DNA of 64,000 nt. Source: Pseudotabrizicola algicola. GTDB taxonomy: Bacteria; Pseudomonadota; Alphaproteobacteria; Rhodobacterales; Rhodobacteraceae. The stretch is from positions 1-64,000 of the forward strand of contig NZ_JAAIKE010000002.1 in assembly GCF_010915705.1 (NCBI RefSeq), read 5' to 3'. Position 1 is the first letter of the stretch; every line of letters begins with the position of its first letter. Of this stretch, positions 1 through 64,000 are shown piece by piece. The position numbers were made by a program, and so were the translations under genes. The notes below the pieces were generated by a model. That model saw only the letters and a program-made list of their open reading frames with translations. It had not been told where the DNA came from and searched no databases.

Positions 1-53
1 GCCTGGCGCAGCACGCCCATGATCTGGGCTTCGGTGAAACGGCTCTTCTTCAT
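1..53 (-). mobile_element. IS3-family transposase OrfA, N-terminal fragment cut by the window edge
   Basis: The reverse strand starts with ATG at 53 and reads MKKSRFTEAQIMGVLRQA before the window edge. This is the opening of OrfA helix-turn-helix proteins of IS3-family elements (IS407-like group). A good ribosome binding site, GAGGAGATTCCG, sits directly before the ATG. OrfA binds the element's ends and, through frameshifting with OrfB, makes the DDE transposase. Only 17 complete codons are inside the window, so nothing can be said about whether the element is intact. Its left terminus should lie within roughly the first 150 bases, but I could not define an inverted repeat. Confidence 0.85.
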
Positions 54-500
54 CGGAATCTCCTCGTTCATCCTGCCGAGAAAATTCTACTTCCGCATCC
101 CCTTAACCATGGGGAGGATTACCGGTGGATGTCGACAGGTGAAGGCGCATCTTCACCGCCTCTGTCCCTCTCCCCGTCCGAAAGGGCCGCGCCAATCGCC
201 GGCCCGAAACGGTCCCTGGACCGCACACCGGGGAGCCTTCCGGGAAAGGGCCGATTTGGCACGAGAAATTCCTCTCCGCGGGCCACCGATTCGGCACCGC
301 CGCGAGACGACCCGAGGTCTGCAACTATCGTCAAAGTTGGAACAATCTCAATTGTGGCAAACTAAAGGCGACAAAGTGGCCGCAATACGCAACCCTAAAT
401 TGTAAAACACAGTAACTTTCTGAATTTGATGGACTGTCCCATCCGTTTTATAGACATCTATCCTAAAGATATGTCGTTTGGTCGATAGGATTGTGAGCCT
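54..500. other. Gene-poor stretch between the IS fragment and the first secreted-protein gene
   Basis: No convincing coding sequence is seen. The first part should contain the untranslated leader and terminus of the IS element. A small hairpin, GGTGAAG - 6 nt - CTTCACC, lies at 138-157. From about 310 to 500 the DNA looks AT-richer than the rest of the window, as expected for a promoter region of foreign-looking DNA. I saw no clear -35/-10 pair. Confidence 0.5.
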
Positions 501-1475
501 ATGGTGCGTGCCACCTCTCTGTTCTTTAACCAGTTTGTTGTGTCGCTTGTTCTTTGCGCAGGTGCTGCGCATGCCCAAACCATACCTGCAAAAATCGACC
601 GCGATCTGGAAAACCAGATCGACTTCCGTGTTACGGATTTTGGCGTTTGCCTTGAGCAGCATACCTGCACTGTCGGCGGTGTCACGCTTTCTGCCTTCCG
701 GCAGACCGCGTCTGGCGAGGCCGCCCCTGCCACGCTTTACTGGGACCCGATTGACGGCATTGGTATTCTTGGCGGCGGCCAGAATGACGAAATCGACTTT
801 GACGAAACCCTGGTCGTGAAGTTTGACCGCAATGTCGATGTTTCCGGCATCTGGCTGAGCGACCTGTTCGAGGCGGAAGCGCAGCGCTATGGCGCGAGGC
901 CGACAGCAGGTTCCGACGGAGAAGTCGCCCAAGTCGATTTGCGGCGTTCAGGTGCTTCGCAAGCGCAAGTTATTGTGAATGCAGAAGAAGAGCTTCCCGC
1001 GCGGATGTTCAATACCTCCGTCGCGCCATCGGTGTTTTCCGGCAGGGGCGATCTGCTCAAGCGGGTGGTGGTCAGCGAAGAGAGCGTGGTTTCTCTGGTC
1101 TCGGCAGAGGGCACCAGAAATCTTGGCAACATGACCGGCGGCACAGGATTGGAAGACGCCGACAAACGCGAGTTGTTTGCTGGCCTGCCCACGGTCGAGA
1201 TCGACACAGGCCGTTTGCTTTCCCTGATTGACGGTGTGGTTTTGTTGCCCGCCGGCGAAGAAAACGCAGGCCGCGTGGCAAATCTGGTAAAAGGCGGCAC
1301 GTCGCTTTCCAATTTGTACAGTGCCGGCAAAACTTTCAGGGCAAGCTCTGATGTTTCAAATGGCGAAGTGGCAAATTATTTCGAAACAGCCATTTCAACG
1401 GATGAAATTGTTTTCTCGGCTCCGTTCAGCACAAGCAACGAGTTTTCGGTTGCGGGCATCATGGTGCTGAAATGA
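501..1475 (+). CDS. Predicted secreted protein of unknown function
   Basis: The 324-residue product begins with a typical signal peptide, hydrophobic from about residue 8 to 22 and ending AHA before QTIP, so it is probably exported. The mature part is acidic and beta-rich in appearance, with two cysteines near residues 50 and 56 (GVCLEQHTCTVGG) and a run rich in Gly/Asp (GGGQNDEIDFDET). I recognise no domain and no C-terminal sorting motif. It overlaps the next gene by four bases (ATGA), so the two are translationally coupled. Neighbouring glycan genes and an IS fragment suggest an accessory, surface-related role; that is inference. Confidence 0.7.
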   Translation: MVRATSLFFNQFVVSLVLCAGAAHAQTIPAKIDRDLENQIDFRVTDFGVCLEQHTCTVGGVTLSAFRQTASGEAAPATLYWDPIDGIGILGGGQNDEIDFDETLVVKFDRNVDVSGIWLSDLFEAEAQRYGARPTAGSDGEVAQVDLRRSGASQAQVIVNAEEELPARMFNTSVAPSVFSGRGDLLKRVVVSEESVVSLVSAEGTRNLGNMTGGTGLEDADKRELFAGLPTVEIDTGRLLSLIDGVVLLPAGEENAGRVANLVKGGTSLSNLYSAGKTFRASSDVSNGEVANYFETAISTDEIVFSAPFSTSNEFSVAGIMVLK

Positions 1476-2182
1476 AGTTCAAACAATTTATGTTCTTCAA
1501 GAAACTGGTCATGGGATCGCTGATCGCCTCGCGCGCGGCGGCGTCAGGCATGCCTGTGCCTGCGCCAGTTCCTCATGAAGAAACCGGCTGGACAAACGCA
1601 CGCCGCGAGGTCGAGGCCATTTACGTCAGCGCCACGATTGCGCCACTGCCGCCCTTCGTCGCCATGGAAAACAGGCGGCTGCCGCTGGCTGAAGCCGTGA
1701 TTGAATCCTATACCCGCACCCCGAGTTCCGACTGGTTTGCGGTCGATAGCCATTGGGCCGCATTTCTGGCTGCATCGGGAAGTGCTGCCGATATGGCAGT
1801 TTTTCTGGAAGCCAGATCCCGCATAGCCACATCTGCCTTTGACGGCGCGGCGCCCGCGACGCGCGAGCAGTATATCGACCAGTGGCTCGTCAAGACGTCT
1901 GCCTGTTATGATGACGGCGGCGGCAACTGTGGCGTGGGTGTCGGTCTTGGCGGCGGGAACGGCACCGGCAACGAAGGGGGCGGTGTCGGCCCTGGAACAA
2001 CCGAGCCTCCGGGCGGTGGCCCGCCGTCTAATACACCTCCGGGCGGCGGCCCTCCTGCCGATGGTCCCCCATCAGGGCCGCCCTCAGGTGGTCCTCCGGG
2101 TGGCGGTCCTCCCGGTGGTGGTCCTCCCGGTGGTGGTCCGCCTTCAGGCGGCCCTCCGGGTGGTCCGCCAGGCAAGGCATAA
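1472..2182 (+). CDS. Predicted exported protein with a long Pro/Gly-rich C-terminal tail
   Basis: This 236-residue product is coupled to the preceding gene by an ATGA overlap. It has a hydrophobic N-terminus with basic residues first (MKFKQFMFFKK...LIASRAAASG), a helical-looking middle of about 120 residues, then from about residue 150 a low-complexity tail: Gly-rich (GVGVGLGGGNGTG) followed by about 60 residues built from GGGPP, PPSGGPP and similar units. Such tails are usually extended linkers in secreted or envelope proteins. The body matches no family I know. Pairing with the upstream secreted protein suggests they act together. Confidence 0.65.
   Translation: MKFKQFMFFKKLVMGSLIASRAAASGMPVPAPVPHEETGWTNARREVEAIYVSATIAPLPPFVAMENRRLPLAEAVIESYTRTPSSDWFAVDSHWAAFLAASGSAADMAVFLEARSRIATSAFDGAAPATREQYIDQWLVKTSACYDDGGGNCGVGVGLGGGNGTGNEGGGVGPGTTEPPGGGPPSNTPPGGGPPADGPPSGPPSGGPPGGGPPGGGPPGGGPPSGGPPGGPPGKA
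2008..2176 (+). repeat. Tandem GGxCCx-type coding repeat for the PPGGG tail
   Basis: Degenerate units such as GGTGGTCCTCCCGGT recur in tandem, with identical neighbouring copies around 2104-2140, and encode repeated Gly-Gly-Pro-Pro blocks. Near-identical adjacent units make this tract prone to slippage, so tail length may vary between strains. The reverse strand is also open here as a mirror Pro/Gly frame, which is a consequence of the repeat and not a gene. Confidence 0.7.
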
Positions 2183-2247
2183 ACCTTGGTCAGGTCGGCG
2201 GCATGAGCGACGTCGGCCTGTTCCGCCCGTTTGTCTTGTCGACTGGG

Positions 2248-2556
2248 TCAGCGAAACACGACGTTAAACTGTTGGCCCATGCGTTGGCTCAGAGACGATT
2301 CGCCTCTTCCCGTCGCAACGAGACAGGCAAGCCCGCTCGGCGTTTCGACCAACATCGTCCATCGCCCGGTTTTCTCGGACGCATACACCAATACGGAGTG
2401 GTTTTCACGGGCTTGGCCGGTGTAGGCAAGACGCTCGCCGAACTTGGACCCAAGCCGCGCCTGAACGACACTGCTTTCTGCGCATGTTGCTGCAACTGAC
2501 TGACCCGCAAATGCGACTTGTGCCACAGCGACCGCAGCTAAAACGACTGCTTTCAT
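2248..2556 (-). CDS. Small exported protein of unknown function
   Basis: The 102-residue product starts with a clear signal peptide (MKAVVLAAVAVAQVAFAGQSVAA) leaving a mature protein of about 80 residues with two cysteines, near residues 25 and 78, that could form a disulphide. Motifs such as RENHSVLVYASEKTGRWTML and ETPSGLACLVATGRGES resemble small periplasmic proteins common in Rhodobacterales, but I cannot name the family. It is transcribed towards the Pro/Gly-tail gene (convergent) and stands alone. Function unknown. Confidence 0.65.
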   Translation of the reverse strand: MKAVVLAAVAVAQVAFAGQSVAATCAESSVVQARLGSKFGERLAYTGQARENHSVLVYASEKTGRWTMLVETPSGLACLVATGRGESSLSQRMGQQFNVVFR

Positions 2557-2727
2557 GTTTACCTCATTTCAGCCAGGTGAGCCTCTCGACGGTCTCCATC
2601 CTAACCAATCCCAAACGCAGTTTCCCGAGAGCAGACGGATGTCATGCCCTGACATTGGTCTGTGTGACCGGAAAATGGGGCAGAGATGCGACCGACCCGC
2701 GCCCAAACGATGGTTAAACGCGATGAA

Positions 2728-3272
2728 TTATGGTGTGCCGCGAGACCAGATCAGCCGCCCGTCCGACAGGGCCCGCAGTTGTGCGATGCCAAACCGCGGC
2801 GCTATCGACTGCACGACCGCGACCGGATCGCCCCCTGCCAGGGGCAGGCAGCAAAACCCGTAACGTGCAAGCAACGGGATCGGTACCATCGTTTCGCAAA
2901 GGAACACGGGGCGCAGAAAGGGACGGAAATTATGCTCGGTCATGAAGTCGAGCAATTGCGCCCCCAACCTTGAAGCGGCTCGTCACCGATCAGGATCGCC
3001 GCCGTCACCAGATCAGCCTGTCTGACATCTTGCGCGATCAGACCAAGCGGCGGGGGCAGCGCGGCGACCCCCGCGGGCGGATTGGCGCGAAGGATCGGGG
3101 GCGGCGGCACCTGCGTGCGGAGCGGTCTTTTGCCAAAGGCAACATTCGCCTCGAACGCCAAGCCGGAGAGGATTTCGTCGAGCATTGCGCGGAATTCGTG
3201 TTGGACGAGCCGCGCCTCCTTGCGCCCCTCGTCTTCGGAATGGTCCGGCCAGAACGGTTTCTGCACGCTCAC
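2728..3272 (-). pseudogene. Frameshifted ORF of unknown function at the end of the glycosyltransferase operon
   Basis: Two partial reading frames abut here. The upstream one starts at 3272 (MSVQKPFWPDHSEDEGRKEA) and stops at 2940; the other continues in a different frame to 2728 (LLDFMTEHNFRPFLRPVFL...RLIWSRGTP). Adding one G to the five-G run (plus-strand C run 2961-2965) joins them exactly, giving a 181-residue protein that reads GDEPLQGWGAQLLDF across the join. The first frame overlaps the upstream glycosyltransferase stop by four bases, so this was the last gene of that operon. It could be a true disruption, a sequencing error in the homopolymer, or a slippage site. No family recognised. 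Confidence 0.65.
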
Positions 3273-4990
3273 TCTCCGCCTGACGGTGACAGAAGGAACC
3301 GCGCCGCCTCGGCCGCCCCGTTTTCGATCCGTGGCCGGTGCGTAAAGACCGCCCCCGCGTTCACCGCGTCAAAAAACCTGTCCAGCACCGGTTTGGTTTG
3401 CAAGCGTGCCTCGGGTGAAAGCCAGTCTGCCCAGCCGTTTTCAAACGCGAACCTTGCCCTTTCGCTTTGATTGTCGAGTCTTTGATGGGCCATCGGCACA
3501 AACAAAAGCGGAAACTCGGTGCGCAAGACAAGTTCGTGAAAGCTGTTGTAACCCACCGCCGAGATCGCGCCATCAAACGCCTGAAGAAACCGGCCCAAGG
3601 GATAGATGCTGCGCAAGTCATCCTGCACGAGATGGGGACTTGGCACGCGGGCCAGTGGCGAGCGGACCCATATCAGCCGCACCTTAGCACGCGCCGCAGC
3701 CTCTGCGATCTGACGCGGCAGCCCCCCCAGCAAATCAAAGGCATCGCCGCCCAAGCTGACAAGACAGGTTTTTCGACGGCTGAACCGGCCAAGACGCAAA
3801 GCCCGCCGCGCCTCTGCCTTGCCCAAGGCTTCATTGCCGATGGCAAACGTGATGGGCGGGGTTGTTCTGGTTATCGACAGGCCTTGCGTCCTAGGGTCGA
3901 CCTGCGCCGTCGGCCCTGTGTCCCATTCCTGTGCCAGATCCCCCGGCACGACGACAGCGGTGGCGTATTGCGCGCCGCCAAGCGGCAGCGGATTTGCCAG
4001 CGGGTTCCACATGCCGCGTCGCACCCACATGATATCCGGCGCAGCGCACAAGGGATCACGCACGGCTTCGATCAGGGTCATGTCGATGATGCTGCCATCG
4101 ACGACAACTGCTTTCGGCTTCAGGCGGCGCAGGGTCTGGACAAGGTCCGACACTTCCCAACAGTGCCAGTCTTCGACCCGACAGCCCAGATGTTTCGGGG
4201 TATGACGTACATGGACGAAATAGCCCGCCGCCTGAATGATGGCGGCACCTTGCGAATAGCACCAGAACTCGATGCGCGATCCGGCCTGCATCGACAATTC
4301 GTCGGCAATCGCAAGCATCCGGGTCAGATGACCCAGACCGACCCCGTTTGGCACGACAATCAGAAAGGCATTCTCGCCGATGGCCCCCGTGGTGGCGCCG
4401 GTTTCATTGCACCGCTGGCAGCAATCGTAAAGGTCATCGCTCTGGACAGAGGAAAGATCGAACCGCACCGTCCTGCGCAGCCGTGACCAGTTCCACGCAT
4501 CGATATCGATCGCCGCCGTGTCCGAGCAGATCGTGCCTTCCCTTTCGTTCACACGCACCGTTCTGCGCGCATCGGCAACCGGTGCGCCCTTCGAAGGGAG
4601 AACAGCGACTGGCCTGCGCAGACGCGTGGCAAAAGTTTGCGCTGCCTGTTCGGTCAGGGCCAACAATTCGACGGGCACTTCGGGCGAGGCCTGCAGAACT
4701 GCCGCCAGCAATTGCAGGCCCCTCTCCCATTCCTCCTTTTGCATCAAAGCGTCTTGGCGCCGCAACAGAATCTGGACGCGGCCCGTGGCAGGCGGATCAA
4801 AGGCACGGCTGAGAAAGGCTGTCTGGCTGGTAAAAAACCGGTCTTCCGTGCCGTTCGCCGCGTCATCTTCAAGCAGGATGCACAGCCCCGGCTCTGCCGA
4901 AATCAGATCATCGCAAATGACTGCCGTCATCCGGTCTTCGGGTTCCGACAGCAGGCTGACAACACGCGAAGGGTCTGGAGCGGGCATCAA
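3269..4990 (-). CDS. GT-B fold glycosyltransferase, GT28 (MurG/UGT)-like
   Basis: The 573-residue product has an unrecognised N-terminal region of about 200 residues, then a GT-B pattern: VVPNGVGLGHLTRMLAIA at about 213-229, matching the glycine/histidine loop of GT28 and UGT-type enzymes, and a C-terminal donor-site-like segment ISAVGYNSFHELVLRTEFP at about 476-494 followed by FVPM. It probably transfers a nucleotide-sugar-derived sugar to a surface glycan; donor and acceptor cannot be read from sequence. It overlaps the stop of the upstream TPR-glycosyltransferase gene by four bases (ATGA) and is itself overlapped by the frameshifted ORF, so the three form one operon. Confidence 0.75.
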   Translation of the reverse strand: MMPAPDPSRVVSLLSEPEDRMTAVICDDLISAEPGLCILLEDDAANGTEDRFFTSQTAFLSRAFDPPATGRVQILLRRQDALMQKEEWERGLQLLAAVLQASPEVPVELLALTEQAAQTFATRLRRPVAVLPSKGAPVADARRTVRVNEREGTICSDTAAIDIDAWNWSRLRRTVRFDLSSVQSDDLYDCCQRCNETGATTGAIGENAFLIVVPNGVGLGHLTRMLAIADELSMQAGSRIEFWCYSQGAAIIQAAGYFVHVRHTPKHLGCRVEDWHCWEVSDLVQTLRRLKPKAVVVDGSIIDMTLIEAVRDPLCAAPDIMWVRRGMWNPLANPLPLGGAQYATAVVVPGDLAQEWDTGPTAQVDPRTQGLSITRTTPPITFAIGNEALGKAEARRALRLGRFSRRKTCLVSLGGDAFDLLGGLPRQIAEAAARAKVRLIWVRSPLARVPSPHLVQDDLRSIYPLGRFLQAFDGAISAVGYNSFHELVLRTEFPLLFVPMAHQRLDNQSERARFAFENGWADWLSPEARLQTKPVLDRFFDAVNAGAVFTHRPRIENGAAEAARFLLSPSGGE

Positions 4991-7257
4991 ACCAGAACCT
5001 GCGCGTGGTCGATCCGGTAGAGCTTCAAAGTCTCGTCTGCCAGTTTGGTCACGTCATACTTGTTGCGAACAGCCAGAACATTTGCCTCTTGCTGCGACCA
5101 GTCCAGACCGGAAATCCAGTCCTCGATCAGCGTCGCCGCCGTTTCCGGATCGGCATCGACGGGCAAGATGAGGTTACCGGGCATAAGCGCTTCCTTCACA
5201 CCTCCGACATCGCAAGCCGCGACGGCAAGACCACAGCACTGCGCCTCTATGACGACGTTGGGGGTGCCTTCGACCCGCGACATCAGAAGCAAGATATCTG
5301 CATCCCCATAGATCGCCCCGGCAGACGAGAGATTTCCGGCAACGACAAGATCATGAAGACCGAGTTCGCCTTTGAGCGCTTCGATCTCGCTCAGGAACGG
5401 GCCGCTTCCGACAATCTTTGGCTGCACCTTTATCCTGCCACGGGCGCGCAGGCGCGCAACAGTCCGCATCCAAAGCTCGGGTCGCTTGTTGGCGGCCAGA
5501 CGGAATACGCCCACGATCCGGACCGGCCTTTCGCCGCGCCCCGCCGGTTCGGTTCGCAACAGCGGAAAGGCCTTGGTGTCGATGGCATTGTGCAGGACGC
5601 TCAGCGTGCCCTCTGGCAGGTCAAGCCATGCCTGATAGTCGCGCACCCCGGCTTCAGAGTTTGCCGCCATCTGGACCGACGCGGCCTTGCACAGCATCCG
5701 GTAAATGCCGCGGTAACTTTCCCCATCCGCCAAAAGGCGCCGATTGGGCTGCATATTGCGGGCGGTCAGGATTATCCTTGGCGTTCCCGCCATTATTCCG
5801 GCCAGCCCCGCGGCTATGGACGACCGGTCCTGCCAGCCGTGAATGACCGATGGGCGCTCCTTCAGGCAAAGGCCGAGAAGCGGCAACAGATCGGCACGCA
5901 ACCTGCGCGGCATCAGCGCCAGAAGCCTGCGATAATCGGGGGGCAAATCCGGAGCAGAGGCGTTCTGGCTTTGCAGGTTGACAATGGTGACCCCTAAATC
6001 CTCCAGCGCCACCCGAAAATGCCCATGCCCGAGTTCGTCCGCTGAGGAGAACAGCGCCACGATCAGGCGATCGGGATCAAGACCCGCCCCCAAGAGCGAT
6101 TTCACCAGCAGCACGAACTGGCGTTCCGCCCCACCGGCGGCAAGGGTCGCATTTACCAGCAGTATCTTGCCATCCGCCGCTGCCTTGTTGTCCTGTGTGC
6201 GGGCCATATCGGACAGGGCCGGCAGCAAAACATGCGGACTTGTGATCCTGGCCGCTTTGGCCGGATTTCTCAGGTCCAGATCGGACAAGCCCAAAAGCGG
6301 TCTTGCCTGCTGCATCAACTCTATAGCGGCTGCGTTGAACACCAGCCCTTGTGTGGTCAGCCATGCTGCAAGCCCGATATGCCCGGAATCCAGCAGCATG
6401 GTCATGATCTGCGCCCATGTCTCGGGCGTGTGGCGGCCCCGTTCGGCGGGCGCGGCTGCCGCGATGATCAAATCGCGGACGGCCCGGGATTGCAGCGCCG
6501 TTTGCAAGACCTCGATACGCGTCAACAGATCAACGCTTTCATCCGCAGTCTTCGGCCACATAAGGCCGGCAGCAGAACTGGCGGCGTCTTCGAACAGCTC
6601 GAATCTGGCTTGCAGTTGCATCACCTTCATTCGGGCCAGAGTGCTTTGGCCCGGATGGTCCTGCATGATACGGGTCCAATGCCCAATCGCCTTGGCCCAA
6701 TTCCGGGTCCGCTCTTCGATCCGCGCCTGACGTGTCAAAACCCTGAGGTCTTCGGGAAAGCGGTTTGCCAGCCTCTCGATCAGGCTCGACGCTTCATCAA
6801 GACGATCGAGCGCGCGCAGGGTGTCGACCCGCAAAAGCGCCAGATCAGGCTCGTCATCGGCAGCATCGAAGAGGTCGAGCGCGACACGCGGGTTCTCCTC
6901 GATCCATGCCCTGACCAGCGCCTGTTTGGCGGCATTGTTGGTCGGCCGATCCCCGAACTGGGCCGTAAGCAGCCGGATCGCCGCGCCCGCCATCCCCTGC
7001 TTCACCAATCGGTTTGCGTGGGTTATCGCCAGATCGCCATGCAGATGCTCTGCCTTCATCAGAATGGTGCAGGCAAGGGCGGCTGTTTCGGCATCGCCTT
7101 GACGGAGGCACGCGCGCGCCAGAACTTCCCAGTCGCCGGGGCTTTCGTCCGCCGAGATGTTCCACTCCAGCAGGGCGTCCAATGCCTGCCGCGTGCGCCT
7201 TGCCAGACACAGTTCCAGTATCCGAGAGCGAACTTGTGCCGCCGAAGGAGTTCGCAT
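4987..7257 (-). CDS. TPR-domain / GT4-family glycosyltransferase fusion
   Basis: The 756-residue product has an N-terminal half (about 1-330) of helical TPR-like pairs (ARACLRQGDAETAALACTIL, LRALDRLDEASSLIERLANR) and a C-terminal GT4 glycosyltransferase. GT4 hallmarks are AAGGAERQFVLLVKSL at about 373-388, GVFRLAANKRPEL at about 583-595, and the E-x7-E motif in SRVEGTPNVVIEA at about 661-673. TPR-GT fusions are typical of exopolysaccharide, O-antigen or protein-glycosylation clusters, where the TPR part recruits partners or acceptors. I chose ATG 7257; a TTG at 7272 is an alternative. It is divergent from the methyltransferase gene, with only about 40 bases between start codons. Confidence 0.8.
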   Translation of the reverse strand: MRTPSAAQVRSRILELCLARRTRQALDALLEWNISADESPGDWEVLARACLRQGDAETAALACTILMKAEHLHGDLAITHANRLVKQGMAGAAIRLLTAQFGDRPTNNAAKQALVRAWIEENPRVALDLFDAADDEPDLALLRVDTLRALDRLDEASSLIERLANRFPEDLRVLTRQARIEERTRNWAKAIGHWTRIMQDHPGQSTLARMKVMQLQARFELFEDAASSAAGLMWPKTADESVDLLTRIEVLQTALQSRAVRDLIIAAAAPAERGRHTPETWAQIMTMLLDSGHIGLAAWLTTQGLVFNAAAIELMQQARPLLGLSDLDLRNPAKAARITSPHVLLPALSDMARTQDNKAAADGKILLVNATLAAGGAERQFVLLVKSLLGAGLDPDRLIVALFSSADELGHGHFRVALEDLGVTIVNLQSQNASAPDLPPDYRRLLALMPRRLRADLLPLLGLCLKERPSVIHGWQDRSSIAAGLAGIMAGTPRIILTARNMQPNRRLLADGESYRGIYRMLCKAASVQMAANSEAGVRDYQAWLDLPEGTLSVLHNAIDTKAFPLLRTEPAGRGERPVRIVGVFRLAANKRPELWMRTVARLRARGRIKVQPKIVGSGPFLSEIEALKGELGLHDLVVAGNLSSAGAIYGDADILLLMSRVEGTPNVVIEAQCCGLAVAACDVGGVKEALMPGNLILPVDADPETAATLIEDWISGLDWSQQEANVLAVRNKYDVTKLADETLKLYRIDHAQVLV

Positions 7258-7299
7258 ACCGTCGCCCAACAAAACACCCTACGGAAGCCTTGTTGGAAA

Positions 7300-9033
7300 A
7301 TGACGCAAAACGGAAAAAGCCGCAAGCCGTTCAACATTTTGCGTGTCGATGACATACCTTCGATGGTCGGCAAGAGTGATGTGGCGGTGATTGAACGGCA
7401 TCTTGATCTGTTGCCAGCAAACGCGGTCATTTTGGAGTTCGGACCGTGGCTGGGCGGCGTGACGGCGCGTCTGGCGCGCCACGGTTCGGTGCATGTAGTC
7501 GACAATTTCATCTGGACGGCTCAACACGCAAAGCGCATCGAAAACCTTCTTGTTGCAGGTGCCTCGTTCAAAGAGGTGTTCTCGGAAAATCTGGCCGCTC
7601 TGGGGTGCTCGGCGACCATTCATGAGATGGATTTCGAAGACTTCAACTGGCCGGGGCCGATCATCGATTGCTGCATGATCGATGCGCCAAAAACTCCGGA
7701 ACTGGCACTGACGATTTTCAAGGCAATTGCGGGCTGGACAACGCCGGCCACGCTTATCCTGTTCAAGAATGCGCTGAACCCTGCTTATCCGGCGCTCGTG
7801 GAACTGATGGGCAAACTTGTGGCTGGCAACGTATTGGTTGAAAGCACTTTGCCTGCCCCTGCCTCTTGCAACACATTGGCCTGCTATGCCGGTCCGGAGT
7901 TTGCCAAGGCTGAAGAGATTGCCAAGACAGCAACACCGGAAACCGCGACGCGCAGCGACAGGGCATTTCAAGTCGTTCAACTTGCCAAACTGCTAGGTGA
8001 AAGCAATTGGACGGGCGCTTACGAATTGCTGTCCAATATGGAACCCAGCACCGCGGCGCAGACCGTCTGGCCTTCCATTGTGAAGCAGTTGAACAAACGT
8101 GTCCTCGCGGACCCGAACTTCGCGACCTTTGCCGATATGTTCGATTTCCACCATTCCAGCGCTGGCATGCAGCCCGGCGCAATCAGCCTGTCGCGGAGCC
8201 ATTCCCATCTGCTTCGGGCCTATTGGACGAACAACGCAGGCAAACCTTGGCGGGGACGCAGCTTTCACCCCGCGCTGCTTCAGGCAGCCTTCGACTACGG
8301 CTATATCGGCTGGCCCTCTAAGGTTCAGGCCATTGTGCGTGGAAAGGACATTCTGGATATCGGCTGTGGCCCCGGTCTGCACGGTCTGGGCTATCTGGCC
8401 GCCGGGGCAAACAGTTACCTTGGTGCGGACCCGATTGTTAAGCTGGACAAAGACCACGTCAAAAATCTGGCGCGCAAAACCAAAGAGCCATTCGGGTGGT
8501 CCCCTCGCGAGATCGCGACGCTGGTCGAGCCTTGGCGCGTGACACCGGAGCTGATCCAGACGCTGCCGGCCGACCGCGCTTTTGATGTCGCGACCCTGCA
8601 CAATGTCACCGAACATCTGATCCACATCGAGGATGTCTTCCGCGAAATCGCTTTGCGCCTAAGGCCGGGCGGCATAATTCTGTATAACCACCATAATTTT
8701 TACACGTGGAACGGGCATCACCTTCCTCCAAAGACTGTGGCCGCCATCGTTCCGGGCGATGCAGAGCAGATGAAATACACCGACTGGGCCCACATCGCCT
8801 ACAGGCCGGAACCGGACCATTACATTGCCCGTGGCCTGAACCGGATAAAACTGGACGACCTTCTGGCATTGACCTCGAAATACTTCGATATCCAGAGCAG
8901 CGAGGAAATCCTTGCGCGCCCCGAAAACGGCTCCACCAGACTGACGGACGATATTCGCCGCCGTTATCCTGATCTGACCGATCGCGACTTTCTGACCCAA
9001 AACCTTCTTGTAACGGCGAGCGTAAAGCTGTGA
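7300..9033 (+). CDS. Tandem SAM-dependent methyltransferase (two class I domains)
   Basis: The 577-residue product carries two Rossmann-type methyltransferase domains. The first (about 40-200) has the motif I-like VILEFGPWLGGVTARLARHG; the second (about 345-500) has the canonical ILDIGCGPGLHGLGYL and a post-motif AFDVATLHNVTEHLIHIEDV with LRLRPGGIILYNHHNF. The frame is open far upstream, but that part runs antisense to the glycosyltransferase; ATG 7300 was chosen because similarity to methyltransferases begins there. Between glycosyltransferases, it likely methylates sugars of a surface glycan, perhaps as a capping enzyme. Domain roles are inferred; the N-terminal domain's motif is divergent and may be structural. 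Confidence 0.75.
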   Translation: MTQNGKSRKPFNILRVDDIPSMVGKSDVAVIERHLDLLPANAVILEFGPWLGGVTARLARHGSVHVVDNFIWTAQHAKRIENLLVAGASFKEVFSENLAALGCSATIHEMDFEDFNWPGPIIDCCMIDAPKTPELALTIFKAIAGWTTPATLILFKNALNPAYPALVELMGKLVAGNVLVESTLPAPASCNTLACYAGPEFAKAEEIAKTATPETATRSDRAFQVVQLAKLLGESNWTGAYELLSNMEPSTAAQTVWPSIVKQLNKRVLADPNFATFADMFDFHHSSAGMQPGAISLSRSHSHLLRAYWTNNAGKPWRGRSFHPALLQAAFDYGYIGWPSKVQAIVRGKDILDIGCGPGLHGLGYLAAGANSYLGADPIVKLDKDHVKNLARKTKEPFGWSPREIATLVEPWRVTPELIQTLPADRAFDVATLHNVTEHLIHIEDVFREIALRLRPGGIILYNHHNFYTWNGHHLPPKTVAAIVPGDAEQMKYTDWAHIAYRPEPDHYIARGLNRIKLDDLLALTSKYFDIQSSEEILARPENGSTRLTDDIRRRYPDLTDRDFLTQNLLVTASVKL

Positions 9034-9902
9034 TGGACGCCGCCAAAGAACCATGCCTCATGGTGGCCGATGCGGCCCATCACCATTGGTTGAAGTATTG
9101 GCAAGACCCGATTTTGCCCTTCGAAGACGTGACGGTGGAGCGGCTGGCACAAGCGCCTGTTGTCGCCCTCGCGCCCGGCGCGACGGACTATCTCGAAACC
9201 TGCAAGCTCATTCTGGACTGGAAGCGGAACGGGCTTTTGCCCCGCACGCGCCTGCTGATCGTGACTTACAAGGGGCGCAAGATCTGGTCCAAAGAGAATG
9301 ACGCATTGGTCGAGCGGTGGGTGGTTCACTCCCGATCCGAATTCAATCAGATACAAAGTGACCGGCTTGCATTCATTCCGCTCGGCCTTGCGAAAGCGGC
9401 CCGTGGAAATGACGAGGGTTACATTTTTGTCGGCGGGCGGAAGATGCGCGATTTCGAACCGGCCTTGCAGGCTGTGGTCGAAACCGGGCTGCCATGTATC
9501 GCCATTTCCGACCGGCTGCCCGAAACGCATTTCCCGGGGATCGATGCGCGCCGCGAAATGGTGCCAAGGCGGGAATACGGGACCATTCTTTCCCATAGCC
9601 GCATCGTTCTTGTCCCGCTGGTGCAAAGCCCGATCTCTCACGGTCACATGGATGTTGTCAGTGCCATCCGGATCGGAAAGCCCGTCGTCGTGACGGCTGG
9701 CGCATCCTGCGATGATTATGTCGATCATGATCGCTCGGGGCAGCTGGTGCCTGAAAACACCGTTTCGGCATGGGTCAAATGCGTGACAAAGGCTTGGGAG
9801 AATGCCGAAGCCTATTCGGCTGCCGCCTTGGCAAAAGCGCCGGAGTTTTCGGCCGAACGCTATGTCAGCAATGTGCGCGATCTCGTGCGGTCTGTCCTGT
9901 AG
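9030..9902 (+). CDS. Probable glycosyltransferase, GT4-like
   Basis: The 290-residue product overlaps the methyltransferase stop by four bases; GTG 9030 or ATG 9033 could start it. The C-terminal half has GT-B/GT4 features: a strand-turn with YIFVGGRKMRDFEPALQAV, then SRIVLVPLVQSPISHGHMDVVSAIRIGKPVVVTA, corresponding to the donor-nucleotide region, and DYVDHDRSGQLVPENT. The protein is shorter than typical GT4 enzymes (about 350-400), with an abbreviated N-terminal domain. With the methyltransferase it forms a two-gene operon divergent from the other glycosyltransferases, so it probably works on the same glycan. Confidence 0.65.
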   Translation: MMDAAKEPCLMVADAAHHHWLKYWQDPILPFEDVTVERLAQAPVVALAPGATDYLETCKLILDWKRNGLLPRTRLLIVTYKGRKIWSKENDALVERWVVHSRSEFNQIQSDRLAFIPLGLAKAARGNDEGYIFVGGRKMRDFEPALQAVVETGLPCIAISDRLPETHFPGIDARREMVPRREYGTILSHSRIVLVPLVQSPISHGHMDVVSAIRIGKPVVVTAGASCDDYVDHDRSGQLVPENTVSAWVKCVTKAWENAEAYSAAALAKAPEFSAERYVSNVRDLVRSVL

Positions 9903-10028
9903 GCCAAGCCTGAGCGAGACGCGCGCACAGGGCAGATTTTCGTTGCACGGCCTGCCTGCTGGGCAAATACTCAAATTCTACCTTCGGCTGGCCGGTCTCT
10001 CTGGCTCGCGCACGGGGCGGAGAGCAAA

Positions 10029-11882
10029 ATGCGTAAAAGGTGGTCATCGTCCAGAATCGTCGCCGCCATTGCGGTCTGGCTCGCTTTGGTTCCGGCAGTT
10101 TGCGCCCAGACGGACAGCGGAAGCGCTCGGGCAATCGAGGCCCTCGAAACCCCCAAGGCGGTTGCGCAGCGGCTTTCCGAGATTCAGCGCAAATTCGCCG
10201 CCTCGGATGGCGTGGACGCAGCCGAGATCGCCGAACTTCAGGCGCTTGCGGATGCCGGATATCCAAGAGCCGCTTTCCTTGCGGGAGAGACTTACCGGCT
10301 TGGCATCGGCACCCTTCCCGACCATGCAAGGGCCATTTCATATTTCGAGCGCGCTCTTGAGGCGGGGGAAAGGGGCGCAGCCGAAAGGCTTGCGATGATC
10401 TACAAGGATGCCGGATCAGACTCGCATGATCCGGCCAAATCCGTCGAGTATTACCAAATCGCCGCAGCCGATGGTTCGCGTTCGGCAAGGCTGGCGCTGG
10501 CCGATGCCTATGCGGCGGGCTTTGGCACCGAGGTGGACGCGGCCGAAGCCGACGCCTTGTATGCCCGGCTGATGGACGAGGGCGATGCCCGGGCGGCGGT
10601 AAGACTGGGGACACTCCGGCTTTCGCTTGATAATACGGCAGGCGCGGCCGAGGCATGGAGATTTGCCGCTGATGCCGGTCGCACCGAAGTGCTCATGCGC
10701 CTTGGCCGGCTGCTGCGCGACCGGCTGGAGAGCGGCCCCGAAGCGCGGCAGGTCTTTCTGCTTGCGGCAGCGGCCCAGATCGCCGGTGCCGAGGATGCCT
10801 TGCTGCGCGGCGATCTTGACGGCGCGTTTGGACCTGCGTCGGATGGCGCAAGGGCGGCCGTCTGGCTTGAGAACGAGGCCGATCTTCGCGCCACCCTCGC
10901 GACCGCCCGCAAGCTCAGGGATGGCGGTTCTGTCACCGTCACGGGGATATCGGTTCTGCGAGGATTGATGCGTCACCAGTCACAGGGCAGCACGGATGCC
11001 GCCGATATGCTGCATTCGCTCTATGCAAGGAACACATTCGCCCTCGATCCCGAGGCCGATGATGCCCTGAAAAATGCAGTGGCGGCCGTGGCGCAGGATG
11101 CGGAAATGCCTGCCGCAGAGCGCCGCAAACTCGCTATAAGCGCGCAGCGCCGCGGACATTATGACATTGCCGTTCAGGCGCTGGAAACTGCGGCAAAAGC
11201 GGGCGACGGTGCCGCGCGAACCCAGCTTGCCCTCTGGCATCTGCGCGGGCAGATCGGTCTTCTGTCTGACCCGGGCTTAGGGCTTTCTCTGTTGCCGTCG
11301 GATGCCGGTCAGATGGACGCAGAGTCGGCAGTTTTGCTTGCCTCGGCCTTTACCGATCCGACCGTCCGGGGTGCCACCGATGTCTCGACCTTGCTGTCGG
11401 TGCTGGACCGTACGGCCAGAGAAGGGAGCAGCACAGCAGCCCTCTTGCATCTCAGGGTGCTACGTCTGGCCAATGTTACCGACGCCGCGCGCCTGTCCGA
11501 AGCCTTCCTGCGCAGCTTGCCGGACGAGATGGCGACGGATGACGTCATGCTGGAGTATCTCATCTTGCGCGGCGCCAATGCCAGAAGCGAGCGCGCATGG
11601 CGGGAGGTTGCGGTTCAAGGGGCCGAGCTTCCGGGCGCCCAGTTCGCGCGTCTCCTCTCTACCCTTCGCGGCGCAAATGCAAATGTGCTGATCTACACCT
11701 TGCAGAAAAGGCTGGAAAACGAAGGCTACAAGACGCCCGTCAACGGCTACCTGACCCCCGCCACCGTGCGCGCGATCCTCGAGTTTTGCCAAAGAAACGG
11801 CGTGCTGGCGTCCTGCAAGAAAGGCCCGCTCCGCGCATCAGGCATCCGCGCCATCAGCACGGTCTTCGCCAAGGAGCCTTAG
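10029..11882 (+). CDS. Periplasmic Sel1-repeat protein with C-terminal peptidoglycan-binding-like domain
   Basis: The 617-residue product has a signal peptide (AIAVWLALVPAVCAQ) and then Sel1-like TPR repeats seen as GYPRAAFLAGETYRLGIGT, GDARAAVRLGTLRLS and AGDGAARTQLALWHLRGQIG, spread over about 60-520. Residues about 549-585 (LIYTLQKRLENEGYKTPVNG then LTPATVRAILEF) resemble PG_binding_1 domains. This architecture recalls periplasmic scaffold proteins of polysaccharide export systems such as AlgK, and Sel1 regulators such as ExoR. Position directly after the glycan genes, with a 126-base gap, supports a role in that system, but this is inference. Confidence 0.75.
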   Translation: MRKRWSSSRIVAAIAVWLALVPAVCAQTDSGSARAIEALETPKAVAQRLSEIQRKFAASDGVDAAEIAELQALADAGYPRAAFLAGETYRLGIGTLPDHARAISYFERALEAGERGAAERLAMIYKDAGSDSHDPAKSVEYYQIAAADGSRSARLALADAYAAGFGTEVDAAEADALYARLMDEGDARAAVRLGTLRLSLDNTAGAAEAWRFAADAGRTEVLMRLGRLLRDRLESGPEARQVFLLAAAAQIAGAEDALLRGDLDGAFGPASDGARAAVWLENEADLRATLATARKLRDGGSVTVTGISVLRGLMRHQSQGSTDAADMLHSLYARNTFALDPEADDALKNAVAAVAQDAEMPAAERRKLAISAQRRGHYDIAVQALETAAKAGDGAARTQLALWHLRGQIGLLSDPGLGLSLLPSDAGQMDAESAVLLASAFTDPTVRGATDVSTLLSVLDRTAREGSSTAALLHLRVLRLANVTDAARLSEAFLRSLPDEMATDDVMLEYLILRGANARSERAWREVAVQGAELPGAQFARLLSTLRGANANVLIYTLQKRLENEGYKTPVNGYLTPATVRAILEFCQRNGVLASCKKGPLRASGIRAISTVFAKEP

Positions 11883-11912
11883 CCTGGCGGACCAGAGGGT
11901 GTTCGATCCCAC

Positions 11913-12135
11913 GAGGACCAGATCATCGACATTCTAAAGGAGCACAAGGCCGGAGCTTCCGTGCCCGAGCCGCGCCGCAAGCACGGCGTCAGCGATGCGA
12001 CGGTCTACAAGTGGAAGGGAAATCACCGCGCTATGGCGGGGCGGATCGCAAGATGATGCGCCACAAGTCGCAGCCTGCGCCCGACACGGCGCTGCGCAGT
12101 CGGTTGCAGGATCTGCCCAGGGCCCGATCAGTGTT
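11913..12135 (+). pseudogene. Eroded IS3-family transposase remnant (OrfA fused to OrfB scrap)
   Basis: Translation gives EDQIIDILKEHKAGASVPEP, RRKHGVSDATVYKWK, the classic helix-turn-helix start of IS3 OrfA (usual form EEQIIGILKEHEAGASV...CRKHGVS). After YKWK the match shifts frame into RYGGADRKMMRHKSQ and then LRSRLQDLPRARSVF, which resembles the OrfB opening, so internal sequence has been lost. There is no start codon or full reading frame. It is a dead remnant next to the right border of the glycan region. Confidence 0.75.
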
Positions 12136-12448
12136 TTGGCAGTCTGTTTCGGTGGCTGTGGCGAGATGCCTTCTGAGTCCTCCTCTCAGGCGGCGAGGCG
12201 TTGGGTGGGGTAGTCCGTCGGTGTCATGGTCTGGAATACGCTGCTAAACCCTGCGCTCGTCAAGCCAAGGGTCCTTGGATGCGGCCCAAAACAAAGGTGC
12301 CGCCCCTCTCGGGACGGCACTTTGGGCATCTAGCGATTTCAATGGCTTAGCCAATCGTAGCAAAGTTATCCTTGGCGAGTGGCGAACAAAACCGTCAAAG
12401 TGGCTCTCTTATGGTTGGTTCTACAACACAACAACCACACCTAACGCC
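12136..12448. other. Non-coding stretch downstream of nrdJ
   Basis: No gene is supported. On the minus strand, 12186-12254 reads AGFSSVFQTMTPTDYPTQRL then a stop, which faintly resembles the end of an AraC-type regulator and may be gene debris. A hairpin at 12297-12320 could end nrdJ transcription. The remainder, about 12325-12445, is AT-richer and featureless to my reading. Confidence 0.5.
12297..12320 (-). terminator. Hairpin downstream of nrdJ, possible terminator
   Basis: GTGCCG and CGGCAC form the arms around a C-rich/G-rich inner part, flanked by AAAG and CTTT. On the minus strand it is followed by CTTTGTTTTG. It lies about 130 bases after the nrdJ stop, which is further than usual, so assignment to that gene is tentative. 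Confidence 0.5.
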
Positions 12449-14725
12449 TTAACCGCACTTGGAGTAGCCACAGCTGGCGCAGGTCATGCAGCCTTCGACC
12501 ATGCGCATGTCGAAGCCGCCGCAGCTGGAGCAGGTTTTGCCGCGGGGGGCGCCGATGGCGACGACTTCGGCTTGCGGGTCGGTCTTCAGGCCCATGCCTT
12601 CGCCCTCGATGAAGCCGATCTCGATCAGGTGGCGCTCGATCACACCGCCGATGGCAGCAAGGATCGAGGGAATGTATTTCCCCTCCATCCAGGCCCCGCC
12701 GCGAGGATCGAACACGGCCTTGAGCTCTTCGACCACGAAAGAGATGTCCCCACCCCGGCGAAACACGGCCGAGATCATCCGGGTCAGCGCCACCGTCCAG
12801 GCGAAATGCTCCATGTTCTTGGAGTTGATGAACACCTCGAACGGACGACGGTGGCCCGAGATGATGATGTCATTCACCGTGATGTAAAGCGCGTGTTCCG
12901 ATCCGGGCCATTTCAGCTTGTAGGTCGCCCCCTCGAGCGCCGCAGGGCGGTCCAGCGGTTCGGACAGGTAAATCACCTCGCCATCCTGCTGGGCGCTTGC
13001 GGGGGCCTCTGACGGGGTCTTGTCGGTGGCTTCCGACACGGACAGCACCGATCCGGTCACATCATTGGGACGGTAGGTGGTGCAGCCTTTGCACCCCTGA
13101 TCCCACGCCGCCATGTAGACCTCTTTGAAATCCTCGAAGCTGATGTCTTCGGGGCAGTTGATGGTTTTGGAAATGCTGGAATCGACCCATTTCTGTGCGG
13201 CGGCCTGCATCCGGACATGATCGAGCGGCGGCAGGGTCTGGGCGTTCACGAAGTGATCGGGCAGCGGTGCATCGCCCATCTTCTCGCGCCACAGGCGCAC
13301 GGCGTAATCCACCACCTCTTCCTCGGTGCGCGAGCCGTCCTTTTGCAGCACTTTGCGGGTGTAAGCATAGGCAAAGACCGGTTCGATCCCCGACGAGACA
13401 TTGCCTGCGTAAAGGCTGATGGTCCCGGTGGGGGCAATCGAGGTCAGCAGGGCATTGCGGATGCCGTGCTGGCGGATGGCGTCTTTCACATCGGCATCCA
13501 TATGGGCGAGCGAGCCGGAGGCGAGGTATTTCTCGGCATCAAACAGGGGGAAAGCCCCCTTTTCGCGCGCCAGATCGACAGAGGCGAGATAGGAGGCGCG
13601 GGCGATGGCGTGCATCCATGTCTCGGTCAGCGCGGCGGCCTCTTCGCTGCCATAGCGCGCGCCGATCATCAGCAGGGCGTCGGCAAGGCCCGTCACCCCG
13701 AGCCCGATCCGGCGCTTCGCCTGTGCCTCTGCCTCTTGCTGCGGCAGCGGGAAGCGGCTGGCGTCGACCACATTGTCCATCATCCGCACGGCGGTGCGCA
13801 CCAGATCGTCCAGCGCCTCGAGGTCAAGCGCGGCGTCATCAGCGAATGGGTTCCGGATCAGCGCCGCCATGTTGATGCTGCCCAGCAGACAGGCGCCATA
13901 GGGCGGCAGCGGCTGTTCTCCGCAGGGGTTGGTGGCCGCGATGGTTTCGCAGTAGCTCAGGTTGTTCATCGCGTTGATACGGTCGATGAAAATCACCCCC
14001 GGTTCGGCGAAATCGAAGGTGTTGCGCATGATCTTGTTCCACAGATCGCGCGCCTGAACGGTCTTGTAGACCTTGTTTTCAAACACCAGTTCCCACGGGC
14101 CATCCGCCTTTACCGCCGCCATGAACGGGTCTGTCACCAGCACCGACAGGTTGAACATCCGCAGACGGGCGGGGTCTTTCTTGGCCTCGATGAACTGTTC
14201 GATGTCGGGGTGGTCACAGCGCATGGTGGCCATCATCGCGCCGCGGCGGGAGCCTGCCGACATGATGGTGCGGCACATGGCATCCCAGACATCCATGAAG
14301 GACAAGGGGCCCGAGGCATCGGCGGCGACGCCCTTCACCTCGGCGCCGCGGGGGCGGATGGTGCTGAAGTCATAACCGATGCCGCCACCCTGCTGCATGG
14401 TCAGCGCGGCCTCTTTCAGCCCGTCGAAGATGCCGCCCATATTGTCGGGAATGGTGCCCATGACAAAGCAGTTGAACAAGGTCACCGAGCGCCCGGTGCC
14501 CGCGCCCGCGGTGATGCGCCCAGCGGGCAGGTATTTGAAATCCTCCAGCGCGGCATAGAACTTGGCCTCCCAATGGGCGGAGTCCTTTTCCACGGCGGCC
14601 ATCGCGCGGGCGATCCGGCGCCATGTGTCTTCGACCGTTCCGTCAACCGCCGAGCCGTCCTGAGCCTTGAGCCGGTATTTCATGTCCCAGATCTGTTCGG
14701 CAATGGGCGCAGCGAATCGGGACAT
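12449..14725 (-). CDS. nrdJ: Class II (adenosylcobalamin-dependent) ribonucleotide reductase
   Basis: The 758-residue product matches vitamin B12-dependent ribonucleoside reductases, which make deoxyribonucleotides with or without oxygen in the cytoplasm. Visible landmarks are the active-site cysteine in TLFNCFVMG (about Cys86), the catalytic NPCGEQPL (Cys268, Glu270), the phosphate loop APTGTISL at about 430, and a C-terminal cysteine cluster (CSSCGG...CMTCASCGYSKCG) typical of the tail that re-reduces the active site. Length is right for the family in Rhodobacterales. It is a lone gene; the 130-base gap to the next start leaves no room for a cobalamin riboswitch. Confidence 0.95.
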   Translation of the reverse strand: MSRFAAPIAEQIWDMKYRLKAQDGSAVDGTVEDTWRRIARAMAAVEKDSAHWEAKFYAALEDFKYLPAGRITAGAGTGRSVTLFNCFVMGTIPDNMGGIFDGLKEAALTMQQGGGIGYDFSTIRPRGAEVKGVAADASGPLSFMDVWDAMCRTIMSAGSRRGAMMATMRCDHPDIEQFIEAKKDPARLRMFNLSVLVTDPFMAAVKADGPWELVFENKVYKTVQARDLWNKIMRNTFDFAEPGVIFIDRINAMNNLSYCETIAATNPCGEQPLPPYGACLLGSINMAALIRNPFADDAALDLEALDDLVRTAVRMMDNVVDASRFPLPQQEAEAQAKRRIGLGVTGLADALLMIGARYGSEEAAALTETWMHAIARASYLASVDLAREKGAFPLFDAEKYLASGSLAHMDADVKDAIRQHGIRNALLTSIAPTGTISLYAGNVSSGIEPVFAYAYTRKVLQKDGSRTEEEVVDYAVRLWREKMGDAPLPDHFVNAQTLPPLDHVRMQAAAQKWVDSSISKTINCPEDISFEDFKEVYMAAWDQGCKGCTTYRPNDVTGSVLSVSEATDKTPSEAPASAQQDGEVIYLSEPLDRPAALEGATYKLKWPGSEHALYITVNDIIISGHRRPFEVFINSKNMEHFAWTVALTRMISAVFRRGGDISFVVEELKAVFDPRGGAWMEGKYIPSILAAIGGVIERHLIEIGFIEGEGMGLKTDPQAEVVAIGAPRGKTCSSCGGFDMRMVEGCMTCASCGYSKCG

Positions 14726-14856
14726 GGGGACAGCCTTGTATTTGTGGGGATTACGGAGGAACGCACAAAATACGCCCCCAAACCGTCGGGGTCAACGGCT
14801 TGCCGTTGCCCGCAAGCGCCCTATGCTGTGCCGCCTTAGCCCAAGGAATCGTTCCG

Positions 14857-15288
14857 GTGTCCGAACACGTCCACATGCTCAAACTCTGTGTCGGTGCCGA
14901 AAGCATCGAGGATTTGCTGGACTGGCAGCGCAGTCAGCGCGCCCGCTGGCCAAAGGGATGCGCGGTGCATGTCACCCGCATGTGGCCCAAGCGCGCGGAC
15001 GAGATTTTGGCGGGCGGCTCGCTCTACTGGGTGATAAAGGGCGTCATTCTGGCGCGTCAAACAGTGGTCGGTCTGGACCAGATCACCGGCGAGGACGGGA
15101 TTTCGCGCTGCGCCATCGTGCTGGATGCCGAGGTGACGCGCACCCAAGCGGTGCCGCGCCGTCCGTTTCAGGGCTGGCGCTATCTGGATGCAAAGGACGC
15201 CCCGCCAGACCTGCTGCCCGGACGGGAAGCCGAGGAGGCCCTGCCGCCGGGGCTGGCAGAGGCGATGGCAGAGTTCGGGTTGCGCTGA
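14857..15288 (+). CDS. DUF1489 family protein
   Basis: The 143-residue product contains HMLKLCVGAESIEDLLDWQ and VTRMWPKRADEILAGGSLYWVIKG, which match the DUF1489 family of small cytosolic proteins found almost only in alphaproteobacteria. Function is unknown. GTG 14857 is preferred over the ATG at 14800 because AAGGA lies nine bases upstream and the length then fits the family (about 140 residues). It is divergent from nrdJ and apparently single. Confidence 0.8.
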   Translation: MSEHVHMLKLCVGAESIEDLLDWQRSQRARWPKGCAVHVTRMWPKRADEILAGGSLYWVIKGVILARQTVVGLDQITGEDGISRCAIVLDAEVTRTQAVPRRPFQGWRYLDAKDAPPDLLPGREAEEALPPGLAEAMAEFGLR

Positions 15289-15474
15289 CCGCAGGACAGG
15301 CGCGGGACGGCCAGACGCAAGGCCGCCCCGACCGAACGCGCAAAGGCCTGTCGAACCGCTTGATCGGCGCGGCAAATCGGGCCATCGTCCCGCCATGCAC
15401 GGTGCCTGCCCATTGCCCGGCAGCGGGGCACGGCCTGTGCCAGTTGTGCGGCAGCCTGTTCACAGGACGATAGG

Positions 15475-15957
15475 ATGAAAGCCAGTTCCCTTGCTCTGAT
15501 TGCAGCTTTGTTCCCGTTCTCGGCGCTGTGTCAGGATGCGGGGGGCGGCACGCCTGCACTCATCGACGCAAGCGCGCCCGAAACGGTCGCCGGCGCGATG
15601 CGGCGGCTCGGATACCGTGCCGAGCTGACAACCGATGCCGGTGGCGATCCCCAGATCAGATCGGCGGCGGGGGGCGTCAACTTCTCGGTGTTTTTCTATG
15701 GCTGCACAGACGGCAAAGCCTGCCGCTCCATCCAGTTTTCGGCGGGCTTCGATACCGAAAACGGCCTCGACCCGTCGGTCGCCAACGATTGGAACAGACT
15801 CAACCGCTATGGAAAGGTGTTTCTGGACGATGAGGGCGACCCCATCGTCGAACAGGATATCACCTTGGTCGGCGGCATGAACGAGGCGATGTTCGCCGAA
15901 AATCTGCGCGTTTGGGAAAGGGTCGTTTCCGATCTCAAAGACCATATCGACTGGTAG
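15475..15957 (+). CDS. Exported YbjN-domain protein
   Basis: The 160-residue product has a signal peptide (MKASSLALIAALFPFSALCQ) and a body resembling YbjN-type sensory fold proteins: LIDASAPETVAGAMRRLGYR, a central NFSVFFYGCTDGKACRSIQF with two cysteines, and WNRLNRYGKVFLDDEGDPIVEQDI. Periplasmic YbjN-like proteins of this size are common in Rhodobacterales; their role is not established. It converges on dnaE with 18 bases between stops. Confidence 0.75.
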   Translation: MKASSLALIAALFPFSALCQDAGGGTPALIDASAPETVAGAMRRLGYRAELTTDAGGDPQIRSAAGGVNFSVFFYGCTDGKACRSIQFSAGFDTENGLDPSVANDWNRLNRYGKVFLDDEGDPIVEQDITLVGGMNEAMFAENLRVWERVVSDLKDHIDW

Positions 15958-15975
15958 GGGGGCCGACGGCCCGCC

Positions 15976-18900
15976 CTAGACTTCTTCCACCATCACCACG
16001 CCCTGCATGGCCTTGATCGCGCCCTTGATCTGCGGCGTGATCGGATAGGCCTGCGGCAGCGTCAGGTCGATCTCGCGCCCTTGCGCATCGGGCACGCACA
16101 GGGTGATCTGCGCGCGGTGGCGCCCCTCGACGCGCGACAGAAGCGCGGCGAGCGATGGCACCGCCTCGACGCGGTTCAGGTGGATGCGCAGGTCTTGCGC
16201 GCCAGCTTCGGCGGCCACGGCGTCAATCGGCTGCACGGCATTGGCCAGCAGTTTGACCCCGTCGCCATCGGGGTCGACCTTGACCGTCAGCACCACATTC
16301 TTCCCCGGTTCCAGAAAATCGCGCGCCGCTTCCAGCACATCGGAAAACACCGTGACCTCGTAAAGCCCGGTCGGGTCCGACAGTTGCACGAAGGCAAAGC
16401 GGTTGCCCTTGGCGGATTTGCGCTCTTGCTTGGATGCGACCGACCCCGCCAGCTTGGCAATCAGAGGCCCGCGCTGCGCCATCTGCGTGATCTCGGCCAG
16501 CGTCTTGACGTCCTTGCGCCGCAGCGGCCCCATGTAATCATCCAGCGGATGACCCGAGAGATAGAAGCCAACCGCCTGATGTTCATGGCCCAGACGTTCC
16601 ACCGGCTGCCAGTCATCGCGGAAGGGCAGACGCGGTTCGGGAATGTCGGCCCCCGACTCGCCGAACAGCGACACCTGATTGCTGGCCTTCGCATCATGGA
16701 TCGCGGCGGAATAGGCCACAAGCGCGTCAAGCGCTTCAAAGACGCGCGCACGGTTGACATCCAGCTGGTCGAACGCGCCCGACCGCGCAAGCATTTCCAA
16801 GGGCCGCTTGCCGACGCGCTTCAGATCGACGCGGCGGGCAAAATCAAACAGCGACACAAAGGGCCGCTCTGCCCCCGCCCCCGCACGGCGCGCCTCGACG
16901 ATCAGTTTCATCGCCTCGACACCGACATTCTTGAGCGCGCCCAGCGCATAGATCAGTTGGCCATCGCGCACCGTAAAGGTGGCAAGGCTGCGGTTGACGC
17001 AAGGGGCGACCAAGCCGATGCCCAGCTTGTCCACCTCGCGCTTGTAGACGGCCAGCTTGTCGGTCAGGTGGATATCGCAGTTCATCACCCCGGCCATGAA
17101 CTCCACCGGGTAATTAGCCTTGAGATAGGCCGTCTGGTAGCTGACCACCGCATAGGCGGCGGCATGGGATTTGTTGAACCCGTAATTGGCGAACTTTTCC
17201 AGCAGATCGAACACCTCGCCTGCTTTCTTGGCGTCGATCCCGTGGGTCTTCTTCGCACCTTCGATGAACTTGGGCCGTTCCTTGGCCATTTCCTCGGCAA
17301 TCTTCTTGCCCATCGCGCGGCGCAACAGGTCGGCCCCGCCAAGGGAATAGCCGCCCATGACCTGCGCGATCTGCATCACCTGTTCCTGATAGACGATGAT
17401 GCCTTGGGTCTCTTTCAGGATCGGGTCAATCGTCGGGTGCAGCGATTCAATCTCGCGCAGGCCGTTCTTCACCTCGCAGTAGACCGGAATGTTCTCCATC
17501 GGGCCGGGGCGGTAAAGCGCCACCAGCGCCACGATGTCCTCGATGCAGGTGGGTTTCATCCGGCGCAGCGCATCCATCATGCCGCTGGATTCGACCTGAA
17601 ACACCGCGACGGTTTTCGCGGCGGCGTAAAGCTCATAGGTGGGCTTGTCATCGAGCGGAATCAGGTTGATGTCGAACGACACCCCCCGCAGCGCCAGAAG
17701 GTCCATCGCGTTCTGGATGACGGTCAGGGTCTTCAGACCCAGAAAGTCGAATTTCACCAGCCCCGCCGCTTCCACCCATTTCATGTTGAACTGCGTCGCG
17801 GGCATGTCGGACCGCGGGTCCTGATAGAGCGGCACCAGTTCATCCAGCGGGCGATCGCCGATCACCACCCCGGCAGCATGGGTCGAGGCGTTGCGGTAAA
17901 GCCCTTCGATCTGCTGGGCGTATTCCAGCAACCGGCCCACCACCTCTTCCTTCGCGGCCTCGCGCAGACGCGGCTCGTCGGCCAGTGCCTTGGTGATGCT
18001 GACGGGCTTCACGCCTTCCACCGGAATCATCTTCGACAGACGGTCCACCTGCCCGTAAGACAGTTGCAGCACCCGCCCCACATCGCGCACCGCCGCCTTG
18101 GACAAAAGCGCACCGAAGGTGATGATCTGCCCCACCTTCTCGCGGCCATACCGTTCTTGCACATAACGGATCACCTCTTCGCGGCGGTCCATGCAGAAGT
18201 CGATGTCGAAGTCGGGCATCGACACACGTTCGGGGTTCAGGAAGCGTTCGAACAGCAGCGCATAGCGCAGCGGGTCCAGATCGGTGATCGTCAGCGCATA
18301 GGCGACCAGCGAACCGGCCCCCGACCCCCGGCCCGGACCGACAGGAATGTTGTGATCCTTGGCCCATTTGATGAAATCGGCCACGATCAGGAAATAGCCG
18401 GGAAAGCCCATCTTTTCGATGATGTCGAGCTCGAAATCCAGCCGCGCCTGATACTCCTCCGGCGTGACCGCATGCGGGATGATCGCCAGCCGGGCCTGCA
18501 AGCCCTCATTGGCCTGCCGTCGCAGTTCCTGCACCTCGTCATCGGCGAACTTGGGCAGGATCGGCTTGCGCTTGAAGGCGGCAAAGGCACAACGGCGGGC
18601 GATTTCCACCGTGTTCTCCAGCGCCTCGGGCAGATCGGCGAACAGCGCGCACATCTCGGATTCGGATTTGAAGTAATGCTGCGGCGTCAGGCGACGGCGC
18701 GGCTGGCTCTGGTCGACATAGGCCCCTTCGGCAATGCAGATGAGCGCGTCATGCGCCTCGTACATCTCGGCCTTGGGGAAATAGACATCATTGGTTGCCA
18801 CCAGCGGCAGGCCCATCTCGTAAGCCAGTTCGATATGGCCCCGCTCGGACCCCGCCTCGGCCGGCGGCAGTTTGCCGCCCTCGCCGGGATGGCGCTGCAA

Positions 18901-19422
18901 TTCGACGTAGAGCCGCTGCGGAAAGGCGGCTGCCAGACGCTCCAGAATGGTCCGCGCCTTGGCCACCTGCCCCGCTTGCAGGAAACGCCCCAAGGGCCCG
19001 TCCGGCCCGCCCGTCAGGCAGATCAGCCCTGCCGAATGGCGGTCCAGATCATCCAGCGTCACATGCGGCAACTGCCCGTCCCCGCGCAGATACAGGCAGG
19101 AGTTGAGCTTCATCAGATTCATGTAACCCGCCTCGGATTGTGCCAGCAGCACAATCGGCGCGGGCGGGCGGGGCTTCTCGCCGGGTTGGGCCGCGTCATG
19201 CAGCAAACTGACCTGACAGCCGACAATCGGCTGCACCCCCGCCCCCTGCGCCGTCACCGAAAACTCGAGCGCGGCAAACATGTTGTTGCTATCGGTGACG
19301 GCTATGGCGGGCATCTCGGCCGCCACCGCCAATTTGATCAAGGACTTGACCGGAACCGCCCCTTCCAGCAAGGAATGTTCGGTATGGACCCTGAGGTGAA
19401 TGAATCGCGGTGCTTTTGACAT
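15976..19422 (-). CDS. dnaE: DNA polymerase III subunit alpha
   Basis: The 1148-residue product is the replicative polymerase. The N-terminal PHP domain begins FIHLRVHTEHSLLEGAVPV and includes AVTDSNNMFAALEF. The polymerase core shows GPGRGSGAGSLVAYAL and the catalytic aspartates in PDFDIDFCMDRREEVIRY. Further on are the finger segments VYQEQVMQIAQVMGGYSL and GFNKSHAAAYAVVSYQTAYL, and a C-terminal OB fold (AKGNRFAFVQLSDPTGLYEV). Length is normal and no intein is present. The gene stands alone; a 220-base region separates its start from xdhA. Confidence 0.97.
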   Translation of the reverse strand: MSKAPRFIHLRVHTEHSLLEGAVPVKSLIKLAVAAEMPAIAVTDSNNMFAALEFSVTAQGAGVQPIVGCQVSLLHDAAQPGEKPRPPAPIVLLAQSEAGYMNLMKLNSCLYLRGDGQLPHVTLDDLDRHSAGLICLTGGPDGPLGRFLQAGQVAKARTILERLAAAFPQRLYVELQRHPGEGGKLPPAEAGSERGHIELAYEMGLPLVATNDVYFPKAEMYEAHDALICIAEGAYVDQSQPRRRLTPQHYFKSESEMCALFADLPEALENTVEIARRCAFAAFKRKPILPKFADDEVQELRRQANEGLQARLAIIPHAVTPEEYQARLDFELDIIEKMGFPGYFLIVADFIKWAKDHNIPVGPGRGSGAGSLVAYALTITDLDPLRYALLFERFLNPERVSMPDFDIDFCMDRREEVIRYVQERYGREKVGQIITFGALLSKAAVRDVGRVLQLSYGQVDRLSKMIPVEGVKPVSITKALADEPRLREAAKEEVVGRLLEYAQQIEGLYRNASTHAAGVVIGDRPLDELVPLYQDPRSDMPATQFNMKWVEAAGLVKFDFLGLKTLTVIQNAMDLLALRGVSFDINLIPLDDKPTYELYAAAKTVAVFQVESSGMMDALRRMKPTCIEDIVALVALYRPGPMENIPVYCEVKNGLREIESLHPTIDPILKETQGIIVYQEQVMQIAQVMGGYSLGGADLLRRAMGKKIAEEMAKERPKFIEGAKKTHGIDAKKAGEVFDLLEKFANYGFNKSHAAAYAVVSYQTAYLKANYPVEFMAGVMNCDIHLTDKLAVYKREVDKLGIGLVAPCVNRSLATFTVRDGQLIYALGALKNVGVEAMKLIVEARRAGAGAERPFVSLFDFARRVDLKRVGKRPLEMLARSGAFDQLDVNRARVFEALDALVAYSAAIHDAKASNQVSLFGESGADIPEPRLPFRDDWQPVERLGHEHQAVGFYLSGHPLDDYMGPLRRKDVKTLAEITQMAQRGPLIAKLAGSVASKQERKSAKGNRFAFVQLSDPTGLYEVTVFSDVLEAARDFLEPGKNVVLTVKVDPDGDGVKLLANAVQPIDAVAAEAGAQDLRIHLNRVEAVPSLAALLSRVEGRHRAQITLCVPDAQGREIDLTLPQAYPITPQIKGAIKAMQGVVMVEEV

Positions 19423-19643
19423 ATCCGCAGCCTATCGAAGCATCCGGCTCGGGGAAAGGGTGCCTCATTCTTCGGCAAATCGTGATGGTGCTTCAAATTA
19501 AGGCAGGGATATTTGTCTTGCCTTGTGGCACATCGCCTTGCTTGATGATCTGACAGGGACAAAGGGGGGCATGCCCGTTTTACGCCGCATCGGGCGGGCA
19601 TGCAAAAACCCTCGAACGGGGAGAAGGCGGCGGACGAAAACAT

Positions 19644-21056
19644 ATGTCGCAGATTGCGTTTCACCTGAACGGAGCGCCCATCCGCGTGTCTGATGAGGCG
19701 CCCACGCGGACGCTTCTCGACTGGCTTCGCGAAACCCGCGGCCTGACCGGAACCAAAGAAGGCTGCAACGAAGGCGATTGCGGGGCCTGCACCGTCATGG
19801 TCACGGACGCCACCGGCAGCCGCGCCCTGAACGCCTGCATCCTGTTCCTGCCGCAACTTGACGGCAAGGCGGTGCGCACGGTCGAAGGCATCGCAGGGCC
19901 GCAGGGCCAGACACATCCGGTGCAACAGGCGATGATCGACCATCACGGCTCGCAATGCGGATTTTGCACGCCGGGGTTCATCGTCTCGATGGCAACCGCG
20001 CATCTGAACGGGGCCAGCGACCATGACGACCAGCTTGCCGGCAACCTGTGCCGCTGCACCGGTTATGCGCCGATCATCCGCGCCGCCAAGGCCGCCGAAA
20101 CCGCGCCCGTGCCAGAGTGGATGACCACTGACCGCGATATCATCCGTTCCTCCGCCGGGCAGGGTCAGTCCCCCGCCCGAGGCGAGGCCGAGCCCGCCCC
20201 GCGTTTCGTCCAGCCGCGCAGCAGCGACGAACTGGCGCAGTGGTATCTTGCTAATCCCGAGGGGACGCTGATTGCCGGAGCAACCGATGTCGGCCTGTGG
20301 GTGACCAAGCAGTTGCGCAACCTTGCGCCCGTGGCCTTCCTCTCCGGCATCACCGACCTGCAACAGATCGAGGATCAGGGAGACAGGTTGCGCATCGGGG
20401 CGGGGGTCACCATTGCCGCCCTGCGCGCGGCGCTTGGCCCGCGCTTTCCCTCGCTGGGTGAGCTTTTGCGGCGCTATTCCAGCGAACAGGTGCGCAATGC
20501 CGCCACCATCGGCGGCAATATCGCGAATGGCTCGCCGATTGGCGATGGCCCGCCCGCGCTGATCGCGCTTGGCGCGCGCCTGCATCTGCGTCGGGGCGAT
20601 GTCCGGCGCGAAATGGCGCTCGAGGATTTCTTCCTCGAATACCGCAAGCAGGACCGCCAGCCCGGCGAATTCGTCGAGGCGGTGACGATCCCGGCCAAGG
20701 CTCCTGCCTTGCGCTGCTACAAGCTTTCCAAGCGCTTCGATCAGGATATCTCGGCGGTCTGCGGCTGCTTCAACCTGACCGTGGCGGATGGCGTGGTCAC
20801 CGAGGCCCGTATCGCCTTCGGCGGCATGGCCGGAACGCCCAAGCGGGCGGCGGCAGTCGAGGCGGCGCTGCTGGGCCAGCCCCTGACGCTGGACGTGGCG
20901 GAAAAGGCGGCGGCGCGGATGGCCGAAGATTTCACCCCGCTTTCCGACATGCGGGCCAGCGCGGCCTATCGGCTGGCGACGGCGCAAAACATGCTGCACC
21001 GCTATGTTCACGATCTGAACGGCACCAAGGTTTCGGTGCTGGAGGTGCGGGCATGA
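19644..21056 (+). CDS. xdhA: Xanthine dehydrogenase small subunit (2Fe-2S/FAD)
   Basis: The 470-residue product carries the electron-transfer half of xanthine dehydrogenase, which oxidises hypoxanthine and xanthine to urate and reduces NAD. The plant-type 2Fe-2S motif [11 protein letters not shown] is at residues 41-51, the second cluster motifs CGFCTPGF and CRCTGY at about 106-143, and the FAD-binding [12 protein letters not shown] at about 211-222, followed by a CO-dehydrogenase-flavoprotein-type C-terminus. It opens a tightly packed operon (xdhABC plus transporter) with four-base overlap into xdhB. No recognisable operator was seen in the 220-base leader. Confidence 0.95.
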
Positions 21057-23470
21057 GCATGGGAAAACCCCTGCCGCATGACGCGGCACCGCTGCATGTG
21101 ACCGGACAGGCGCGCTATGTCGATGACATTCCCCTGCCCGCCAACGCGCTGCATCTGGCCTTCGGCCTCTCGACCATCGCGCACGGGCGCATCACCGCGC
21201 TTGATCTGTCGGCGGTGCGTGCGGCCCCCGGCGTCGTCGCGGTCTTCGGACCCGAAGATTTTGACGAGATGCCCGATTGCAGCCCCTCGGCGCATGACGA
21301 GCCGCTGCTTTCCACCGGCGAGGTGTTCTACCTTGGCATGCCGATCTTTCTTGTCGCCGCCGAAAGCCATCTGGCGGCGCGCAAGGCGGCGCGTCTGGCC
21401 AAGGTCGGTTACGAAACCCTGCCGGCCCTCCTGACGGTGGACGATGCCCTGGCGGCGCAAAGCCGCTTTGAAGATGGCCCCGTCCTCTGGCAGAAGGGCG
21501 ACGCCCCCCGCGCCATCACCGGGGCGGCGCATGTGGTCGAGGGCCAGCTCGAGGTGGGCGGGCAAGAGCACTTCTATCTCGAAGGTCAGGTCGCGGCCTG
21601 TCTGCCGCTGGAAGGGGGAGAGCTTCTGGTTCATTCCTCGACCCAGCATCCCAGCGAGATACAGCACAAGGTCGCCCATGCCCTGCATCTGCCGATGAGC
21701 GCGGTGCGGGTCGAGGTGCGGCGTATGGGCGGCGGTTTTGGCGGTAAGGAAAGCCAGGGCAACGCGCTCGCCATCGCCTGCGCGGTTGTCGCCACCCGCA
21801 CGGGGCGTCCGGCCAAGATGCGCTATGACCGCGACGATGACATGATGATCACCGGAAAGCGGCATGATCTGCGCATCCTTTACCGCGCGGGCTTTGACGA
21901 CAACGGGCAGATCACGGGGGTGGAGTTCACCCATCTGTTCCGCTGCGGCTGGGCGCAAGATCTGTCCCTGCCGGTGGCAGACCGCGCGATGCTCCATTCC
22001 GACAACTGCTATCACCTGCCGCATATCCGCATCGAAAGCCATCGGCTGAAGACCCACACCCAGAGCGCGACCGCTTTCCGTGGATTCGGCGGGCCGCAGG
22101 GAATGGTCGGCATCGAACGTGTGATGGATCATATCGCCCATGCCTTGGGCCGCGATCCTCTGGAAGTGCGGCGCGCGAACTTCTACCACGCGGCGAACAC
22201 CGAGGCGGCCCCTGCCCCCCCCGTCGGCCAGATCACGCCCGAGGCGCCCCCCGCCGATGACTCGGTAGATCTGACGTCGCGCGGCGCCACGGCCATGCAG
22301 CCGCGGGGAACCGTGCCGGCACGCGCCGCCACCGCGCAGACGACGCCCTATTTCATGCCGGTCGAGGATTTCATCGGGCATGAACTGGTGGCGGCGCTGG
22401 TCGCGTCGTCCGATTACGCGGCGCGCCGCCGCGCGATTGCCGAATGGAACCAAGCCAGCCCGATCCTCAAGCGCGGCATCGCGCTAACGCCAGTGAAGTT
22501 TGGAATATCCTTCACGCTGACCCATCTCAATCAGGCGGGGGCCTTGGTGCATGTGTATCAGGACGGCTCCATCCACCTGAACCACGGCGGCACCGAAATG
22601 GGGCAAGGCCTGTTCCAGAAGGTCGCGCAGGTGGCCGCCGGGGTGTTCGGCGTCGATCCGGCGCGCGTCAAGATCACCGCGACCGATACCGCAAAGGTGC
22701 CCAATACCAGTGCCACCGCCGCAAGCTCGGGCTCTGACCTGAACGGCATGGCTGCGCAGGCGGCCTGTATCATCATCCGTGACCGCATGGCCGAATTCAT
22801 CGCCGCCAAGCATCAGGTAAAGCCGGAGACCGTGTGCTTTGCCGACGGGCTGGTGCGGGTGGCGGGCGAAGCCTACGAATTCGCGCGCGTGGCGATGTGG
22901 GCTTACCTTGCGCGGGTCAGCCTGTCTTCCACAGGGTTCTATGCCACGCCAAAGCTGCAATGGGACCGCAAGGCCGGCAAGGGCCGCCCCTTCCTCTATT
23001 TCGCCTATGGCGCGGCTGTGACCGAGGTGGTCATCGACACGCTGACCGGAGAGAACCGCATCTTGCGCGCAGACCTGCTGCATGACACCGGCAACAGCCT
23101 GAACACCGCGCTCGACATCGGACAGATAGAAGGGGCCTATGTGCAAGGCGCGGGCTGGCTGACCACGGAAGAACTGGTGTGGGATGCCAAGGGGCGTCTG
23201 GCGACCCATGCCCCCAGCACCTACAAGATTCCCGCCTGTTCCGACCGCCCTTCGGTGTTCAACGTGGCGCTTTGGGGAAAACCCAACCGCGAAGACACGG
23301 TGGGCCGGTCCAAGGCGGTGGGCGAGCCGCCGTTCATGCTGGGGATCTCGGCCTTTTATGCCCTTTCAGATGCGATTGCGGCCTGCGGACCGGGCTATCC
23401 CGCGCTGGATGCGCCCGCAACGGCCGAGCGCGTGCTGGCGGCGGTAAACCGGGTGCGCGGCCATGTTTGA
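21053..23470 (+). CDS. xdhB: Xanthine dehydrogenase large subunit (molybdopterin)
   Basis: The 805-residue product binds the molybdenum cofactor and holds the active site. Family signatures are [20 protein letters not shown] at the start, [12 protein letters not shown] at about 224-235, [24 protein letters not shown], and the catalytic glutamate in [10 protein letters not shown] at about 755-764. An Ala/Pro-rich stretch between NFYHA and [10 protein letters not shown] (about residues 383-430) appears longer than in R. capsulatus XdhB. It overlaps xdhA by four bases and xdhC by eight. Confidence 0.95.
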
Positions 23471-24398
23471 TCTGGACGCTCTGGCGGCAGCGGTGGCCGC
23501 GCATGGCAGGGTCGCGCGCGTGGTGATCGCCGCGCATGACGGGTCATCCCCGCGCGAGGCGGGGGCGGCCATGCTGGTCTGGCCTGCGTCGCAATCGGGC
23601 ACCATCGGCGGCGGCGCGCTGGAATACGAGGCGGCAGCCGAGGCGCGGGCCATGCTGTCTCGCGGCGGCCGGACGGTGCGTCGGGTGCCGCTCGGCCCGG
23701 CCTTGGGCCAGTGCTGCGGGGGGGCCGTCACCTTGCTGACCGAGGTTTTCGATGCGGGCAGCCTGCCCGTGCCAGAGGCAGGGGTGGTCGCGCGCAGCAT
23801 TGACGGCACCGCGATGCCTCTGTCGGTCAAACGGATACTCGACAGGGCGCGGGCGCAGGGGGCGATGCCGGCGCCGCAGATGGTGCAAGGCTGGTTCGTG
23901 GAGCCTGCCGCGCCCGTGGCCCGTGATCTCTGGGTCTGGGGCGCGGGCCATGTGGGGCGCGCTCTGGTGTCGGTGCTTGCCCCGCTGCCGGACCTGCGGA
24001 TCACCTGGATCGATGTGGCCGCAGAACGGTTTCCCGAGGATGTTCCGGCATCCGTCACCGCCCTGCCCTGCGCCGATCCGGCGCGGCTGGTGGCCCTCGC
24101 GCCCAAGGATGCAGAGCATCTGGTGCTGACCTACAGTCACACGCTCGACCTTGAGCTGTGCCACAGGCTGCTTGCCCACGGTTTTGCCCGCGCGGGGCTG
24201 ATCGGGTCGGCGACCAAATGGGCGCGGTTCCGGTCGCGTCTGGCAGCGCTTGGCCACTCCGCCGCCGCGATTGCGCGCATCGACTGCCCGATCGGCACCC
24301 CCGCCAACGGCAAGCACCCGCAGGCCATTGCCATCGGCGTTGCGCAAGCCGTGCTTTTGCCCATGCCGCAGTCTTCCTTGAAGGAGAACACCCAATGA
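23463..24398 (+). CDS. xdhC: Xanthine dehydrogenase accessory protein XdhC
   Basis: The 311-residue product belongs to the XdhC/CoxI family, which binds molybdenum cofactor, promotes its sulfuration and inserts it into XdhB. Visible are the N-terminal GRVARVVIAAHDGSSPREAG and GTIGGGALEYEA, the LGQCCGG cysteine pair at about 81-82, and the C-terminal Rossmann segment LWVWGAGHVGRALVS at about 156-170 with a final CPIGTPANGKHPQAIAI. Genetic order xdhABC is as in Rhodobacter. Its stop overlaps the transporter ATPase start by four bases. Confidence 0.93.
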   Translation: MFDLDALAAAVAAHGRVARVVIAAHDGSSPREAGAAMLVWPASQSGTIGGGALEYEAAAEARAMLSRGGRTVRRVPLGPALGQCCGGAVTLLTEVFDAGSLPVPEAGVVARSIDGTAMPLSVKRILDRARAQGAMPAPQMVQGWFVEPAAPVARDLWVWGAGHVGRALVSVLAPLPDLRITWIDVAAERFPEDVPASVTALPCADPARLVALAPKDAEHLVLTYSHTLDLELCHRLLAHGFARAGLIGSATKWARFRSRLAALGHSAAAIARIDCPIGTPANGKHPQAIAIGVAQAVLLPMPQSSLKENTQ

Positions 24399-25921
24399 CC
24401 CGGCCAGACCTGTTACGTGTCGAGGGGGTGACAAAGACCTATCCGGGGGTCGTTGCCAATTCAGACGTGTCTTTCGCGATCTCGCAAGGTGAAATCCACG
24501 CGCTGCTGGGCGAGAACGGCGCGGGCAAATCCACGCTGGTCAAGATGATCTACGGGCTGGTCAAACCGGACCAGGGGCGCATGACCCTGCGCGGCGCCTC
24601 CTATGCCCCGGTCGAGCCGCGCGCGGCGCGGGCCAGCGGCGTGGCGATGGTGTTCCAGCACTTCAGCCTGTTCGAGGCGCTGAACGTGGCCGAGAACGTC
24701 GCCTTGGGCATGGAAAACCCGCCGCCGATGAAAGAACTGGCGAGCCGCATCCGCGCGGTCAGCCAGGAATATGGGCTTCCGCTCGATCCTGCGCGCATGG
24801 TGGGCGATCTGTCGGCGGGCGAGCGCCAGCGGGTCGAGATCATCCGCTGTCTTTTGCAGGACCCCAAGCTGCTCATCATGGACGAGCCGACCAGCGTGCT
24901 CACCCCGCAAGAGGTGGACATCCTGTTCAAGACGCTGCGCCAGCTGGCGGCAGAAGGCACGGCGATTTTGTATATCAGCCACAAGCTGGAAGAAATCCGC
25001 GCCCTGTGTGACGAGGCGACGATCCTGCGGCGCGGCAAGGTGGTGGCCACCTGCACCCCGCGCGAGCGGTCGGCGCGGGAGATGGCCGAACTGATGGTCG
25101 GCGCAACCCTGACCCCTCCGGCCCGCGCGGGCGGCAACAAGGGGGTCGTGGCGCTCGAGGTGGCGGACCTGTCGGTGGCCTCGCCAATTCCCTTTGGAAC
25201 ATCACTCAAGAATGTCTCGTTCCGCGTGGCCAAGGGCGAGGTTCTGGGCATCGCGGGCGTGGCGGGCAACGGTCAGGACGAATTGCTTCTGGCCCTGTCC
25301 GGCGAGGTGAAGGCGGCGCGGGATGCCGTGCGCATCGACGGCGCGGGCATCGGCGACACCGATCCGACCACGCGGCGCAAACTTGGGCTGGTGGCCGCGC
25401 CCGAAGAACGGCTTGGCCATGCGGCAGCGCCCGACATGAGCCTTGTCGAGAATGCGCTGCTGTCCGGGGCGGTGCGCCAAAACCTGACCCGCAACGGCTT
25501 TATCGACTGGCCCGCGACCGAGCGTTTTGCCGCCGCCATCGTCGCCGATTTCGACGTGCGCACCCCCGGCACGCAGGTCGCCGCGCGCGCCCTGTCGGGC
25601 GGCAATCTGCAGAAATTCGTGGTCGGGCGCGAATTGAGCCAGAGCCCTTCGGTGATTGTCATCAATCAGCCGACATGGGGGGTCGATGCAGCCGCTGCGG
25701 CCAGCATCCGGCAGGCCATTCTGGACCGCGCCGCGGGCGGGGCGGCGGTGGTGGTGATCTCGCAGGATCTGGACGAGCTGCTCGAGATCGCCGACAGCTT
25801 TGCCGCGCTGAATGAAGGGCGGCTGACCACGCCGCGGCCGGTGGCCGGTCTGACGGTGGATGAAATCGGCCTGATGATGGGTGGCGCCCACGGGATGGAG
25901 GTGGCGCATCATGGCCATTGA
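24395..25921 (+). CDS. Purine/nucleoside ABC transporter ATP-binding protein
   Basis: The 508-residue product has two nucleotide-binding domains, as in sugar/nucleoside (RbsA, YufO) importers. The first is canonical: Walker A GENGAGKST at about 39-47, signature LSAGERQRVEI and Walker B LLIMDEPTS. The second is degenerate: GVAGNGQDELLLALSG in place of Walker A, signature LSGGNLQKFVV and VIVINQPTWGVD, as usual for this class. ATG 24395 was chosen because it follows GAAGGAGAAC and begins the conserved domain. The ATGA overlap with xdhC couples import to xanthine oxidation, which points to purines as the cargo. Confidence 0.9.
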   Translation: MTRPDLLRVEGVTKTYPGVVANSDVSFAISQGEIHALLGENGAGKSTLVKMIYGLVKPDQGRMTLRGASYAPVEPRAARASGVAMVFQHFSLFEALNVAENVALGMENPPPMKELASRIRAVSQEYGLPLDPARMVGDLSAGERQRVEIIRCLLQDPKLLIMDEPTSVLTPQEVDILFKTLRQLAAEGTAILYISHKLEEIRALCDEATILRRGKVVATCTPRERSAREMAELMVGATLTPPARAGGNKGVVALEVADLSVASPIPFGTSLKNVSFRVAKGEVLGIAGVAGNGQDELLLALSGEVKAARDAVRIDGAGIGDTDPTTRRKLGLVAAPEERLGHAAAPDMSLVENALLSGAVRQNLTRNGFIDWPATERFAAAIVADFDVRTPGTQVAARALSGGNLQKFVVGRELSQSPSVIVINQPTWGVDAAAAASIRQAILDRAAGGAAVVVISQDLDELLEIADSFAALNEGRLTTPRPVAGLTVDEIGLMMGGAHGMEVAHHGH

Positions 25922-25981
25922 CGCAAAAGGTTGCCCCGCCATCCCTGTAACCAGTGTTGAACAGATGAAGGGGCCAAAAGC

Positions 25982-27070
25982 ATGATCCGGCTCGAAAAAC
26001 GACCCTCGCCAAGCCGGTTCTGGCAAGGGGCTACCCCCGTGCTGGCGGTGGTGCTGACCATGATCGCGGGCGGGCTGATGTTCGCAGCCCTTGGCAAGAA
26101 CCCCTTCGATGCCATTCGCACGATCTTCTGGGACCCGCTGTTCCATCCGCAATTTGCCAGCTATTCGCGCCCGCAATTGCTGGTCAAGGCCGCGCCGCTG
26201 ATCCTGATCGCGATTGGCCTGTCCCTCGGCTTTCGCGCCGGGATCTGGAATATCGGGGCCGAGGGACAATACATCATGGGCGCGCTGCTGGGGGCTGGCG
26301 TGGGGCTGGCGTTCTATCCGGCGGATCTGTGGTTCATCTTTCCCCTGATGGTGGTGGCAGGCGCCTTCGGCGGTTGGGTCTGGGCGATGATCCCCGCCAT
26401 CTTGCGCACCCGCTTCAACACCAATGAAATCCTTGTCAGCCTGCTGATGGTCTACATCGCCGAAAACATCCTGTCGTCGATGTCGCTGGGCCTGCTGCGA
26501 AATCCCGAAGGCGGGGGCTTTCCGGGCAGCCGCAACCTGAGCCAGTATCCGGCGGCATCCAATCCCGAAATGATCGCAGGCACCGGCATGCATTGGGGGG
26601 TGATCGCGGCGCTGATGGCGGTGATCGCGGCCTATGTCCTGCTGCAGCGCCATATCCTTGGCTTTCACATCAAGCTGGCCGGTCAGGCGCCGCGCGCCGC
26701 GCGATACGCAGGCGTGAACCCCACGGGTCTTGTCCTGCTGTGCATGGGCATTTCGGGCGCGCTTGCCGGTCTTGCGGGCCTCTTCGAGGTGGCAGGCCCT
26801 GCCGGCCGCATCAGCATCGATTTCAACGTAGGCTACGGCTTTACCGCGATCATCGTCGCCTTCCTCGGGCGGCTGAACCCGATCGGGATTCTTCTGGCGG
26901 GGCTCTTGATGGCGCTGACCTATATCGGCGGCGAGCTTGCGCAATTCATGCTTGGCCTGCCCGCCGCTGCCATTCAGGCCTTTCAGGGGATGCTCCTGTT
27001 CTTCCTGCTGGCGGTCGATCTGCTGAGCAATTACCGCATTCGTCTGGGCTACAAGAAGGAGGCGATCTGA
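25982..27070 (+). CDS. Purine/nucleoside ABC transporter permease 1
   Basis: The 362-residue product is a hydrophobic permease of the BPD_transp_2 type (YufP-like). It has about eight to ten membrane spans, with the family signature LGFRAGIWNIGAEGQYIMGALLGAG at about 75-100 and FNTNEILVSLLMVYIAENIL. It forms half of the channel that pairs with the downstream permease. The start codon follows a 60-base gap after the ATPase and its stop overlaps the next start by one base (TGATG). Confidence 0.9.
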   Translation: MIRLEKRPSPSRFWQGATPVLAVVLTMIAGGLMFAALGKNPFDAIRTIFWDPLFHPQFASYSRPQLLVKAAPLILIAIGLSLGFRAGIWNIGAEGQYIMGALLGAGVGLAFYPADLWFIFPLMVVAGAFGGWVWAMIPAILRTRFNTNEILVSLLMVYIAENILSSMSLGLLRNPEGGGFPGSRNLSQYPAASNPEMIAGTGMHWGVIAALMAVIAAYVLLQRHILGFHIKLAGQAPRAARYAGVNPTGLVLLCMGISGALAGLAGLFEVAGPAGRISIDFNVGYGFTAIIVAFLGRLNPIGILLAGLLMALTYIGGELAQFMLGLPAAAIQAFQGMLLFFLLAVDLLSNYRIRLGYKKEAI

Positions 27071-27999
27071 TGATCGGGGGCATTGATCCTGCGCTGCTGA
27101 TATCCGCGCTGATGGTGGCCTCGGTGCCGATCCTGCTGGCGGCCATCGGCGAGTTGGTGGTGGAACGCGCCGGGGTGCTGAACCTTGGTGTCGAAGGCAT
27201 GATGATCATGGGGGCGGTCTGCGGCTTCATCATGGCCGTGCAGACAGGCAGCGCCCTGCTGGGGTTTGTGGGCGGGGCCTTGGGCGGCGCGGCGCTGTCG
27301 CTGATCTTTGCCCTGCTGACGCAGGTTCTGCTGGCCAATCAGGTGGCCTCGGGCCTTGCGCTGACTCTGTTCGGGTTGGGCCTGTCCTCGCTGATCGGGC
27401 AGAGTTTTGTCGGCATCCGCCCGCCCTCGACCGGCACCGTTCCCTTTGGCCCACTGGCGGATATTCCGTTTCTGGGCCGGGTGCTTTTCCGACATGACTG
27501 GGTCGTTTACGCCTCTGTCGCCCTGGTCGCGGCAACGTGGTGGATGCTGAAGGCAACCCGCATGGGCCTGATCCTGCGGGCGGTTGGCGAAAGCCATGAT
27601 GCCGCCCATGCCTTGGGTTACAAGGTGCGCAAGATCCGCGTGCTGGCAATCCTGTTCGGCGGGGCGATGGCAGGCTTGGGCGGCGCTTATGTCAGCCTCG
27701 TGCGGGTGCCGCAATGGACCGATGGCATCACCGCCGGCGCGGGCTGGATCGCGCTTGCGATCGTCGTCTTTGCCTCATGGCGGCCTTGGCGCGCACTGGT
27801 CGGCGCCTATCTTTTTGGCGGGATCACGGTGCTTCAGCTTAATTTGCAGGCGGCAGGTGCGCGAATTCCGGTCGAATACTTGTCGATGTCGCCGTATCTG
27901 ATAACGATCATCGTGTTGGTCATCATGTCATCGGGCCGCGGCAAGGCCAGTCTGAATGCTCCGGCGAGTCTGGGGAAGAATTTTCACGCCTCGCGTTGA
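27070..27999 (+). CDS. Purine/nucleoside ABC transporter permease 2
   Basis: The 309-residue product is the second BPD_transp_2 permease (YufQ-like), with the signature IGELVVERAGVLNLGVEGMM near residues 24-43 and further spans ending in YLITIIVLVIMSSG. The frame is open far upstream, but ATG 27070 is set by the family start and the TGATG overlap. In this transporter type the two permeases are different proteins forming a heterodimer with the double ATPase. Confidence 0.9.
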   Translation: MIGGIDPALLISALMVASVPILLAAIGELVVERAGVLNLGVEGMMIMGAVCGFIMAVQTGSALLGFVGGALGGAALSLIFALLTQVLLANQVASGLALTLFGLGLSSLIGQSFVGIRPPSTGTVPFGPLADIPFLGRVLFRHDWVVYASVALVAATWWMLKATRMGLILRAVGESHDAAHALGYKVRKIRVLAILFGGAMAGLGGAYVSLVRVPQWTDGITAGAGWIALAIVVFASWRPWRALVGAYLFGGITVLQLNLQAAGARIPVEYLSMSPYLITIIVLVIMSSGRGKASLNAPASLGKNFHASR

Positions 28000-28048
28000 G
28001 GCTCAATCAAACCAGGGCTGGTCAACGGCCCTCATCAGGGAGACGACT

Positions 28049-29140
28049 ATGAAACGCAGAACACTTCTGGCCACAGCCGCGCTCGGGCTTGGTCTTGCCT
28101 TCGGCGGCAGCGCAAGTGCGCAGGGGATGGACAAGGTCAAGGCCTGCTTTGTCTATGTGGGGCCGATCGGTGATCTGGGCTGGACCTACCAGCACCACCA
28201 AGGCGCGCTGGAACTGGTGGAAACCTATGGCGACAAGGTGGAAATCGCGTTTCAGGAAAACGTGCCCGAAGGTGCGGATGCCGAGCGTGTGCTGACCCAG
28301 ATGGCGCTTTCGGGCTGCAACATCATCTTCACCACCTCTTTCGGCTATATGGACCCGACCAACACGGTCGCGGCCAAGTTCCCCGACATCAAGTTCGAGC
28401 ATGCCACCGGCTACAAGCGCGAGCATCCGAATGTGTCCACCTATAACGCGCGCTTCTACGAAGGCCGCGCGATTCAGGGCCACATCGCGGGCAAGATGAC
28501 CAAGACCAACAAGATCGGCTACATCGGCTCCTTCCCGATCCCCGAGGTGGTGATGGGCATCAACAGCTATTACCTGCACGCCAAGAAGGTGAACCCCGAT
28601 GTCGAGTTGTCGGTGGTCTGGGCCTTCACATGGTTCGATCCGGCGAAAGAGGCCGACTCGGCAAAGGCGCTGATCGATCAGGGCGTCGACGTGATCGCCA
28701 GCCACACCGACTCGACCGCACCCTTGGCCGAGGCTGCCAAGACGAATGGCGCCGTGATCGGCTTCGGTCAGGCGTCCGACATGGCGGATTACAAGCCAAG
28801 CCCGCGCGTGTCCTCGATCATCGACAACTGGGCGCCCTATTACGTCAAACGCGTCGGCCAGTTGCTGGATGGCACCTATGAGCAAGTCGACAGCTGGGCC
28901 GGTATTCCGGAAGGCGAGGTCGAGATCGGCGAGATCACCGACGCGGTTCCGGCTGACGTGAAGGCCGAGGCCGAAGCGATGCGCGATGCGATTGCGGCGG
29001 GCACCTATCATCCCTTCACCGGACCGATCAACAAGCAGGACGGCTCTGTCTGGCTGGCCGAAGGCGCGGTTGCTCCCGACGGCGATCTGCTGGGCATGAA
29101 CTTCTATGTCGAAGGCATCTCGGGCGATATCCCGAAGTGA
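28049..29140 (+). CDS. BMP-family (basic membrane lipoprotein-type) substrate-binding protein
   Basis: The 363-residue product has a signal peptide (LLATAALGLGLAFGGSASAQ) and a PnrA/BMP-type periplasmic binding fold: VGPIGDLGWTYQHHQGALEL, NIIFTTSFGYMDPTNTVAAK, GKMTKTNKIGYIGSFPIPEV and VIASHTDSTAPLAEAAK. BMP proteins bind purine nucleosides or related bases and feed YufO/P/Q-type transporters. Here it ends the xdh operon, which favours a purine base or nucleoside as ligand. No lipobox is seen, so it is a soluble periplasmic protein. A strong terminator follows. Confidence 0.9.
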   Translation: MKRRTLLATAALGLGLAFGGSASAQGMDKVKACFVYVGPIGDLGWTYQHHQGALELVETYGDKVEIAFQENVPEGADAERVLTQMALSGCNIIFTTSFGYMDPTNTVAAKFPDIKFEHATGYKREHPNVSTYNARFYEGRAIQGHIAGKMTKTNKIGYIGSFPIPEVVMGINSYYLHAKKVNPDVELSVVWAFTWFDPAKEADSAKALIDQGVDVIASHTDSTAPLAEAAKTNGAVIGFGQASDMADYKPSPRVSSIIDNWAPYYVKRVGQLLDGTYEQVDSWAGIPEGEVEIGEITDAVPADVKAEAEAMRDAIAAGTYHPFTGPINKQDGSVWLAEGAVAPDGDLLGMNFYVEGISGDIPK

Positions 29141-29160
29141 TCTTCTGATCTGCCAAACGA

Positions 29161-29187
29161 AAGGCCCGCGCCACGCGCGGGCCTTTT
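29161..29187 (+). terminator. Rho-independent terminator of the xdh-transporter operon
   Basis: Perfect 10-bp stem AAGGCCCGCG / CGCGGGCCTT around loop CCACG, followed by TT, 20 bases after the stop of the BMP gene. Confidence 0.85.
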
Positions 29188-29272
29188 GCGTTGGAACAGG
29201 GCGGCCTGTCTTGCAGAACACGCCGCCGCGTGATCCTTGTCTTGCAACGGCAAATCAAGGCGGGGATGCAGG

Positions 29273-30349
29273 ATGCAGGCGGATGTGGCGATCATCGGGG
29301 GCGGTATTGCCGGCGTTTCACTGGCAGCGCGCCTTGCCCCCCATGCCTCGGTGATCCTGCTCGAAGCCGAGGCCAGCCTTGCGCATCATGCCTCCAGCCG
29401 GTCCGCCGCGCTGTTCGAACCGCGTTACGGCAGTCCGGCGGTTGTAGAGCTTTCCCTTGCCTCCGAGACCTTCTTTCAGACCACGCCGGGCATCTTGTCG
29501 CCGCGCGGCCTGATGATGGTGGGCGGCGCAGGTGACGAGGCGGCCTTTGCCAGCGAGTCTGCGCCAATGGCGCTGGACCCGATCTCGCTGGCCGAGGCGC
29601 AGGCCATGGTGCCGATCCTGAACCTTGACCGCATCACGCAGGCCGCCTGGTCATCTCAGGCCTGGGACATTGACACTGACCTGTTGTTGCAAGGGTTCGC
29701 CCGCGAAGCACGAGCGGCGGGGGCCACAGTGCTGACGCGCGCAGCGGTCAGCGCGATCCGCCGCGACGGGGCAATCTGGCACCTGAACACCGCGCAGGGG
29801 CCGGTCAGCGCGGGGATCATCGTCAATGCCGCCGGAGCATGGGTCGATCAGATCGCCGCTCTGGCGGGGGTGGTGCCGCTGGGGTTCACCCCCTATCGGC
29901 GATCGATGGCGCGCATTCCTGCGCCGGCGGGGCACGACACGTCCCGCTGGCCGATGATCTTTGGCGCGGGAGAGGCATGGTATGCCAAACCTGACGCCGG
30001 TGCGCTGATCGTCTCTCCGGCCGAGGAAGACGCGGCAGAGCCCCATGACGCATGGGCCGATGACATGGTGCTTGCCGAAGGTCTGGCGCGGTATGAGTCG
30101 ATGGTGACCGAACCCGTGACCCGTCTGTTGTCAAGCTGGGCCGGTCTGCGCACCTTTGCCCCCGACCGTTCGCTGGTGATCGGGGCCGACAAGCGGGAGC
30201 CAACCTTCTTCTGGCTGGCAGGACAGGGAGGCCAAGGCTTTCAGTCTTGCCCCGCCGCCAGCACGCTCGCCGCCGACCTGATCCTTGGCCGCAGGCCAGA
30301 CTTGCCCCCGGCACTGGTGCAAGCCCTGTCTCCGGCGCGCCTCGAGTAA
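29273..30349 (+). CDS. FAD-dependent oxidoreductase, DAO (glycine/D-amino acid oxidase) family
   Basis: The 358-residue product starts with an FAD-binding Rossmann motif, MQADVAIIGGGIAGVSLAARL, followed by the second glycine/serine region HHASSRSAALF, a central AGIIVNAAGAWVDQIA and a C-terminal FAD contact WLAGQGGQGFQSCPAAS. This is the DadA/ThiO/GlyOx-type fold, oxidising an amine or amino acid with transfer to oxygen or quinone. Substrate cannot be deduced. ATG 29273 was chosen over an upstream one because the Rossmann fold begins there. It lies after a terminator, so it is a separate unit from the xdh operon. Confidence 0.85.
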   Translation: MQADVAIIGGGIAGVSLAARLAPHASVILLEAEASLAHHASSRSAALFEPRYGSPAVVELSLASETFFQTTPGILSPRGLMMVGGAGDEAAFASESAPMALDPISLAEAQAMVPILNLDRITQAAWSSQAWDIDTDLLLQGFAREARAAGATVLTRAAVSAIRRDGAIWHLNTAQGPVSAGIIVNAAGAWVDQIAALAGVVPLGFTPYRRSMARIPAPAGHDTSRWPMIFGAGEAWYAKPDAGALIVSPAEEDAAEPHDAWADDMVLAEGLARYESMVTEPVTRLLSSWAGLRTFAPDRSLVIGADKREPTFFWLAGQGGQGFQSCPAASTLAADLILGRRPDLPPALVQALSPARLE

Positions 30350-30368
30350 CATTCACACTACTGAATGT
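30349..30368. promoter_or_regulatory. Palindromic operator candidate upstream of the AhpD-like gene
   Basis: ACATTCA - CACTAC - TGAATGT is a perfect 7-bp inverted repeat, extending to 9 of 10 matches (GTAACATTCA / TGAATGTAAC). It sits 74 bases before the AhpD-like start and just ahead of an FNR-like box. Symmetry and spacing suit a dimeric regulator; which one is unknown. Confidence 0.55.
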
Positions 30369-30371
30369 AAC

Positions 30372-30385
30372 TTGACCCAGATCAA
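30372..30385. promoter_or_regulatory. FNR/CRP-family box (TTGAC-N4-ATCAA)
   Basis: TTGACCCAGATCAA differs by one base from the FNR consensus TTGAT-N4-ATCAA and is centred about 64 bases before the AhpD-like start. Redox regulators FnrL, DnrD or NnrR of Rhodobacterales use such sites, suggesting induction at low oxygen or by nitric oxide. Confidence 0.6.
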
Positions 30386-30441
30386 GGTCGCCCGTTCTGC
30401 GGCGTGGCATGCCTCGCGCATAGGCCGGAAAGGACTGCAGC

Positions 30442-30783
30442 ATGACCTATCGAAGCAAGATCACCGCGATGCGCAGCGAGTTGCGCAGCATGAACAAACT
30501 GATCCCGCAAACCACCGCCGCCTTTGCCGACTTGTCAAAGACGGTAAAGGACAGCGGGCCGCTTGCGGTGAAAGAAAAGGAATACGTCGCGCTTGCCATC
30601 GCGATCACCCAGCGCTGCGAGCCGTGCATCACCTTTCATGTCGAGGCGCTGATGAAAGCCGGCGCCAGCCGCGACGAGCTTGGCGGCGTTCTGGAAATGT
30701 GCATCCAGATGGGCGGCGGTCCGGCACTGATGTATGCCGCCCACGCGCTAGCCTGCTGGGACGAACTGGCCGCCCCCGCCTGA
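30442..30783 (+). CDS. Carboxymuconolactone decarboxylase / AhpD-like protein
   Basis: The 113-residue product is a one-domain CMD protein. LPL-like helices are followed by the AhpD-type redox motif CEPCITFHVEALMKAGASRDEL (cysteines at about 57 and 60 with a downstream histidine) and EMCIQMGGGPALMYAAHAL. The CxxC-His arrangement is that of peroxidase-linked disulphide reductases, not of true decarboxylases, so a role in peroxide or disulphide reduction is likely. An FNR-like box and a palindrome lie in the 92-base leader. It is monocistronic, followed by the muramidase gene. Confidence 0.85.
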   Translation: MTYRSKITAMRSELRSMNKLIPQTTAAFADLSKTVKDSGPLAVKEKEYVALAIAITQRCEPCITFHVEALMKAGASRDELGGVLEMCIQMGGGPALMYAAHALACWDELAAPA

Positions 30784-30865
30784 ACCGGCGGAGCCCCGCC
30801 GAAAGGCTGCGGCAAGAGCGCCGCAAACGGGTGACAGGGGAAGCGTTTTGCGGCACGGTCCGGAC

Positions 30866-31699
30866 ATGACCGACAAGCCTTTCCCCCTCCTTTCCCGCGC
30901 CTTGCCGCTTTGCCTGATGCTCGGGCTCGCCGCCTGCGGCAGCCCCGCCCCGCAAGGCCGTGCCCCCTTGCCAAACGCTGCTGCGACCAGCCTGCCGATG
31001 GGCGTTGTCACTGCTCCCAATTTTGGCGACCGCAAGCCGCATCCGTGGGACGGGCGCGCTCCCTCGGCCTATGCCGTGCATGGCACCGACACCTCGCGCT
31101 ATCAGCCGCCGGTGGATTGGGCCCTGGCGCGGGCAAACGGGGTGAACTTCACCTTTGTGAAAGCCACGGAAGGGGCGGATGATACCGATCCGATGTTCCG
31201 GCAACATTGGGATGGTGCGCGGGCGGCGGGAGTGGCCACGGGGGCCTATCATTTCTGGTATCATTGCGCGACAGGTCGGGCTCAGGCGCAAAACTACATC
31301 CGGCAGGTACCGCGCGCCACAGGGGCCTTGCCGCCGGTGCTCGATCTGGAATGGACCCCGTTTTCGCCGACCTGCACCCGCCGCCCGCCGCAGGCAGAGC
31401 TTCTGGCCGAGGCACAGACCTTTATCGACATGGTCGCGCGGCATTACGGGCAGATGCCGATCGTCTACGTCAGCCCCGATATCTTCAAGGATCGCGAACT
31501 CTGGCGCTTGCGTGGGGTCGAATTCTGGCTGCGGTCGGTGGCAGGTCACCCGTCACAGGTCTATCCCGGCACCCGCTGGACCTTCTGGCAGTATTCCGGA
31601 ACCGGACAAATTCCGGGCAAGCCGGGAGATGGCGATCTGAATGTCTTTGCAGGCTCGCCGGCAGAGTGGCGCGCGTGGCTCGCGCGGCGCACCCGATAG
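30866..31699 (+). CDS. GH25 muramidase-like lipoprotein
   Basis: The 277-residue product has a lipoprotein signal peptide with lipobox LAAC (Cys24), so it should be anchored in the outer or inner membrane facing the periplasm. The catalytic domain (about 70-270) shows GH25 lysozyme features: VHGTDTSRYQPPVDWALA with the conserved Asp, FTFVKATEGADDTD, YHFWYHC and the acidic VLDLEWTPF, and the closing WTFWQYSGTGQIPG. GH25 enzymes cut the beta-1,4 bond of peptidoglycan. A GC-rich hairpin follows and separates it from the convergent oxidoreductase gene. Confidence 0.88.
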   Translation: MTDKPFPLLSRALPLCLMLGLAACGSPAPQGRAPLPNAAATSLPMGVVTAPNFGDRKPHPWDGRAPSAYAVHGTDTSRYQPPVDWALARANGVNFTFVKATEGADDTDPMFRQHWDGARAAGVATGAYHFWYHCATGRAQAQNYIRQVPRATGALPPVLDLEWTPFSPTCTRRPPQAELLAEAQTFIDMVARHYGQMPIVYVSPDIFKDRELWRLRGVEFWLRSVAGHPSQVYPGTRWTFWQYSGTGQIPGKPGDGDLNVFAGSPAEWRAWLARRTR

Positions 31700-31716
31700 G
31701 CCCCAGGCGTGGTCAG

Positions 31717-31739
31717 GGCCGGGGCCATGCGCCCCGGCC
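31717..31739. terminator. GC-rich hairpin between convergent genes
   Basis: GGCCGGGGC and GCCCCGGCC form a 9-bp stem with a five-base loop between the muramidase and oxidoreductase stops. No T-run follows, so termination efficiency is uncertain. Confidence 0.5.
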
Positions 31740-31745
31740 ACCGCT

Positions 31746-34244
31746 TCACCCGTCGATGCGGATGCGTGCGTTCGTCGGATCGAACGGGCTGTCTTCCACA
31801 ACCACCGCATCCCATTCCTGCCGCAACATCTTGACCTTGAGCTTGGTGCCGACCTCGGCCAGTTCCGGGCGCACATAGCCCATGCCGATCTGCTTGCCAA
31901 AGGCCACCGAATAGCCGCCCGAGGTCAGCCGCCCGACCTTCTCGCCGTTCAGCAAGATCGCTTCCTTGCCCCAAGGATCGGCATCCGCCGGTCCGTCGAT
32001 CAGCAGGGTGCAGCATTTGGACCGGATGCCGGTGGCCAGCATCGCCTCTTTGCCCTGAAAATCCTTGCTCAGATCGACAAAGCGGTCCAGCGCGGCCTCG
32101 AGCGGGGTGGCGTCGCGGCCCAGTTCATTGCCAAAGGCGCGATAGGATTTTTCCTGACGCAGCCAGTTCTGCGCCCGTGCGCCCACCAGTTTCATGCCAT
32201 GCTTTTCGCCTGCCTTGAGCAAAAGCTCCCACAGGTGACGCTGCATCTCGATGGGATGGTGCAACTCCCAGCCAAGTTCGCCCGTATAGGCCACACGGAT
32301 GGCGCGCACAGGCACCATGCCAAGCTCGATGTTGCGCATCGACAGCCACGGGAAACGCTTGTTGGAAAGCACGGTTTCAGGGTTCGCGTCTTTGACGATC
32401 TCTTGCAGGATCTTGCGGGCGTTGGGGCCGGCCAGTGCAAAGACGCCCCATTGTGTTGTCACGTCGTGGATGTCGATATGGCCGAACTCCGGCGCCTTGT
32501 CCTCGGCGCATTTGCGCAGGAAATCGCCGTCATAATCTGTCCACGCCCCCGCCGAGACGCAGTAATACTCATCCTGCGCCAGCCGCACGATGGTGTATTC
32601 GGTGCGCGTTGTGCCGTTGGGGGTCAGCGCATAGGTCAGGTTGATGCGGCCCACGGCAGGCAGCTTGTTGCAGGTCAGCCAGTCGAGGAACTTGGTTGCA
32701 CCCGGACCACGGACCAGATGCTTGGTAAAGGCGGTCGCGTCGATCAGACCGGCAGTCTCGCGGATGGCTTTTGCCTCTTCCACGGCATACTGCCACCACC
32801 CCCCGCGCCGGAAGCTGCGGGTGTTGTGGTCAAAATCCTCGGGCGCATCCTTCGGCCCGTAATAGATCGGGCGCTCCCAGCCGTTCACCTGCCCGAACTG
32901 CGCGCCAAGCGCCTTCTGCCGGTCATAGACCGGTGCCGTGCGCAGGGGGCGGCAGGCTTCGCGTTCTTCATCGGGGTGGTGCAGGATGAAGACATGCTCG
33001 TAGCATTCCTCGTTCTTGCGCGCCGCATACTCCGTCGTCATCCACTGGCCATAACGGCGCGGGTCGAGGGAGGCCATATCGATCTCGGCCTCGCCCTGCG
33101 TCATCATCTGCGCAAGGTAATAGCCCGTGCCACCCGCCGCGGTGATGCCAAAGCTGAAGCCTTCGGCGATCCACATGTTGCGCAGTCCCGGAACGGGACC
33201 GACCAGCGGGTTGCCATCGGGCGTATAGCAGATCGGGCCGTTGAAATCATCCTTGAGGCCGACGGTTTCCGAGGACGGCAGGCGATGGATCATCGACATG
33301 TATTCGCCTTCGATCCGTTCCAGATCCAGCGGGAACAGGTCTGCGCGGAACGATTCCGGCACGTCATAGAGGAAGCGGGCGGGTGCGTTGCGCTCATAAG
33401 GGCCAAGGATCCAGCCGCCACGCTCTTCGCGCACATACCATTTGGCATCGGCGTCGCGCAGGACAGGGTGCTCGGGGTTGCCGGCCTTGCGCCATGCGAC
33501 CAGCGCCGGATCGGGTTCGGTGACGATATACTGGTGCTCGACCGGAATGGCCGGAATCTTCACGCCCAAGAGACGCGCGGTGCGCTGCGCATGGTTGCCC
33601 GTTGCCGTCACCACATGCTCGGCACGAATCTCGAAGGTTTCATCCGAGGCAACAAGATTGCCGCCCTGTTCCACCATCCGCGCGCAGGTGACGATCCATT
33701 CCGAGCCCGTCCAGCGGTACCCGTTAACCTGAATCTTCCGCTCGATCGTCGCACCCAGCTGGCGCGCGCCCTTGGCCATAGCCTGCGTCACGTCGGCCGG
33801 ATTGATGTAACCGTCCTGCGGATGATACAGCGCGCCGACAAGGTCTTCGGTGCGCAGAAGCGGCCAGCGGTCCTTCATTTCCTTGGGCGTCAGGAATTCA
33901 TGATAGACTCCGGCGGTTTCGGCCACCGAGGAATAGAGCATGTATTCGTCCATCCGCTCTTGCCGCTGCGCCATCCGCAGGTTGCCCACCACAGCAAAAC
34001 CTGCGTTCAGGCCGGTTTCGGCCTCCAGCGACTTGTAGAAATCGACCGAGTATTTGTGGATATGCGTGGTCGCATAGCTCATGTTGAACAGCGGCAGCAG
34101 CCCTGCCGCGTGCCATGTCGAACCGGCGGTCAGCTCGTCACGCTCCACCAGCATCGTATCCCACCCCGCCTTTGCCAGATGGTAGGCGATCCCGTTTCCG
34201 ACGGCTCCGCCACCGACAACAAGGGCTTTGACATGCGTTTTCAT
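31746..34244 (-). CDS. FAD-dependent oxidoreductase with GcvT domain (dimethylglycine/sarcosine dehydrogenase-like)
   Basis: The 832-residue product combines a DAO domain (Rossmann motif ALVVGGGAVGNGIAYHLAKA at about 7-26; AAGLLPLFNMSYATTHIHKY; TPDGNPLVGPVPGLRNMWIA; GFSFGITAAGGTGYYLAQ), an FAO_M linker and a C-terminal aminomethyltransferase (GcvT) domain (about 440-832; AYTGELGWELHHP, DPWGKEAILLNGEKVGRLTSGGY). Enzymes of this design demethylate dimethylglycine, sarcosine or related N-methyl amines and pass the C1 unit to tetrahydrofolate. ATG 34244 is preferred because GGAGAG precedes it and the Rossmann fold starts at once. Exact substrate is not certain. Confidence 0.88.
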   Translation of the reverse strand: MKTHVKALVVGGGAVGNGIAYHLAKAGWDTMLVERDELTAGSTWHAAGLLPLFNMSYATTHIHKYSVDFYKSLEAETGLNAGFAVVGNLRMAQRQERMDEYMLYSSVAETAGVYHEFLTPKEMKDRWPLLRTEDLVGALYHPQDGYINPADVTQAMAKGARQLGATIERKIQVNGYRWTGSEWIVTCARMVEQGGNLVASDETFEIRAEHVVTATGNHAQRTARLLGVKIPAIPVEHQYIVTEPDPALVAWRKAGNPEHPVLRDADAKWYVREERGGWILGPYERNAPARFLYDVPESFRADLFPLDLERIEGEYMSMIHRLPSSETVGLKDDFNGPICYTPDGNPLVGPVPGLRNMWIAEGFSFGITAAGGTGYYLAQMMTQGEAEIDMASLDPRRYGQWMTTEYAARKNEECYEHVFILHHPDEEREACRPLRTAPVYDRQKALGAQFGQVNGWERPIYYGPKDAPEDFDHNTRSFRRGGWWQYAVEEAKAIRETAGLIDATAFTKHLVRGPGATKFLDWLTCNKLPAVGRINLTYALTPNGTTRTEYTIVRLAQDEYYCVSAGAWTDYDGDFLRKCAEDKAPEFGHIDIHDVTTQWGVFALAGPNARKILQEIVKDANPETVLSNKRFPWLSMRNIELGMVPVRAIRVAYTGELGWELHHPIEMQRHLWELLLKAGEKHGMKLVGARAQNWLRQEKSYRAFGNELGRDATPLEAALDRFVDLSKDFQGKEAMLATGIRSKCCTLLIDGPADADPWGKEAILLNGEKVGRLTSGGYSVAFGKQIGMGYVRPELAEVGTKLKVKMLRQEWDAVVVEDSPFDPTNARIRIDG

Positions 34245-34643
34245 TGGCGCTCTCCGGGATTGGCGTTTGTGCCATAAATGCCTGATCGGCACGAAGGCGG
34301 ACAATATCCCCCGACCTTTGGCAGACGAAAACGACATCGGCGGCGGTATTGGAGGCGACAGCGCAGCGCAGGGGGTGCGGGCCTGTGATCCCAGCACGAA
34401 GGCTGCACGCAAGCCACGGCAAAAGGCGGCCCGAACCTTGGCTGCGCGCCCTGCGATGCGGGCGTAATTTCGCGCGTATTAAACTGGCGTTGCGGCAAAA
34501 AGTTCCGCCTCCGGTTGAAAACAAAAACACCCCCATTTTTGGAACGTAAGTCGATGCGGGGGGTTTGTTGTTCATACCGACGGCAGAGTGAGACGGAAGA
34601 TTTCGCCCTCCCCCTGCTGTCTTCGCAAGAACAGGAGACGACC
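34245..34643. other. Divergent intergenic region
   Basis: This 399-base region between the oxidoreductase and the PRC-barrel gene holds no supported gene. GGAAC at 34541-34545 followed 17 bases later by GTTT looks like an ECF-type promoter, and A/C-rich and G/T-rich tracts at about 34520-34570 could pair imperfectly. Both are weak observations. Confidence 0.4.
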
Positions 34644-35645
34644 ATGAAAAAGCTTTTTGGAACTTCCGCACTGGTTATGGCTCTGGCGATGCCCGCATTC
34701 GCTCAGGACGCCACCGCTCCGATGCCCGCAGATGGCAACATGGCCACCACGCAGGACACCATGGCACAGGGCAACATGGCGATGAACTCGCCGTATCTGG
34801 CAGGCATCGAGCGCGGCGTGCGCGCCTCTGACTTCATCGGCAAGCGTGTGTATGTGACCGAGCAGGACACCTCGACGATGTCGGTTGATGCCATCGCCGT
34901 TGCAGACACCGAATGGGACGATGCCGGTGAAATCTCCGACCTCATCATTTCGCTGAGCGGTGACGCAGAGGCAGTGCTGGTCGATTTCGGCGGCTTCCTC
35001 GGGATCGGTGAGAAAACCGTGGCCCTGTCGATGGCAAATCTGGTGATGGTGCCGGATTCGAACAGCCCCGATGACTATTTCATCGTGTTCCACGGCACCA
35101 AGGCCGAGCTGGAAGGCGCTCCGGAATTCGACGAGAACATGGTCTTCGAAGCCACCGCCACCAACACCGGCGTGAACAACACCACCGGCATGGCTGCCGA
35201 TGGCACCGCACCTGTGGCCCCCGCCACGGACGGCATGGCGGCAACCGCTCCGGCGGATGGCGCGGCGACCACTGCTCCGGCTGACGGCACCGTTGGCACC
35301 ACCGGCGGCGTGGTTGCAGACGGCACCATGACCGATGGCGCAATGACCAACAACGCCGAAATGGCCGATCTGTCCACCATGACGGAGACCGACCTGATCG
35401 GTAAGCGTGTGGTTGGCGTCAACGACGAAGACATCGGTGAAGTCAGCGCAGTGGCGATCGGTGCCAATGGCGCCATCGAAGGCGCGATTGTCGACGTCGG
35501 CGGCTTCCTCGGGATCGGTGAAAAGCGCGTGGCGCTTGGTTCCGACGCTCTGACCACCGTGCGCAATGCCGATGGCACCGTCGACCACTTCCGCGTGTCG
35601 ATGACCCAAGACCAGCTGGAAACGCTGCCCGAATATCAGGGCTGA
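34644..35645 (+). CDS. Exported protein with two PRC-barrel domains
   Basis: The 333-residue product has a signal peptide (MKKLFGTSALVMALAMPAFAQ), a PRC-barrel domain at about 60-165, an Ala/Thr/Gly/Met-rich linker and a second PRC-barrel at about 255-330. Both barrels share DFGGFLGIGEK or DVGGFLGIGEK, so they arose by duplication. PRC-barrels are small beta folds that often bind partners; periplasmic versions in alphaproteobacteria are abundant under stress but lack a defined activity. AGGAGACG gives a strong ribosome binding site. A terminator shared with znuB follows. Confidence 0.85.
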   Translation: MKKLFGTSALVMALAMPAFAQDATAPMPADGNMATTQDTMAQGNMAMNSPYLAGIERGVRASDFIGKRVYVTEQDTSTMSVDAIAVADTEWDDAGEISDLIISLSGDAEAVLVDFGGFLGIGEKTVALSMANLVMVPDSNSPDDYFIVFHGTKAELEGAPEFDENMVFEATATNTGVNNTTGMAADGTAPVAPATDGMAATAPADGAATTAPADGTVGTTGGVVADGTMTDGAMTNNAEMADLSTMTETDLIGKRVVGVNDEDIGEVSAVAIGANGAIEGAIVDVGGFLGIGEKRVALGSDALTTVRNADGTVDHFRVSMTQDQLETLPEYQG

Positions 35646-35674
35646 TCTCTGGCAGTTTACGCGATGCGTAAGGA

Positions 35675-35702
35675 ACGGGGTGGCGCAAGCCACCCCGTTT
35701 TT
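35675..35702 (+). terminator. Terminator between the PRC-barrel gene and znuB
   Basis: Perfect 10-bp stem ACGGGGTGGC / GCCACCCCGT with a GCAA tetraloop, then TTTT. It ends at the znuB stop codon, so it mainly serves the plus-strand gene. Confidence 0.88.
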
Positions 35703-36490
35703 CATGCGCGCGGACGCGACAAGGCGGCGGTCACCGCGAAAATGCCCGCAGCGATCACAATGATGGACGGACCGGCGGGCGTGTCTTGCCAGAGCGACAG
35801 GTAAAGCCCGCCCAAGGCCGACACCGCCCCGATGCCGATGGCAAAAACCGCCATCGCTTCCGGCGTGCGGGACAGACTGCGCGCGGCGGCCGCAGGGATA
35901 ATCAACATCGCCGCAATCAGCAGCGCCCCGACAACCTTGATCGCGACCGCAACCACGATGGCCAGGGCAACCGTCAGCGCCAGACGCTCCCGATCCGGGT
36001 TCAGGCCGCTGGCATGGGCAAGATCTTCGTTCAGCGTCGCGGTCAAGAGCGCCTGCCAGCGCCATGCCAGCAGGCCCAGAACCACGATCGCCCCGCCCCA
36101 GACAAAGGCCAGATCGCCCCGGCTGACCGCAAGGATATCGCCGAACAACCACGCCGACAGATCGGTGCGCACCCCCGGCACGAAAGACACCGCCACCAGA
36201 CCGAAGGCCAGCGCCGAATGGGCCAGCACCCCCAGAGTGGTGTCCATCGCCCAGCCCTTTGCGGCCAAGGTAGCAACGGTCACCGCCATCGCCAGAGCCA
36301 CAACCATGATGCCAAATCCGATCGGCAGATCACTGGCCAAGGCCAAAGCCACCCCCAGAATTGCGGCATGTGCCGTAGCATCGCCAAAATAGGCCATGCG
36401 CCGCCAGACCACGAAAGACCCCAAAGGCCCCGTGGCCAGCGACAGGCCCACACCCGCCAAGGCGGCGCGGGTCAGAAAATCATCAAGCAT
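35702..36490 (-). CDS. znuB: Zinc ABC transporter permease ZnuB
   Basis: The 262-residue product is an ABC-3 type permease with about eight membrane helices: it begins MLDDFLTRAALAGVGLSLAT and contains FVVWRRMAYFGDATAHAAIL, the family motif, and VGALLIAAMLIIPAAAARSL. It forms the inner-membrane channel for zinc with ZnuC and ZnuA. ATG 36490 overlaps the znuC stop by eight bases, indicating coupled translation. A longer upstream frame exists but runs through the znuC histidine tail region and is not credible. Confidence 0.92.
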   Translation of the reverse strand: MLDDFLTRAALAGVGLSLATGPLGSFVVWRRMAYFGDATAHAAILGVALALASDLPIGFGIMVVALAMAVTVATLAAKGWAMDTTLGVLAHSALAFGLVAVSFVPGVRTDLSAWLFGDILAVSRGDLAFVWGGAIVVLGLLAWRWQALLTATLNEDLAHASGLNPDRERLALTVALAIVVAVAIKVVGALLIAAMLIIPAAAARSLSRTPEAMAVFAIGIGAVSALGGLYLSLWQDTPAGPSIIVIAAGIFAVTAALSRPRA

Positions 36491-37247
36491 GGCTATGGTC
36501 ATGAGCATGGGAGTGGGGATGGGCATGCGCGTGGTCATGGCCGTGGTCATGGTCATGCACATGCTGATAAAGCGCGAGCGCGCCCTTGGTGCCAAGGCCG
36601 AACAGGGCACGATACTCTGGTGCCGAAGACACCACATGCGGGGTGCCTTCGCAGCAGACATGGCCGTTGAGACAGACCACACGGTCACTCGCGGCCATCA
36701 CCACATGCAGATCATGGCTGACCATCAGCACCGCCACACCGCTTTGCGCCCGCACATCCTCGATCAACTGGTAGAAACCCGCCTCGCCCGGCTGATCCAG
36801 CCCCTGTGTCGGCTCGTCCAGCACCAGAAGCTGCGGGTCGGACAGCAGGGCGCGCGCCAGCAGCACACGCTGCAACTGGCCGCCCGAAAGGCTCGACATC
36901 TGCATCTGTGCCACAGCGGGAACCCCGACACGGGCAAGCGCCTGACTGGCGGCGGCATCGCTCACGCGCACCGGCAAGGACAGGAAGCGCCGCACCGTCA
37001 TCGGCAGGCTGCGATCCAGCGCCAGCCGCTGCGGCACATAGCCGATGCGCAGACCCGGCGCGCGCTGCACCCTGCCCTGCGCGGCTGGCACGATGCCAAG
37101 CAGCGCGCGCAGCAGCGTCGATTTGCCCGACCCGTTCGGGCCGACGATGGTGACGATCTCGCCGGGTTGCACGGCGATGGACACGTCATGCAGCACCTCG
37201 CTGCCGCCAAAGCGCACGCACAGGTGATCGGCCGCGATCAGCGTCAT
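36483..37247 (-). CDS. znuC: Zinc ABC transporter ATP-binding protein ZnuC
   Basis: The 254-residue product has Walker A GPNGSGKSTLLRALL at about 36-50, signature LSGGQLQRVLLARALLSDP, Walker B LLVLDEPTQGLD and the switch histidine in VLMVSHDLHVVM. After the ATPase fold it ends with about 28 residues that are nearly half histidine, alternating with Asp and Ala, which could bind zinc. ATG 37247 overlaps the zur stop by four bases. Order zur-znuC-znuB makes an autoregulated unit. Confidence 0.93.
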   Translation of the reverse strand: MTLIAADHLCVRFGGSEVLHDVSIAVQPGEIVTIVGPNGSGKSTLLRALLGIVPAAQGRVQRAPGLRIGYVPQRLALDRSLPMTVRRFLSLPVRVSDAAASQALARVGVPAVAQMQMSSLSGGQLQRVLLARALLSDPQLLVLDEPTQGLDQPGEAGFYQLIEDVRAQSGVAVLMVSHDLHVVMAASDRVVCLNGHVCCEGTPHVVSSAPEYRALFGLGTKGALALYQHVHDHDHGHDHAHAHPHSHAHDHSHA

Positions 37248-37795
37248 GGCGCGGCATCCCGGCAGGCGGGACAAAGACCCAGAGCCTCGATGTTCGAGCG
37301 TTCAATCACGAACCCCACGGCGTCGGCAGCGCGATCAAGCGCAGCCCGCACCGTGGCTGCCGGCGCTTCGGCAACCGTGTCGCAGGATTTGCAGATCAGG
37401 AAGGCAGGCGCATGTGGCTCGCCGGGATGCATGCAGGCGGCAAAGGCGTTCAGGCGGCGGATGCGATGCGCAAACCCCTGCTCGACCAGAAACTCCAGCG
37501 CCCGATAGGCCACCGGCGGCTGGTTGCCGAACCCGTCTGCCGCCAGTCGCTGCAGCACGTCATAGGCCCCCATCGCCTTGTGGTTCTCCAGCAGGATCTC
37601 CAGCACGCGGCGGCGCACCGGAGTCATCCGCGCACCCGAACCTGCCGCCAGCGCATCGGCGCGCGCCAGCACGTCGGCGGCACAATGGGCGTGGTCATGA
37701 CGGGCAAAGGCCAGATCGGGCGCGGCGCAGCCGGGGCACTCGCCCGCCGTGTCGCCGTCCCGATGCGGATCGCCGGGCGCGTGGTCATGCGGCAT
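37244..37795 (-). CDS. zur: Zinc uptake regulator Zur (Fur family)
   Basis: The 183-residue product is a Fur-family repressor: winged-helix MTPVRRRVLEILLENHKAMGAYDVLQRL, PPVAYRALEFLVEQGFAHRI and the structural-zinc cysteines in LICKSCD and GLCPACRD. With bound zinc it represses uptake genes. It has an extended N-terminus of about 50 residues with His and two Cys (CPGC, HDHAHC) not found in compact Fur proteins. ATG 37795 follows AGGAGG. The divergent leader to znuA contains a palindrome of Zur type, so it most likely controls itself, znuCB and znuA. Confidence 0.9.
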   Translation of the reverse strand: MPHDHAPGDPHRDGDTAGECPGCAAPDLAFARHDHAHCAADVLARADALAAGSGARMTPVRRRVLEILLENHKAMGAYDVLQRLAADGFGNQPPVAYRALEFLVEQGFAHRIRRLNAFAACMHPGEPHAPAFLICKSCDTVAEAPAATVRAALDRAADAVGFVIERSNIEALGLCPACRDAAP

Positions 37796-37821
37796 AGCAG
37801 CCTCCTCATGGGTTGACCAGT

Positions 37822-37835
37822 TATGATATAACATA
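37822..37835. promoter_or_regulatory. Probable Zur box in the zur-znuA divergent promoter
   Basis: TATGATATAACATA is palindromic at 12 of 14 positions and fits the AT-rich alphaproteobacterial Zur consensus (GTTATnnTATAAC-like). It lies 27 bases before zur and 38 before znuA, placed to block both promoters. A related sequence in inverse orientation overlaps the znuA start at 37874-37887. Confidence 0.7.
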
Positions 37836-37872
37836 CATAAGGCCAGCAGAGACGTTCAGAAAGGCCCATACG

Positions 37873-38976
37873 ATGCGTTATATCATATCCTTCCTTTTGG
37901 CCAGCACCGCCCTGCCCGCCCTTGCCGAGGTGCCGCGCGTCGTCACCGATGTTCCGCCTGTCCACGCCATCGCGGCGCAGGTCATGGGCGATCTGGGGCA
38001 GCCGGAACTTCTGCTCGACCGTGGGGCCAATGCCCACAGCTACCAGATGCGCCCCAGTCAGGCCGCAAGTCTTGCCGATGCCGGACTGGTGATCTGGATC
38101 GGGCCGGAACTGACCCCGTGGATGGAGCGCGCCCTGAACGGGCTGTCACCCGATGTGCCGCGCCTTGCGCTGCTGGCGTCAGAGGGCACCTTCCGGCAGA
38201 ACTACGGCGAGACCGGCGGACACGACCATGCGCACGAAGCCGAAGGCCATGACCACGGCCATGCCGAGGAAAAGGCCGCAGGGAAACACGAAGGGCATGA
38301 CCACGCGGAACACGACCACGATCATGCGCAGGAGGCAAAGGCGGAGGATCATGGCCATGATCATGACCACGCCGGTCACGATCATGCAGAGCACGATCAT
38401 GCAGGTCACGACCACGCCGGTCACGATCATGCAGATCATGGCGACCACGCGCACAGCGGGTTGGACCCGCATGCATGGCTGGACCCGGCGAATGCCAAGG
38501 TCTGGGTGGGCGCCATTGCCGCCGAATTGGCGCGGCTGGACCCCGAGAATGCCGCCACCTATCAGGCAAACGCCGCCGCCGCGCAGGCACGCATAGACGC
38601 GCTGGATGCAGAGCTTTCCGCGCTGCTGACCCCCGTCGCGGGCCAGCCCTTTGTGGTCTACCATGATGCCTATGGCTATTTTGCCAGCCATTACGGGCTG
38701 AACGTCGCGGGCACGGTGGCCCTTGGCGATGCAAGCTCACCCGGCGCGGCACGGCTTCGCGAATTGTCGCAAACCGTCGCTGCCGAAGACGGGCTTTGCC
38801 TCTTCCCCGAGGCGCAGCACGACCCCGCGCTTGTGGTGCAGATGGCCGATGGCACCACTGCCCGCATCGGCGCGGCACTTGACCCCGAAGGCAGCACCAT
38901 CGAACCCGGCCCCGATGCCTATGATGCGTTGATGCGCGCGCTTGCCACCAACATCGTAGCCTGCCTCGAAGGCTGA
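37873..38976 (+). CDS. znuA: Zinc ABC transporter substrate-binding protein ZnuA
   Basis: The 367-residue product has a signal peptide (MRYIISFLLASTALPALA) and a cluster A-I metal-binding fold: VVTDVPPVHAIAAQVMGD, GANAHSYQMRPSQAASL, DPHAWLDPANAKVW and VVYHDAYGYFASHYGLN supply the histidine ligands. Between the first and second lobes lies a His/Asp/Glu-rich loop of about 80 residues (about 117-198) made of HDHA-type repeats; such loops catch zinc and deliver it to the main site. It is longer than typical ZnuA because of this loop. Divergent from zur, with a terminator after the stop. Confidence 0.94.
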   Translation: MRYIISFLLASTALPALAEVPRVVTDVPPVHAIAAQVMGDLGQPELLLDRGANAHSYQMRPSQAASLADAGLVIWIGPELTPWMERALNGLSPDVPRLALLASEGTFRQNYGETGGHDHAHEAEGHDHGHAEEKAAGKHEGHDHAEHDHDHAQEAKAEDHGHDHDHAGHDHAEHDHAGHDHAGHDHADHGDHAHSGLDPHAWLDPANAKVWVGAIAAELARLDPENAATYQANAAAAQARIDALDAELSALLTPVAGQPFVVYHDAYGYFASHYGLNVAGTVALGDASSPGAARLRELSQTVAAEDGLCLFPEAQHDPALVVQMADGTTARIGAALDPEGSTIEPGPDAYDALMRALATNIVACLEG

Positions 38977-38996
38977 CGCCCGCCGCATGTGGCGCA

Positions 38997-39025
38997 AAAG
39001 GGCCGGTGCTGCACCGGCCCTTTTT
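38997..39025 (+). terminator. Terminator after znuA
   Basis: AAAG then GGGCCGGT / ACCGGCCC around GCTGC, followed by TTTTT, 20 bases after the znuA stop. The A-run on the other side makes it usable by puuD from the opposite strand. Confidence 0.88.
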
Positions 39026-39037
39026 GCTTGCCGCGGC

Positions 39038-40276
39038 CTAGCCTTCGATGCCGCCAAGACCCGCCGCGCGGAACCAGCGGATAATCGCAAGACGTTCCTC
39101 GGGCTCCATATAGCTCAGGTTGCCGGGCGGCATCGCATGGCTGACGCCCGCCTGAAGGTAGATGCGCCGCGCCTCATGCGCGATCTGCGCCTCGGTTTCC
39201 AGCACCACGCCCTTGGGCGGCCAGACCATGCCTTCCCAGTTCGGCTCGGCGGCATGGCACATGCTGCACCGCCCCTGCACGATGCCGACCACCTCATCGA
39301 AACCGGCAGCCGAGGCATGGCGCAAGGCCGCGCCCGACAGTGCGGCTTCGGGCTCCGGCACGGTGCGCAGCGGTGCGGTCGACAGCCACGCGATCACCAG
39401 AAACAGGATGGCGGTCAGCCCCCATGTCCAGTGCGGGTTCCCCTTGCGGGCGTGCTTGGTGTTGAACCAATGACGGATCGTCACCCCCATCAGGAACACG
39501 AGGCTGGCGATGATCCAGTTATATTGCGTCGCGAAAACCAGCGGGTAATGGTTCGACAGCATCAGGAACAGCACCGGCAGCGTCAGGTAATTGTTATGCG
39601 TGCTGCGCTGCTTGGCGATCTTGCCGTATTTGGCATCCGGTGTGCGCCCCGCCTTCAGGTCGGCCACCACGATCCGCTGGTTCGGCATGATGATCATGAA
39701 CACATTCGCGCTCATGATGGTGGCGGTGAAGGCCCCCAGATGCAGCAGGGCGGCACGGCCCGAAAACACCTGCGTGTAGAACCACGACATCCCCACCAGC
39801 ACCGCGAACAGCGCCACCATCAGCACGGTCTGATCGGCATTCACGAACACACGGCACAGGGTGTTGTAGGCCAGCCAGCCAAAGGCAAGCGAGGCCAGGG
39901 AAATCGCCACCGCCTGCCACACGGCCAGATCCATCACCTGCGGATCAATCAGGAACATCTCGGCGCCAAGGTAATAGACCAGCACCAGCATGGCGAAACC
40001 CGAAAGCCACGTCGCATAGCTCTCCCATTTGAACCATGTCAGGTGCTCGGGCATCATCGCGGGGGCAACCAGATATTTCTGGATGTGATAGAAGCCGCCG
40101 CCATGCACCTGCCACTCCTCGCCATGCGCCAGCGGTGGCAGGCTCGGGGTCTTGCGCAGGCCAAGGTCAAGCGCCACGAAATAGAACGAGGACCCGATCC
40201 ATGCGATGGCCGTGATCACATGCAACCAGCGCACGCCAATCTCGACCCATTCCCACATCACCGCCAGATCATACAT
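39038..40276 (-). CDS. puuD: Membrane urate hydroxylase PuuD with C-terminal cytochrome c domain
   Basis: The 412-residue product starts with several membrane helices (WVEIGVRWLHVITAIAWIGS, SGFAMLVLVYYLGAEMFLI, IMSANVFMIIMPNQRIV) containing histidines, and ends with a c-type heme motif CSMCH at about 337-341 and a likely Met ligand in HAMPPGNLSYM. PuuD converts urate to 5-hydroxyisourate and passes electrons through its cytochrome c domain to the respiratory chain, unlike soluble UrcA or uricase. It is the entry step of the urate pathway encoded to the right. Divergent from a LysR regulator with a 113-base shared promoter region. Confidence 0.93.
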   Translation of the reverse strand: MYDLAVMWEWVEIGVRWLHVITAIAWIGSSFYFVALDLGLRKTPSLPPLAHGEEWQVHGGGFYHIQKYLVAPAMMPEHLTWFKWESYATWLSGFAMLVLVYYLGAEMFLIDPQVMDLAVWQAVAISLASLAFGWLAYNTLCRVFVNADQTVLMVALFAVLVGMSWFYTQVFSGRAALLHLGAFTATIMSANVFMIIMPNQRIVVADLKAGRTPDAKYGKIAKQRSTHNNYLTLPVLFLMLSNHYPLVFATQYNWIIASLVFLMGVTIRHWFNTKHARKGNPHWTWGLTAILFLVIAWLSTAPLRTVPEPEAALSGAALRHASAAGFDEVVGIVQGRCSMCHAAEPNWEGMVWPPKGVVLETEAQIAHEARRIYLQAGVSHAMPPGNLSYMEPEERLAIIRWFRAAGLGGIEG

Positions 40277-40309
40277 CGCGCGCTCCCCTGATTGCCTTTG
40301 CGAAACGCT

Positions 40310-40324
40310 ATACCGGCGGGGTAT
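40310..40324. promoter_or_regulatory. LysR-type operator candidate (T-N11-A)
   Basis: ATACC-GGCGG-GGTAT is a perfect 5-bp inverted repeat containing a T-N11-A core, in the 113-base interval between puuD and the LysR gene. This is where an autoregulated LysR protein would bind. Confidence 0.5.
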
Positions 40325-40389
40325 CTTCTGTTAATCCAAAGAAATGCCGGATCACTTTCAAATCCTGCGATATAATGGGATGCGCCCAG

Positions 40390-41307
40390 ATGTCCTACGT
40401 CAACACCATCCGCATGTTTGTCCGTGTCTATGAATTGGGCAGCATGAGTGGCGCGGCCCGCGACCAGCGCACTTCTCCGGCGGTTGCTTCGGCGCGAATC
40501 TCGGAACTGGAAAAGCATCTGGGCGTGCGCCTCTTCAACCGCACCACGCGCAGCCTGCAACCCACCGAGAATGGCCGCATCTTTTACGAAGGCGCGGTGC
40601 GAATACTCGAGGCGATCGAGGACGCCGAGGCGGCGGTGATGGATGTCACCCAGAATCCGCGCGGCACCATATTCGTTGCCGCGCCCCTCGGCATCGGGCG
40701 GCGCTTCATCGCGCCGCATGTTCCGGCCTTCAAAGACCTTTACCCGCTGATCGATGTGCGCCTGCGCCTGTCTGACCGGGGGGTCGATGTTGTCAGCGAA
40801 GGCATCGACGTGGCCTTTCACCTCGGGATTCTGGACGACAGCACGCTCAAGGTGCGGCTGATCGCCGACTGCCAGCGGGTGCTTTGCGCGGCCCCGGATT
40901 ACATAGCACGGCGCGGCATGCCCGAGGACGGGGCAGCGCTTGTGCGCGACCGGCACGATTGCCTGAACCTGCGCTATCCGGGGGCGAAAGAGTTCCAGTG
41001 GACCCTGACCACCCCCGATGGCCCGCGACGGTTCGAAATCACCGGTCCCTATGAGTCGGATGATGGCGATGTGCTGACGCATTGGGCGCTCAGCGGGCGG
41101 GGCATCGTGATGAAACCGCAGTTCGAGGTTGCCGAGCATCTGCGCTCGGGCGCGCTGGTACCGGTGGCGGTCGCCACCCCGCCGCTTGCGGTGCAGCTGT
41201 CCAGCCTCAGCCAGCACCGGCGGCTCAAAGACCCGAAGGTGCGGCTGTTCACCGATTACATGGCCGCGCGGATGAAGGACGAACTGCGCCGCGCCATCGA
41301 CGGCTGA
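40390..41307 (+). CDS. LysR-family transcriptional regulator, probably of urate catabolism
   Basis: The 305-residue product has the LysR winged helix at about 1-60 (NTIRMFVRVYELGSMSGAAR, SPAVASARISELEKHLGVRL, FNRTTRSLQPTENG) and an effector-binding domain (about 90-295; FVAAPLGIGRRFIAPHVPAF, RHDCLNLRYPG). ATG 40390 gives the normal family start; ATG 40375 in frame is possible. Divergent position to puuD, with a T-N11-A palindrome between, suggests it controls the urate genes, with a purine metabolite as effector. That regulon is inferred. Confidence 0.9.
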   Translation: MSYVNTIRMFVRVYELGSMSGAARDQRTSPAVASARISELEKHLGVRLFNRTTRSLQPTENGRIFYEGAVRILEAIEDAEAAVMDVTQNPRGTIFVAAPLGIGRRFIAPHVPAFKDLYPLIDVRLRLSDRGVDVVSEGIDVAFHLGILDDSTLKVRLIADCQRVLCAAPDYIARRGMPEDGAALVRDRHDCLNLRYPGAKEFQWTLTTPDGPRRFEITGPYESDDGDVLTHWALSGRGIVMKPQFEVAEHLRSGALVPVAVATPPLAVQLSSLSQHRRLKDPKVRLFTDYMAARMKDELRRAIDG

Positions 41308-41318
41308 CACAGACGCAA

Positions 41319-41346
41319 GACGCCCGCGCCGGGTGGCGCGGGCGTC
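41319..41346. terminator. Bidirectional hairpin between LysR and DUF2125 genes
   Basis: A perfect 12-bp stem GACGCCCGCGCC / GGCGCGGGCGTC with a GGGT loop lies between two convergent stops. It lacks a long T-run but is very stable. Confidence 0.7.
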
Positions 41347-41364
41347 TCATGTGGGTCGGGCCGC

Positions 41365-42831
41365 TTACTGGATCTGCTGGCCGTTCACAAAGATCGAGCC
41401 GCCCTCGCGCGCTTCGATCTTGGAGGTCAGCACATCATCGCCCGCAGGCTGGCCGAACATGGCCATCATCATGCGCGCGCCCATCGCGTCTTCCTCGGTC
41501 ATCACGCCCAGTTTGATCAGCGCGTCAATCACCTTGTTGCCCCCTTCGAGGCGCACATCGGCGGTGCCGACGGGCAGCGGCGGGCCCCCCATAGCCACCA
41601 TCGAATTGTCAAAGGTGAAGGCCCCGCTTCCCGTCGCCGCGGCGCCCAAAGCCTTGATCGCCAGCGTGCGGATGTCGAGCGACTGCAATTCCGGCATGGT
41701 GGCAGGCGGCGTGCCGGTTTCACCCGCCGCCATCAGGTCCAGCATGTCGATCTTTGCCTTGCCGCCAAGGTCCAGCGCGACATCCAGCGGGCCACGCTCC
41801 AGCACGGCGGACGGATCAACCATGCCCCACGCAGCCTCGTCGAACTCCAGATTTTCCAGCTTCAGCTCAAATCCGTAATCGCCAGCCTCATCCCCGGTCA
41901 CCGTGGGCAAGCCGAGGCCCAGCACAAACGCGCCAGACGTGGCATTGACGGGCATAGGCAGCATCGGCGGGCGCAGGGAAAACTCCATCCCCTCGACGCT
42001 GGTCGACATCGCAACTTCCTCGGCATTCGCCGTCAGCGTCGTCACCCCGGGCTCGGTGGTGAAGACGACACTCAGGGGCATCGCTGCATTGTTTTCAACC
42101 ATCTCCCCCTTGGAGACGCCCTGCGACGCTTCGAAGTCAAGGCCAAGGCCGGCACGCACTGCCGCGATGAAGCCTGCACTGTCCTGCAAGGCGGTCAGGT
42201 CGATCCCGTCCGGCAGCGTGATTTCCCCGCTCAGGACCAGATCGGCGGTCTCGCTGATCTGGGTGCTGTCGACCCCGATCGCCGGATCGACCTGCTTGAT
42301 GTCATAGGCCAACCGCTCGGCCGACATGTCCACGCCCAGCGCGTCGAGACCCCGTGTATAGCGCCCGCCGACCGAGATCAGATCGAAAGTGCCTGCAAAG
42401 CTGCTGGCGCCGTCATCAATGTTCACAACCGCTTTCAGACTGTCCGCATCGATGCCATAGCCCAGACCACCCGCATCCTCGAAGGCGCTGACCGACAGTT
42501 CCTCATGGCTGATGACCACATTCGCCGGTCCGGTGTTCAGCAGCTTGATCTCGCCGGGGAAGAACGCCACGCTGCCGTCTTCCTGCTCGACAATGGCAAG
42601 CTCCGAAATCGTGGCAACCGCCGCCGCGCCGGTCGGCGCGATGCTGACCCCGTTCAGCGTCAACTCGCGGTCCCCCGGCACTTCGGTGGCGACGGTGATC
42701 GTCATGCCGCCCGCTGTCGCCGCAGCCTGCAAATCGGCCCAGACCTGATCGACCGTCAGGGCCGCATGGGCGGTGCCGCACATCAAGAACGCCATGACCG
42801 GCGCCGTCATCAATACCTTGGTCCTGAACAT
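41365..42831 (-). CDS. DUF2125 family exported protein
   Basis: The 488-residue product begins with a signal peptide (MFRTKVLMTAPVMAFLMCG to AHA) and resembles DUF2125 proteins of alphaproteobacteria: ALTVDQVWADLQAAATAGGM, GDRELTLNGVSIAP and repeated beta-rich segments ending EGGSIFVNGQQIQ. These are AsmA-like in appearance, long and beta-rich, and presumed periplasmic. Function is unknown. ATG 42831 follows GGGAGAATGAG. It is downstream of uraH in the same orientation with a 98-base gap, so it may be cotranscribed, though nothing ties it to purines. Confidence 0.8.
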   Translation of the reverse strand: MFRTKVLMTAPVMAFLMCGTAHAALTVDQVWADLQAAATAGGMTITVATEVPGDRELTLNGVSIAPTGAAAVATISELAIVEQEDGSVAFFPGEIKLLNTGPANVVISHEELSVSAFEDAGGLGYGIDADSLKAVVNIDDGASSFAGTFDLISVGGRYTRGLDALGVDMSAERLAYDIKQVDPAIGVDSTQISETADLVLSGEITLPDGIDLTALQDSAGFIAAVRAGLGLDFEASQGVSKGEMVENNAAMPLSVVFTTEPGVTTLTANAEEVAMSTSVEGMEFSLRPPMLPMPVNATSGAFVLGLGLPTVTGDEAGDYGFELKLENLEFDEAAWGMVDPSAVLERGPLDVALDLGGKAKIDMLDLMAAGETGTPPATMPELQSLDIRTLAIKALGAAATGSGAFTFDNSMVAMGGPPLPVGTADVRLEGGNKVIDALIKLGVMTEEDAMGARMMMAMFGQPAGDDVLTSKIEAREGGSIFVNGQQIQ

Positions 42832-42929
42832 CTCATTCTCCCGGAAAGGCGTTTTACTTGTCGCAAGACAAAACCGCTTTCTCGGCAGAAGCGCAAGACA
42901 AGGTTTGCGGCAGCGTTGCCCCGAGCGGG

Positions 42930-43283
42930 TCAACTGCCCCGATAGGTCGAATAGGCGAAGGGAGAGATCAGCAACGGCACATGATAGTGCTGCGCGGCAT
43001 CGGGCACCCCGAAACGGATGGGAATTTCGTTCAAAAACAACACATCACCAGATGCCTGCCCCGTCGCCCGCAGATAATCCCCCGCGAAGAACAGCAGCTC
43101 ATACGTTCCGGCCTGCAGCGCATCACCGGCCAGAAGCGGGGCATCGGTGCGGCCATCACTGTTGGTCACAACCTCGGCAATCTTCTCGTGGGTGTCCCCG
43201 CTGACCCGATAAAGCCGGATTTTCACCCCTGCCGCCGGTTTGCCAAGTGCCGTGTCCAGCACATGCGTCGAAAGCCGCCCCAT
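42930..43283 (-). CDS. uraH: 5-hydroxyisourate hydrolase (transthyretin-like)
   Basis: The 117-residue product matches transthyretin-related HIU hydrolases from end to end: LSTHVLDTALGKPAAGVKI at the start with the conserved histidine, TNSDGRTDAPL in the middle with the Arg, HYHVPLLISPFAYSTYRGS at the end, where HYHVPLL and the YRGS terminus are diagnostic. It hydrolyses the PuuD product 5-hydroxyisourate to OHCU. It is divergent from the puuE-uraD gene; the 156-base gap is a likely shared promoter region. Confidence 0.95.
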   Translation of the reverse strand: MGRLSTHVLDTALGKPAAGVKIRLYRVSGDTHEKIAEVVTNSDGRTDAPLLAGDALQAGTYELLFFAGDYLRATGQASGDVLFLNEIPIRFGVPDAAQHYHVPLLISPFAYSTYRGS

Positions 43284-43439
43284 CGCCCACTCCTTGATCT
43301 GTTCTGCCTCTTATCACAGCACGAAAGCGCGTCCGATGCGACCATGTCATCACCGGATATGTCTTTCACGAATTTCTTGAAAAAATCCCGCATATTTCCG
43401 GCCTATCTTGCGGCAACGCTTGAAAGTGAGGGTTCGCAG

Positions 43440-44855
43440 GTGAACAGATACCCCCGAGATTTTCGCGGCCACGGCCCCGATGCCCCCGATGCAAAATGGC
43501 CCGGTGGCGCAAGGATCGCCATTTCTGTCGTGCTCAACTATGAAGAAGGCGGCGAGAACAACCTGTTGCACGGGGATGCCCAGTCCGAGGCCTTTCTGTC
43601 CGATATCGCCGGAGCCGCCCCCTGGCCGGGCATGCGGCACTGGAACATGGAATCGATCTATGACTATGGCGCGCGTGCCGGTTTCTGGCGCCTGCACCGC
43701 CTGTTCACCGAACGCGACATTCCCGTGACCATCTACGGCGTCACCTCTGCACTTGCCCGCAACCCCGAACAGGTGGCGGCCATGAAGGCGGCAGGCTGGG
43801 AGATCGCCAGCCACGGGCTGAAATGGGTCGACCACCGAGATATGCCAGAGGCCGAGGAAGCCGCCCAGATCGGGGAATCGTTCCGCCTGCACACCGAAGT
43901 GGTCGGCAGCCCGCCGCAGGGCTGGTATACCGGACGCTGCAGCATGAACACGGTGCGGCTGACCGCGCAGACGCATCGCCTTGCGTGGATTTCGGACACC
44001 TATGACGATGATCTGCCCTATTGGCTGGAAGTCGGCGACCATGACCAGCTGGTCATCCCCTATACCCTCGAAGCCAATGACATGCGCTTTGCCACCGCGC
44101 CGGGCTACATCACCGGAGAGCAGTTCTTCCAGTATCTCAAGGACAGCTTCGACACGCTCTATGCCGAAGGTCAGGCAGGCGCGGCCAAGATGTTCTCGAT
44201 CGGCCTGCATTGCCGCCTGATCGGTCGTCCGGGCAAGATCGCGGGGCTGAAACGCTTTCTCGACTATGCGCAGGGGCATGAGGGCGTCTGGTTCCCCCGC
44301 CGCATCGACATTGCCGAACATTGGGCCAAGACCCATCCGCATCAGCGGCGCGAACGGCCCAGCCAGATGGACCGCGACCGCTTTGTCGCGCGCTTCGGCA
44401 GCATCTTCGAACACTCGCCGTGGATCGCCGAGCGCGCGCATTCGCTTGAACTCGGGCCAGCCCATGACAGCGCGGCGGGGCTGCACAACGCCCTTGCCCG
44501 CATGTTCCGCAGCGCCAGCCCCGCCGAACGACTGGGCGTGCTGCAGGCCCATCCCGATCTGGCAGGCAAACTCGCCGCCGCCAAACGGCTGACCCCCGAG
44601 TCCACCGCCGAACAATCCAGCGCCGCGCTGGATGCGCTCACCGACGACGAGCGGGCGCAGTTCGAACGCCTGAACGCGACCTATGTCGCCAAGCACGGCT
44701 TCCCCTTCATCATCGCCGTGCGGGACAACACCAAGGCCAGCATCCTTGCCGCCTTCGAAGCCCGCATCGGCAACGACACCGAAACCGAATTCGCCACCGC
44801 CTGCGCACAAGTGGAACGCATCGCCGAACTGCGGCTGAAAGACCTTTTGCCATGA
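43440..44855 (+). CDS. puuE: Bifunctional allantoinase PuuE / OHCU decarboxylase UraD fusion
   Basis: The 471-residue product joins two enzymes. Residues about 1-305 are a PuuE-type NodB deacetylase-fold allantoinase: YPRDFRGHGPDAPDAKWPGG, SVVLNYEEGGENNLLHGD, ASHGLKWVDHRDM and WYTGRCSMNTVRL. Residues about 310-471 are OHCU decarboxylase: QMDRDRFVARFGSIFEHSPW, LQAHPDLAGKLAAAKRLTPE with the catalytic His, and YVAKHGFPFIIAVRDN. Together they turn OHCU into S-allantoin and then allantoate. GTG 43440 after GTGAGGG fits the family start. The ATGA overlap with the next gene couples the two. Confidence 0.92.
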   Translation: MNRYPRDFRGHGPDAPDAKWPGGARIAISVVLNYEEGGENNLLHGDAQSEAFLSDIAGAAPWPGMRHWNMESIYDYGARAGFWRLHRLFTERDIPVTIYGVTSALARNPEQVAAMKAAGWEIASHGLKWVDHRDMPEAEEAAQIGESFRLHTEVVGSPPQGWYTGRCSMNTVRLTAQTHRLAWISDTYDDDLPYWLEVGDHDQLVIPYTLEANDMRFATAPGYITGEQFFQYLKDSFDTLYAEGQAGAAKMFSIGLHCRLIGRPGKIAGLKRFLDYAQGHEGVWFPRRIDIAEHWAKTHPHQRRERPSQMDRDRFVARFGSIFEHSPWIAERAHSLELGPAHDSAAGLHNALARMFRSASPAERLGVLQAHPDLAGKLAAAKRLTPESTAEQSSAALDALTDDERAQFERLNATYVAKHGFPFIIAVRDNTKASILAAFEARIGNDTETEFATACAQVERIAELRLKDLLP

Positions 44856-45694
44856 CCCAGTATTACGCCCCCACCGGCGGCCTGCCGCCGCAGACAAACC
44901 TGATGACCCAGCGCGCGGTTTTCACCAACGCCTATGCCTTCATCCCGCGCGGTTGCTTTTCCGATATCGTGACCAGCGCCCTGCCCGGTTGGCGCGACAC
45001 CCGGCTCTGGCTGATCGCGCGGCCCATGTCGGGCTTTTCGGAAACCTTCAGCCAATATGTCATGGAGGTCGCACCCGGCGGCGGCTCCGACAGGCCCGAC
45101 CCCGAGAACGGGGCCGAACACTGGCTGTTCTTCACCCAAGGGCTCGCGACCCTGACCCTTGACGGCACCGGTCACGAGATGGAAGCGGGCAGCTATGCCT
45201 ATATCCCTGCCGGCACCCGCTGGACACTGCTCGCCGAAGGCGGCACGCCCGCGCGCTTCCACTGGTTGCGCAAGCTTTACGAACCGGCCCCCGGCCTCGA
45301 CCGTCCCGATCCCATCCTCATCAACGAGCGGGATGTGCCGCTCAGCCTGATGCCCGACACCAATGGCGCTTGGGGAACCACGCGCTTTGCCGACCCCGCC
45401 GATCTGCGCCACGATGCCCATGTGAACATCGTCACCTTCCAGCCCGGCGGCACCATCCCGTTCGAGGAAACCCATGTGATGGAGCACGGGCTTTATGTGC
45501 TTCAGGGCAAGGCCGTCTACAAACTCAATCAGGACTGGGTCGAGGTGGAGGCGGGCGATTTCATGTGGCTGCGCGCCTATTGCCCGCAGGCCTGCTATGC
45601 CGCCGGCCCCGGCCCCTTCCGCTATCTGCTCTACAAGGACGTGAACCGGCACGCCAAACTGCGCGGCCCGGGCGGCTTTGGCGCGCTGCGCTGA
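44852..45694 (+). CDS. allE: (S)-ureidoglycine aminohydrolase (bicupin)
   Basis: The 280-residue product has two cupin domains. The C-terminal one has the metal-binding pattern ETHVMEHGLYVLQGKAVYKL and GDFMWLRAYCPQACYAAGPG, and the N-terminal one AEHWLFFTQGLATLTLDG and GSYAYIPAGTRWTLLA. It matches AllE/UGLYAH, a manganese enzyme releasing ammonia from S-ureidoglycine to give S-ureidoglycolate. It overlaps the puuE-uraD stop by four bases. Its substrate must come from allantoate amidohydrolase, which is not in the window. Confidence 0.93.
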   Translation: MTQYYAPTGGLPPQTNLMTQRAVFTNAYAFIPRGCFSDIVTSALPGWRDTRLWLIARPMSGFSETFSQYVMEVAPGGGSDRPDPENGAEHWLFFTQGLATLTLDGTGHEMEAGSYAYIPAGTRWTLLAEGGTPARFHWLRKLYEPAPGLDRPDPILINERDVPLSLMPDTNGAWGTTRFADPADLRHDAHVNIVTFQPGGTIPFEETHVMEHGLYVLQGKAVYKLNQDWVEVEAGDFMWLRAYCPQACYAAGPGPFRYLLYKDVNRHAKLRGPGGFGALR

Positions 45695-45726
45695 TCCCCG
45701 ATCCGTTCCTGACGACCCCGAAGGGG

Positions 45727-45750
45727 GGCCGGGAGGCAAAGCCCCCGGCC
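45727..45750. repeat. Intergenic G/C hairpin, copy A of a dispersed element
   Basis: GGCCGGGAGGC - AAA - GCCCCCGGCC forms a stem of about 10 pairs with one bulge in the 80-base gap between the aminohydrolase and AllA genes. It resembles two further elements at 51287 and 55581 in its G-run / short A-rich loop / C-run build, but lacks their AAATA lead. Confidence 0.5.
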
Positions 45751-45774
45751 CGCCGCAAGCCACAGGTGCCACAG

Positions 45775-46251
45775 ATGCCGCAGATCATTGCCCAGCCCCT
45801 TACCGCCACCGCCTTCGCGCCCTTTGGCGATGTGCTGGAGGCCAGCGGCGATTTCCGTCTTATCAATGCAGGGCTTTGCCAGCGCCACCATGACCGCGCA
45901 AAGCTCGATTTCGGCCCCGATGGCCGGGCCGGAGTGTCGATCTTCAAGGCGGTTCCCCGCAGCCTGCCCTATGCCTTCGACCTGATCGAGCGCCACCCAG
46001 ACGGCAGCCAGGCCTTTGTGCCGATGACGGCAGACCCGTTTCTGGTGATCGTCTCGCAGGGGCCGGAGGCGACGCCGCTCGCCTTTCTGACCGATGGCAG
46101 CCAAGGCATCAACCTTCATCGCGGCGTCTGGCACGGGGTGCTGACCCCGCTCCACGCCCCCGGCCTGTTTGCGGTGGTAGACCGGATCGGTCCCACCGCC
46201 AATCTGGAGGAACACCGCTACAGCGAAAGCTGGACGGTTCTCGCACCCTGA
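45775..46251 (+). CDS. allA: Ureidoglycolate lyase
   Basis: The 158-residue product is an AllA-type lyase that splits ureidoglycolate into glyoxylate and urea. The family pattern is clear: AFAPFGDVLEASGDFRLINA, RAGVSIFKAVPRSLPYAFDL, ERHPDGSQAFVPM, FLVIVSQGPEATP and INLHRGVWHGVLTPLHAPGL, the last holding the active-site residues. ATG 45775 starts directly at the conserved part. It gives the glyoxylate that the beta-hydroxyaspartate cycle further right can use. Followed by the permease gene after 77 bases. Confidence 0.94.
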   Translation: MPQIIAQPLTATAFAPFGDVLEASGDFRLINAGLCQRHHDRAKLDFGPDGRAGVSIFKAVPRSLPYAFDLIERHPDGSQAFVPMTADPFLVIVSQGPEATPLAFLTDGSQGINLHRGVWHGVLTPLHAPGLFAVVDRIGPTANLEEHRYSESWTVLAP

Positions 46252-46328
46252 GGAGGGGGCGCAGCTAACCCCTCTGCATCCGGGCAGCGCAGAGGGTGAA
46301 AAAGATGCCCGAGGGAGAGGACCACACC

Positions 46329-47744
46329 ATGACAAGTTCCGCTTTGGGAACCGCGCAGCAGATGCGCGACCCCGACTACATGCCGCCGCTCGGGCGGGCC
46401 GTTCCGCTGGGGATCCAGCATGTGCTGGCGATGTTCGTCTCGAACGTCACCCCCGCGATCATTGTCTGCGGCGCGGCCGGTATCGGCTTTGGCTCGGACC
46501 AGGGCGCGCTCGGCTTTCCGGACATGACCTACATGATCCAGATGTCGATGCTGTTCGCAGGCATCGCCACCCTGTTCCAGTCCATCGGCATGGGGCCGGT
46601 CGGCGCGCGTCTGCCCATCGTGCAGGGAACCTCTTTCGCCTTTGTGCCGATCATGATTCCCGCCGTTGCGGGGCTTGGCGCGGCAGGCCTAGGCGGGCTG
46701 ATGACGGGCGTCATGATTGGCGGTCTGTTCCATTTCTGCCTTGGCTTCGTGATCGGCCGCATCCGTTATGCCCTGCCGCCGCTCGTCACCGGCCTGATCG
46801 TGCTGATGATCGGTCTGGCTCTGGTCAAGGTCGGCATCCAGTATGCGGCAGGCGGCGTTCCCGCGATGGAAGCCGGCATGCGCGCCATTGCCGAGGCCAA
46901 GGCCAATGGCACCCCCGTCGACTGGAGCACGATCCGCTTCGGCAGCTTTGCGCAATGGGCACCGGCGCTGGTCGTGATCCTTGTCACGCTGTCGATCAAG
47001 TTCTTTGTCCGGGGCTTCCTTGCGGTGGCGGCGGTGCTGGTCGGGATCATCGCCGGTTACATCGTGGCCCTGATGCTGGGTCAGGTCAGCTTTGTCGCCG
47101 TCGAGCGTGCAGGCCTCTTCGCCCTGCCCAACCCCTTCCGCTGGGGCTTCGAATTCAACGCGGCCATCGTCATCGGCATGTGCTTCATGGCAATCATTTC
47201 GGCCATTGAAACCGTCGGCGATGTCTCGGGCATCACCAAGGGCGGTGCCGGACGCGAGGCCACCGACAAGGAAATCGAGGGCGCGACCTTTGCCGATGGT
47301 GCAGGCACCGCGATTGCCGGAGTATTCGGCGGCCTGCCCAACACCTCTTTCAGCCAGAATGTCGGCCTCATCGCCATGACGGGGCTCATGAGCCGCCATG
47401 TCGTTACCATCGGCGCGATCTTCCTTATCATCTGCGGCCTCGTCCCCAAGATCGGGGCGGCCATCAACACGGTGCCGATCAACGTGCTGGGCGGCGGTGT
47501 TGTCGTCATGTTCGGCATGGTCTGCGCCGCAGGGGTCAACATGCTGTCGGAAGTGAAGTGGAACCGCCGCAACATGGTGATCTTCGCCACCGCCCTGTCG
47601 GTCAGCCTTGGCCTGCAACAGGTGCCAGAGGCGCTGCAGCACATGGGCCAGACGGCGCAAATCCTGCTGACATCGGGCCTCCTGCCAGCCGCCGCCATCG
47701 CCATCGGGCTGAATCTCCTGCTGCCCGAAGAAGCCGGCGAATAA
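46329..47744 (+). CDS. NCS2-family purine (xanthine/urate) permease
   Basis: The 471-residue product is a nucleobase-cation symporter-2 protein with about 12-14 helices. Landmarks are LGIQHVLAMFVSNVTPAIIV with the TM1 QH motif, RLPIVQGTSFAFVP, the SAIETVGDVSGITKGG segment of TM8 with its conserved Glu, and FGGLPNTSFSQNVGLIAMTG, the QNVG-type signature. Such motifs go with xanthine or urate transport. Position at the end of the urate cluster agrees. ATG 46329 follows GGGAGAGG; an in-frame ATG at 46296 has a weaker site. A strong hairpin follows. Confidence 0.92.
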   Translation: MTSSALGTAQQMRDPDYMPPLGRAVPLGIQHVLAMFVSNVTPAIIVCGAAGIGFGSDQGALGFPDMTYMIQMSMLFAGIATLFQSIGMGPVGARLPIVQGTSFAFVPIMIPAVAGLGAAGLGGLMTGVMIGGLFHFCLGFVIGRIRYALPPLVTGLIVLMIGLALVKVGIQYAAGGVPAMEAGMRAIAEAKANGTPVDWSTIRFGSFAQWAPALVVILVTLSIKFFVRGFLAVAAVLVGIIAGYIVALMLGQVSFVAVERAGLFALPNPFRWGFEFNAAIVIGMCFMAIISAIETVGDVSGITKGGAGREATDKEIEGATFADGAGTAIAGVFGGLPNTSFSQNVGLIAMTGLMSRHVVTIGAIFLIICGLVPKIGAAINTVPINVLGGGVVVMFGMVCAAGVNMLSEVKWNRRNMVIFATALSVSLGLQQVPEALQHMGQTAQILLTSGLLPAAAIAIGLNLLLPEEAGE

Positions 47745-47755
47745 TAGCGCCAGAC

Positions 47756-47783
47756 GCCAAGGCCGGGGTAGCCCGGCCTTGGC
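47756..47783. terminator. Hairpin between the permease and acyl-CoA ligase genes
   Basis: A perfect 12-bp stem GCCAAGGCCGGG / CCCGGCCTTGGC with loop GTAG lies between two convergent stops, 11 bases after the permease stop. Confidence 0.7.
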
Positions 47784-47803
47784 ATCGCGCCGCGACCGGC
47801 CCG

Positions 47804-49357
47804 TCAGGTCTTGCGCAACATCCGCCGCAAAATCTTGCCGCTCGCGGATTTCGGCACCGCCTCTATGAATTCAACCCGCGACGGCACCTTGTAGGTAGCC
47901 AGATGTCCGCGCAGAAACGCGATGATCTGCTGCGCCCGCGCCTCGTCCTTCACCCCGTCCTGCGATACGACAAAGGCCACCGGCACCTCGCCCGCCGCCT
48001 CGTCCGCCTCACCGATCACGGCGGCATCCAGCACACCGGGGCAGGTTTGCAGCACGGCTTCAACCTCGGCAGGGGCGACCTGAAAGCCCTTGACCTTGAT
48101 CAGCTCCTTCAGGCGGTCCCGTATGAAAAGCTGGCCATCAGCATCAAAAGCCGCGATATCGCCGGTATGCAGCCAGCCTTCGGCATCGATCGTGCGCGCG
48201 GTTGCCTCGGGGTTGTTCAGATAACCCTGCATCACCTGTGGCCCCCTGATGCACAGCTCCCCCTCTTCCCCGATGGGCAGCGCCTTGCCTGTCTGCGGGT
48301 CCACCACCTTGCATTGCGTGTTCGGCACCGTGATGCCGACCGCCCCGGGCTTGGCATGTTCTTCATTCGAGAAATGCGAGATCGGGCTCAACTCCGTCAT
48401 GCCATAGCCCTGAATGGTGCGGGCGTTCAGCCGCCCCGCACAGGCATCCGACAATTCGGCCCCCAGCGGCGCCGCCGCCGAAACAAGGATCTCAAGGCTG
48501 GAAACATCATAGTCGGCAACCATCGGATGCTTGGCCATCGCCAGCACCACAGGCGGCACCGCCATCACCATCCGCACCTTGTGCCGCTGCACATGGCCCA
48601 GAAAGCCCGCCAGATCGAAGCGCGGCATCGTCACCAGCGCCGCCCCCGCCACCAGATGCATGTTCATCAGCACATTCATGCCATAGATGTGAAAAAACGG
48701 CAGGAAGGCCACCGTCACCTCGGCCGGAACCACGCGGATCACGGCGCGCGCCTGATCGACATTCACCACCAGATTGCGATGGCTCAGCATCACGCCCTTG
48801 GGCAGGCCGGTGGTGCCGCTGGAATAGGGCAGCACCACGATGTGACGCTCCAGATCGACGGGCACCTGCGCCGTCAGTGGCGCGCTCATCAGATCGTCCA
48901 GCGCGGCATGCCCTTCTGCCCCGCCGATCACCACGACCTGCCGCACCCCCGTGCCCTCGGCCCCGGCAAGCGCCTGCGGCAGGAAATCGGCAATGGTGAC
49001 AAGCAGGGACGCACCCGCATCGGTAAGCTGATGGCGGATCTCTGGCGCGGTATAGGTGGGGTTCAGGGTGGTGATGGTGCCACCCGCATAGGCCACGGCG
49101 TGAAACACCACCGCATATTCGGGCATGTTGGGCGCCATCAGCGCCACCACCTGCCCCGCGCCAAAGCCCCGCTCGGTCAACCCTCCCGCAAGGCTGCGCA
49201 CCTGCGCCATCAGCGCCGCCCCGGTCAGGCTGCGCCCGCTCGGCCCGTCGATCAGCACGACACGGTCCGGCGCATCGGCCAGGCCTTCAAACAGGCAATC
49301 GGTGATCGAGATGTCACGCACCGGCACATCGGCCAGCGGGCTGGTAATCAGGGTCAT
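47804..49357 (-). CDS. AMP-forming acyl-CoA ligase, 4-coumarate:CoA ligase-like
   Basis: The 517-residue product is an ANL-superfamily enzyme that activates a carboxylate as acyl-AMP and then as a CoA thioester. Motifs are the P-loop PYSSGTTGLPKGVMLSH at about 177-193, GYGMTELSPISHFS, EGWLHTGDIAAFDADGQLFI, RLKELIKVKGFQVAPAEVE and the catalytic lysine in PKSASGKILRRML. Overall it is closest in style to 4CL and medium-chain ligases; the acid substrate is not predictable. It is a single gene between the urate permease and the GNAT gene. Confidence 0.88.
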   Translation of the reverse strand: MTLITSPLADVPVRDISITDCLFEGLADAPDRVVLIDGPSGRSLTGAALMAQVRSLAGGLTERGFGAGQVVALMAPNMPEYAVVFHAVAYAGGTITTLNPTYTAPEIRHQLTDAGASLLVTIADFLPQALAGAEGTGVRQVVVIGGAEGHAALDDLMSAPLTAQVPVDLERHIVVLPYSSGTTGLPKGVMLSHRNLVVNVDQARAVIRVVPAEVTVAFLPFFHIYGMNVLMNMHLVAGAALVTMPRFDLAGFLGHVQRHKVRMVMAVPPVVLAMAKHPMVADYDVSSLEILVSAAAPLGAELSDACAGRLNARTIQGYGMTELSPISHFSNEEHAKPGAVGITVPNTQCKVVDPQTGKALPIGEEGELCIRGPQVMQGYLNNPEATARTIDAEGWLHTGDIAAFDADGQLFIRDRLKELIKVKGFQVAPAEVEAVLQTCPGVLDAAVIGEADEAAGEVPVAFVVSQDGVKDEARAQQIIAFLRGHLATYKVPSRVEFIEAVPKSASGKILRRMLRKT

Positions 49358-49433
49358 CGCGCGCTCCTCCTCCTGTTCAGCGTAGTGTGGCGCCCCCGTC
49401 GGTCAATCCGCCAAAGGTCGCGGATGCCGCGCG

Positions 49434-49871
49434 CTAGAGCTTATGGTCATATGTCACCCAGACCGTGCGCTGCGCCATCTGGTCATACAGGCCGCGCGCG
49501 CGGTAATTGTTCTCTGCCGTGATCCAGCGGATCACGCTCCACCCCCGCCGGCGTCCCTCGTCGGCGACGCCCGAAATCAGGGCCGCCGCCGCCCCCGTGC
49601 CGCGCGCCTCGGGGCTGACAAACAGATCATCCAGAAATCCGCCCGTGCTCGCGGACAGCGGGCGCGCAAAGGCCCGAAAATGCGCAAGCCCCAGAAGCCG
49701 GCCGCCGCTGCTGGCCACCAGAGCTTCCACCTCATGCGCCGGATCGCAGATCCATCCCCAGACGCGCGCCCGCATCTCGTCGGTCTGTGTCACCTGATAA
49801 AACGCGGCATAGCCCGCATAGAGCGCGCACCAAGCCTCGAAATCCGCTGCCTCCGGTCGCCTGATCTCCAT
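49434..49871 (-). CDS. GNAT family N-acetyltransferase
   Basis: The 145-residue product is a compact GNAT: MEIRRPEAADFEAWCALYAG at the start, LLGLAHFRAFARPLSASTGG, then FLDDLFVSPEARGTGAAAAL (motif A, acetyl-CoA pyrophosphate loop) and WITAENNYRARGLYDQMAQR (motif B). The frame continues upstream as an antisense shadow of bciB, but ATG 49871 after GGAGGG is clearly the start. Substrate unknown. It is divergent from bciB; the 120-base gap contains the PpsR-type palindrome. Confidence 0.88.
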   Translation of the reverse strand: MEIRRPEAADFEAWCALYAGYAAFYQVTQTDEMRARVWGWICDPAHEVEALVASSGGRLLGLAHFRAFARPLSASTGGFLDDLFVSPEARGTGAAAALISGVADEGRRRGWSVIRWITAENNYRARGLYDQMAQRTVWVTYDHKL

Positions 49872-49940
49872 GATATCCCTCCATATCCGGCACGCTAGCA
49901 CGCGCCATTTCCAAAAGTCGCCGACAAAAGATGACAAAGC

Positions 49941-49962
49941 ACTGTCATTTTTTCCTGACAGT
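49941..49962. promoter_or_regulatory. PpsR/CrtJ-type palindrome upstream of bciB
   Basis: ACTGTCA-N8-TGACAGT is a perfect 7-bp inverted repeat that contains the exact TGT-N12-ACA consensus, including the inner CA/TG, used by the photosynthesis repressor PpsR (CrtJ). It lies 30 bases before the bciB start. A second pair, TGACA-N6-TGTCA, overlaps its left arm at 49932-49947. Confidence 0.7.
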
Positions 49963-49991
49963 TCTATCCTGCCCCCAGCGCAGGAGACAGC

Positions 49992-51227
49992 ATGTTCGAC
50001 CAGACCCGCCCCGGCCCGCAGACCCCCGCCCTCCCCGGCGCGCCGCGGGCCGGGCTCTGCACCGATTGCGGCGTGTCCCGTCTGGGCGACGGCCGCGCCT
50101 GCGGGCGCGCCTGCCAGTTCATCGCGCCCGATTATCCGGCGCTGGAGCGCCGCACGCATGGCCGTACCGCCAACCCCGACAATGACGAAGCCTTCTTCGG
50201 CGTCACTCAGACCATGCTGCGCGCCCGCCTGAAAGAGCCCGCCCCCGGCGCGCAGTGGACCGGCATCACGACCACCCTCGCGGCGACATTGCTCGAACAC
50301 GGGCTGGTCGATGCCGTGCTCACCGTGGTCCCCGACCCGCAAGACCGCTGGAAACCGCTGCCCGCGCTCATCACCGACCCCGCCGATCTGGCACAGGCGC
50401 GCGGCATGCGCATGGGCTGGGCGCCCACCTTGGCCCTCCTGGAACCAGTCCGCGCCGCAGGCCACAGGCGCCTTGCGATGATCGGCATCCCCTGCCAGAC
50501 CTATGCCCTGCGCGCACTCGAGGTGGAGCTGGGGCTCGAGGCGCTCTACATCATCGGCACGCCCTGCTCGGACAACACCAGCACCGCCAATTTCCACCGG
50601 TTCCTCGACCTGCTCGACGAGGCACCGGGGGCCATCAGCTATCTGGAATTTCGCGCCGACTTCCGCGTCGAGTTGCGCTTTGACGATGGCCGCAAACCGC
50701 GGCTCATTCCGTTCTTGCAACTGCCCATCAGCAAGCTTCCCGCCGATTTCTTTCCGATGACCTGCAAAACCTGCGTCGACTACACAAACAGACTGGCCGA
50801 CATCACCGTCGGCTACATGGGCGGCAGCGGCGATCAGTGGATCATCGCCCGCAATCCGCGCGGGGCGACCCTGCTCTCCCTTGTCGCCGACCGCCTGCAC
50901 ACCGCCCCGCCCGCGTCCTCGGGCCGACGCGAAGCGGCCGTCAGGGGCTTCGCCGCCAACACCGCCCGCGCCGCAGGCGGCCTGCCGCTGCGCCGCATGC
51001 CCGATCTGCTCCGCCCGCTCGTCGGCCTCCTGCAACGCTACTTTGGCCCCAAGGGCCTCGAATTCGCGCGCGCCCGCGTGGAAATGAAGGCGATCGAGAC
51101 CATCCTTCACCTGCGCAGGACCCACCCCGCCCGGCTCAAGAACATGGTTCCGGCCCATGTCTGGGCGCTTGCAGCCCGCTACGGGCTGACCCCGGCGCCA
51201 GATGAAAAGCCGCGGCGCAAGCCCTGA
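49992..51227 (+). CDS. bciB: BciB-like ferredoxin-dependent divinyl (proto)chlorophyllide 8-vinyl reductase (FrhB family)
   Basis: The 411-residue product belongs to the coenzyme F420 hydrogenase beta-subunit (FrhB/FdhB) family in the form found in BciB and plant HCAR. It has N-terminal cluster cysteines (GLCTDCGVSRLGDGRACGRACQ; Cys23, 26, 37, 41), GAQWTGITTTLAATLLEHGL, IGIPCQTYALRALE, IIGTPCSDNTS and FFPMTCKTCVDYTNRLADIT, which bind iron-sulfur clusters and FAD. BciB reduces the 8-vinyl group during (bacterio)chlorophyll synthesis. Length fits BciB (about 400). The PpsR-type site upstream supports a role in bacteriochlorophyll formation; no other bch gene is in the window, and an alternative FrhB-type reductase cannot be excluded. 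Confidence 0.75.
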   Translation: MFDQTRPGPQTPALPGAPRAGLCTDCGVSRLGDGRACGRACQFIAPDYPALERRTHGRTANPDNDEAFFGVTQTMLRARLKEPAPGAQWTGITTTLAATLLEHGLVDAVLTVVPDPQDRWKPLPALITDPADLAQARGMRMGWAPTLALLEPVRAAGHRRLAMIGIPCQTYALRALEVELGLEALYIIGTPCSDNTSTANFHRFLDLLDEAPGAISYLEFRADFRVELRFDDGRKPRLIPFLQLPISKLPADFFPMTCKTCVDYTNRLADITVGYMGGSGDQWIIARNPRGATLLSLVADRLHTAPPASSGRREAAVRGFAANTARAAGGLPLRRMPDLLRPLVGLLQRYFGPKGLEFARARVEMKAIETILHLRRTHPARLKNMVPAHVWALAARYGLTPAPDEKPRRKP

Positions 51228-51286
51228 GGGGGATGCGCTCCGCGCGGGCGTATCCAGGAAGGTGCAAATGCAATTTGCTGCTTTTC

Positions 51287-51320
51287 AAATACTCCGGGGG
51301 TTTGGGGGCAGAGCCCCCAT
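51287..51320. repeat. Dispersed intergenic hairpin element, copy B
   Basis: AAATACTCCGGGGGTTT leads into GGGGGC-AGA-GCCCCC between the convergent bciB and gap stops. The same lead plus hairpin recurs at 55581. It may act as a terminator here. Confidence 0.6.
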
Positions 51321-51327
51321 GCGCGGG

Positions 51328-52302
51328 TCACCCCATGCGCAGCGCGACATCCAGCATGCGGTTGGAAAAGCCCCATTCATTGTCATACCAGCCGAACACC
51401 CGAAGCAGGCCGCCTGCTGTCACCCTCGTCTCGGGCGTGGCCATCACGATGCTTTCCGGACGCGCGCGCAGGTCGGTCGAAACCAGCGGGCGGTCGGTCA
51501 CGCCGATCACCCCGCCTGCCGCATGAAAGGCGGCGTTGACGGCGGCGACGGTCACCGGACGCGCGGTCATCACCGACAGATCGACACAAGACACGCTCGC
51601 CACCGGTACCCGCACCGCCGAGCCTTCGATCCGCCCCGCCATTTGCGGCAAGACCAGATCAAGCAGGCGCGAGGCGCTTGTGGTGGTCGGCACCATCGAC
51701 AGCGCCGCGGCACGGCTGCGTGCGTAATCCGCCGCGGGTGCATCCACCGTCGGCTGGCTGCCGGTATAGCAATGGATCGTGGTCATCGACCCGGTCACCA
51801 CGCCCCATTCCCGCTCGATCAGGCGGGCCAGCGGGGCCAGCGCATTGGTGGTGCAAGAAGCATTCGAGACGATCTTCTGATCCGCCAGCGCCTCGTCATT
51901 GGCCCCAAGCACAACGGTGACCTCCGCCGCGCCTGACGGGCCGGAAATCAACACCCGCCGCGCCCCCGCCCGCAAGCCACGCGCGGCCACCTCGGGGTGG
52001 TCGGCCCTCCCGGTGCATTCCATCACCACATCGACGCCCGCAAGATCAAGCACCGACAGGTCCGGCGTGCGGAACAGCGGAATGGCCTTGCCGTTGACGA
52101 CAAGTGACCCGCCCTCCAGCTGCACGCTGCCGCGCCACGGGCCGAAAACGCTGTCGAACTCGAAGAGATGCGCGCACATCTCGGGGGCGGCGATATCATT
52201 GATCCCCACCACCTCCAGCCCCGGCCATGCGGCCCCGTCCGAAGCCCAAGCACGCAGAACCGAGCGGCCGATCCGGCCAAAGCCATTGATGAAAACCCGC
52301 AT
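51328..52302 (-). CDS. Glyceraldehyde-3-phosphate dehydrogenase family protein
   Basis: The 324-residue product has the NAD-binding start MRVFINGFGRIGRSVLRAW, the catalytic SNASCTTNALAPLARLI with the active cysteine at about 148, HCYTGSQPTVDAP, and the closing WYDNEWGFSNRML. It is a GAPDH-fold dehydrogenase making an acyl phosphate from an aldehyde. Several segments (PEMCAHLFEFDSVFGPWRGS) diverge from housekeeping Gap, so it may be a second paralogue with a different aldehyde. ATG 52302 after GGGGGAC is chosen. It is 86 bases downstream of bhcD on the same strand, so it may be cotranscribed with the bhc operon. Confidence 0.85.
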   Translation of the reverse strand: MRVFINGFGRIGRSVLRAWASDGAAWPGLEVVGINDIAAPEMCAHLFEFDSVFGPWRGSVQLEGGSLVVNGKAIPLFRTPDLSVLDLAGVDVVMECTGRADHPEVAARGLRAGARRVLISGPSGAAEVTVVLGANDEALADQKIVSNASCTTNALAPLARLIEREWGVVTGSMTTIHCYTGSQPTVDAPAADYARSRAAALSMVPTTTSASRLLDLVLPQMAGRIEGSAVRVPVASVSCVDLSVMTARPVTVAAVNAAFHAAGGVIGVTDRPLVSTDLRARPESIVMATPETRVTAGGLLRVFGWYDNEWGFSNRMLDVALRMG

Positions 52303-52388
52303 GATGTCCCCCATGGATCCGCCGCAGGTTCAGCACGCGCCCGCGCCCCGCGCAAGCGCCGCTTTGTCACCCGAACAAGCTTTCCCGG

Positions 52389-53348
52389 CTAAAGGGCAAC
52401 GCTGATCCCCTCGCCACGCTCCTGCGCGCGCCGCACCGCCATCGCCGCCACCGCCAGATCCTGAAGTCCGACGCCGGTTCCGTCAAACAGCGTGATCTCC
52501 TCGGCCGTCTTGCGGCCCGGATGCGCGCCGGTCAGCACATCCCCCAAGGGCGTGATTGCCTCCGGCCCGAGCAGGCCCGCAGCCACCGCGTGCTGCGCCT
52601 CTCCGATAGAGACGGATTGCGCCACCTCGTCGGTAAAGACCGCAGCCCGCCCCAGGAGCGCGGGCTCGACCTCCTGCTTGCCCTTGGTATCGGTGCCCAT
52701 GCAGGCCAGATGGGTGCCCGCCGACACATGCGCATCCAGCAGACTGGCCGCCGGAGACGATGTGATTGTCACGATCACATCGGCCTCGCGCATCCGCTCC
52801 AGCGGGACAGCCTCGAACGGCAAGCCAAGCTCTGCCGCCACAGCGCCCAGCCGGTCCAGCATCTCGGGGTGCAGGTTCCACGCGATCACCCGCTCGAACG
52901 ACCGCACCCGAGCGGCCGCCCGCAGCTGGAACCCTGCCTGATGGCCCGCCCCGACCATGCCCAGAACGCGGGCATCGGCACGCGCCAGCCGGTCGATGGA
53001 AATCGCACTGGCCGCCGCCGTGCGCAGCGCCGTCAGCAGACCGCCCCCGACCATGGCCGTCGGCTGTCCGGTCTCGGGATCGAACAGGAACACCGTGGAC
53101 TGGTGGTTGATGATGCCCTTGGCCGCATTGCCGGGAAAGTAACCGCCCGCCTTCACGCCCAGTTGCCCGCCAGACCGGTCCAGCCCCGATTTGAAACCGT
53201 ATTGCCGCCCCTCGCCCAGCGCCTCGCGCACGACCGGAAAGTTATAGGCATCGCCCCGCGACATCGCGGCAAAGGTGGCCTCGACAGCGGCAAAGGCATC
53301 CTCGGGCGACACCAGCCCGCCAATCAGGCTTTCAGGAACGATCAGCAT
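52389..53348 (-). CDS. bhcD: Iminosuccinate reductase BhcD (ornithine cyclodeaminase family)
   Basis: The 319-residue product is of the ornithine cyclodeaminase/mu-crystallin family: LVSPEDAFAAVEATFAAMSR, YGFKSGLDRSGGQLGVKAGG, the NAD-binding RVLGMVGAGHQAGFQLRAAA and VIVTITSSPAASLLDAHVSA. In the beta-hydroxyaspartate cycle this family member reduces iminosuccinate with NADH to L-aspartate, regenerating the amino donor. Position after bhcC and the presence of bhcA, bhcB and bhcR make BhcD the natural assignment. It is the last cycle gene, 78 bases after bhcC. Confidence 0.9.
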   Translation of the reverse strand: MLIVPESLIGGLVSPEDAFAAVEATFAAMSRGDAYNFPVVREALGEGRQYGFKSGLDRSGGQLGVKAGGYFPGNAAKGIINHQSTVFLFDPETGQPTAMVGGGLLTALRTAAASAISIDRLARADARVLGMVGAGHQAGFQLRAAARVRSFERVIAWNLHPEMLDRLGAVAAELGLPFEAVPLERMREADVIVTITSSPAASLLDAHVSAGTHLACMGTDTKGKQEVEPALLGRAAVFTDEVAQSVSIGEAQHAVAAGLLGPEAITPLGDVLTGAHPGRKTAEEITLFDGTGVGLQDLAVAAMAVRRAQERGEGISVAL

Positions 53349-53426
53349 GGTCGCACCCGCGTCATGACATTTGCCATACGCGCGCCAGACCTGCGCCAGA
53401 CGTAAATCCTATGTGCGATTCCCATC

Positions 53427-54590
53427 TCAATACGCCTTGCCGCGCGCGCTGACCGGCCAGACAACCTCGACCTTGCCGTTCCGCACCCCGACATACCAGT
53501 CATGCACGTTGCAGGTCGGGTCACAGTGGCCCGGCACCAACCGCAGCTTGTCGTTGACCTTCAGCACGCCGCCAAGGTCTTCGACCACCCCATGCTCGTC
53601 ACTGCATTTGACATACTTCACATCCGTCCGGCCAAAGATCACCGGCAGGCCCGAATCCACCGATTGCGCCTTGAGGCCCGCATCCACAATCGCCTTGTCG
53701 GCCTTGGCATGGCTCATCACCGATGTCAGGATGAACAGCGCGTTTTCCCATTCGCCCTGATCGATCCGGCGACCGTCCTTGTCGAGGATACGGCCATAGT
53801 CGGCATCCATGAAGGCATAGCTGCCGCACTGCAACTCGTTGTAAACGCCCGAATTGCTCTCGAAGTAATAGCTGCCGGTGCCGCCGCCGCCGACGATGTC
53901 GCAGGCAATCCCTTCGGCTTTCAGCGTATCGACGGCATCCTTGACCTGCGCCACCGCGAGGTCGATCTTTGCCTTGCGGTCGTCATAGGAATCCATGTGC
54001 TGCATCGCGCCCTGATAGGCCTGGATGCCGGCAAACTTCAGCCCCTCGGCCGCTTCGATCGCCTTGGCCAGGGCCACCACTTCCGGCGTGGTCTTGACGC
54101 CGCAGCGCCCCGCGCCGCAATCGATCTCGACCAGACATTCGATCTGCGTGCCGTGCCGGACCGCCGCCGCCGACAGATCGGCCACGTTGTCCATCATGTC
54201 GACGCAGCAAATGGTGCGCGCCCCAAGCTTCGGCATGCGGGCCAGGCGGTCGATCTTGGCCAAATCCCGCACCTGGTTGCTCACCAGCACATCCTTGATC
54301 CCCCCGCGCGCAAAGACCTCGGCCTCCGAAACCTTCTGGCAGCACACGCCCACCGAACCGCCCAACTGCTCCTGCAGCTTGGCCACATCCACCGATTTGT
54401 GCATCTTTCCATGCACCCGGTGGCGCATGCCATGCGCGCGGGCATAGTCGCCCATCTTCTTGATGTTGCGCTCCAGCGCATCAAGGTCCAGCACAAGGCA
54501 GGGCGTCTGGATATCCGCCTCGTCCATCCCCGGCAGCGCGGGGATGTCGTATCCCACTTCCAGCCCTTCGAAATCTGCGTGCTTGTTCAT
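53427..54590 (-). CDS. bhcC: Beta-hydroxyaspartate aldolase BhcC
   Basis: The 387-residue product is a PLP enzyme of the D-threonine aldolase/DSD1 fold-type III family: DIQTPCLVLDLDALERNIKK, HRVHGKMHKSVDVAKLQ with the candidate PLP lysine at about 62-65, GGIKDVLVSNQVRDLAKIDR, VGGGGTGSYYFESNSGVYNE and a metal-binding VPGHCDPTCNVHDW. BhcC condenses glycine and glyoxylate to (2R,3S)-beta-hydroxyaspartate. It starts four bases after the bhcB stop. Length and order match the Paracoccus denitrificans operon as I recall it. Confidence 0.93.
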   Translation of the reverse strand: MNKHADFEGLEVGYDIPALPGMDEADIQTPCLVLDLDALERNIKKMGDYARAHGMRHRVHGKMHKSVDVAKLQEQLGGSVGVCCQKVSEAEVFARGGIKDVLVSNQVRDLAKIDRLARMPKLGARTICCVDMMDNVADLSAAAVRHGTQIECLVEIDCGAGRCGVKTTPEVVALAKAIEAAEGLKFAGIQAYQGAMQHMDSYDDRKAKIDLAVAQVKDAVDTLKAEGIACDIVGGGGTGSYYFESNSGVYNELQCGSYAFMDADYGRILDKDGRRIDQGEWENALFILTSVMSHAKADKAIVDAGLKAQSVDSGLPVIFGRTDVKYVKCSDEHGVVEDLGGVLKVNDKLRLVPGHCDPTCNVHDWYVGVRNGKVEVVWPVSARGKAY

Positions 54591-54594
54591 GGCG

Positions 54595-55572
54595 TTACCC
54601 TTTCATCCAAGGCAAAGTGTCCAGATCGACGTTTCCTCCGGTTATGATGACGCCGACGCGCCTCCCCCGGAAAACGTCCTTGTTTTTCAGAATGGTGGCA
54701 AGCGGCACGGCGCAGCTCGGCTCCATCACGATCTTCATCCGCTTCCATGTCAGCTTCATCGCCTCGACAATCTCCTCCTCCGTGGCGGTGAAGATGTCGG
54801 CGACATGGTTCGAGACGAAATGCCATGTCAGGTCCTTCAGCGGCACCTTCAGCCCGTCCGCCACCGTCTCGGGCGCGTCGTCGGCAATGATCCGGCCCGC
54901 CTTGAAACTGCGATAGGCATCGTCGGCATTCTTCGGCTCGGCGGCATAGACATCGACCCCCGGCGCAATCGCACTCATGGTGAGGCAGGTGCCAGAGATC
55001 ATCCCGCCGCCGCCAATCGGTGCGATCACCGCATCAAGCCCCTCGACCTGCTCCAGCAATTCGCGTGAGCAGGTGGCCTGCCCCGCCACCACGCGCGGAT
55101 CGTTATAGGGGTGCACAAACTCGCCCCCCGTCTGCGCCTGCACCTGCGCGAACACCGCCTCGCGGCTGCTGGTCGAGGGCTCGCATTCGGTGATCACCCC
55201 GCCATAGCCCCTCACGGCATCCTTCTTGGCCTGCGGCGCTGTGCGCGGCATCACCACATTGCAGGGTATCCCGCGACGCCCCGCCGCATAGGACAGGCTC
55301 AGCGCATGGTTGCCGCTCGAATGGGTGCAGACGCCAAGTGCCGCCTGTGCCTCGCTCAACCCGAAAACCGCATTGCAGGCCCCGCGCACCTTGAACGCGC
55401 CCGCCTTCTGGAAGTTCTCGCATTTGAAGAACAACTCCGCCCCGACCAGTTCGTTGAAATAGCTCGAGGTCAGCACCGGCGTGCGGTGGATATGCGGACG
55501 GATGCGCTCATGCGCGGCCAGTACGTCGTCGAAGGTCGGCACATACATCGGGGTCAGATCCTTCATGTTCAT
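54595..55572 (-). CDS. bhcB: Beta-hydroxyaspartate dehydratase BhcB
   Basis: The 325-residue product is a fold-type II PLP dehydratase of the serine/threonine dehydratase family: FFKCENFQKAGAFKVRGACN with the PLP lysine at about 61, HSSGNHALSLSYAAGRRGIP for cofactor phosphate, VIAPIGGGGMISGTCLTMSA and VGVIITGGNVDLDTLPW. BhcB removes water from beta-hydroxyaspartate to give iminosuccinate. ATG 55572 follows AGGAACAG. It is separated from bhcA by 58 bases that contain a hairpin repeat, and is tightly followed by bhcC. Confidence 0.93.
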   Translation of the reverse strand: MNMKDLTPMYVPTFDDVLAAHERIRPHIHRTPVLTSSYFNELVGAELFFKCENFQKAGAFKVRGACNAVFGLSEAQAALGVCTHSSGNHALSLSYAAGRRGIPCNVVMPRTAPQAKKDAVRGYGGVITECEPSTSSREAVFAQVQAQTGGEFVHPYNDPRVVAGQATCSRELLEQVEGLDAVIAPIGGGGMISGTCLTMSAIAPGVDVYAAEPKNADDAYRSFKAGRIIADDAPETVADGLKVPLKDLTWHFVSNHVADIFTATEEEIVEAMKLTWKRMKIVMEPSCAVPLATILKNKDVFRGRRVGVIITGGNVDLDTLPWMKG

Positions 55573-55580
55573 CTGTTCCT

Positions 55581-55620
55581 AAATATCCTCGGGGGGTCCG
55601 GGGGGCAGACAGCCCCCCGG
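55581..55620. repeat. Dispersed intergenic hairpin element, copy C, inside the bhc operon
   Basis: AAATATCCTCGGGGGGT leads into CCGGGGGGC-AGACA-GCCCCCCGG between bhcA and bhcB. It has the same build as copy B. Within an operon it could attenuate or stabilise segments of the transcript and so set the BhcA to BhcB-D ratio. Confidence 0.65.
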
Positions 55621-55630
55621 CCTTTCCGCC

Positions 55631-56821
55631 TCATTCCGCCGCAAGGGCGAGCGTTCCGGCCGAGCCGCGGTAATATTCCTGCGCCGCCGCAACACCCGAC
55701 CCGAGACGCACCGGCCAGCCCAGATCGGCCATGCACATCTCGGCGGTTGCAAGACCTGCCAGCACCATCACATCGTTCAGCATCCCCAGATGTCCGATAC
55801 GAAAAACCTTGCCCGCGACCTCGCCCAGCCCGACGCCAAAGGCCATGCCGTATTTGTCTGCGGCCAGCTTCACCAGATCGGTGCCGTTACAGCCCTCGGG
55901 CACCAACACGGCGGTTACGGTGTCAGAGTATAGCTCGGGCGAGGCGGCGCAGGGCCGCATGCCCCATGCCGCCACTGCGCGCCGCACCCCTTCGGCAAGC
56001 CGGTGGTGTCGGGCATAGACCGCGTCAAGCCCTTCCTCCTCGAGCATCTCGACAGACCGCGCCAAACCCGCGATCAGGCCGACGGCAGGGGTATAGGGAT
56101 ATCCGCCCGCGGCATAGCTTTTCAGCATGTCGCGGAAGTCAAAGAAGGTGCGCGGCAGGGTGGCGCTCTCCATCGCGGCGAGGGCCTTGGGGCTGACGCC
56201 AAGGATGGCGAGGCCCGCAGGGAGCATGAACCCCTTCTGGCTGCCCGCGACGGCGATATCGACGCCCCAGGCTGTCATCTCGAAGGGCATCGAGCCGATC
56301 GAGGACACGCCGTCCACCATCAGCATCGCCCCGTGCCCTGCCGCATCTATCGCGCGGCGGAGGGCGGCGATATCAGAGCGCACGCCGGTGGCGGTCTCGT
56401 TGTGGGTGGCAAGGACGGCCTTGATGGTGCCGCCGGTGTCGGCCTTCAGGGCGGCCTCTATCCTGTCGATGGGGGCGCCCTGACCCCAGGGCGTCTCGAT
56501 GATCTGGACGTTCAGGCCGTGGCGCTGGCACAGGTCGATCCAGCGGTGGCTGAACATGCCGAAGCGGGCGGCCAGCACGGTGTCTCCGAGGGAGAGGGTG
56601 TTGGTGATCGCGGCCTCCCAGCCCCCCGTTCCGGTAGAGGGCAGCACGATCACCTCGCCCTCCTCCATTTTCAGGACCCGCCGCACCCCGGCCACCGCAG
56701 GCTTGAACATCCGGGCGAAGGCGGGCGAGCGGTGGTCGAGCGTGGGGATGTCGCAGGCCTTGCGGATGGCCTCGGGGATATTCGTCGGGCCGGGGATGAA
56801 GACGGGGTTCTGGGAATACAT
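55631..56821 (-). CDS. bhcA: Aspartate-glyoxylate aminotransferase BhcA
   Basis: The 396-residue product is a class V aminotransferase of the serine/alanine-glyoxylate type: MYSQNPVFIPGPTNIPEAIR, LPSTGTGGWEAAITNTLSLG, VLATHNETATGVRSDIAAL, MLMVDGVSSIGSMPFEM and the PLP lysine in AVAGSQKGFMLPAGLA at about Lys193. BhcA transfers the amino group of aspartate to glyoxylate, giving glycine and oxaloacetate, the net product of the cycle. ATG 56821 follows GGAGGAGCC and the conserved family start. It is the first gene of the operon, divergent from bhcR. Confidence 0.94.
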   Translation of the reverse strand: MYSQNPVFIPGPTNIPEAIRKACDIPTLDHRSPAFARMFKPAVAGVRRVLKMEEGEVIVLPSTGTGGWEAAITNTLSLGDTVLAARFGMFSHRWIDLCQRHGLNVQIIETPWGQGAPIDRIEAALKADTGGTIKAVLATHNETATGVRSDIAALRRAIDAAGHGAMLMVDGVSSIGSMPFEMTAWGVDIAVAGSQKGFMLPAGLAILGVSPKALAAMESATLPRTFFDFRDMLKSYAAGGYPYTPAVGLIAGLARSVEMLEEEGLDAVYARHHRLAEGVRRAVAAWGMRPCAASPELYSDTVTAVLVPEGCNGTDLVKLAADKYGMAFGVGLGEVAGKVFRIGHLGMLNDVMVLAGLATAEMCMADLGWPVRLGSGVAAAQEYYRGSAGTLALAAE

Positions 56822-56893
56822 GGCGGCTCCTCCAAGCGCTGATGACAAGACGTTAACCTGTGTAACGCAGGGGGACAATTTTTTCGAAAAGGT

Positions 56894-56911
56894 TTTTCAT
56901 TTCATTGAAAA
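56894..56911. promoter_or_regulatory. Candidate BhcR operator (TTTTCA-N6-TGAAAA)
   Basis: In the 153-base bhcA-bhcR divergent region, TTTTCA-TTTCAT-TGAAAA forms an inverted repeat, next to the self-complementary TTTTCGAAAA at 56881-56890. IclR-family operators are often A/T-rich palindromes of this form. Binding is inferred. Confidence 0.5.
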
Positions 56912-56974
56912 CGTGATATTTCCGATAAAATCCAGTCACTAAGCCTTTTTCACGAATTGCAGGAGATGTGTGGG

Positions 56975-57790
56975 ATGGCAAATTCTTTGCGGCCGCGCGG
57001 ACGGCCCAAGGCGTTTCACGACAAGACCGACCAGAACACGGTGCAGGCGCTGGACCGCGGGCTTGCGCTGCTGGAGCAGGTCGCGGCGCGGCCGGGCCTG
57101 TCGCTTTCGGAACTGGCGGCGCAAAGCGGCGAGGCGGTGGCGACCGTATTCCGCGCGCTGGTCACGCTGCAAAAGCATGACATGGTGGAGGCCGAGGACG
57201 GCGGGCAGGTCTGGCACATCGGGCCGGGGGCGTTCCGGGTGGGCAACGCGTTTCTGCGCCGCACCAAGGTGGTGGAGCGGGCGCGGCAACCGATGGATGC
57301 GCTGATGCGCGACACCGGCGAGACGGCCAATCTGGGGATCGAGGCGGCGGACGAGGTGCTGTTCCTGAGTCAGGTGGAAACGCATGAGGCGATCCGCGCC
57401 TTCTTTCCGCCCGGCACCAAGGCCCCGATGCATGTGTCAGGCATCGGCAAGGCCCTGCTGGCGTGGTACTCCGACATGCGGGTGGAGCGTATCCTGCGCG
57501 CCAAGGGGCTGGAGCGGTCCACCCCTGCCACCCATGTGACGCCAGAGGCGCTGCGGGCCGATCTGGCGCAGATCCGGGCGCGCGGCTTTGCCATCGACGA
57601 TCAGGAACGGGCCACGGGGATGCGCTGCATCGCCGCACCGATCTTCAACAGCCACGGCGAGCCGGTGGCAGGGCTTTCGGTTTCCGGCCCCGCGTTTCGC
57701 ATCGCGCTGGAGGATGCCGGGCGGATAGGCGCGCTGGTGCGGGCGGCGGCGGACCGTGTGACAGAGGCGACGGGCGGCGCGCAACCCTGA
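56975..57790 (+). CDS. bhcR: IclR-family regulator BhcR
   Basis: The 271-residue product has an IclR N-terminal winged helix (TVQALDRGLALLEQVAARPG, LSLSELAAQSGEAVATVFRA) and a C-terminal ligand-binding domain (ETANLGIEAADEVLFLSQVE, RAFFPPGTKAPMHVSGIGKA, DDQERATGMRCIAAPIFNSH). In Paracoccus BhcR controls the divergent bhcABCD operon and senses glyoxylate; the same arrangement here supports the name. ATG 56975 lies nine bases after AGGAG; two in-frame upstream ATG or GTG codons are less well placed. Confidence 0.92.
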   Translation: MANSLRPRGRPKAFHDKTDQNTVQALDRGLALLEQVAARPGLSLSELAAQSGEAVATVFRALVTLQKHDMVEAEDGGQVWHIGPGAFRVGNAFLRRTKVVERARQPMDALMRDTGETANLGIEAADEVLFLSQVETHEAIRAFFPPGTKAPMHVSGIGKALLAWYSDMRVERILRAKGLERSTPATHVTPEALRADLAQIRARGFAIDDQERATGMRCIAAPIFNSHGEPVAGLSVSGPAFRIALEDAGRIGALVRAAADRVTEATGGAQP

Positions 57791-57816
57791 GCGGCGGGGT
57801 GTTGGCGCGGCTCGGG

Positions 57817-58028
57817 CCTGCGCGGCGCGCGCATCGCTTCCTGCGGGCGCTCTTCGCGATGGACGTATGGACGCCTGCGCGGCGCGCGCATCGGTTGGTT
57901 CGGCGCTCTTCGTGGCGGGCCTCTGCGCGCCTGCGCGGCGTGCTCATCGCTCCCTGCGGGCGCTCTTCGCTGTGGCCCTTTGCGCGCACGGGTCGGGCGA
58001 CCGAAGAGCGCCCGCAGGGAGCGATGAG
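57817..58028. repeat. Three direct copies plus one inverted copy of a GC-rich repeat between bhcR and parC
   Basis: CCTGCGCGGC opens copies at 57817, 57874 and 57930 (57- and 56-base spacing), each about 40 bases and ending GCGCTCTTCG. Positions 57943-57969 pair perfectly over 27 bases with 58002-58028, forming a long stem with a 32-base loop. No protein is supported. The structure sits between convergent bhcR and parC stops and could end both transcripts. Confidence 0.8.
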
Positions 58029-58030
58029 GG

Positions 58031-60334
<2,304 letters not shown>

Positions 60335-60477
60335 GGATGTGGTGTAATGCGCGTCAGGGTTTGGGTCCAGACCGAAATTCATCGGCTGCCCGAGGGGGAA
60401 TTGCGGAACTTTTTTCTACTTTTCCGAGTTGGAATCCATGATAATCCCTTGCGGGTAATGGTAAATCAGGTGTCCAA

Positions 60478-61011
60478 ATGATCCGTATGCTCTTGCTGCT
60501 CTGCGCTGGAATCTACGTCACGCTTCAGGTGGGGGGGCAGGATCGCGGGCAGCTGCGGTTCGGCCTTATGGAAGCGCCGGACAAACCTGCGCCTTTCACA
60601 CCGGTTGATGCCGCGGTCACGACGAGCGTGGCGGCAGCGCCCGCGCCGGTGGCCGCCGAGGCGGCGGTGATGCCGGTGGTGTTCGCACCGGCACAGGCGG
60701 CGGCGGTGACGCCCGTGGTGGCCGAGGCGGCGGAGGCGAGGCTGCAACCCGAACCGGCGGTGCAGAGGGTGCAGGCGGAAGTGCCGGTTGCGGCGCAGGC
60801 CGATAGCGGGGCGGCGGTGATGTATGTCACCGGACGGTCGGTCAATGTGCGCTCGGGCCCTTCGACCCGCAATGCCGTGGTGGGCCGCCTGACGCGCGGC
60901 GAGGCGGTGACCGTGGTTTCGGATGACGGCAATGGCTGGGCGCGGGTGCGGATCGAGGGCGATGGCATCGACGGGTTCATGGCGACATCTTTTCTGGCGG
61001 AGTCGCCCTGA
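60478..61011 (+). CDS. Exported SH3-domain protein
   Basis: The 177-residue product has a short hydrophobic N-terminus (MIRMLLLLCAGIYVTLQ), an Ala/Val/Pro-rich linker of about 80 residues, and a C-terminal bacterial SH3 domain at about 115-175 (MYVTGRSVNVRSGPSTRNAV, GEAVTVVSDDGNGWARVRIE). Such proteins are membrane-anchored or periplasmic and the SH3 domain often contacts peptidoglycan. It is divergent from parC and has no obvious partner. Confidence 0.82.
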   Translation: MIRMLLLLCAGIYVTLQVGGQDRGQLRFGLMEAPDKPAPFTPVDAAVTTSVAAAPAPVAAEAAVMPVVFAPAQAAAVTPVVAEAAEARLQPEPAVQRVQAEVPVAAQADSGAAVMYVTGRSVNVRSGPSTRNAVVGRLTRGEAVTVVSDDGNGWARVRIEGDGIDGFMATSFLAESP

Positions 61012-61231
61012 CGCGCGGCCAAGGCCTTTTCTGATTTGCCAGTGCGCGTTTGGTTGACAGCGCGCGTCTGAAAGATGCGCGGGTGACAGGTGGCGCATGC
61101 GCCGCGGGGCGGATGCGTGGGCTTGCGAGCCTGCGGTGCGGGTGCTGCCTTTGACCCGCCCTCTGAAGGGGCCGCGCAACAATCTGGCACCTTGGCGGTT
61201 ATCCCTGTTGCAGTGACCGGAGGACGCGAAG

Positions 61232-62119
61232 ATGGCGGCGCGCGCGAATTGGAAAGGCACGTTGAAGATCGGGGAATTGTCTTGCCCCGTCGCGCTTTAT
61301 ACGGCGGCGTCCACATCGGACCGGATTGCCTTTCACACCATCAACCGCGCCACCGGAAACCGCGTGCGGCGCGAGTTTGTCGATGCCGAAACCGGAAAAC
61401 CCGTCGACCGCGAGCATCAGGTCAAGGGGTATGAGGTGACGGAGGGCGAGCACATCCTTCTGGACCCCGAGGACATTGCGGCGGCGGTGCCGGACAGTGA
61501 CAAGATGCTGTCGGTCGAGGCGTTTTTGCCCTGCGGCGCGGTGGATGATGTCTATTTCGACAAGCCTTATTATCTGGCCCCGTCGGACAAGACCGCCAGC
61601 GAGGCCTTCGGCCTGATCCGCGCGGGGCTGGAGGCCAAGAAGGTGGCGGCGATTGCCCGCACGGTGCTGTTCCGGCGGTTGCGCACGGTGCTGATCCGCG
61701 CGCACGGGGCAGGACTGGTCGCCACGACGCTGAACTTTGACTATGAGGTGCGCGCAGCCGAGGCCGCATTCAAGGACATTCCTGCCCCCAAGGTCGCGGG
61801 CGAGATGCTCGACCTCGCGCGGCACATCATCAAGACAAAGATGGGCACTTTTGACCCTGCCAGCTTCGAGGACCGTTACGAGGATGCCTTGCAAGAGCTT
61901 GTGCGCGCCAAGATGGAAGGGCGCAAGATTGCACCGCGCAAGCAGAAAGCGCCCGAGAAGGTTGTCGACCTGATGGAGGCGCTGCGCGCGAGCGCGGGGG
62001 TGGACAGCAAGGAAAAATCGCCCGCAAAACCGCGCGCCAAGGCTGGCACCAAGTCTGCCGCCAAGTCTTCCACCGGAAAACCCGCCACCAAGGCCCCGCC
62101 CAAGCGCAAGGCGGGCTGA
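61232..62119 (+). CDS. ku: Ku DNA-end-binding protein
   Basis: The 295-residue product is a bacterial Ku homodimer subunit for non-homologous end joining: WKGTLKIGELSCPVALYTAA, FHTINRATGNRVRREFVDAE, VKGYEVTEGEHILLDPEDIA, SVEAFLPCGAVDDVYFDKPY and KKVAAIARTVLFRRLRTVLI. It ends with about 50 residues rich in Lys/Ala/Pro that may contact DNA and recruit LigD. GGAGGACGCGAAG gives a good ribosome binding site. It is followed three bases later by ligD, forming an NHEJ operon. Confidence 0.95.
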   Translation: MAARANWKGTLKIGELSCPVALYTAASTSDRIAFHTINRATGNRVRREFVDAETGKPVDREHQVKGYEVTEGEHILLDPEDIAAAVPDSDKMLSVEAFLPCGAVDDVYFDKPYYLAPSDKTASEAFGLIRAGLEAKKVAAIARTVLFRRLRTVLIRAHGAGLVATTLNFDYEVRAAEAAFKDIPAPKVAGEMLDLARHIIKTKMGTFDPASFEDRYEDALQELVRAKMEGRKIAPRKQKAPEKVVDLMEALRASAGVDSKEKSPAKPRAKAGTKSAAKSSTGKPATKAPPKRKAG

Positions 62120-62122
62120 GCC

Positions 62123-64000
62123 ATGACGCTGAAGGAATACAACAGCAAACGTGATTTTGCCGCCACGCCAGAGCCGAAGGGGGCCAAGGCGCGCAAGAGC
62201 GGCAGCCAGTTCGTGATCCAGAAACATGATGCCCGCCGCCTGCATTATGATTTGCGGCTGGAAATGGCGGGGGTGCTGCGCAGTTGGGCGGTGACGCGCG
62301 GTCCAAGCCTGATTGCGGGCGAGAAGCGGCTGGCGGTGCATGTGGAAGATCACCCGCTTGGCTATGGCAGTTTCGAAGGCACGATTCCCAAAGGGGAATA
62401 CGGGGCCGGAACGGTGTTGCTGTGGGATCGGGGGGATTGGTCGCCCATCGGTGATGCGGCCAAGGGCTATGCCAAGGGGCATCTGGAGTTCGAGCTTGCG
62501 GGCGAAAAGCTGCGCGGGCGTTGGCACCTGATCCGCATGCAGGGCAAGCCTGCCGAAAAGCGGGAGAACTGGCTGCTGATTAAGGCAGATGATGCCGAGG
62601 CCCGCGGCAAGGACGAGGCCGATATTCTGGAGCAACTGCCGCTTTCGGTCGCGTCGGGGCGCGATCTTGCCGAGATTGCGGCGGGGGCGGCGGTGAAGGA
62701 GCGGGCGGCGAAGGATGCTGCCGCCAAAGATGCGCCGCGCCGCAAGGGCCGCGCCAAGGCCAAGCCCGCCGATGCCGATGAGGCGGAAGCCGCTGAGCCT
62801 GATCTGACCAAGGGGGCCAAGGCCGCGCCCTTGCCGGAGTTCGTCCCGCCGATGCTGGCGACGCTGGCCCCCGCCGCGCCGAAGGGCGCGCGCTGGCTGC
62901 ACGAGATCAAGTTTGACGGCTATCGCCTGCAGGCGCGGATCGAGGCGGGGAGCGTCACGCTTTTGACGCGCAGCGGGCTGGACTGGACCGCGCGCTTTGG
63001 CGCGGCAGTGCCTGCGGCGCTGCGGGATTTGGCGCTGCGCTCGGCGCTGATGGATGGCGAGCTGGTTGTCGAGGGCGGAGACGGGGCCTCGGATTTCTCG
63101 GCCTTGCAGGCCGATCTGAGTGCGGGGCGCGATGACCGCTTTGTGTTTTATGCCTTTGACCTGCTGCATCTGGACGGACATGATCTGCGCCCCTTGCCGC
63201 TGCTGGAGCGCAAGGAGAGGTTGGAACATGTGCTGGCCGCTGCGCAGGGCCCGCTCCGCTATAGCAGCCATTTCGAGGAAAGCGGAGCCACGGTGCTGCG
63301 CCATGCCTGCCGCCTGAGCCTTGAAGGCATCGTGTCGAAACTTGCCGACTCGCCCTATCGTTCGGGGCGGGGAAAGTCGTGGATCAAATCGAAATGCTCG
63401 GCGCGGCAAGAGTTTGTGATTGGCGGCTATGTGCCGTCGAGCGCGGCGAAGGGGGCCATCGGCTCGTTGGTGCTGGGGGTTCATGATGGCGGGCAGCTTG
63501 TGCCTGTGGGGCGTGTCGGCACTGGGTTTTCGGCGGCGGTGGCGCGGGAGTTGTTCACGCGGCTGGAGGCGATGCGCCGTGACGACAGCCCCTTTGACAA
63601 ACCGCTGACGGCAGAGCAGGCGCGGCAGGTGCGCCATGTGCGGCCCGAACTGGTGGCCGAGGTGGAGTTCCGCGCATGGACCGCCGACGGCCATTTGCGC
63701 CATGCCTCTTTTCGCGGCCTGCGGGAGGACAAGCCCGCCGACGAGGTGCGGCGCGAGGGCGAGGTGGCGGAGGCGGCTCCCAAGCCGCCCGCTCCGGCGC
63801 GGGTCAAGCTGACGCATCCCGACCGGATCTATTGGCCGGAGGCGGGAATCACCAAGGAGGGGCTGGCCGATTACTACAGCCAGGTCTGGCGCAAGATGGC
63901 GCCGTTTGTCGTCAACCGTCCGCTGGCGCTGTTGCGCTGCCCCGAGGGGATCGGCGGGCAGCGGTTCTTCCAGAAGCACATCTGGAAGGGGGCGAGCCGC
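62123..64000 (+). CDS. ligD: Multifunctional ATP-dependent DNA ligase LigD, 3' end beyond the window
   Basis: The 626 codons present show domain order PE-Lig-Pol, as in Pseudomonas LigD. The 3'-phosphoesterase comes first (about 1-150; QFVIQKHDARRLHYDLRLEM, GEYGAGTVLLWDRG), then a linker rich in Lys/Ala/Asp, then the ligase (about 230-550) with the nucleotidyl lysine in LHEIKFDGYRLQARIEAG (about Lys262), EGIVSKLADSPYRSGRG and KSWIKSKC. The polymerase/primase domain begins at about 565 (LTHPDRIYWPEAGITKEG) and runs off the right edge. With Ku it repairs double-strand breaks. The frame stays open to the last base. Confidence 0.95.
   Translation, partial: MTLKEYNSKRDFAATPEPKGAKARKSGSQFVIQKHDARRLHYDLRLEMAGVLRSWAVTRGPSLIAGEKRLAVHVEDHPLGYGSFEGTIPKGEYGAGTVLLWDRGDWSPIGDAAKGYAKGHLEFELAGEKLRGRWHLIRMQGKPAEKRENWLLIKADDAEARGKDEADILEQLPLSVASGRDLAEIAAGAAVKERAAKDAAAKDAPRRKGRAKAKPADADEAEAAEPDLTKGAKAAPLPEFVPPMLATLAPAAPKGARWLHEIKFDGYRLQARIEAGSVTLLTRSGLDWTARFGAAVPAALRDLALRSALMDGELVVEGGDGASDFSALQADLSAGRDDRFVFYAFDLLHLDGHDLRPLPLLERKERLEHVLAAAQGPLRYSSHFEESGATVLRHACRLSLEGIVSKLADSPYRSGRGKSWIKSKCSARQEFVIGGYVPSSAAKGAIGSLVLGVHDGGQLVPVGRVGTGFSAAVARELFTRLEAMRRDDSPFDKPLTAEQARQVRHVRPELVAEVEFRAWTADGHLRHASFRGLREDKPADEVRREGEVAEAAPKPPAPARVKLTHPDRIYWPEAGITKEGLADYYSQVWRKMAPFVVNRPLALLRCPEGIGGQRFFQKHIWKGASR

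Follow-up and report, generated by a model that had tools for sequence, protein, structure and literature searches.

A bciB-like gene at positions 49992–51227 (+ strand) of the window, by which we mean the whole 64-kb stretch of DNA analysed, most probably encodes a BciB-type 8-vinyl reductase of the bacteriochlorophyll a pathway (we put the probability of this reading at about 0.85). The gene appears to stand as a unit of its own, apart from the photosynthesis gene cluster, and to be tied to the PpsR regulon by a separate operator; we infer PpsR binding and repression and the promoter position, as well as the cofactors, substrate and activity of the enzyme.

A single bciB-like gene with an HCAR-like product

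The open reading frame starts with ATG, encodes 411 aa and is present in one copy in the 4.49-Mb genome, which is assembled in 29 contigs with the window on contig C12. Two claims of the original prediction were borne out, namely that the bciB-like gene lies behind an exact ACTGTCA-N8-TGACAGT palindrome and that it lies away from the photosynthesis genes: the palindrome ACTGTCATTTTTTCCTGACAGT occupies 49941–49962, 29 bases upstream of the bciB ATG, and the cluster, with ppsR, was located on a different contig (C1). A divergent GNAT acetyltransferase gene (49437–49871, − strand), across the palindrome from bciB, was judged to be outside the unit.

Pfam identified the N- and C-terminal FrhB_FdhB domains in one chain (83.3 and 86 bits, each above the cut-off). 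Among solved structures, the top relative of the protein was Arabidopsis HCAR (PDB 5dqr), with 230 bits over residues 10–397 and 36% identity in the alignment, compared to a maximum of 55 bits for F420 hydrogenase subunits. An AlphaFold2 model built from 54 sequences (pLDDT 86.8, pTM 0.89) was matched by Foldseek to 5dqr with a TM score of 0.85 over 391 columns, indicating a predicted HCAR-like fold along the whole chain; against FrhB chains, about 252–255 columns were covered. The NCBIfam scan of the protein returned solely F420 hydrogenase/dehydrogenase models, all far under their cut-offs. A plasmid collection held a single relative, 39.8% identical, and a second query with this relative retrieved itself and six records of F420-type proteins from archaeal-sounding organisms at 23–27% identity. 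The Pfam, HCAR and model comparisons, together with two distribution patterns described below (the gene accompanies BchY and is never found alongside BciA in the family), are the grounds on which we predict a ferredoxin-dependent [4Fe-4S]/FAD 8-vinyl chlorophyllide reductase.

Elsewhere in the window, positions 52389–57790 carry OCD/mu-crystallin, alanine racemase/D-serine dehydratase and class-V aminotransferase domain genes, with PLP-enzyme-like and IclR-like ORFs between or beside them (by eye). Presumably this is a beta-hydroxyaspartate cycle cluster (bhcDCBA, bhcR), whose look it has.

The photosynthesis gene cluster and ppsR are in the same genome

A motif search led to C1:118–141 kb, and ORFs were then called in C1:95–175 kb. 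When 30 of these ORFs were scanned with NCBIfam, 26 were assigned to the gene expected there with a score above its curated cut-off: 5-aminolevulinate synthase, isopentenyl-diphosphate isomerase, Dxs, CrtD and a CrtI-family desaturase; BchB, BchC, BchD, BchE, BchF, BchG, BchH, BchI, BchL, BchM, BchN, BchO, BchP, BchX, BchY, BchZ and AcsF; PufL, PufM and PuhA; and PpsR itself (TIGR02040, 512.6 bits versus a cut-off of 275.4). The four ORFs with no hit over the cut-off were methyltransferase-like, transporter-like, prenyl-synthase-like and one beside ppsR, the last having no NCBIfam match at E 1e-20. All bacteriochlorophyll a steps from Mg-chelatase to BchP were thus named in the cluster, and an 8-vinyl reductase was absent among the 30 ORFs scanned. 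The proposed check of the genome for ppsR, bch, pufLM and bciA therefore found the first three groups, and no match to BciA at E 1e-20. The genome is phototrophic.

The original prediction had offered two readings of a PpsR-marked bciB apart from the cluster: a phototroph whose photosynthesis regulon has an outlying member, or a lineage that had lost the cluster and kept the gene as a leftover. The neighbouring permease, acyl-CoA-ligase-like, aminotransferase and dehydrogenase genes would suit a leftover, as would G027, one of the 56 BciB-carrying genomes of the family and the sole one without BchY, in which PpsR was also absent. However, the presence of the cluster with ppsR in the same genome makes the leftover reading wrong here, and we regard its probability as practically nil. 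The G027 copy (L059) is itself on a contig of 3,164 bases (C24), shared with a mraY-like gene; a second mraY-like gene, 88% identical to that on C24, is found on contig C47, and because of this doubling and the absence of PpsR the small contig is probably foreign, a contamination. The reading as an outlying regulon member gained support from the cluster and ppsR, from the lack of a BciA match and from the recurrence of PpsR-type sites at bciB in relatives.

The palindrome resembles PpsR sites

The perfect inverted repeat at 49941–49962 is a predicted PpsR/CrtJ operator, with TGT-N12-ACA at 49943–49960; the bciB promoter region thus carries the motif by which members of the PpsR regulon are recognised. 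Its core, TGTCA-N8-TGACA, occurred once in the 64-kb window, compared to a mean of 0.03 in shuffled sequence (one copy in 3 of 100 shuffles). Genome-wide (4.49 Mb), TGTMA-N8-TKACA was found at 12 places versus 0 for the reversed pattern, five of them in the photosynthesis gene cluster, one at bciB and six elsewhere, of which one was 43 bases 5′ of an ispG-like gene and three were within ORFs (called by a simple script, with names given by eye). We also scored the window with a matrix derived from R. sphaeroides PpsR ChIP-seq sites (PMC4344238, Table 2), whose 19 rows represent 17 distinct motifs, three rows sharing one; the 17 were used. The palindrome was the top site at 18.4 bits, inside the 13.4–25.3-bit range of the training sites, and the runner-up reached 10.4 bits. 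The loose pattern TGT-N12-ACAGT was not enriched genome-wide (29 matches versus 63 for its reversed form), and in the window a search for the 22-base pattern that tolerated as many as 3 mismatches gave 1 match versus 1.03 expected. Thus, the exact symmetric site alone stood out, and looser palindrome patterns were uninformative.

The copy 5′ of the ispG-like gene (named by eye) is an exact TGTCA-N8-TGACA at G000:C1:302638–302655 (L145:3038–3055), and is also near a second 5-aminolevulinate synthase-like ORF (named by eye).

A possible σ70 promoter, CTGTCA-17-TATCCT (49942–49970, + strand), was noted by eye; it is weak, with 8 of 12 matches, and is overlapped by the operator. A promoter scanner needing at least 9 of 12 matches called no promoter at bciB. 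At the promoter, CTAT followed by CCTG or TCTG was kept at the relatives' loci L043 and L152 and not at L153.

Many relatives carry PpsR-type sites upstream of bciB

The family survey provided 55 bciB loci, of which L096, with no readable start, was dropped; the remaining 54 include L059 from the probable contaminant contig and L097, cut by the contig end. TGT-N12-ACA was present within 300 nt upstream of bciB in 28 of the 54 loci, and a site fitting TGTMA-N8-TKACA in 24. With the PpsR matrix, 31 of the 54 upstream regions reached at least 10 bits, compared to 8 of 340 such regions taken from neighbouring genes, and at least 16 bits was reached in 29 of 54 when the CxxCG codons, not the start codon, served as the anchor of the region. 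The 28 exact sites, from 27 loci, were picked by TGT and ACA, so these six positions are invariant by construction; among the others, C4 was kept in 25 sites, A5 in 27, T14 in 25 and G15 in 27, and the middle varied.

Sites of at least 16 bits were also found at 36 of 79 bciB loci from named genomes (the best 80 of at least 584 matches, minus L199, cut at its start), although these loci and the family genomes are partly the same assemblies, so that the two sets overlap. They include the closest relatives among the matches listed (85% protein identity), from Pseudorhodobacter, with all 18 bases identical, and Pseudotabrizicola. Marivita hallyeonensis and Roseicyclus mahoneyensis are further carriers of such a site. 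Loci from the phylum search reached 16 bits in 6 of 14 cases.

No matrix hit of at least 10 bits was present in the 300 nt upstream of bciB in 23 of the 54 relatives, even though 55 of the 56 genomes with BciB also have PpsR. PpsR control of bciB is therefore not universal, and since the site-less relatives still have PpsR, it is the link to PpsR that is absent there. At bciA, TGT-N12-ACA was upstream in 3 of the 20 loci covered, out of 53 bciA genomes, and 2 of the 3 sites were PpsR-like.

The genes next to bciB vary from clade to clade. In the group L052 and L056–L060, bciB is in the mraY–murD region (genes named by eye), i.e., inside a cell-wall cluster, the calls covering the two flanks for L057 and L058 and a single flank for each of the remaining loci; the operator was present in 5 of these 6 loci.

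This recurrence bears on whether the palindrome in the window could instead be the operator of another regulator, serve the divergent GNAT gene or form a terminator hairpin. A scanner did report a terminator-like element of the minus strand at this place, and the six TGTMA-N8-TKACA sites outside the cluster, three inside ORFs by the simple script, would be compatible with another role. Yet similar sites recur at the relatives' bciB amid differing neighbour genes, and the palindrome fits the R. sphaeroides PpsR matrix and resembles the five found within the photosynthesis gene cluster of this genome, making such a role quite improbable in our judgement, and a PpsR operator of bciB the preferred reading.

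BciB and BciA exclude each other in the family

Among 295 genomes of the family, BciB was found in 56, BciA in 53 and both in 0, at a threshold (E 1e-20) that could hide very divergent copies. BciA was sought without a reference, by searching the PF13460 family in nine genomes. The candidate, which we take to be BciA from its motifs, is 55–63% identical among three BciB-less phototrophs and lies 13–14 kb from bchY in two of the three. BchY matched in 124 of the 295 genomes and exceeded its curated cut-off in 118, the larger set including six below it; in a control of 14 genomes, two matched and none exceeded the cut-off. For the 124 genomes that matched BchY at all, the expected number holding BciB and BciA jointly was 23, and the observed number was 0. 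The 118 genomes divided into 53 with BciB, 49 with BciA and 16 with neither. A survey of 398 genomes of the phylum detected BciB in 15 (E 1e-40), and each of these belongs to the 31 that have BchY. These counts are not independent, as the genomes share descent, and the Fisher values, which ignore relatedness, overstate certainty.

Several genomes depart from the general distribution. G090, 97% complete, matched BciA and had no match to BchY. Neither BciB nor BciA was matched at E 1e-20 in 17 of the 124 genomes with a BchY match (G008, G021, G025, G029, G082, G107, G142, G157, G182, G188, G196, G209, G221, G227, G286, G290 and G292); 12 of these combine a completeness of at least 90% with contamination of no more than 5%, and five give weak BciA-like matches of 21–57 bits at E 0.001. 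Near-complete examples are G182, G188 and G286.

A clade-wide change in the N-terminal cysteines

Compared to HCAR and a Thiodictyon homologue, the protein has Ser29 in place of the third Cys of CxxCxxC, plus a Cys at position 37. The codons of C23, C26, C37 and C41 (50058–50114, + strand) therefore mark a predicted altered set of [4Fe-4S] ligands. In a survey of 149 sequences, some assemblies being counted twice, two had no motif and were dropped; the third position was occupied by Ser in all 147 sequences whose motif could be read, and a Cys was present near 37 in 145 and near 41 in 146. C168, C192, C258 and C261, putative cluster residues, were kept in 54 of 54 alignment rows and both FrhB rows.

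In the tree, 52 proteobacterial sequences formed one group (support 100/99) on a long branch; outside this clade were only HCAR, FrhB and the Thiodictyon homologue. The positions of the long rows are unsure. A profile search of contigs with a mixed alignment returned, as the best 80 of at least 584 matches, close relatives throughout (identity at least 64%). The CxxCxxC-type homologue is encoded at L151:7941–9185, on plasmid pTs485 of Candidatus Thiodictyon syntrophicum, near bchIDO.

HCAR contains unchanged the peptide TPEEVLAAR, one of three shown for Acaryochloris BciB (PMC4836224), and the window protein does not; this is a hint that canonical BciB is closer to HCAR. For Slr1923, a recent review places the modelled ferredoxin docking at residues 9–40 (PMC13297055), roughly the region of the cysteine change. 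As a tentative proposal, which we hold to be somewhat less likely true than false, the proteobacterial enzymes may be a distinct second form of BciB, in which one ligand of the N-terminal, ferredoxin-facing [4Fe-4S] cluster passed from the third Cys of CxxCxxC to the Cys near 37, and the operator and gene may have moved as a unit through phototrophic proteobacteria, e.g., into the mraY–murD region in one clade, replacing BciA and bringing their own link to PpsR.

The distance of the proteobacterial clade from HCAR and its different cysteine pattern might also suit an enzyme of bacteriochlorophyll metabolism that mainly serves a different reaction from that on the C8 vinyl group, be it a reduction of another kind, recycling or repair. 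HCAR, the closest solved relative, is such a case: its substrate is 7-hydroxymethyl chlorophyll a, within the chlorophyll cycle. However, purple bacteria are not known to make chlorophyll b, and the mutual exclusion with BciA (0 genomes shared between 56 and 53) is the pattern expected from interchangeable enzymes. We consider a different main substrate unlikely, and 8-vinyl reduction the preferred function.

Proposed regulation of bciB

At high oxygen, PpsR would occupy the palindrome over the promoter and turn off bciB at the same time as the operons of the bch, crt and puf genes; bound at 49941–49962, it would cover the possible −35 element (CTGTCA) and the spacer before TATCCT. A related arrangement is described for R. 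capsulatus bchC, where one CrtJ palindrome is over the −35 and another over the −10 element (PMC5362033). Relief of PpsR would allow BciB to be made. The enzyme would then act on the C8 vinyl group of 3,8-divinyl-chlorophyllide a, reducing it by means of reduced ferredoxin, FAD and two [4Fe-4S] clusters; HCAR likewise binds FAD and two such clusters (PMC6006212). The C8-vinyl step need not depend on BciB, because BchXYZ is itself reported to be able to reduce this group (PMC4214422) and 16 of the 118 genomes with BchY over the cut-off have neither BciB nor BciA.

Published work already places BciB in ‘some purple bacteria’, in the words of a review (PMC7242693), and describes the core genes of the aerobic anoxygenic phototroph (AAP) clusters analysed as encoding a pathway complete except for the 8-vinyl reductase (PMC3176799). 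The location of bciB would supply, in many AAP relatives, this step published as missing from the core clusters. What is new is the bciB operator, the either/or distribution of BciA and BciB, which makes the two mutually exclusive in one bacterial family, and the clade-wide N-terminal cysteine change. The PpsR-type operator is frequent at bciB (28/54) and seldom seen at the bciA loci examined (3/20). The findings suggest how a pathway gene outside the cluster could stay in the regulon through its operator alone. In the near-complete phototroph genomes with neither enzyme, BchXYZ or another enzyme must carry out the C8-vinyl step.

Comparison with known systems

The gene shares with the PpsR/CrtJ regulon a TGT-N12-ACA operator and a PpsR encoded in the same genome. 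In R. sphaeroides, the bciA gene is, we assume, RSP_3070. The PpsR target table for this species (PMC4344238, Table 2) contains bchEJ and lacks bciA, bciB and RSP_3070, and in the main text of that ChIP-seq study ‘vinyl’ and ‘RSP_3070’ have 0 occurrences each; bciB could not appear there because R. sphaeroides uses BciA. The main text of the CrtJ ChIP-seq study (PMC5362033) has 0 occurrences of ‘vinyl’ and of ‘bciA’, and a literature search, with most subscription journals outside its range, turned up no description of bciB being controlled by PpsR.

BciA, the NADPH-dependent enzyme of Rhodobacter sphaeroides, is predicted to perform the same pathway step and was never found in the same family genome as BciB; unlike BciB, it is an unrelated NAD(P)-binding (PF13460) protein. 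HCAR (PDB 5dqr), proposed to descend from a diatom BciB (PMC4214422), is alike in sequence and predicted fold (36% identity, TM 0.85 over 391 columns) but is a plant chlorophyll-cycle enzyme. With the ferredoxin-dependent BciB of Synechocystis (Slr1923) and Chloroherpeton (Ctha_1208), the comparison of cysteines and clades being made against HCAR and Thiodictyon only, the window protein contrasts in its CxxCGxS motif and extra Cys near 37, where HCAR and Thiodictyon have CxxCGxC, in the PpsR-type operator of its gene and in its separate proteobacterial clade. It resembles these enzymes in the FrhB/FdhB domain pair, the HCAR-like length and fold, and the company of bacteriochlorophyll genes.
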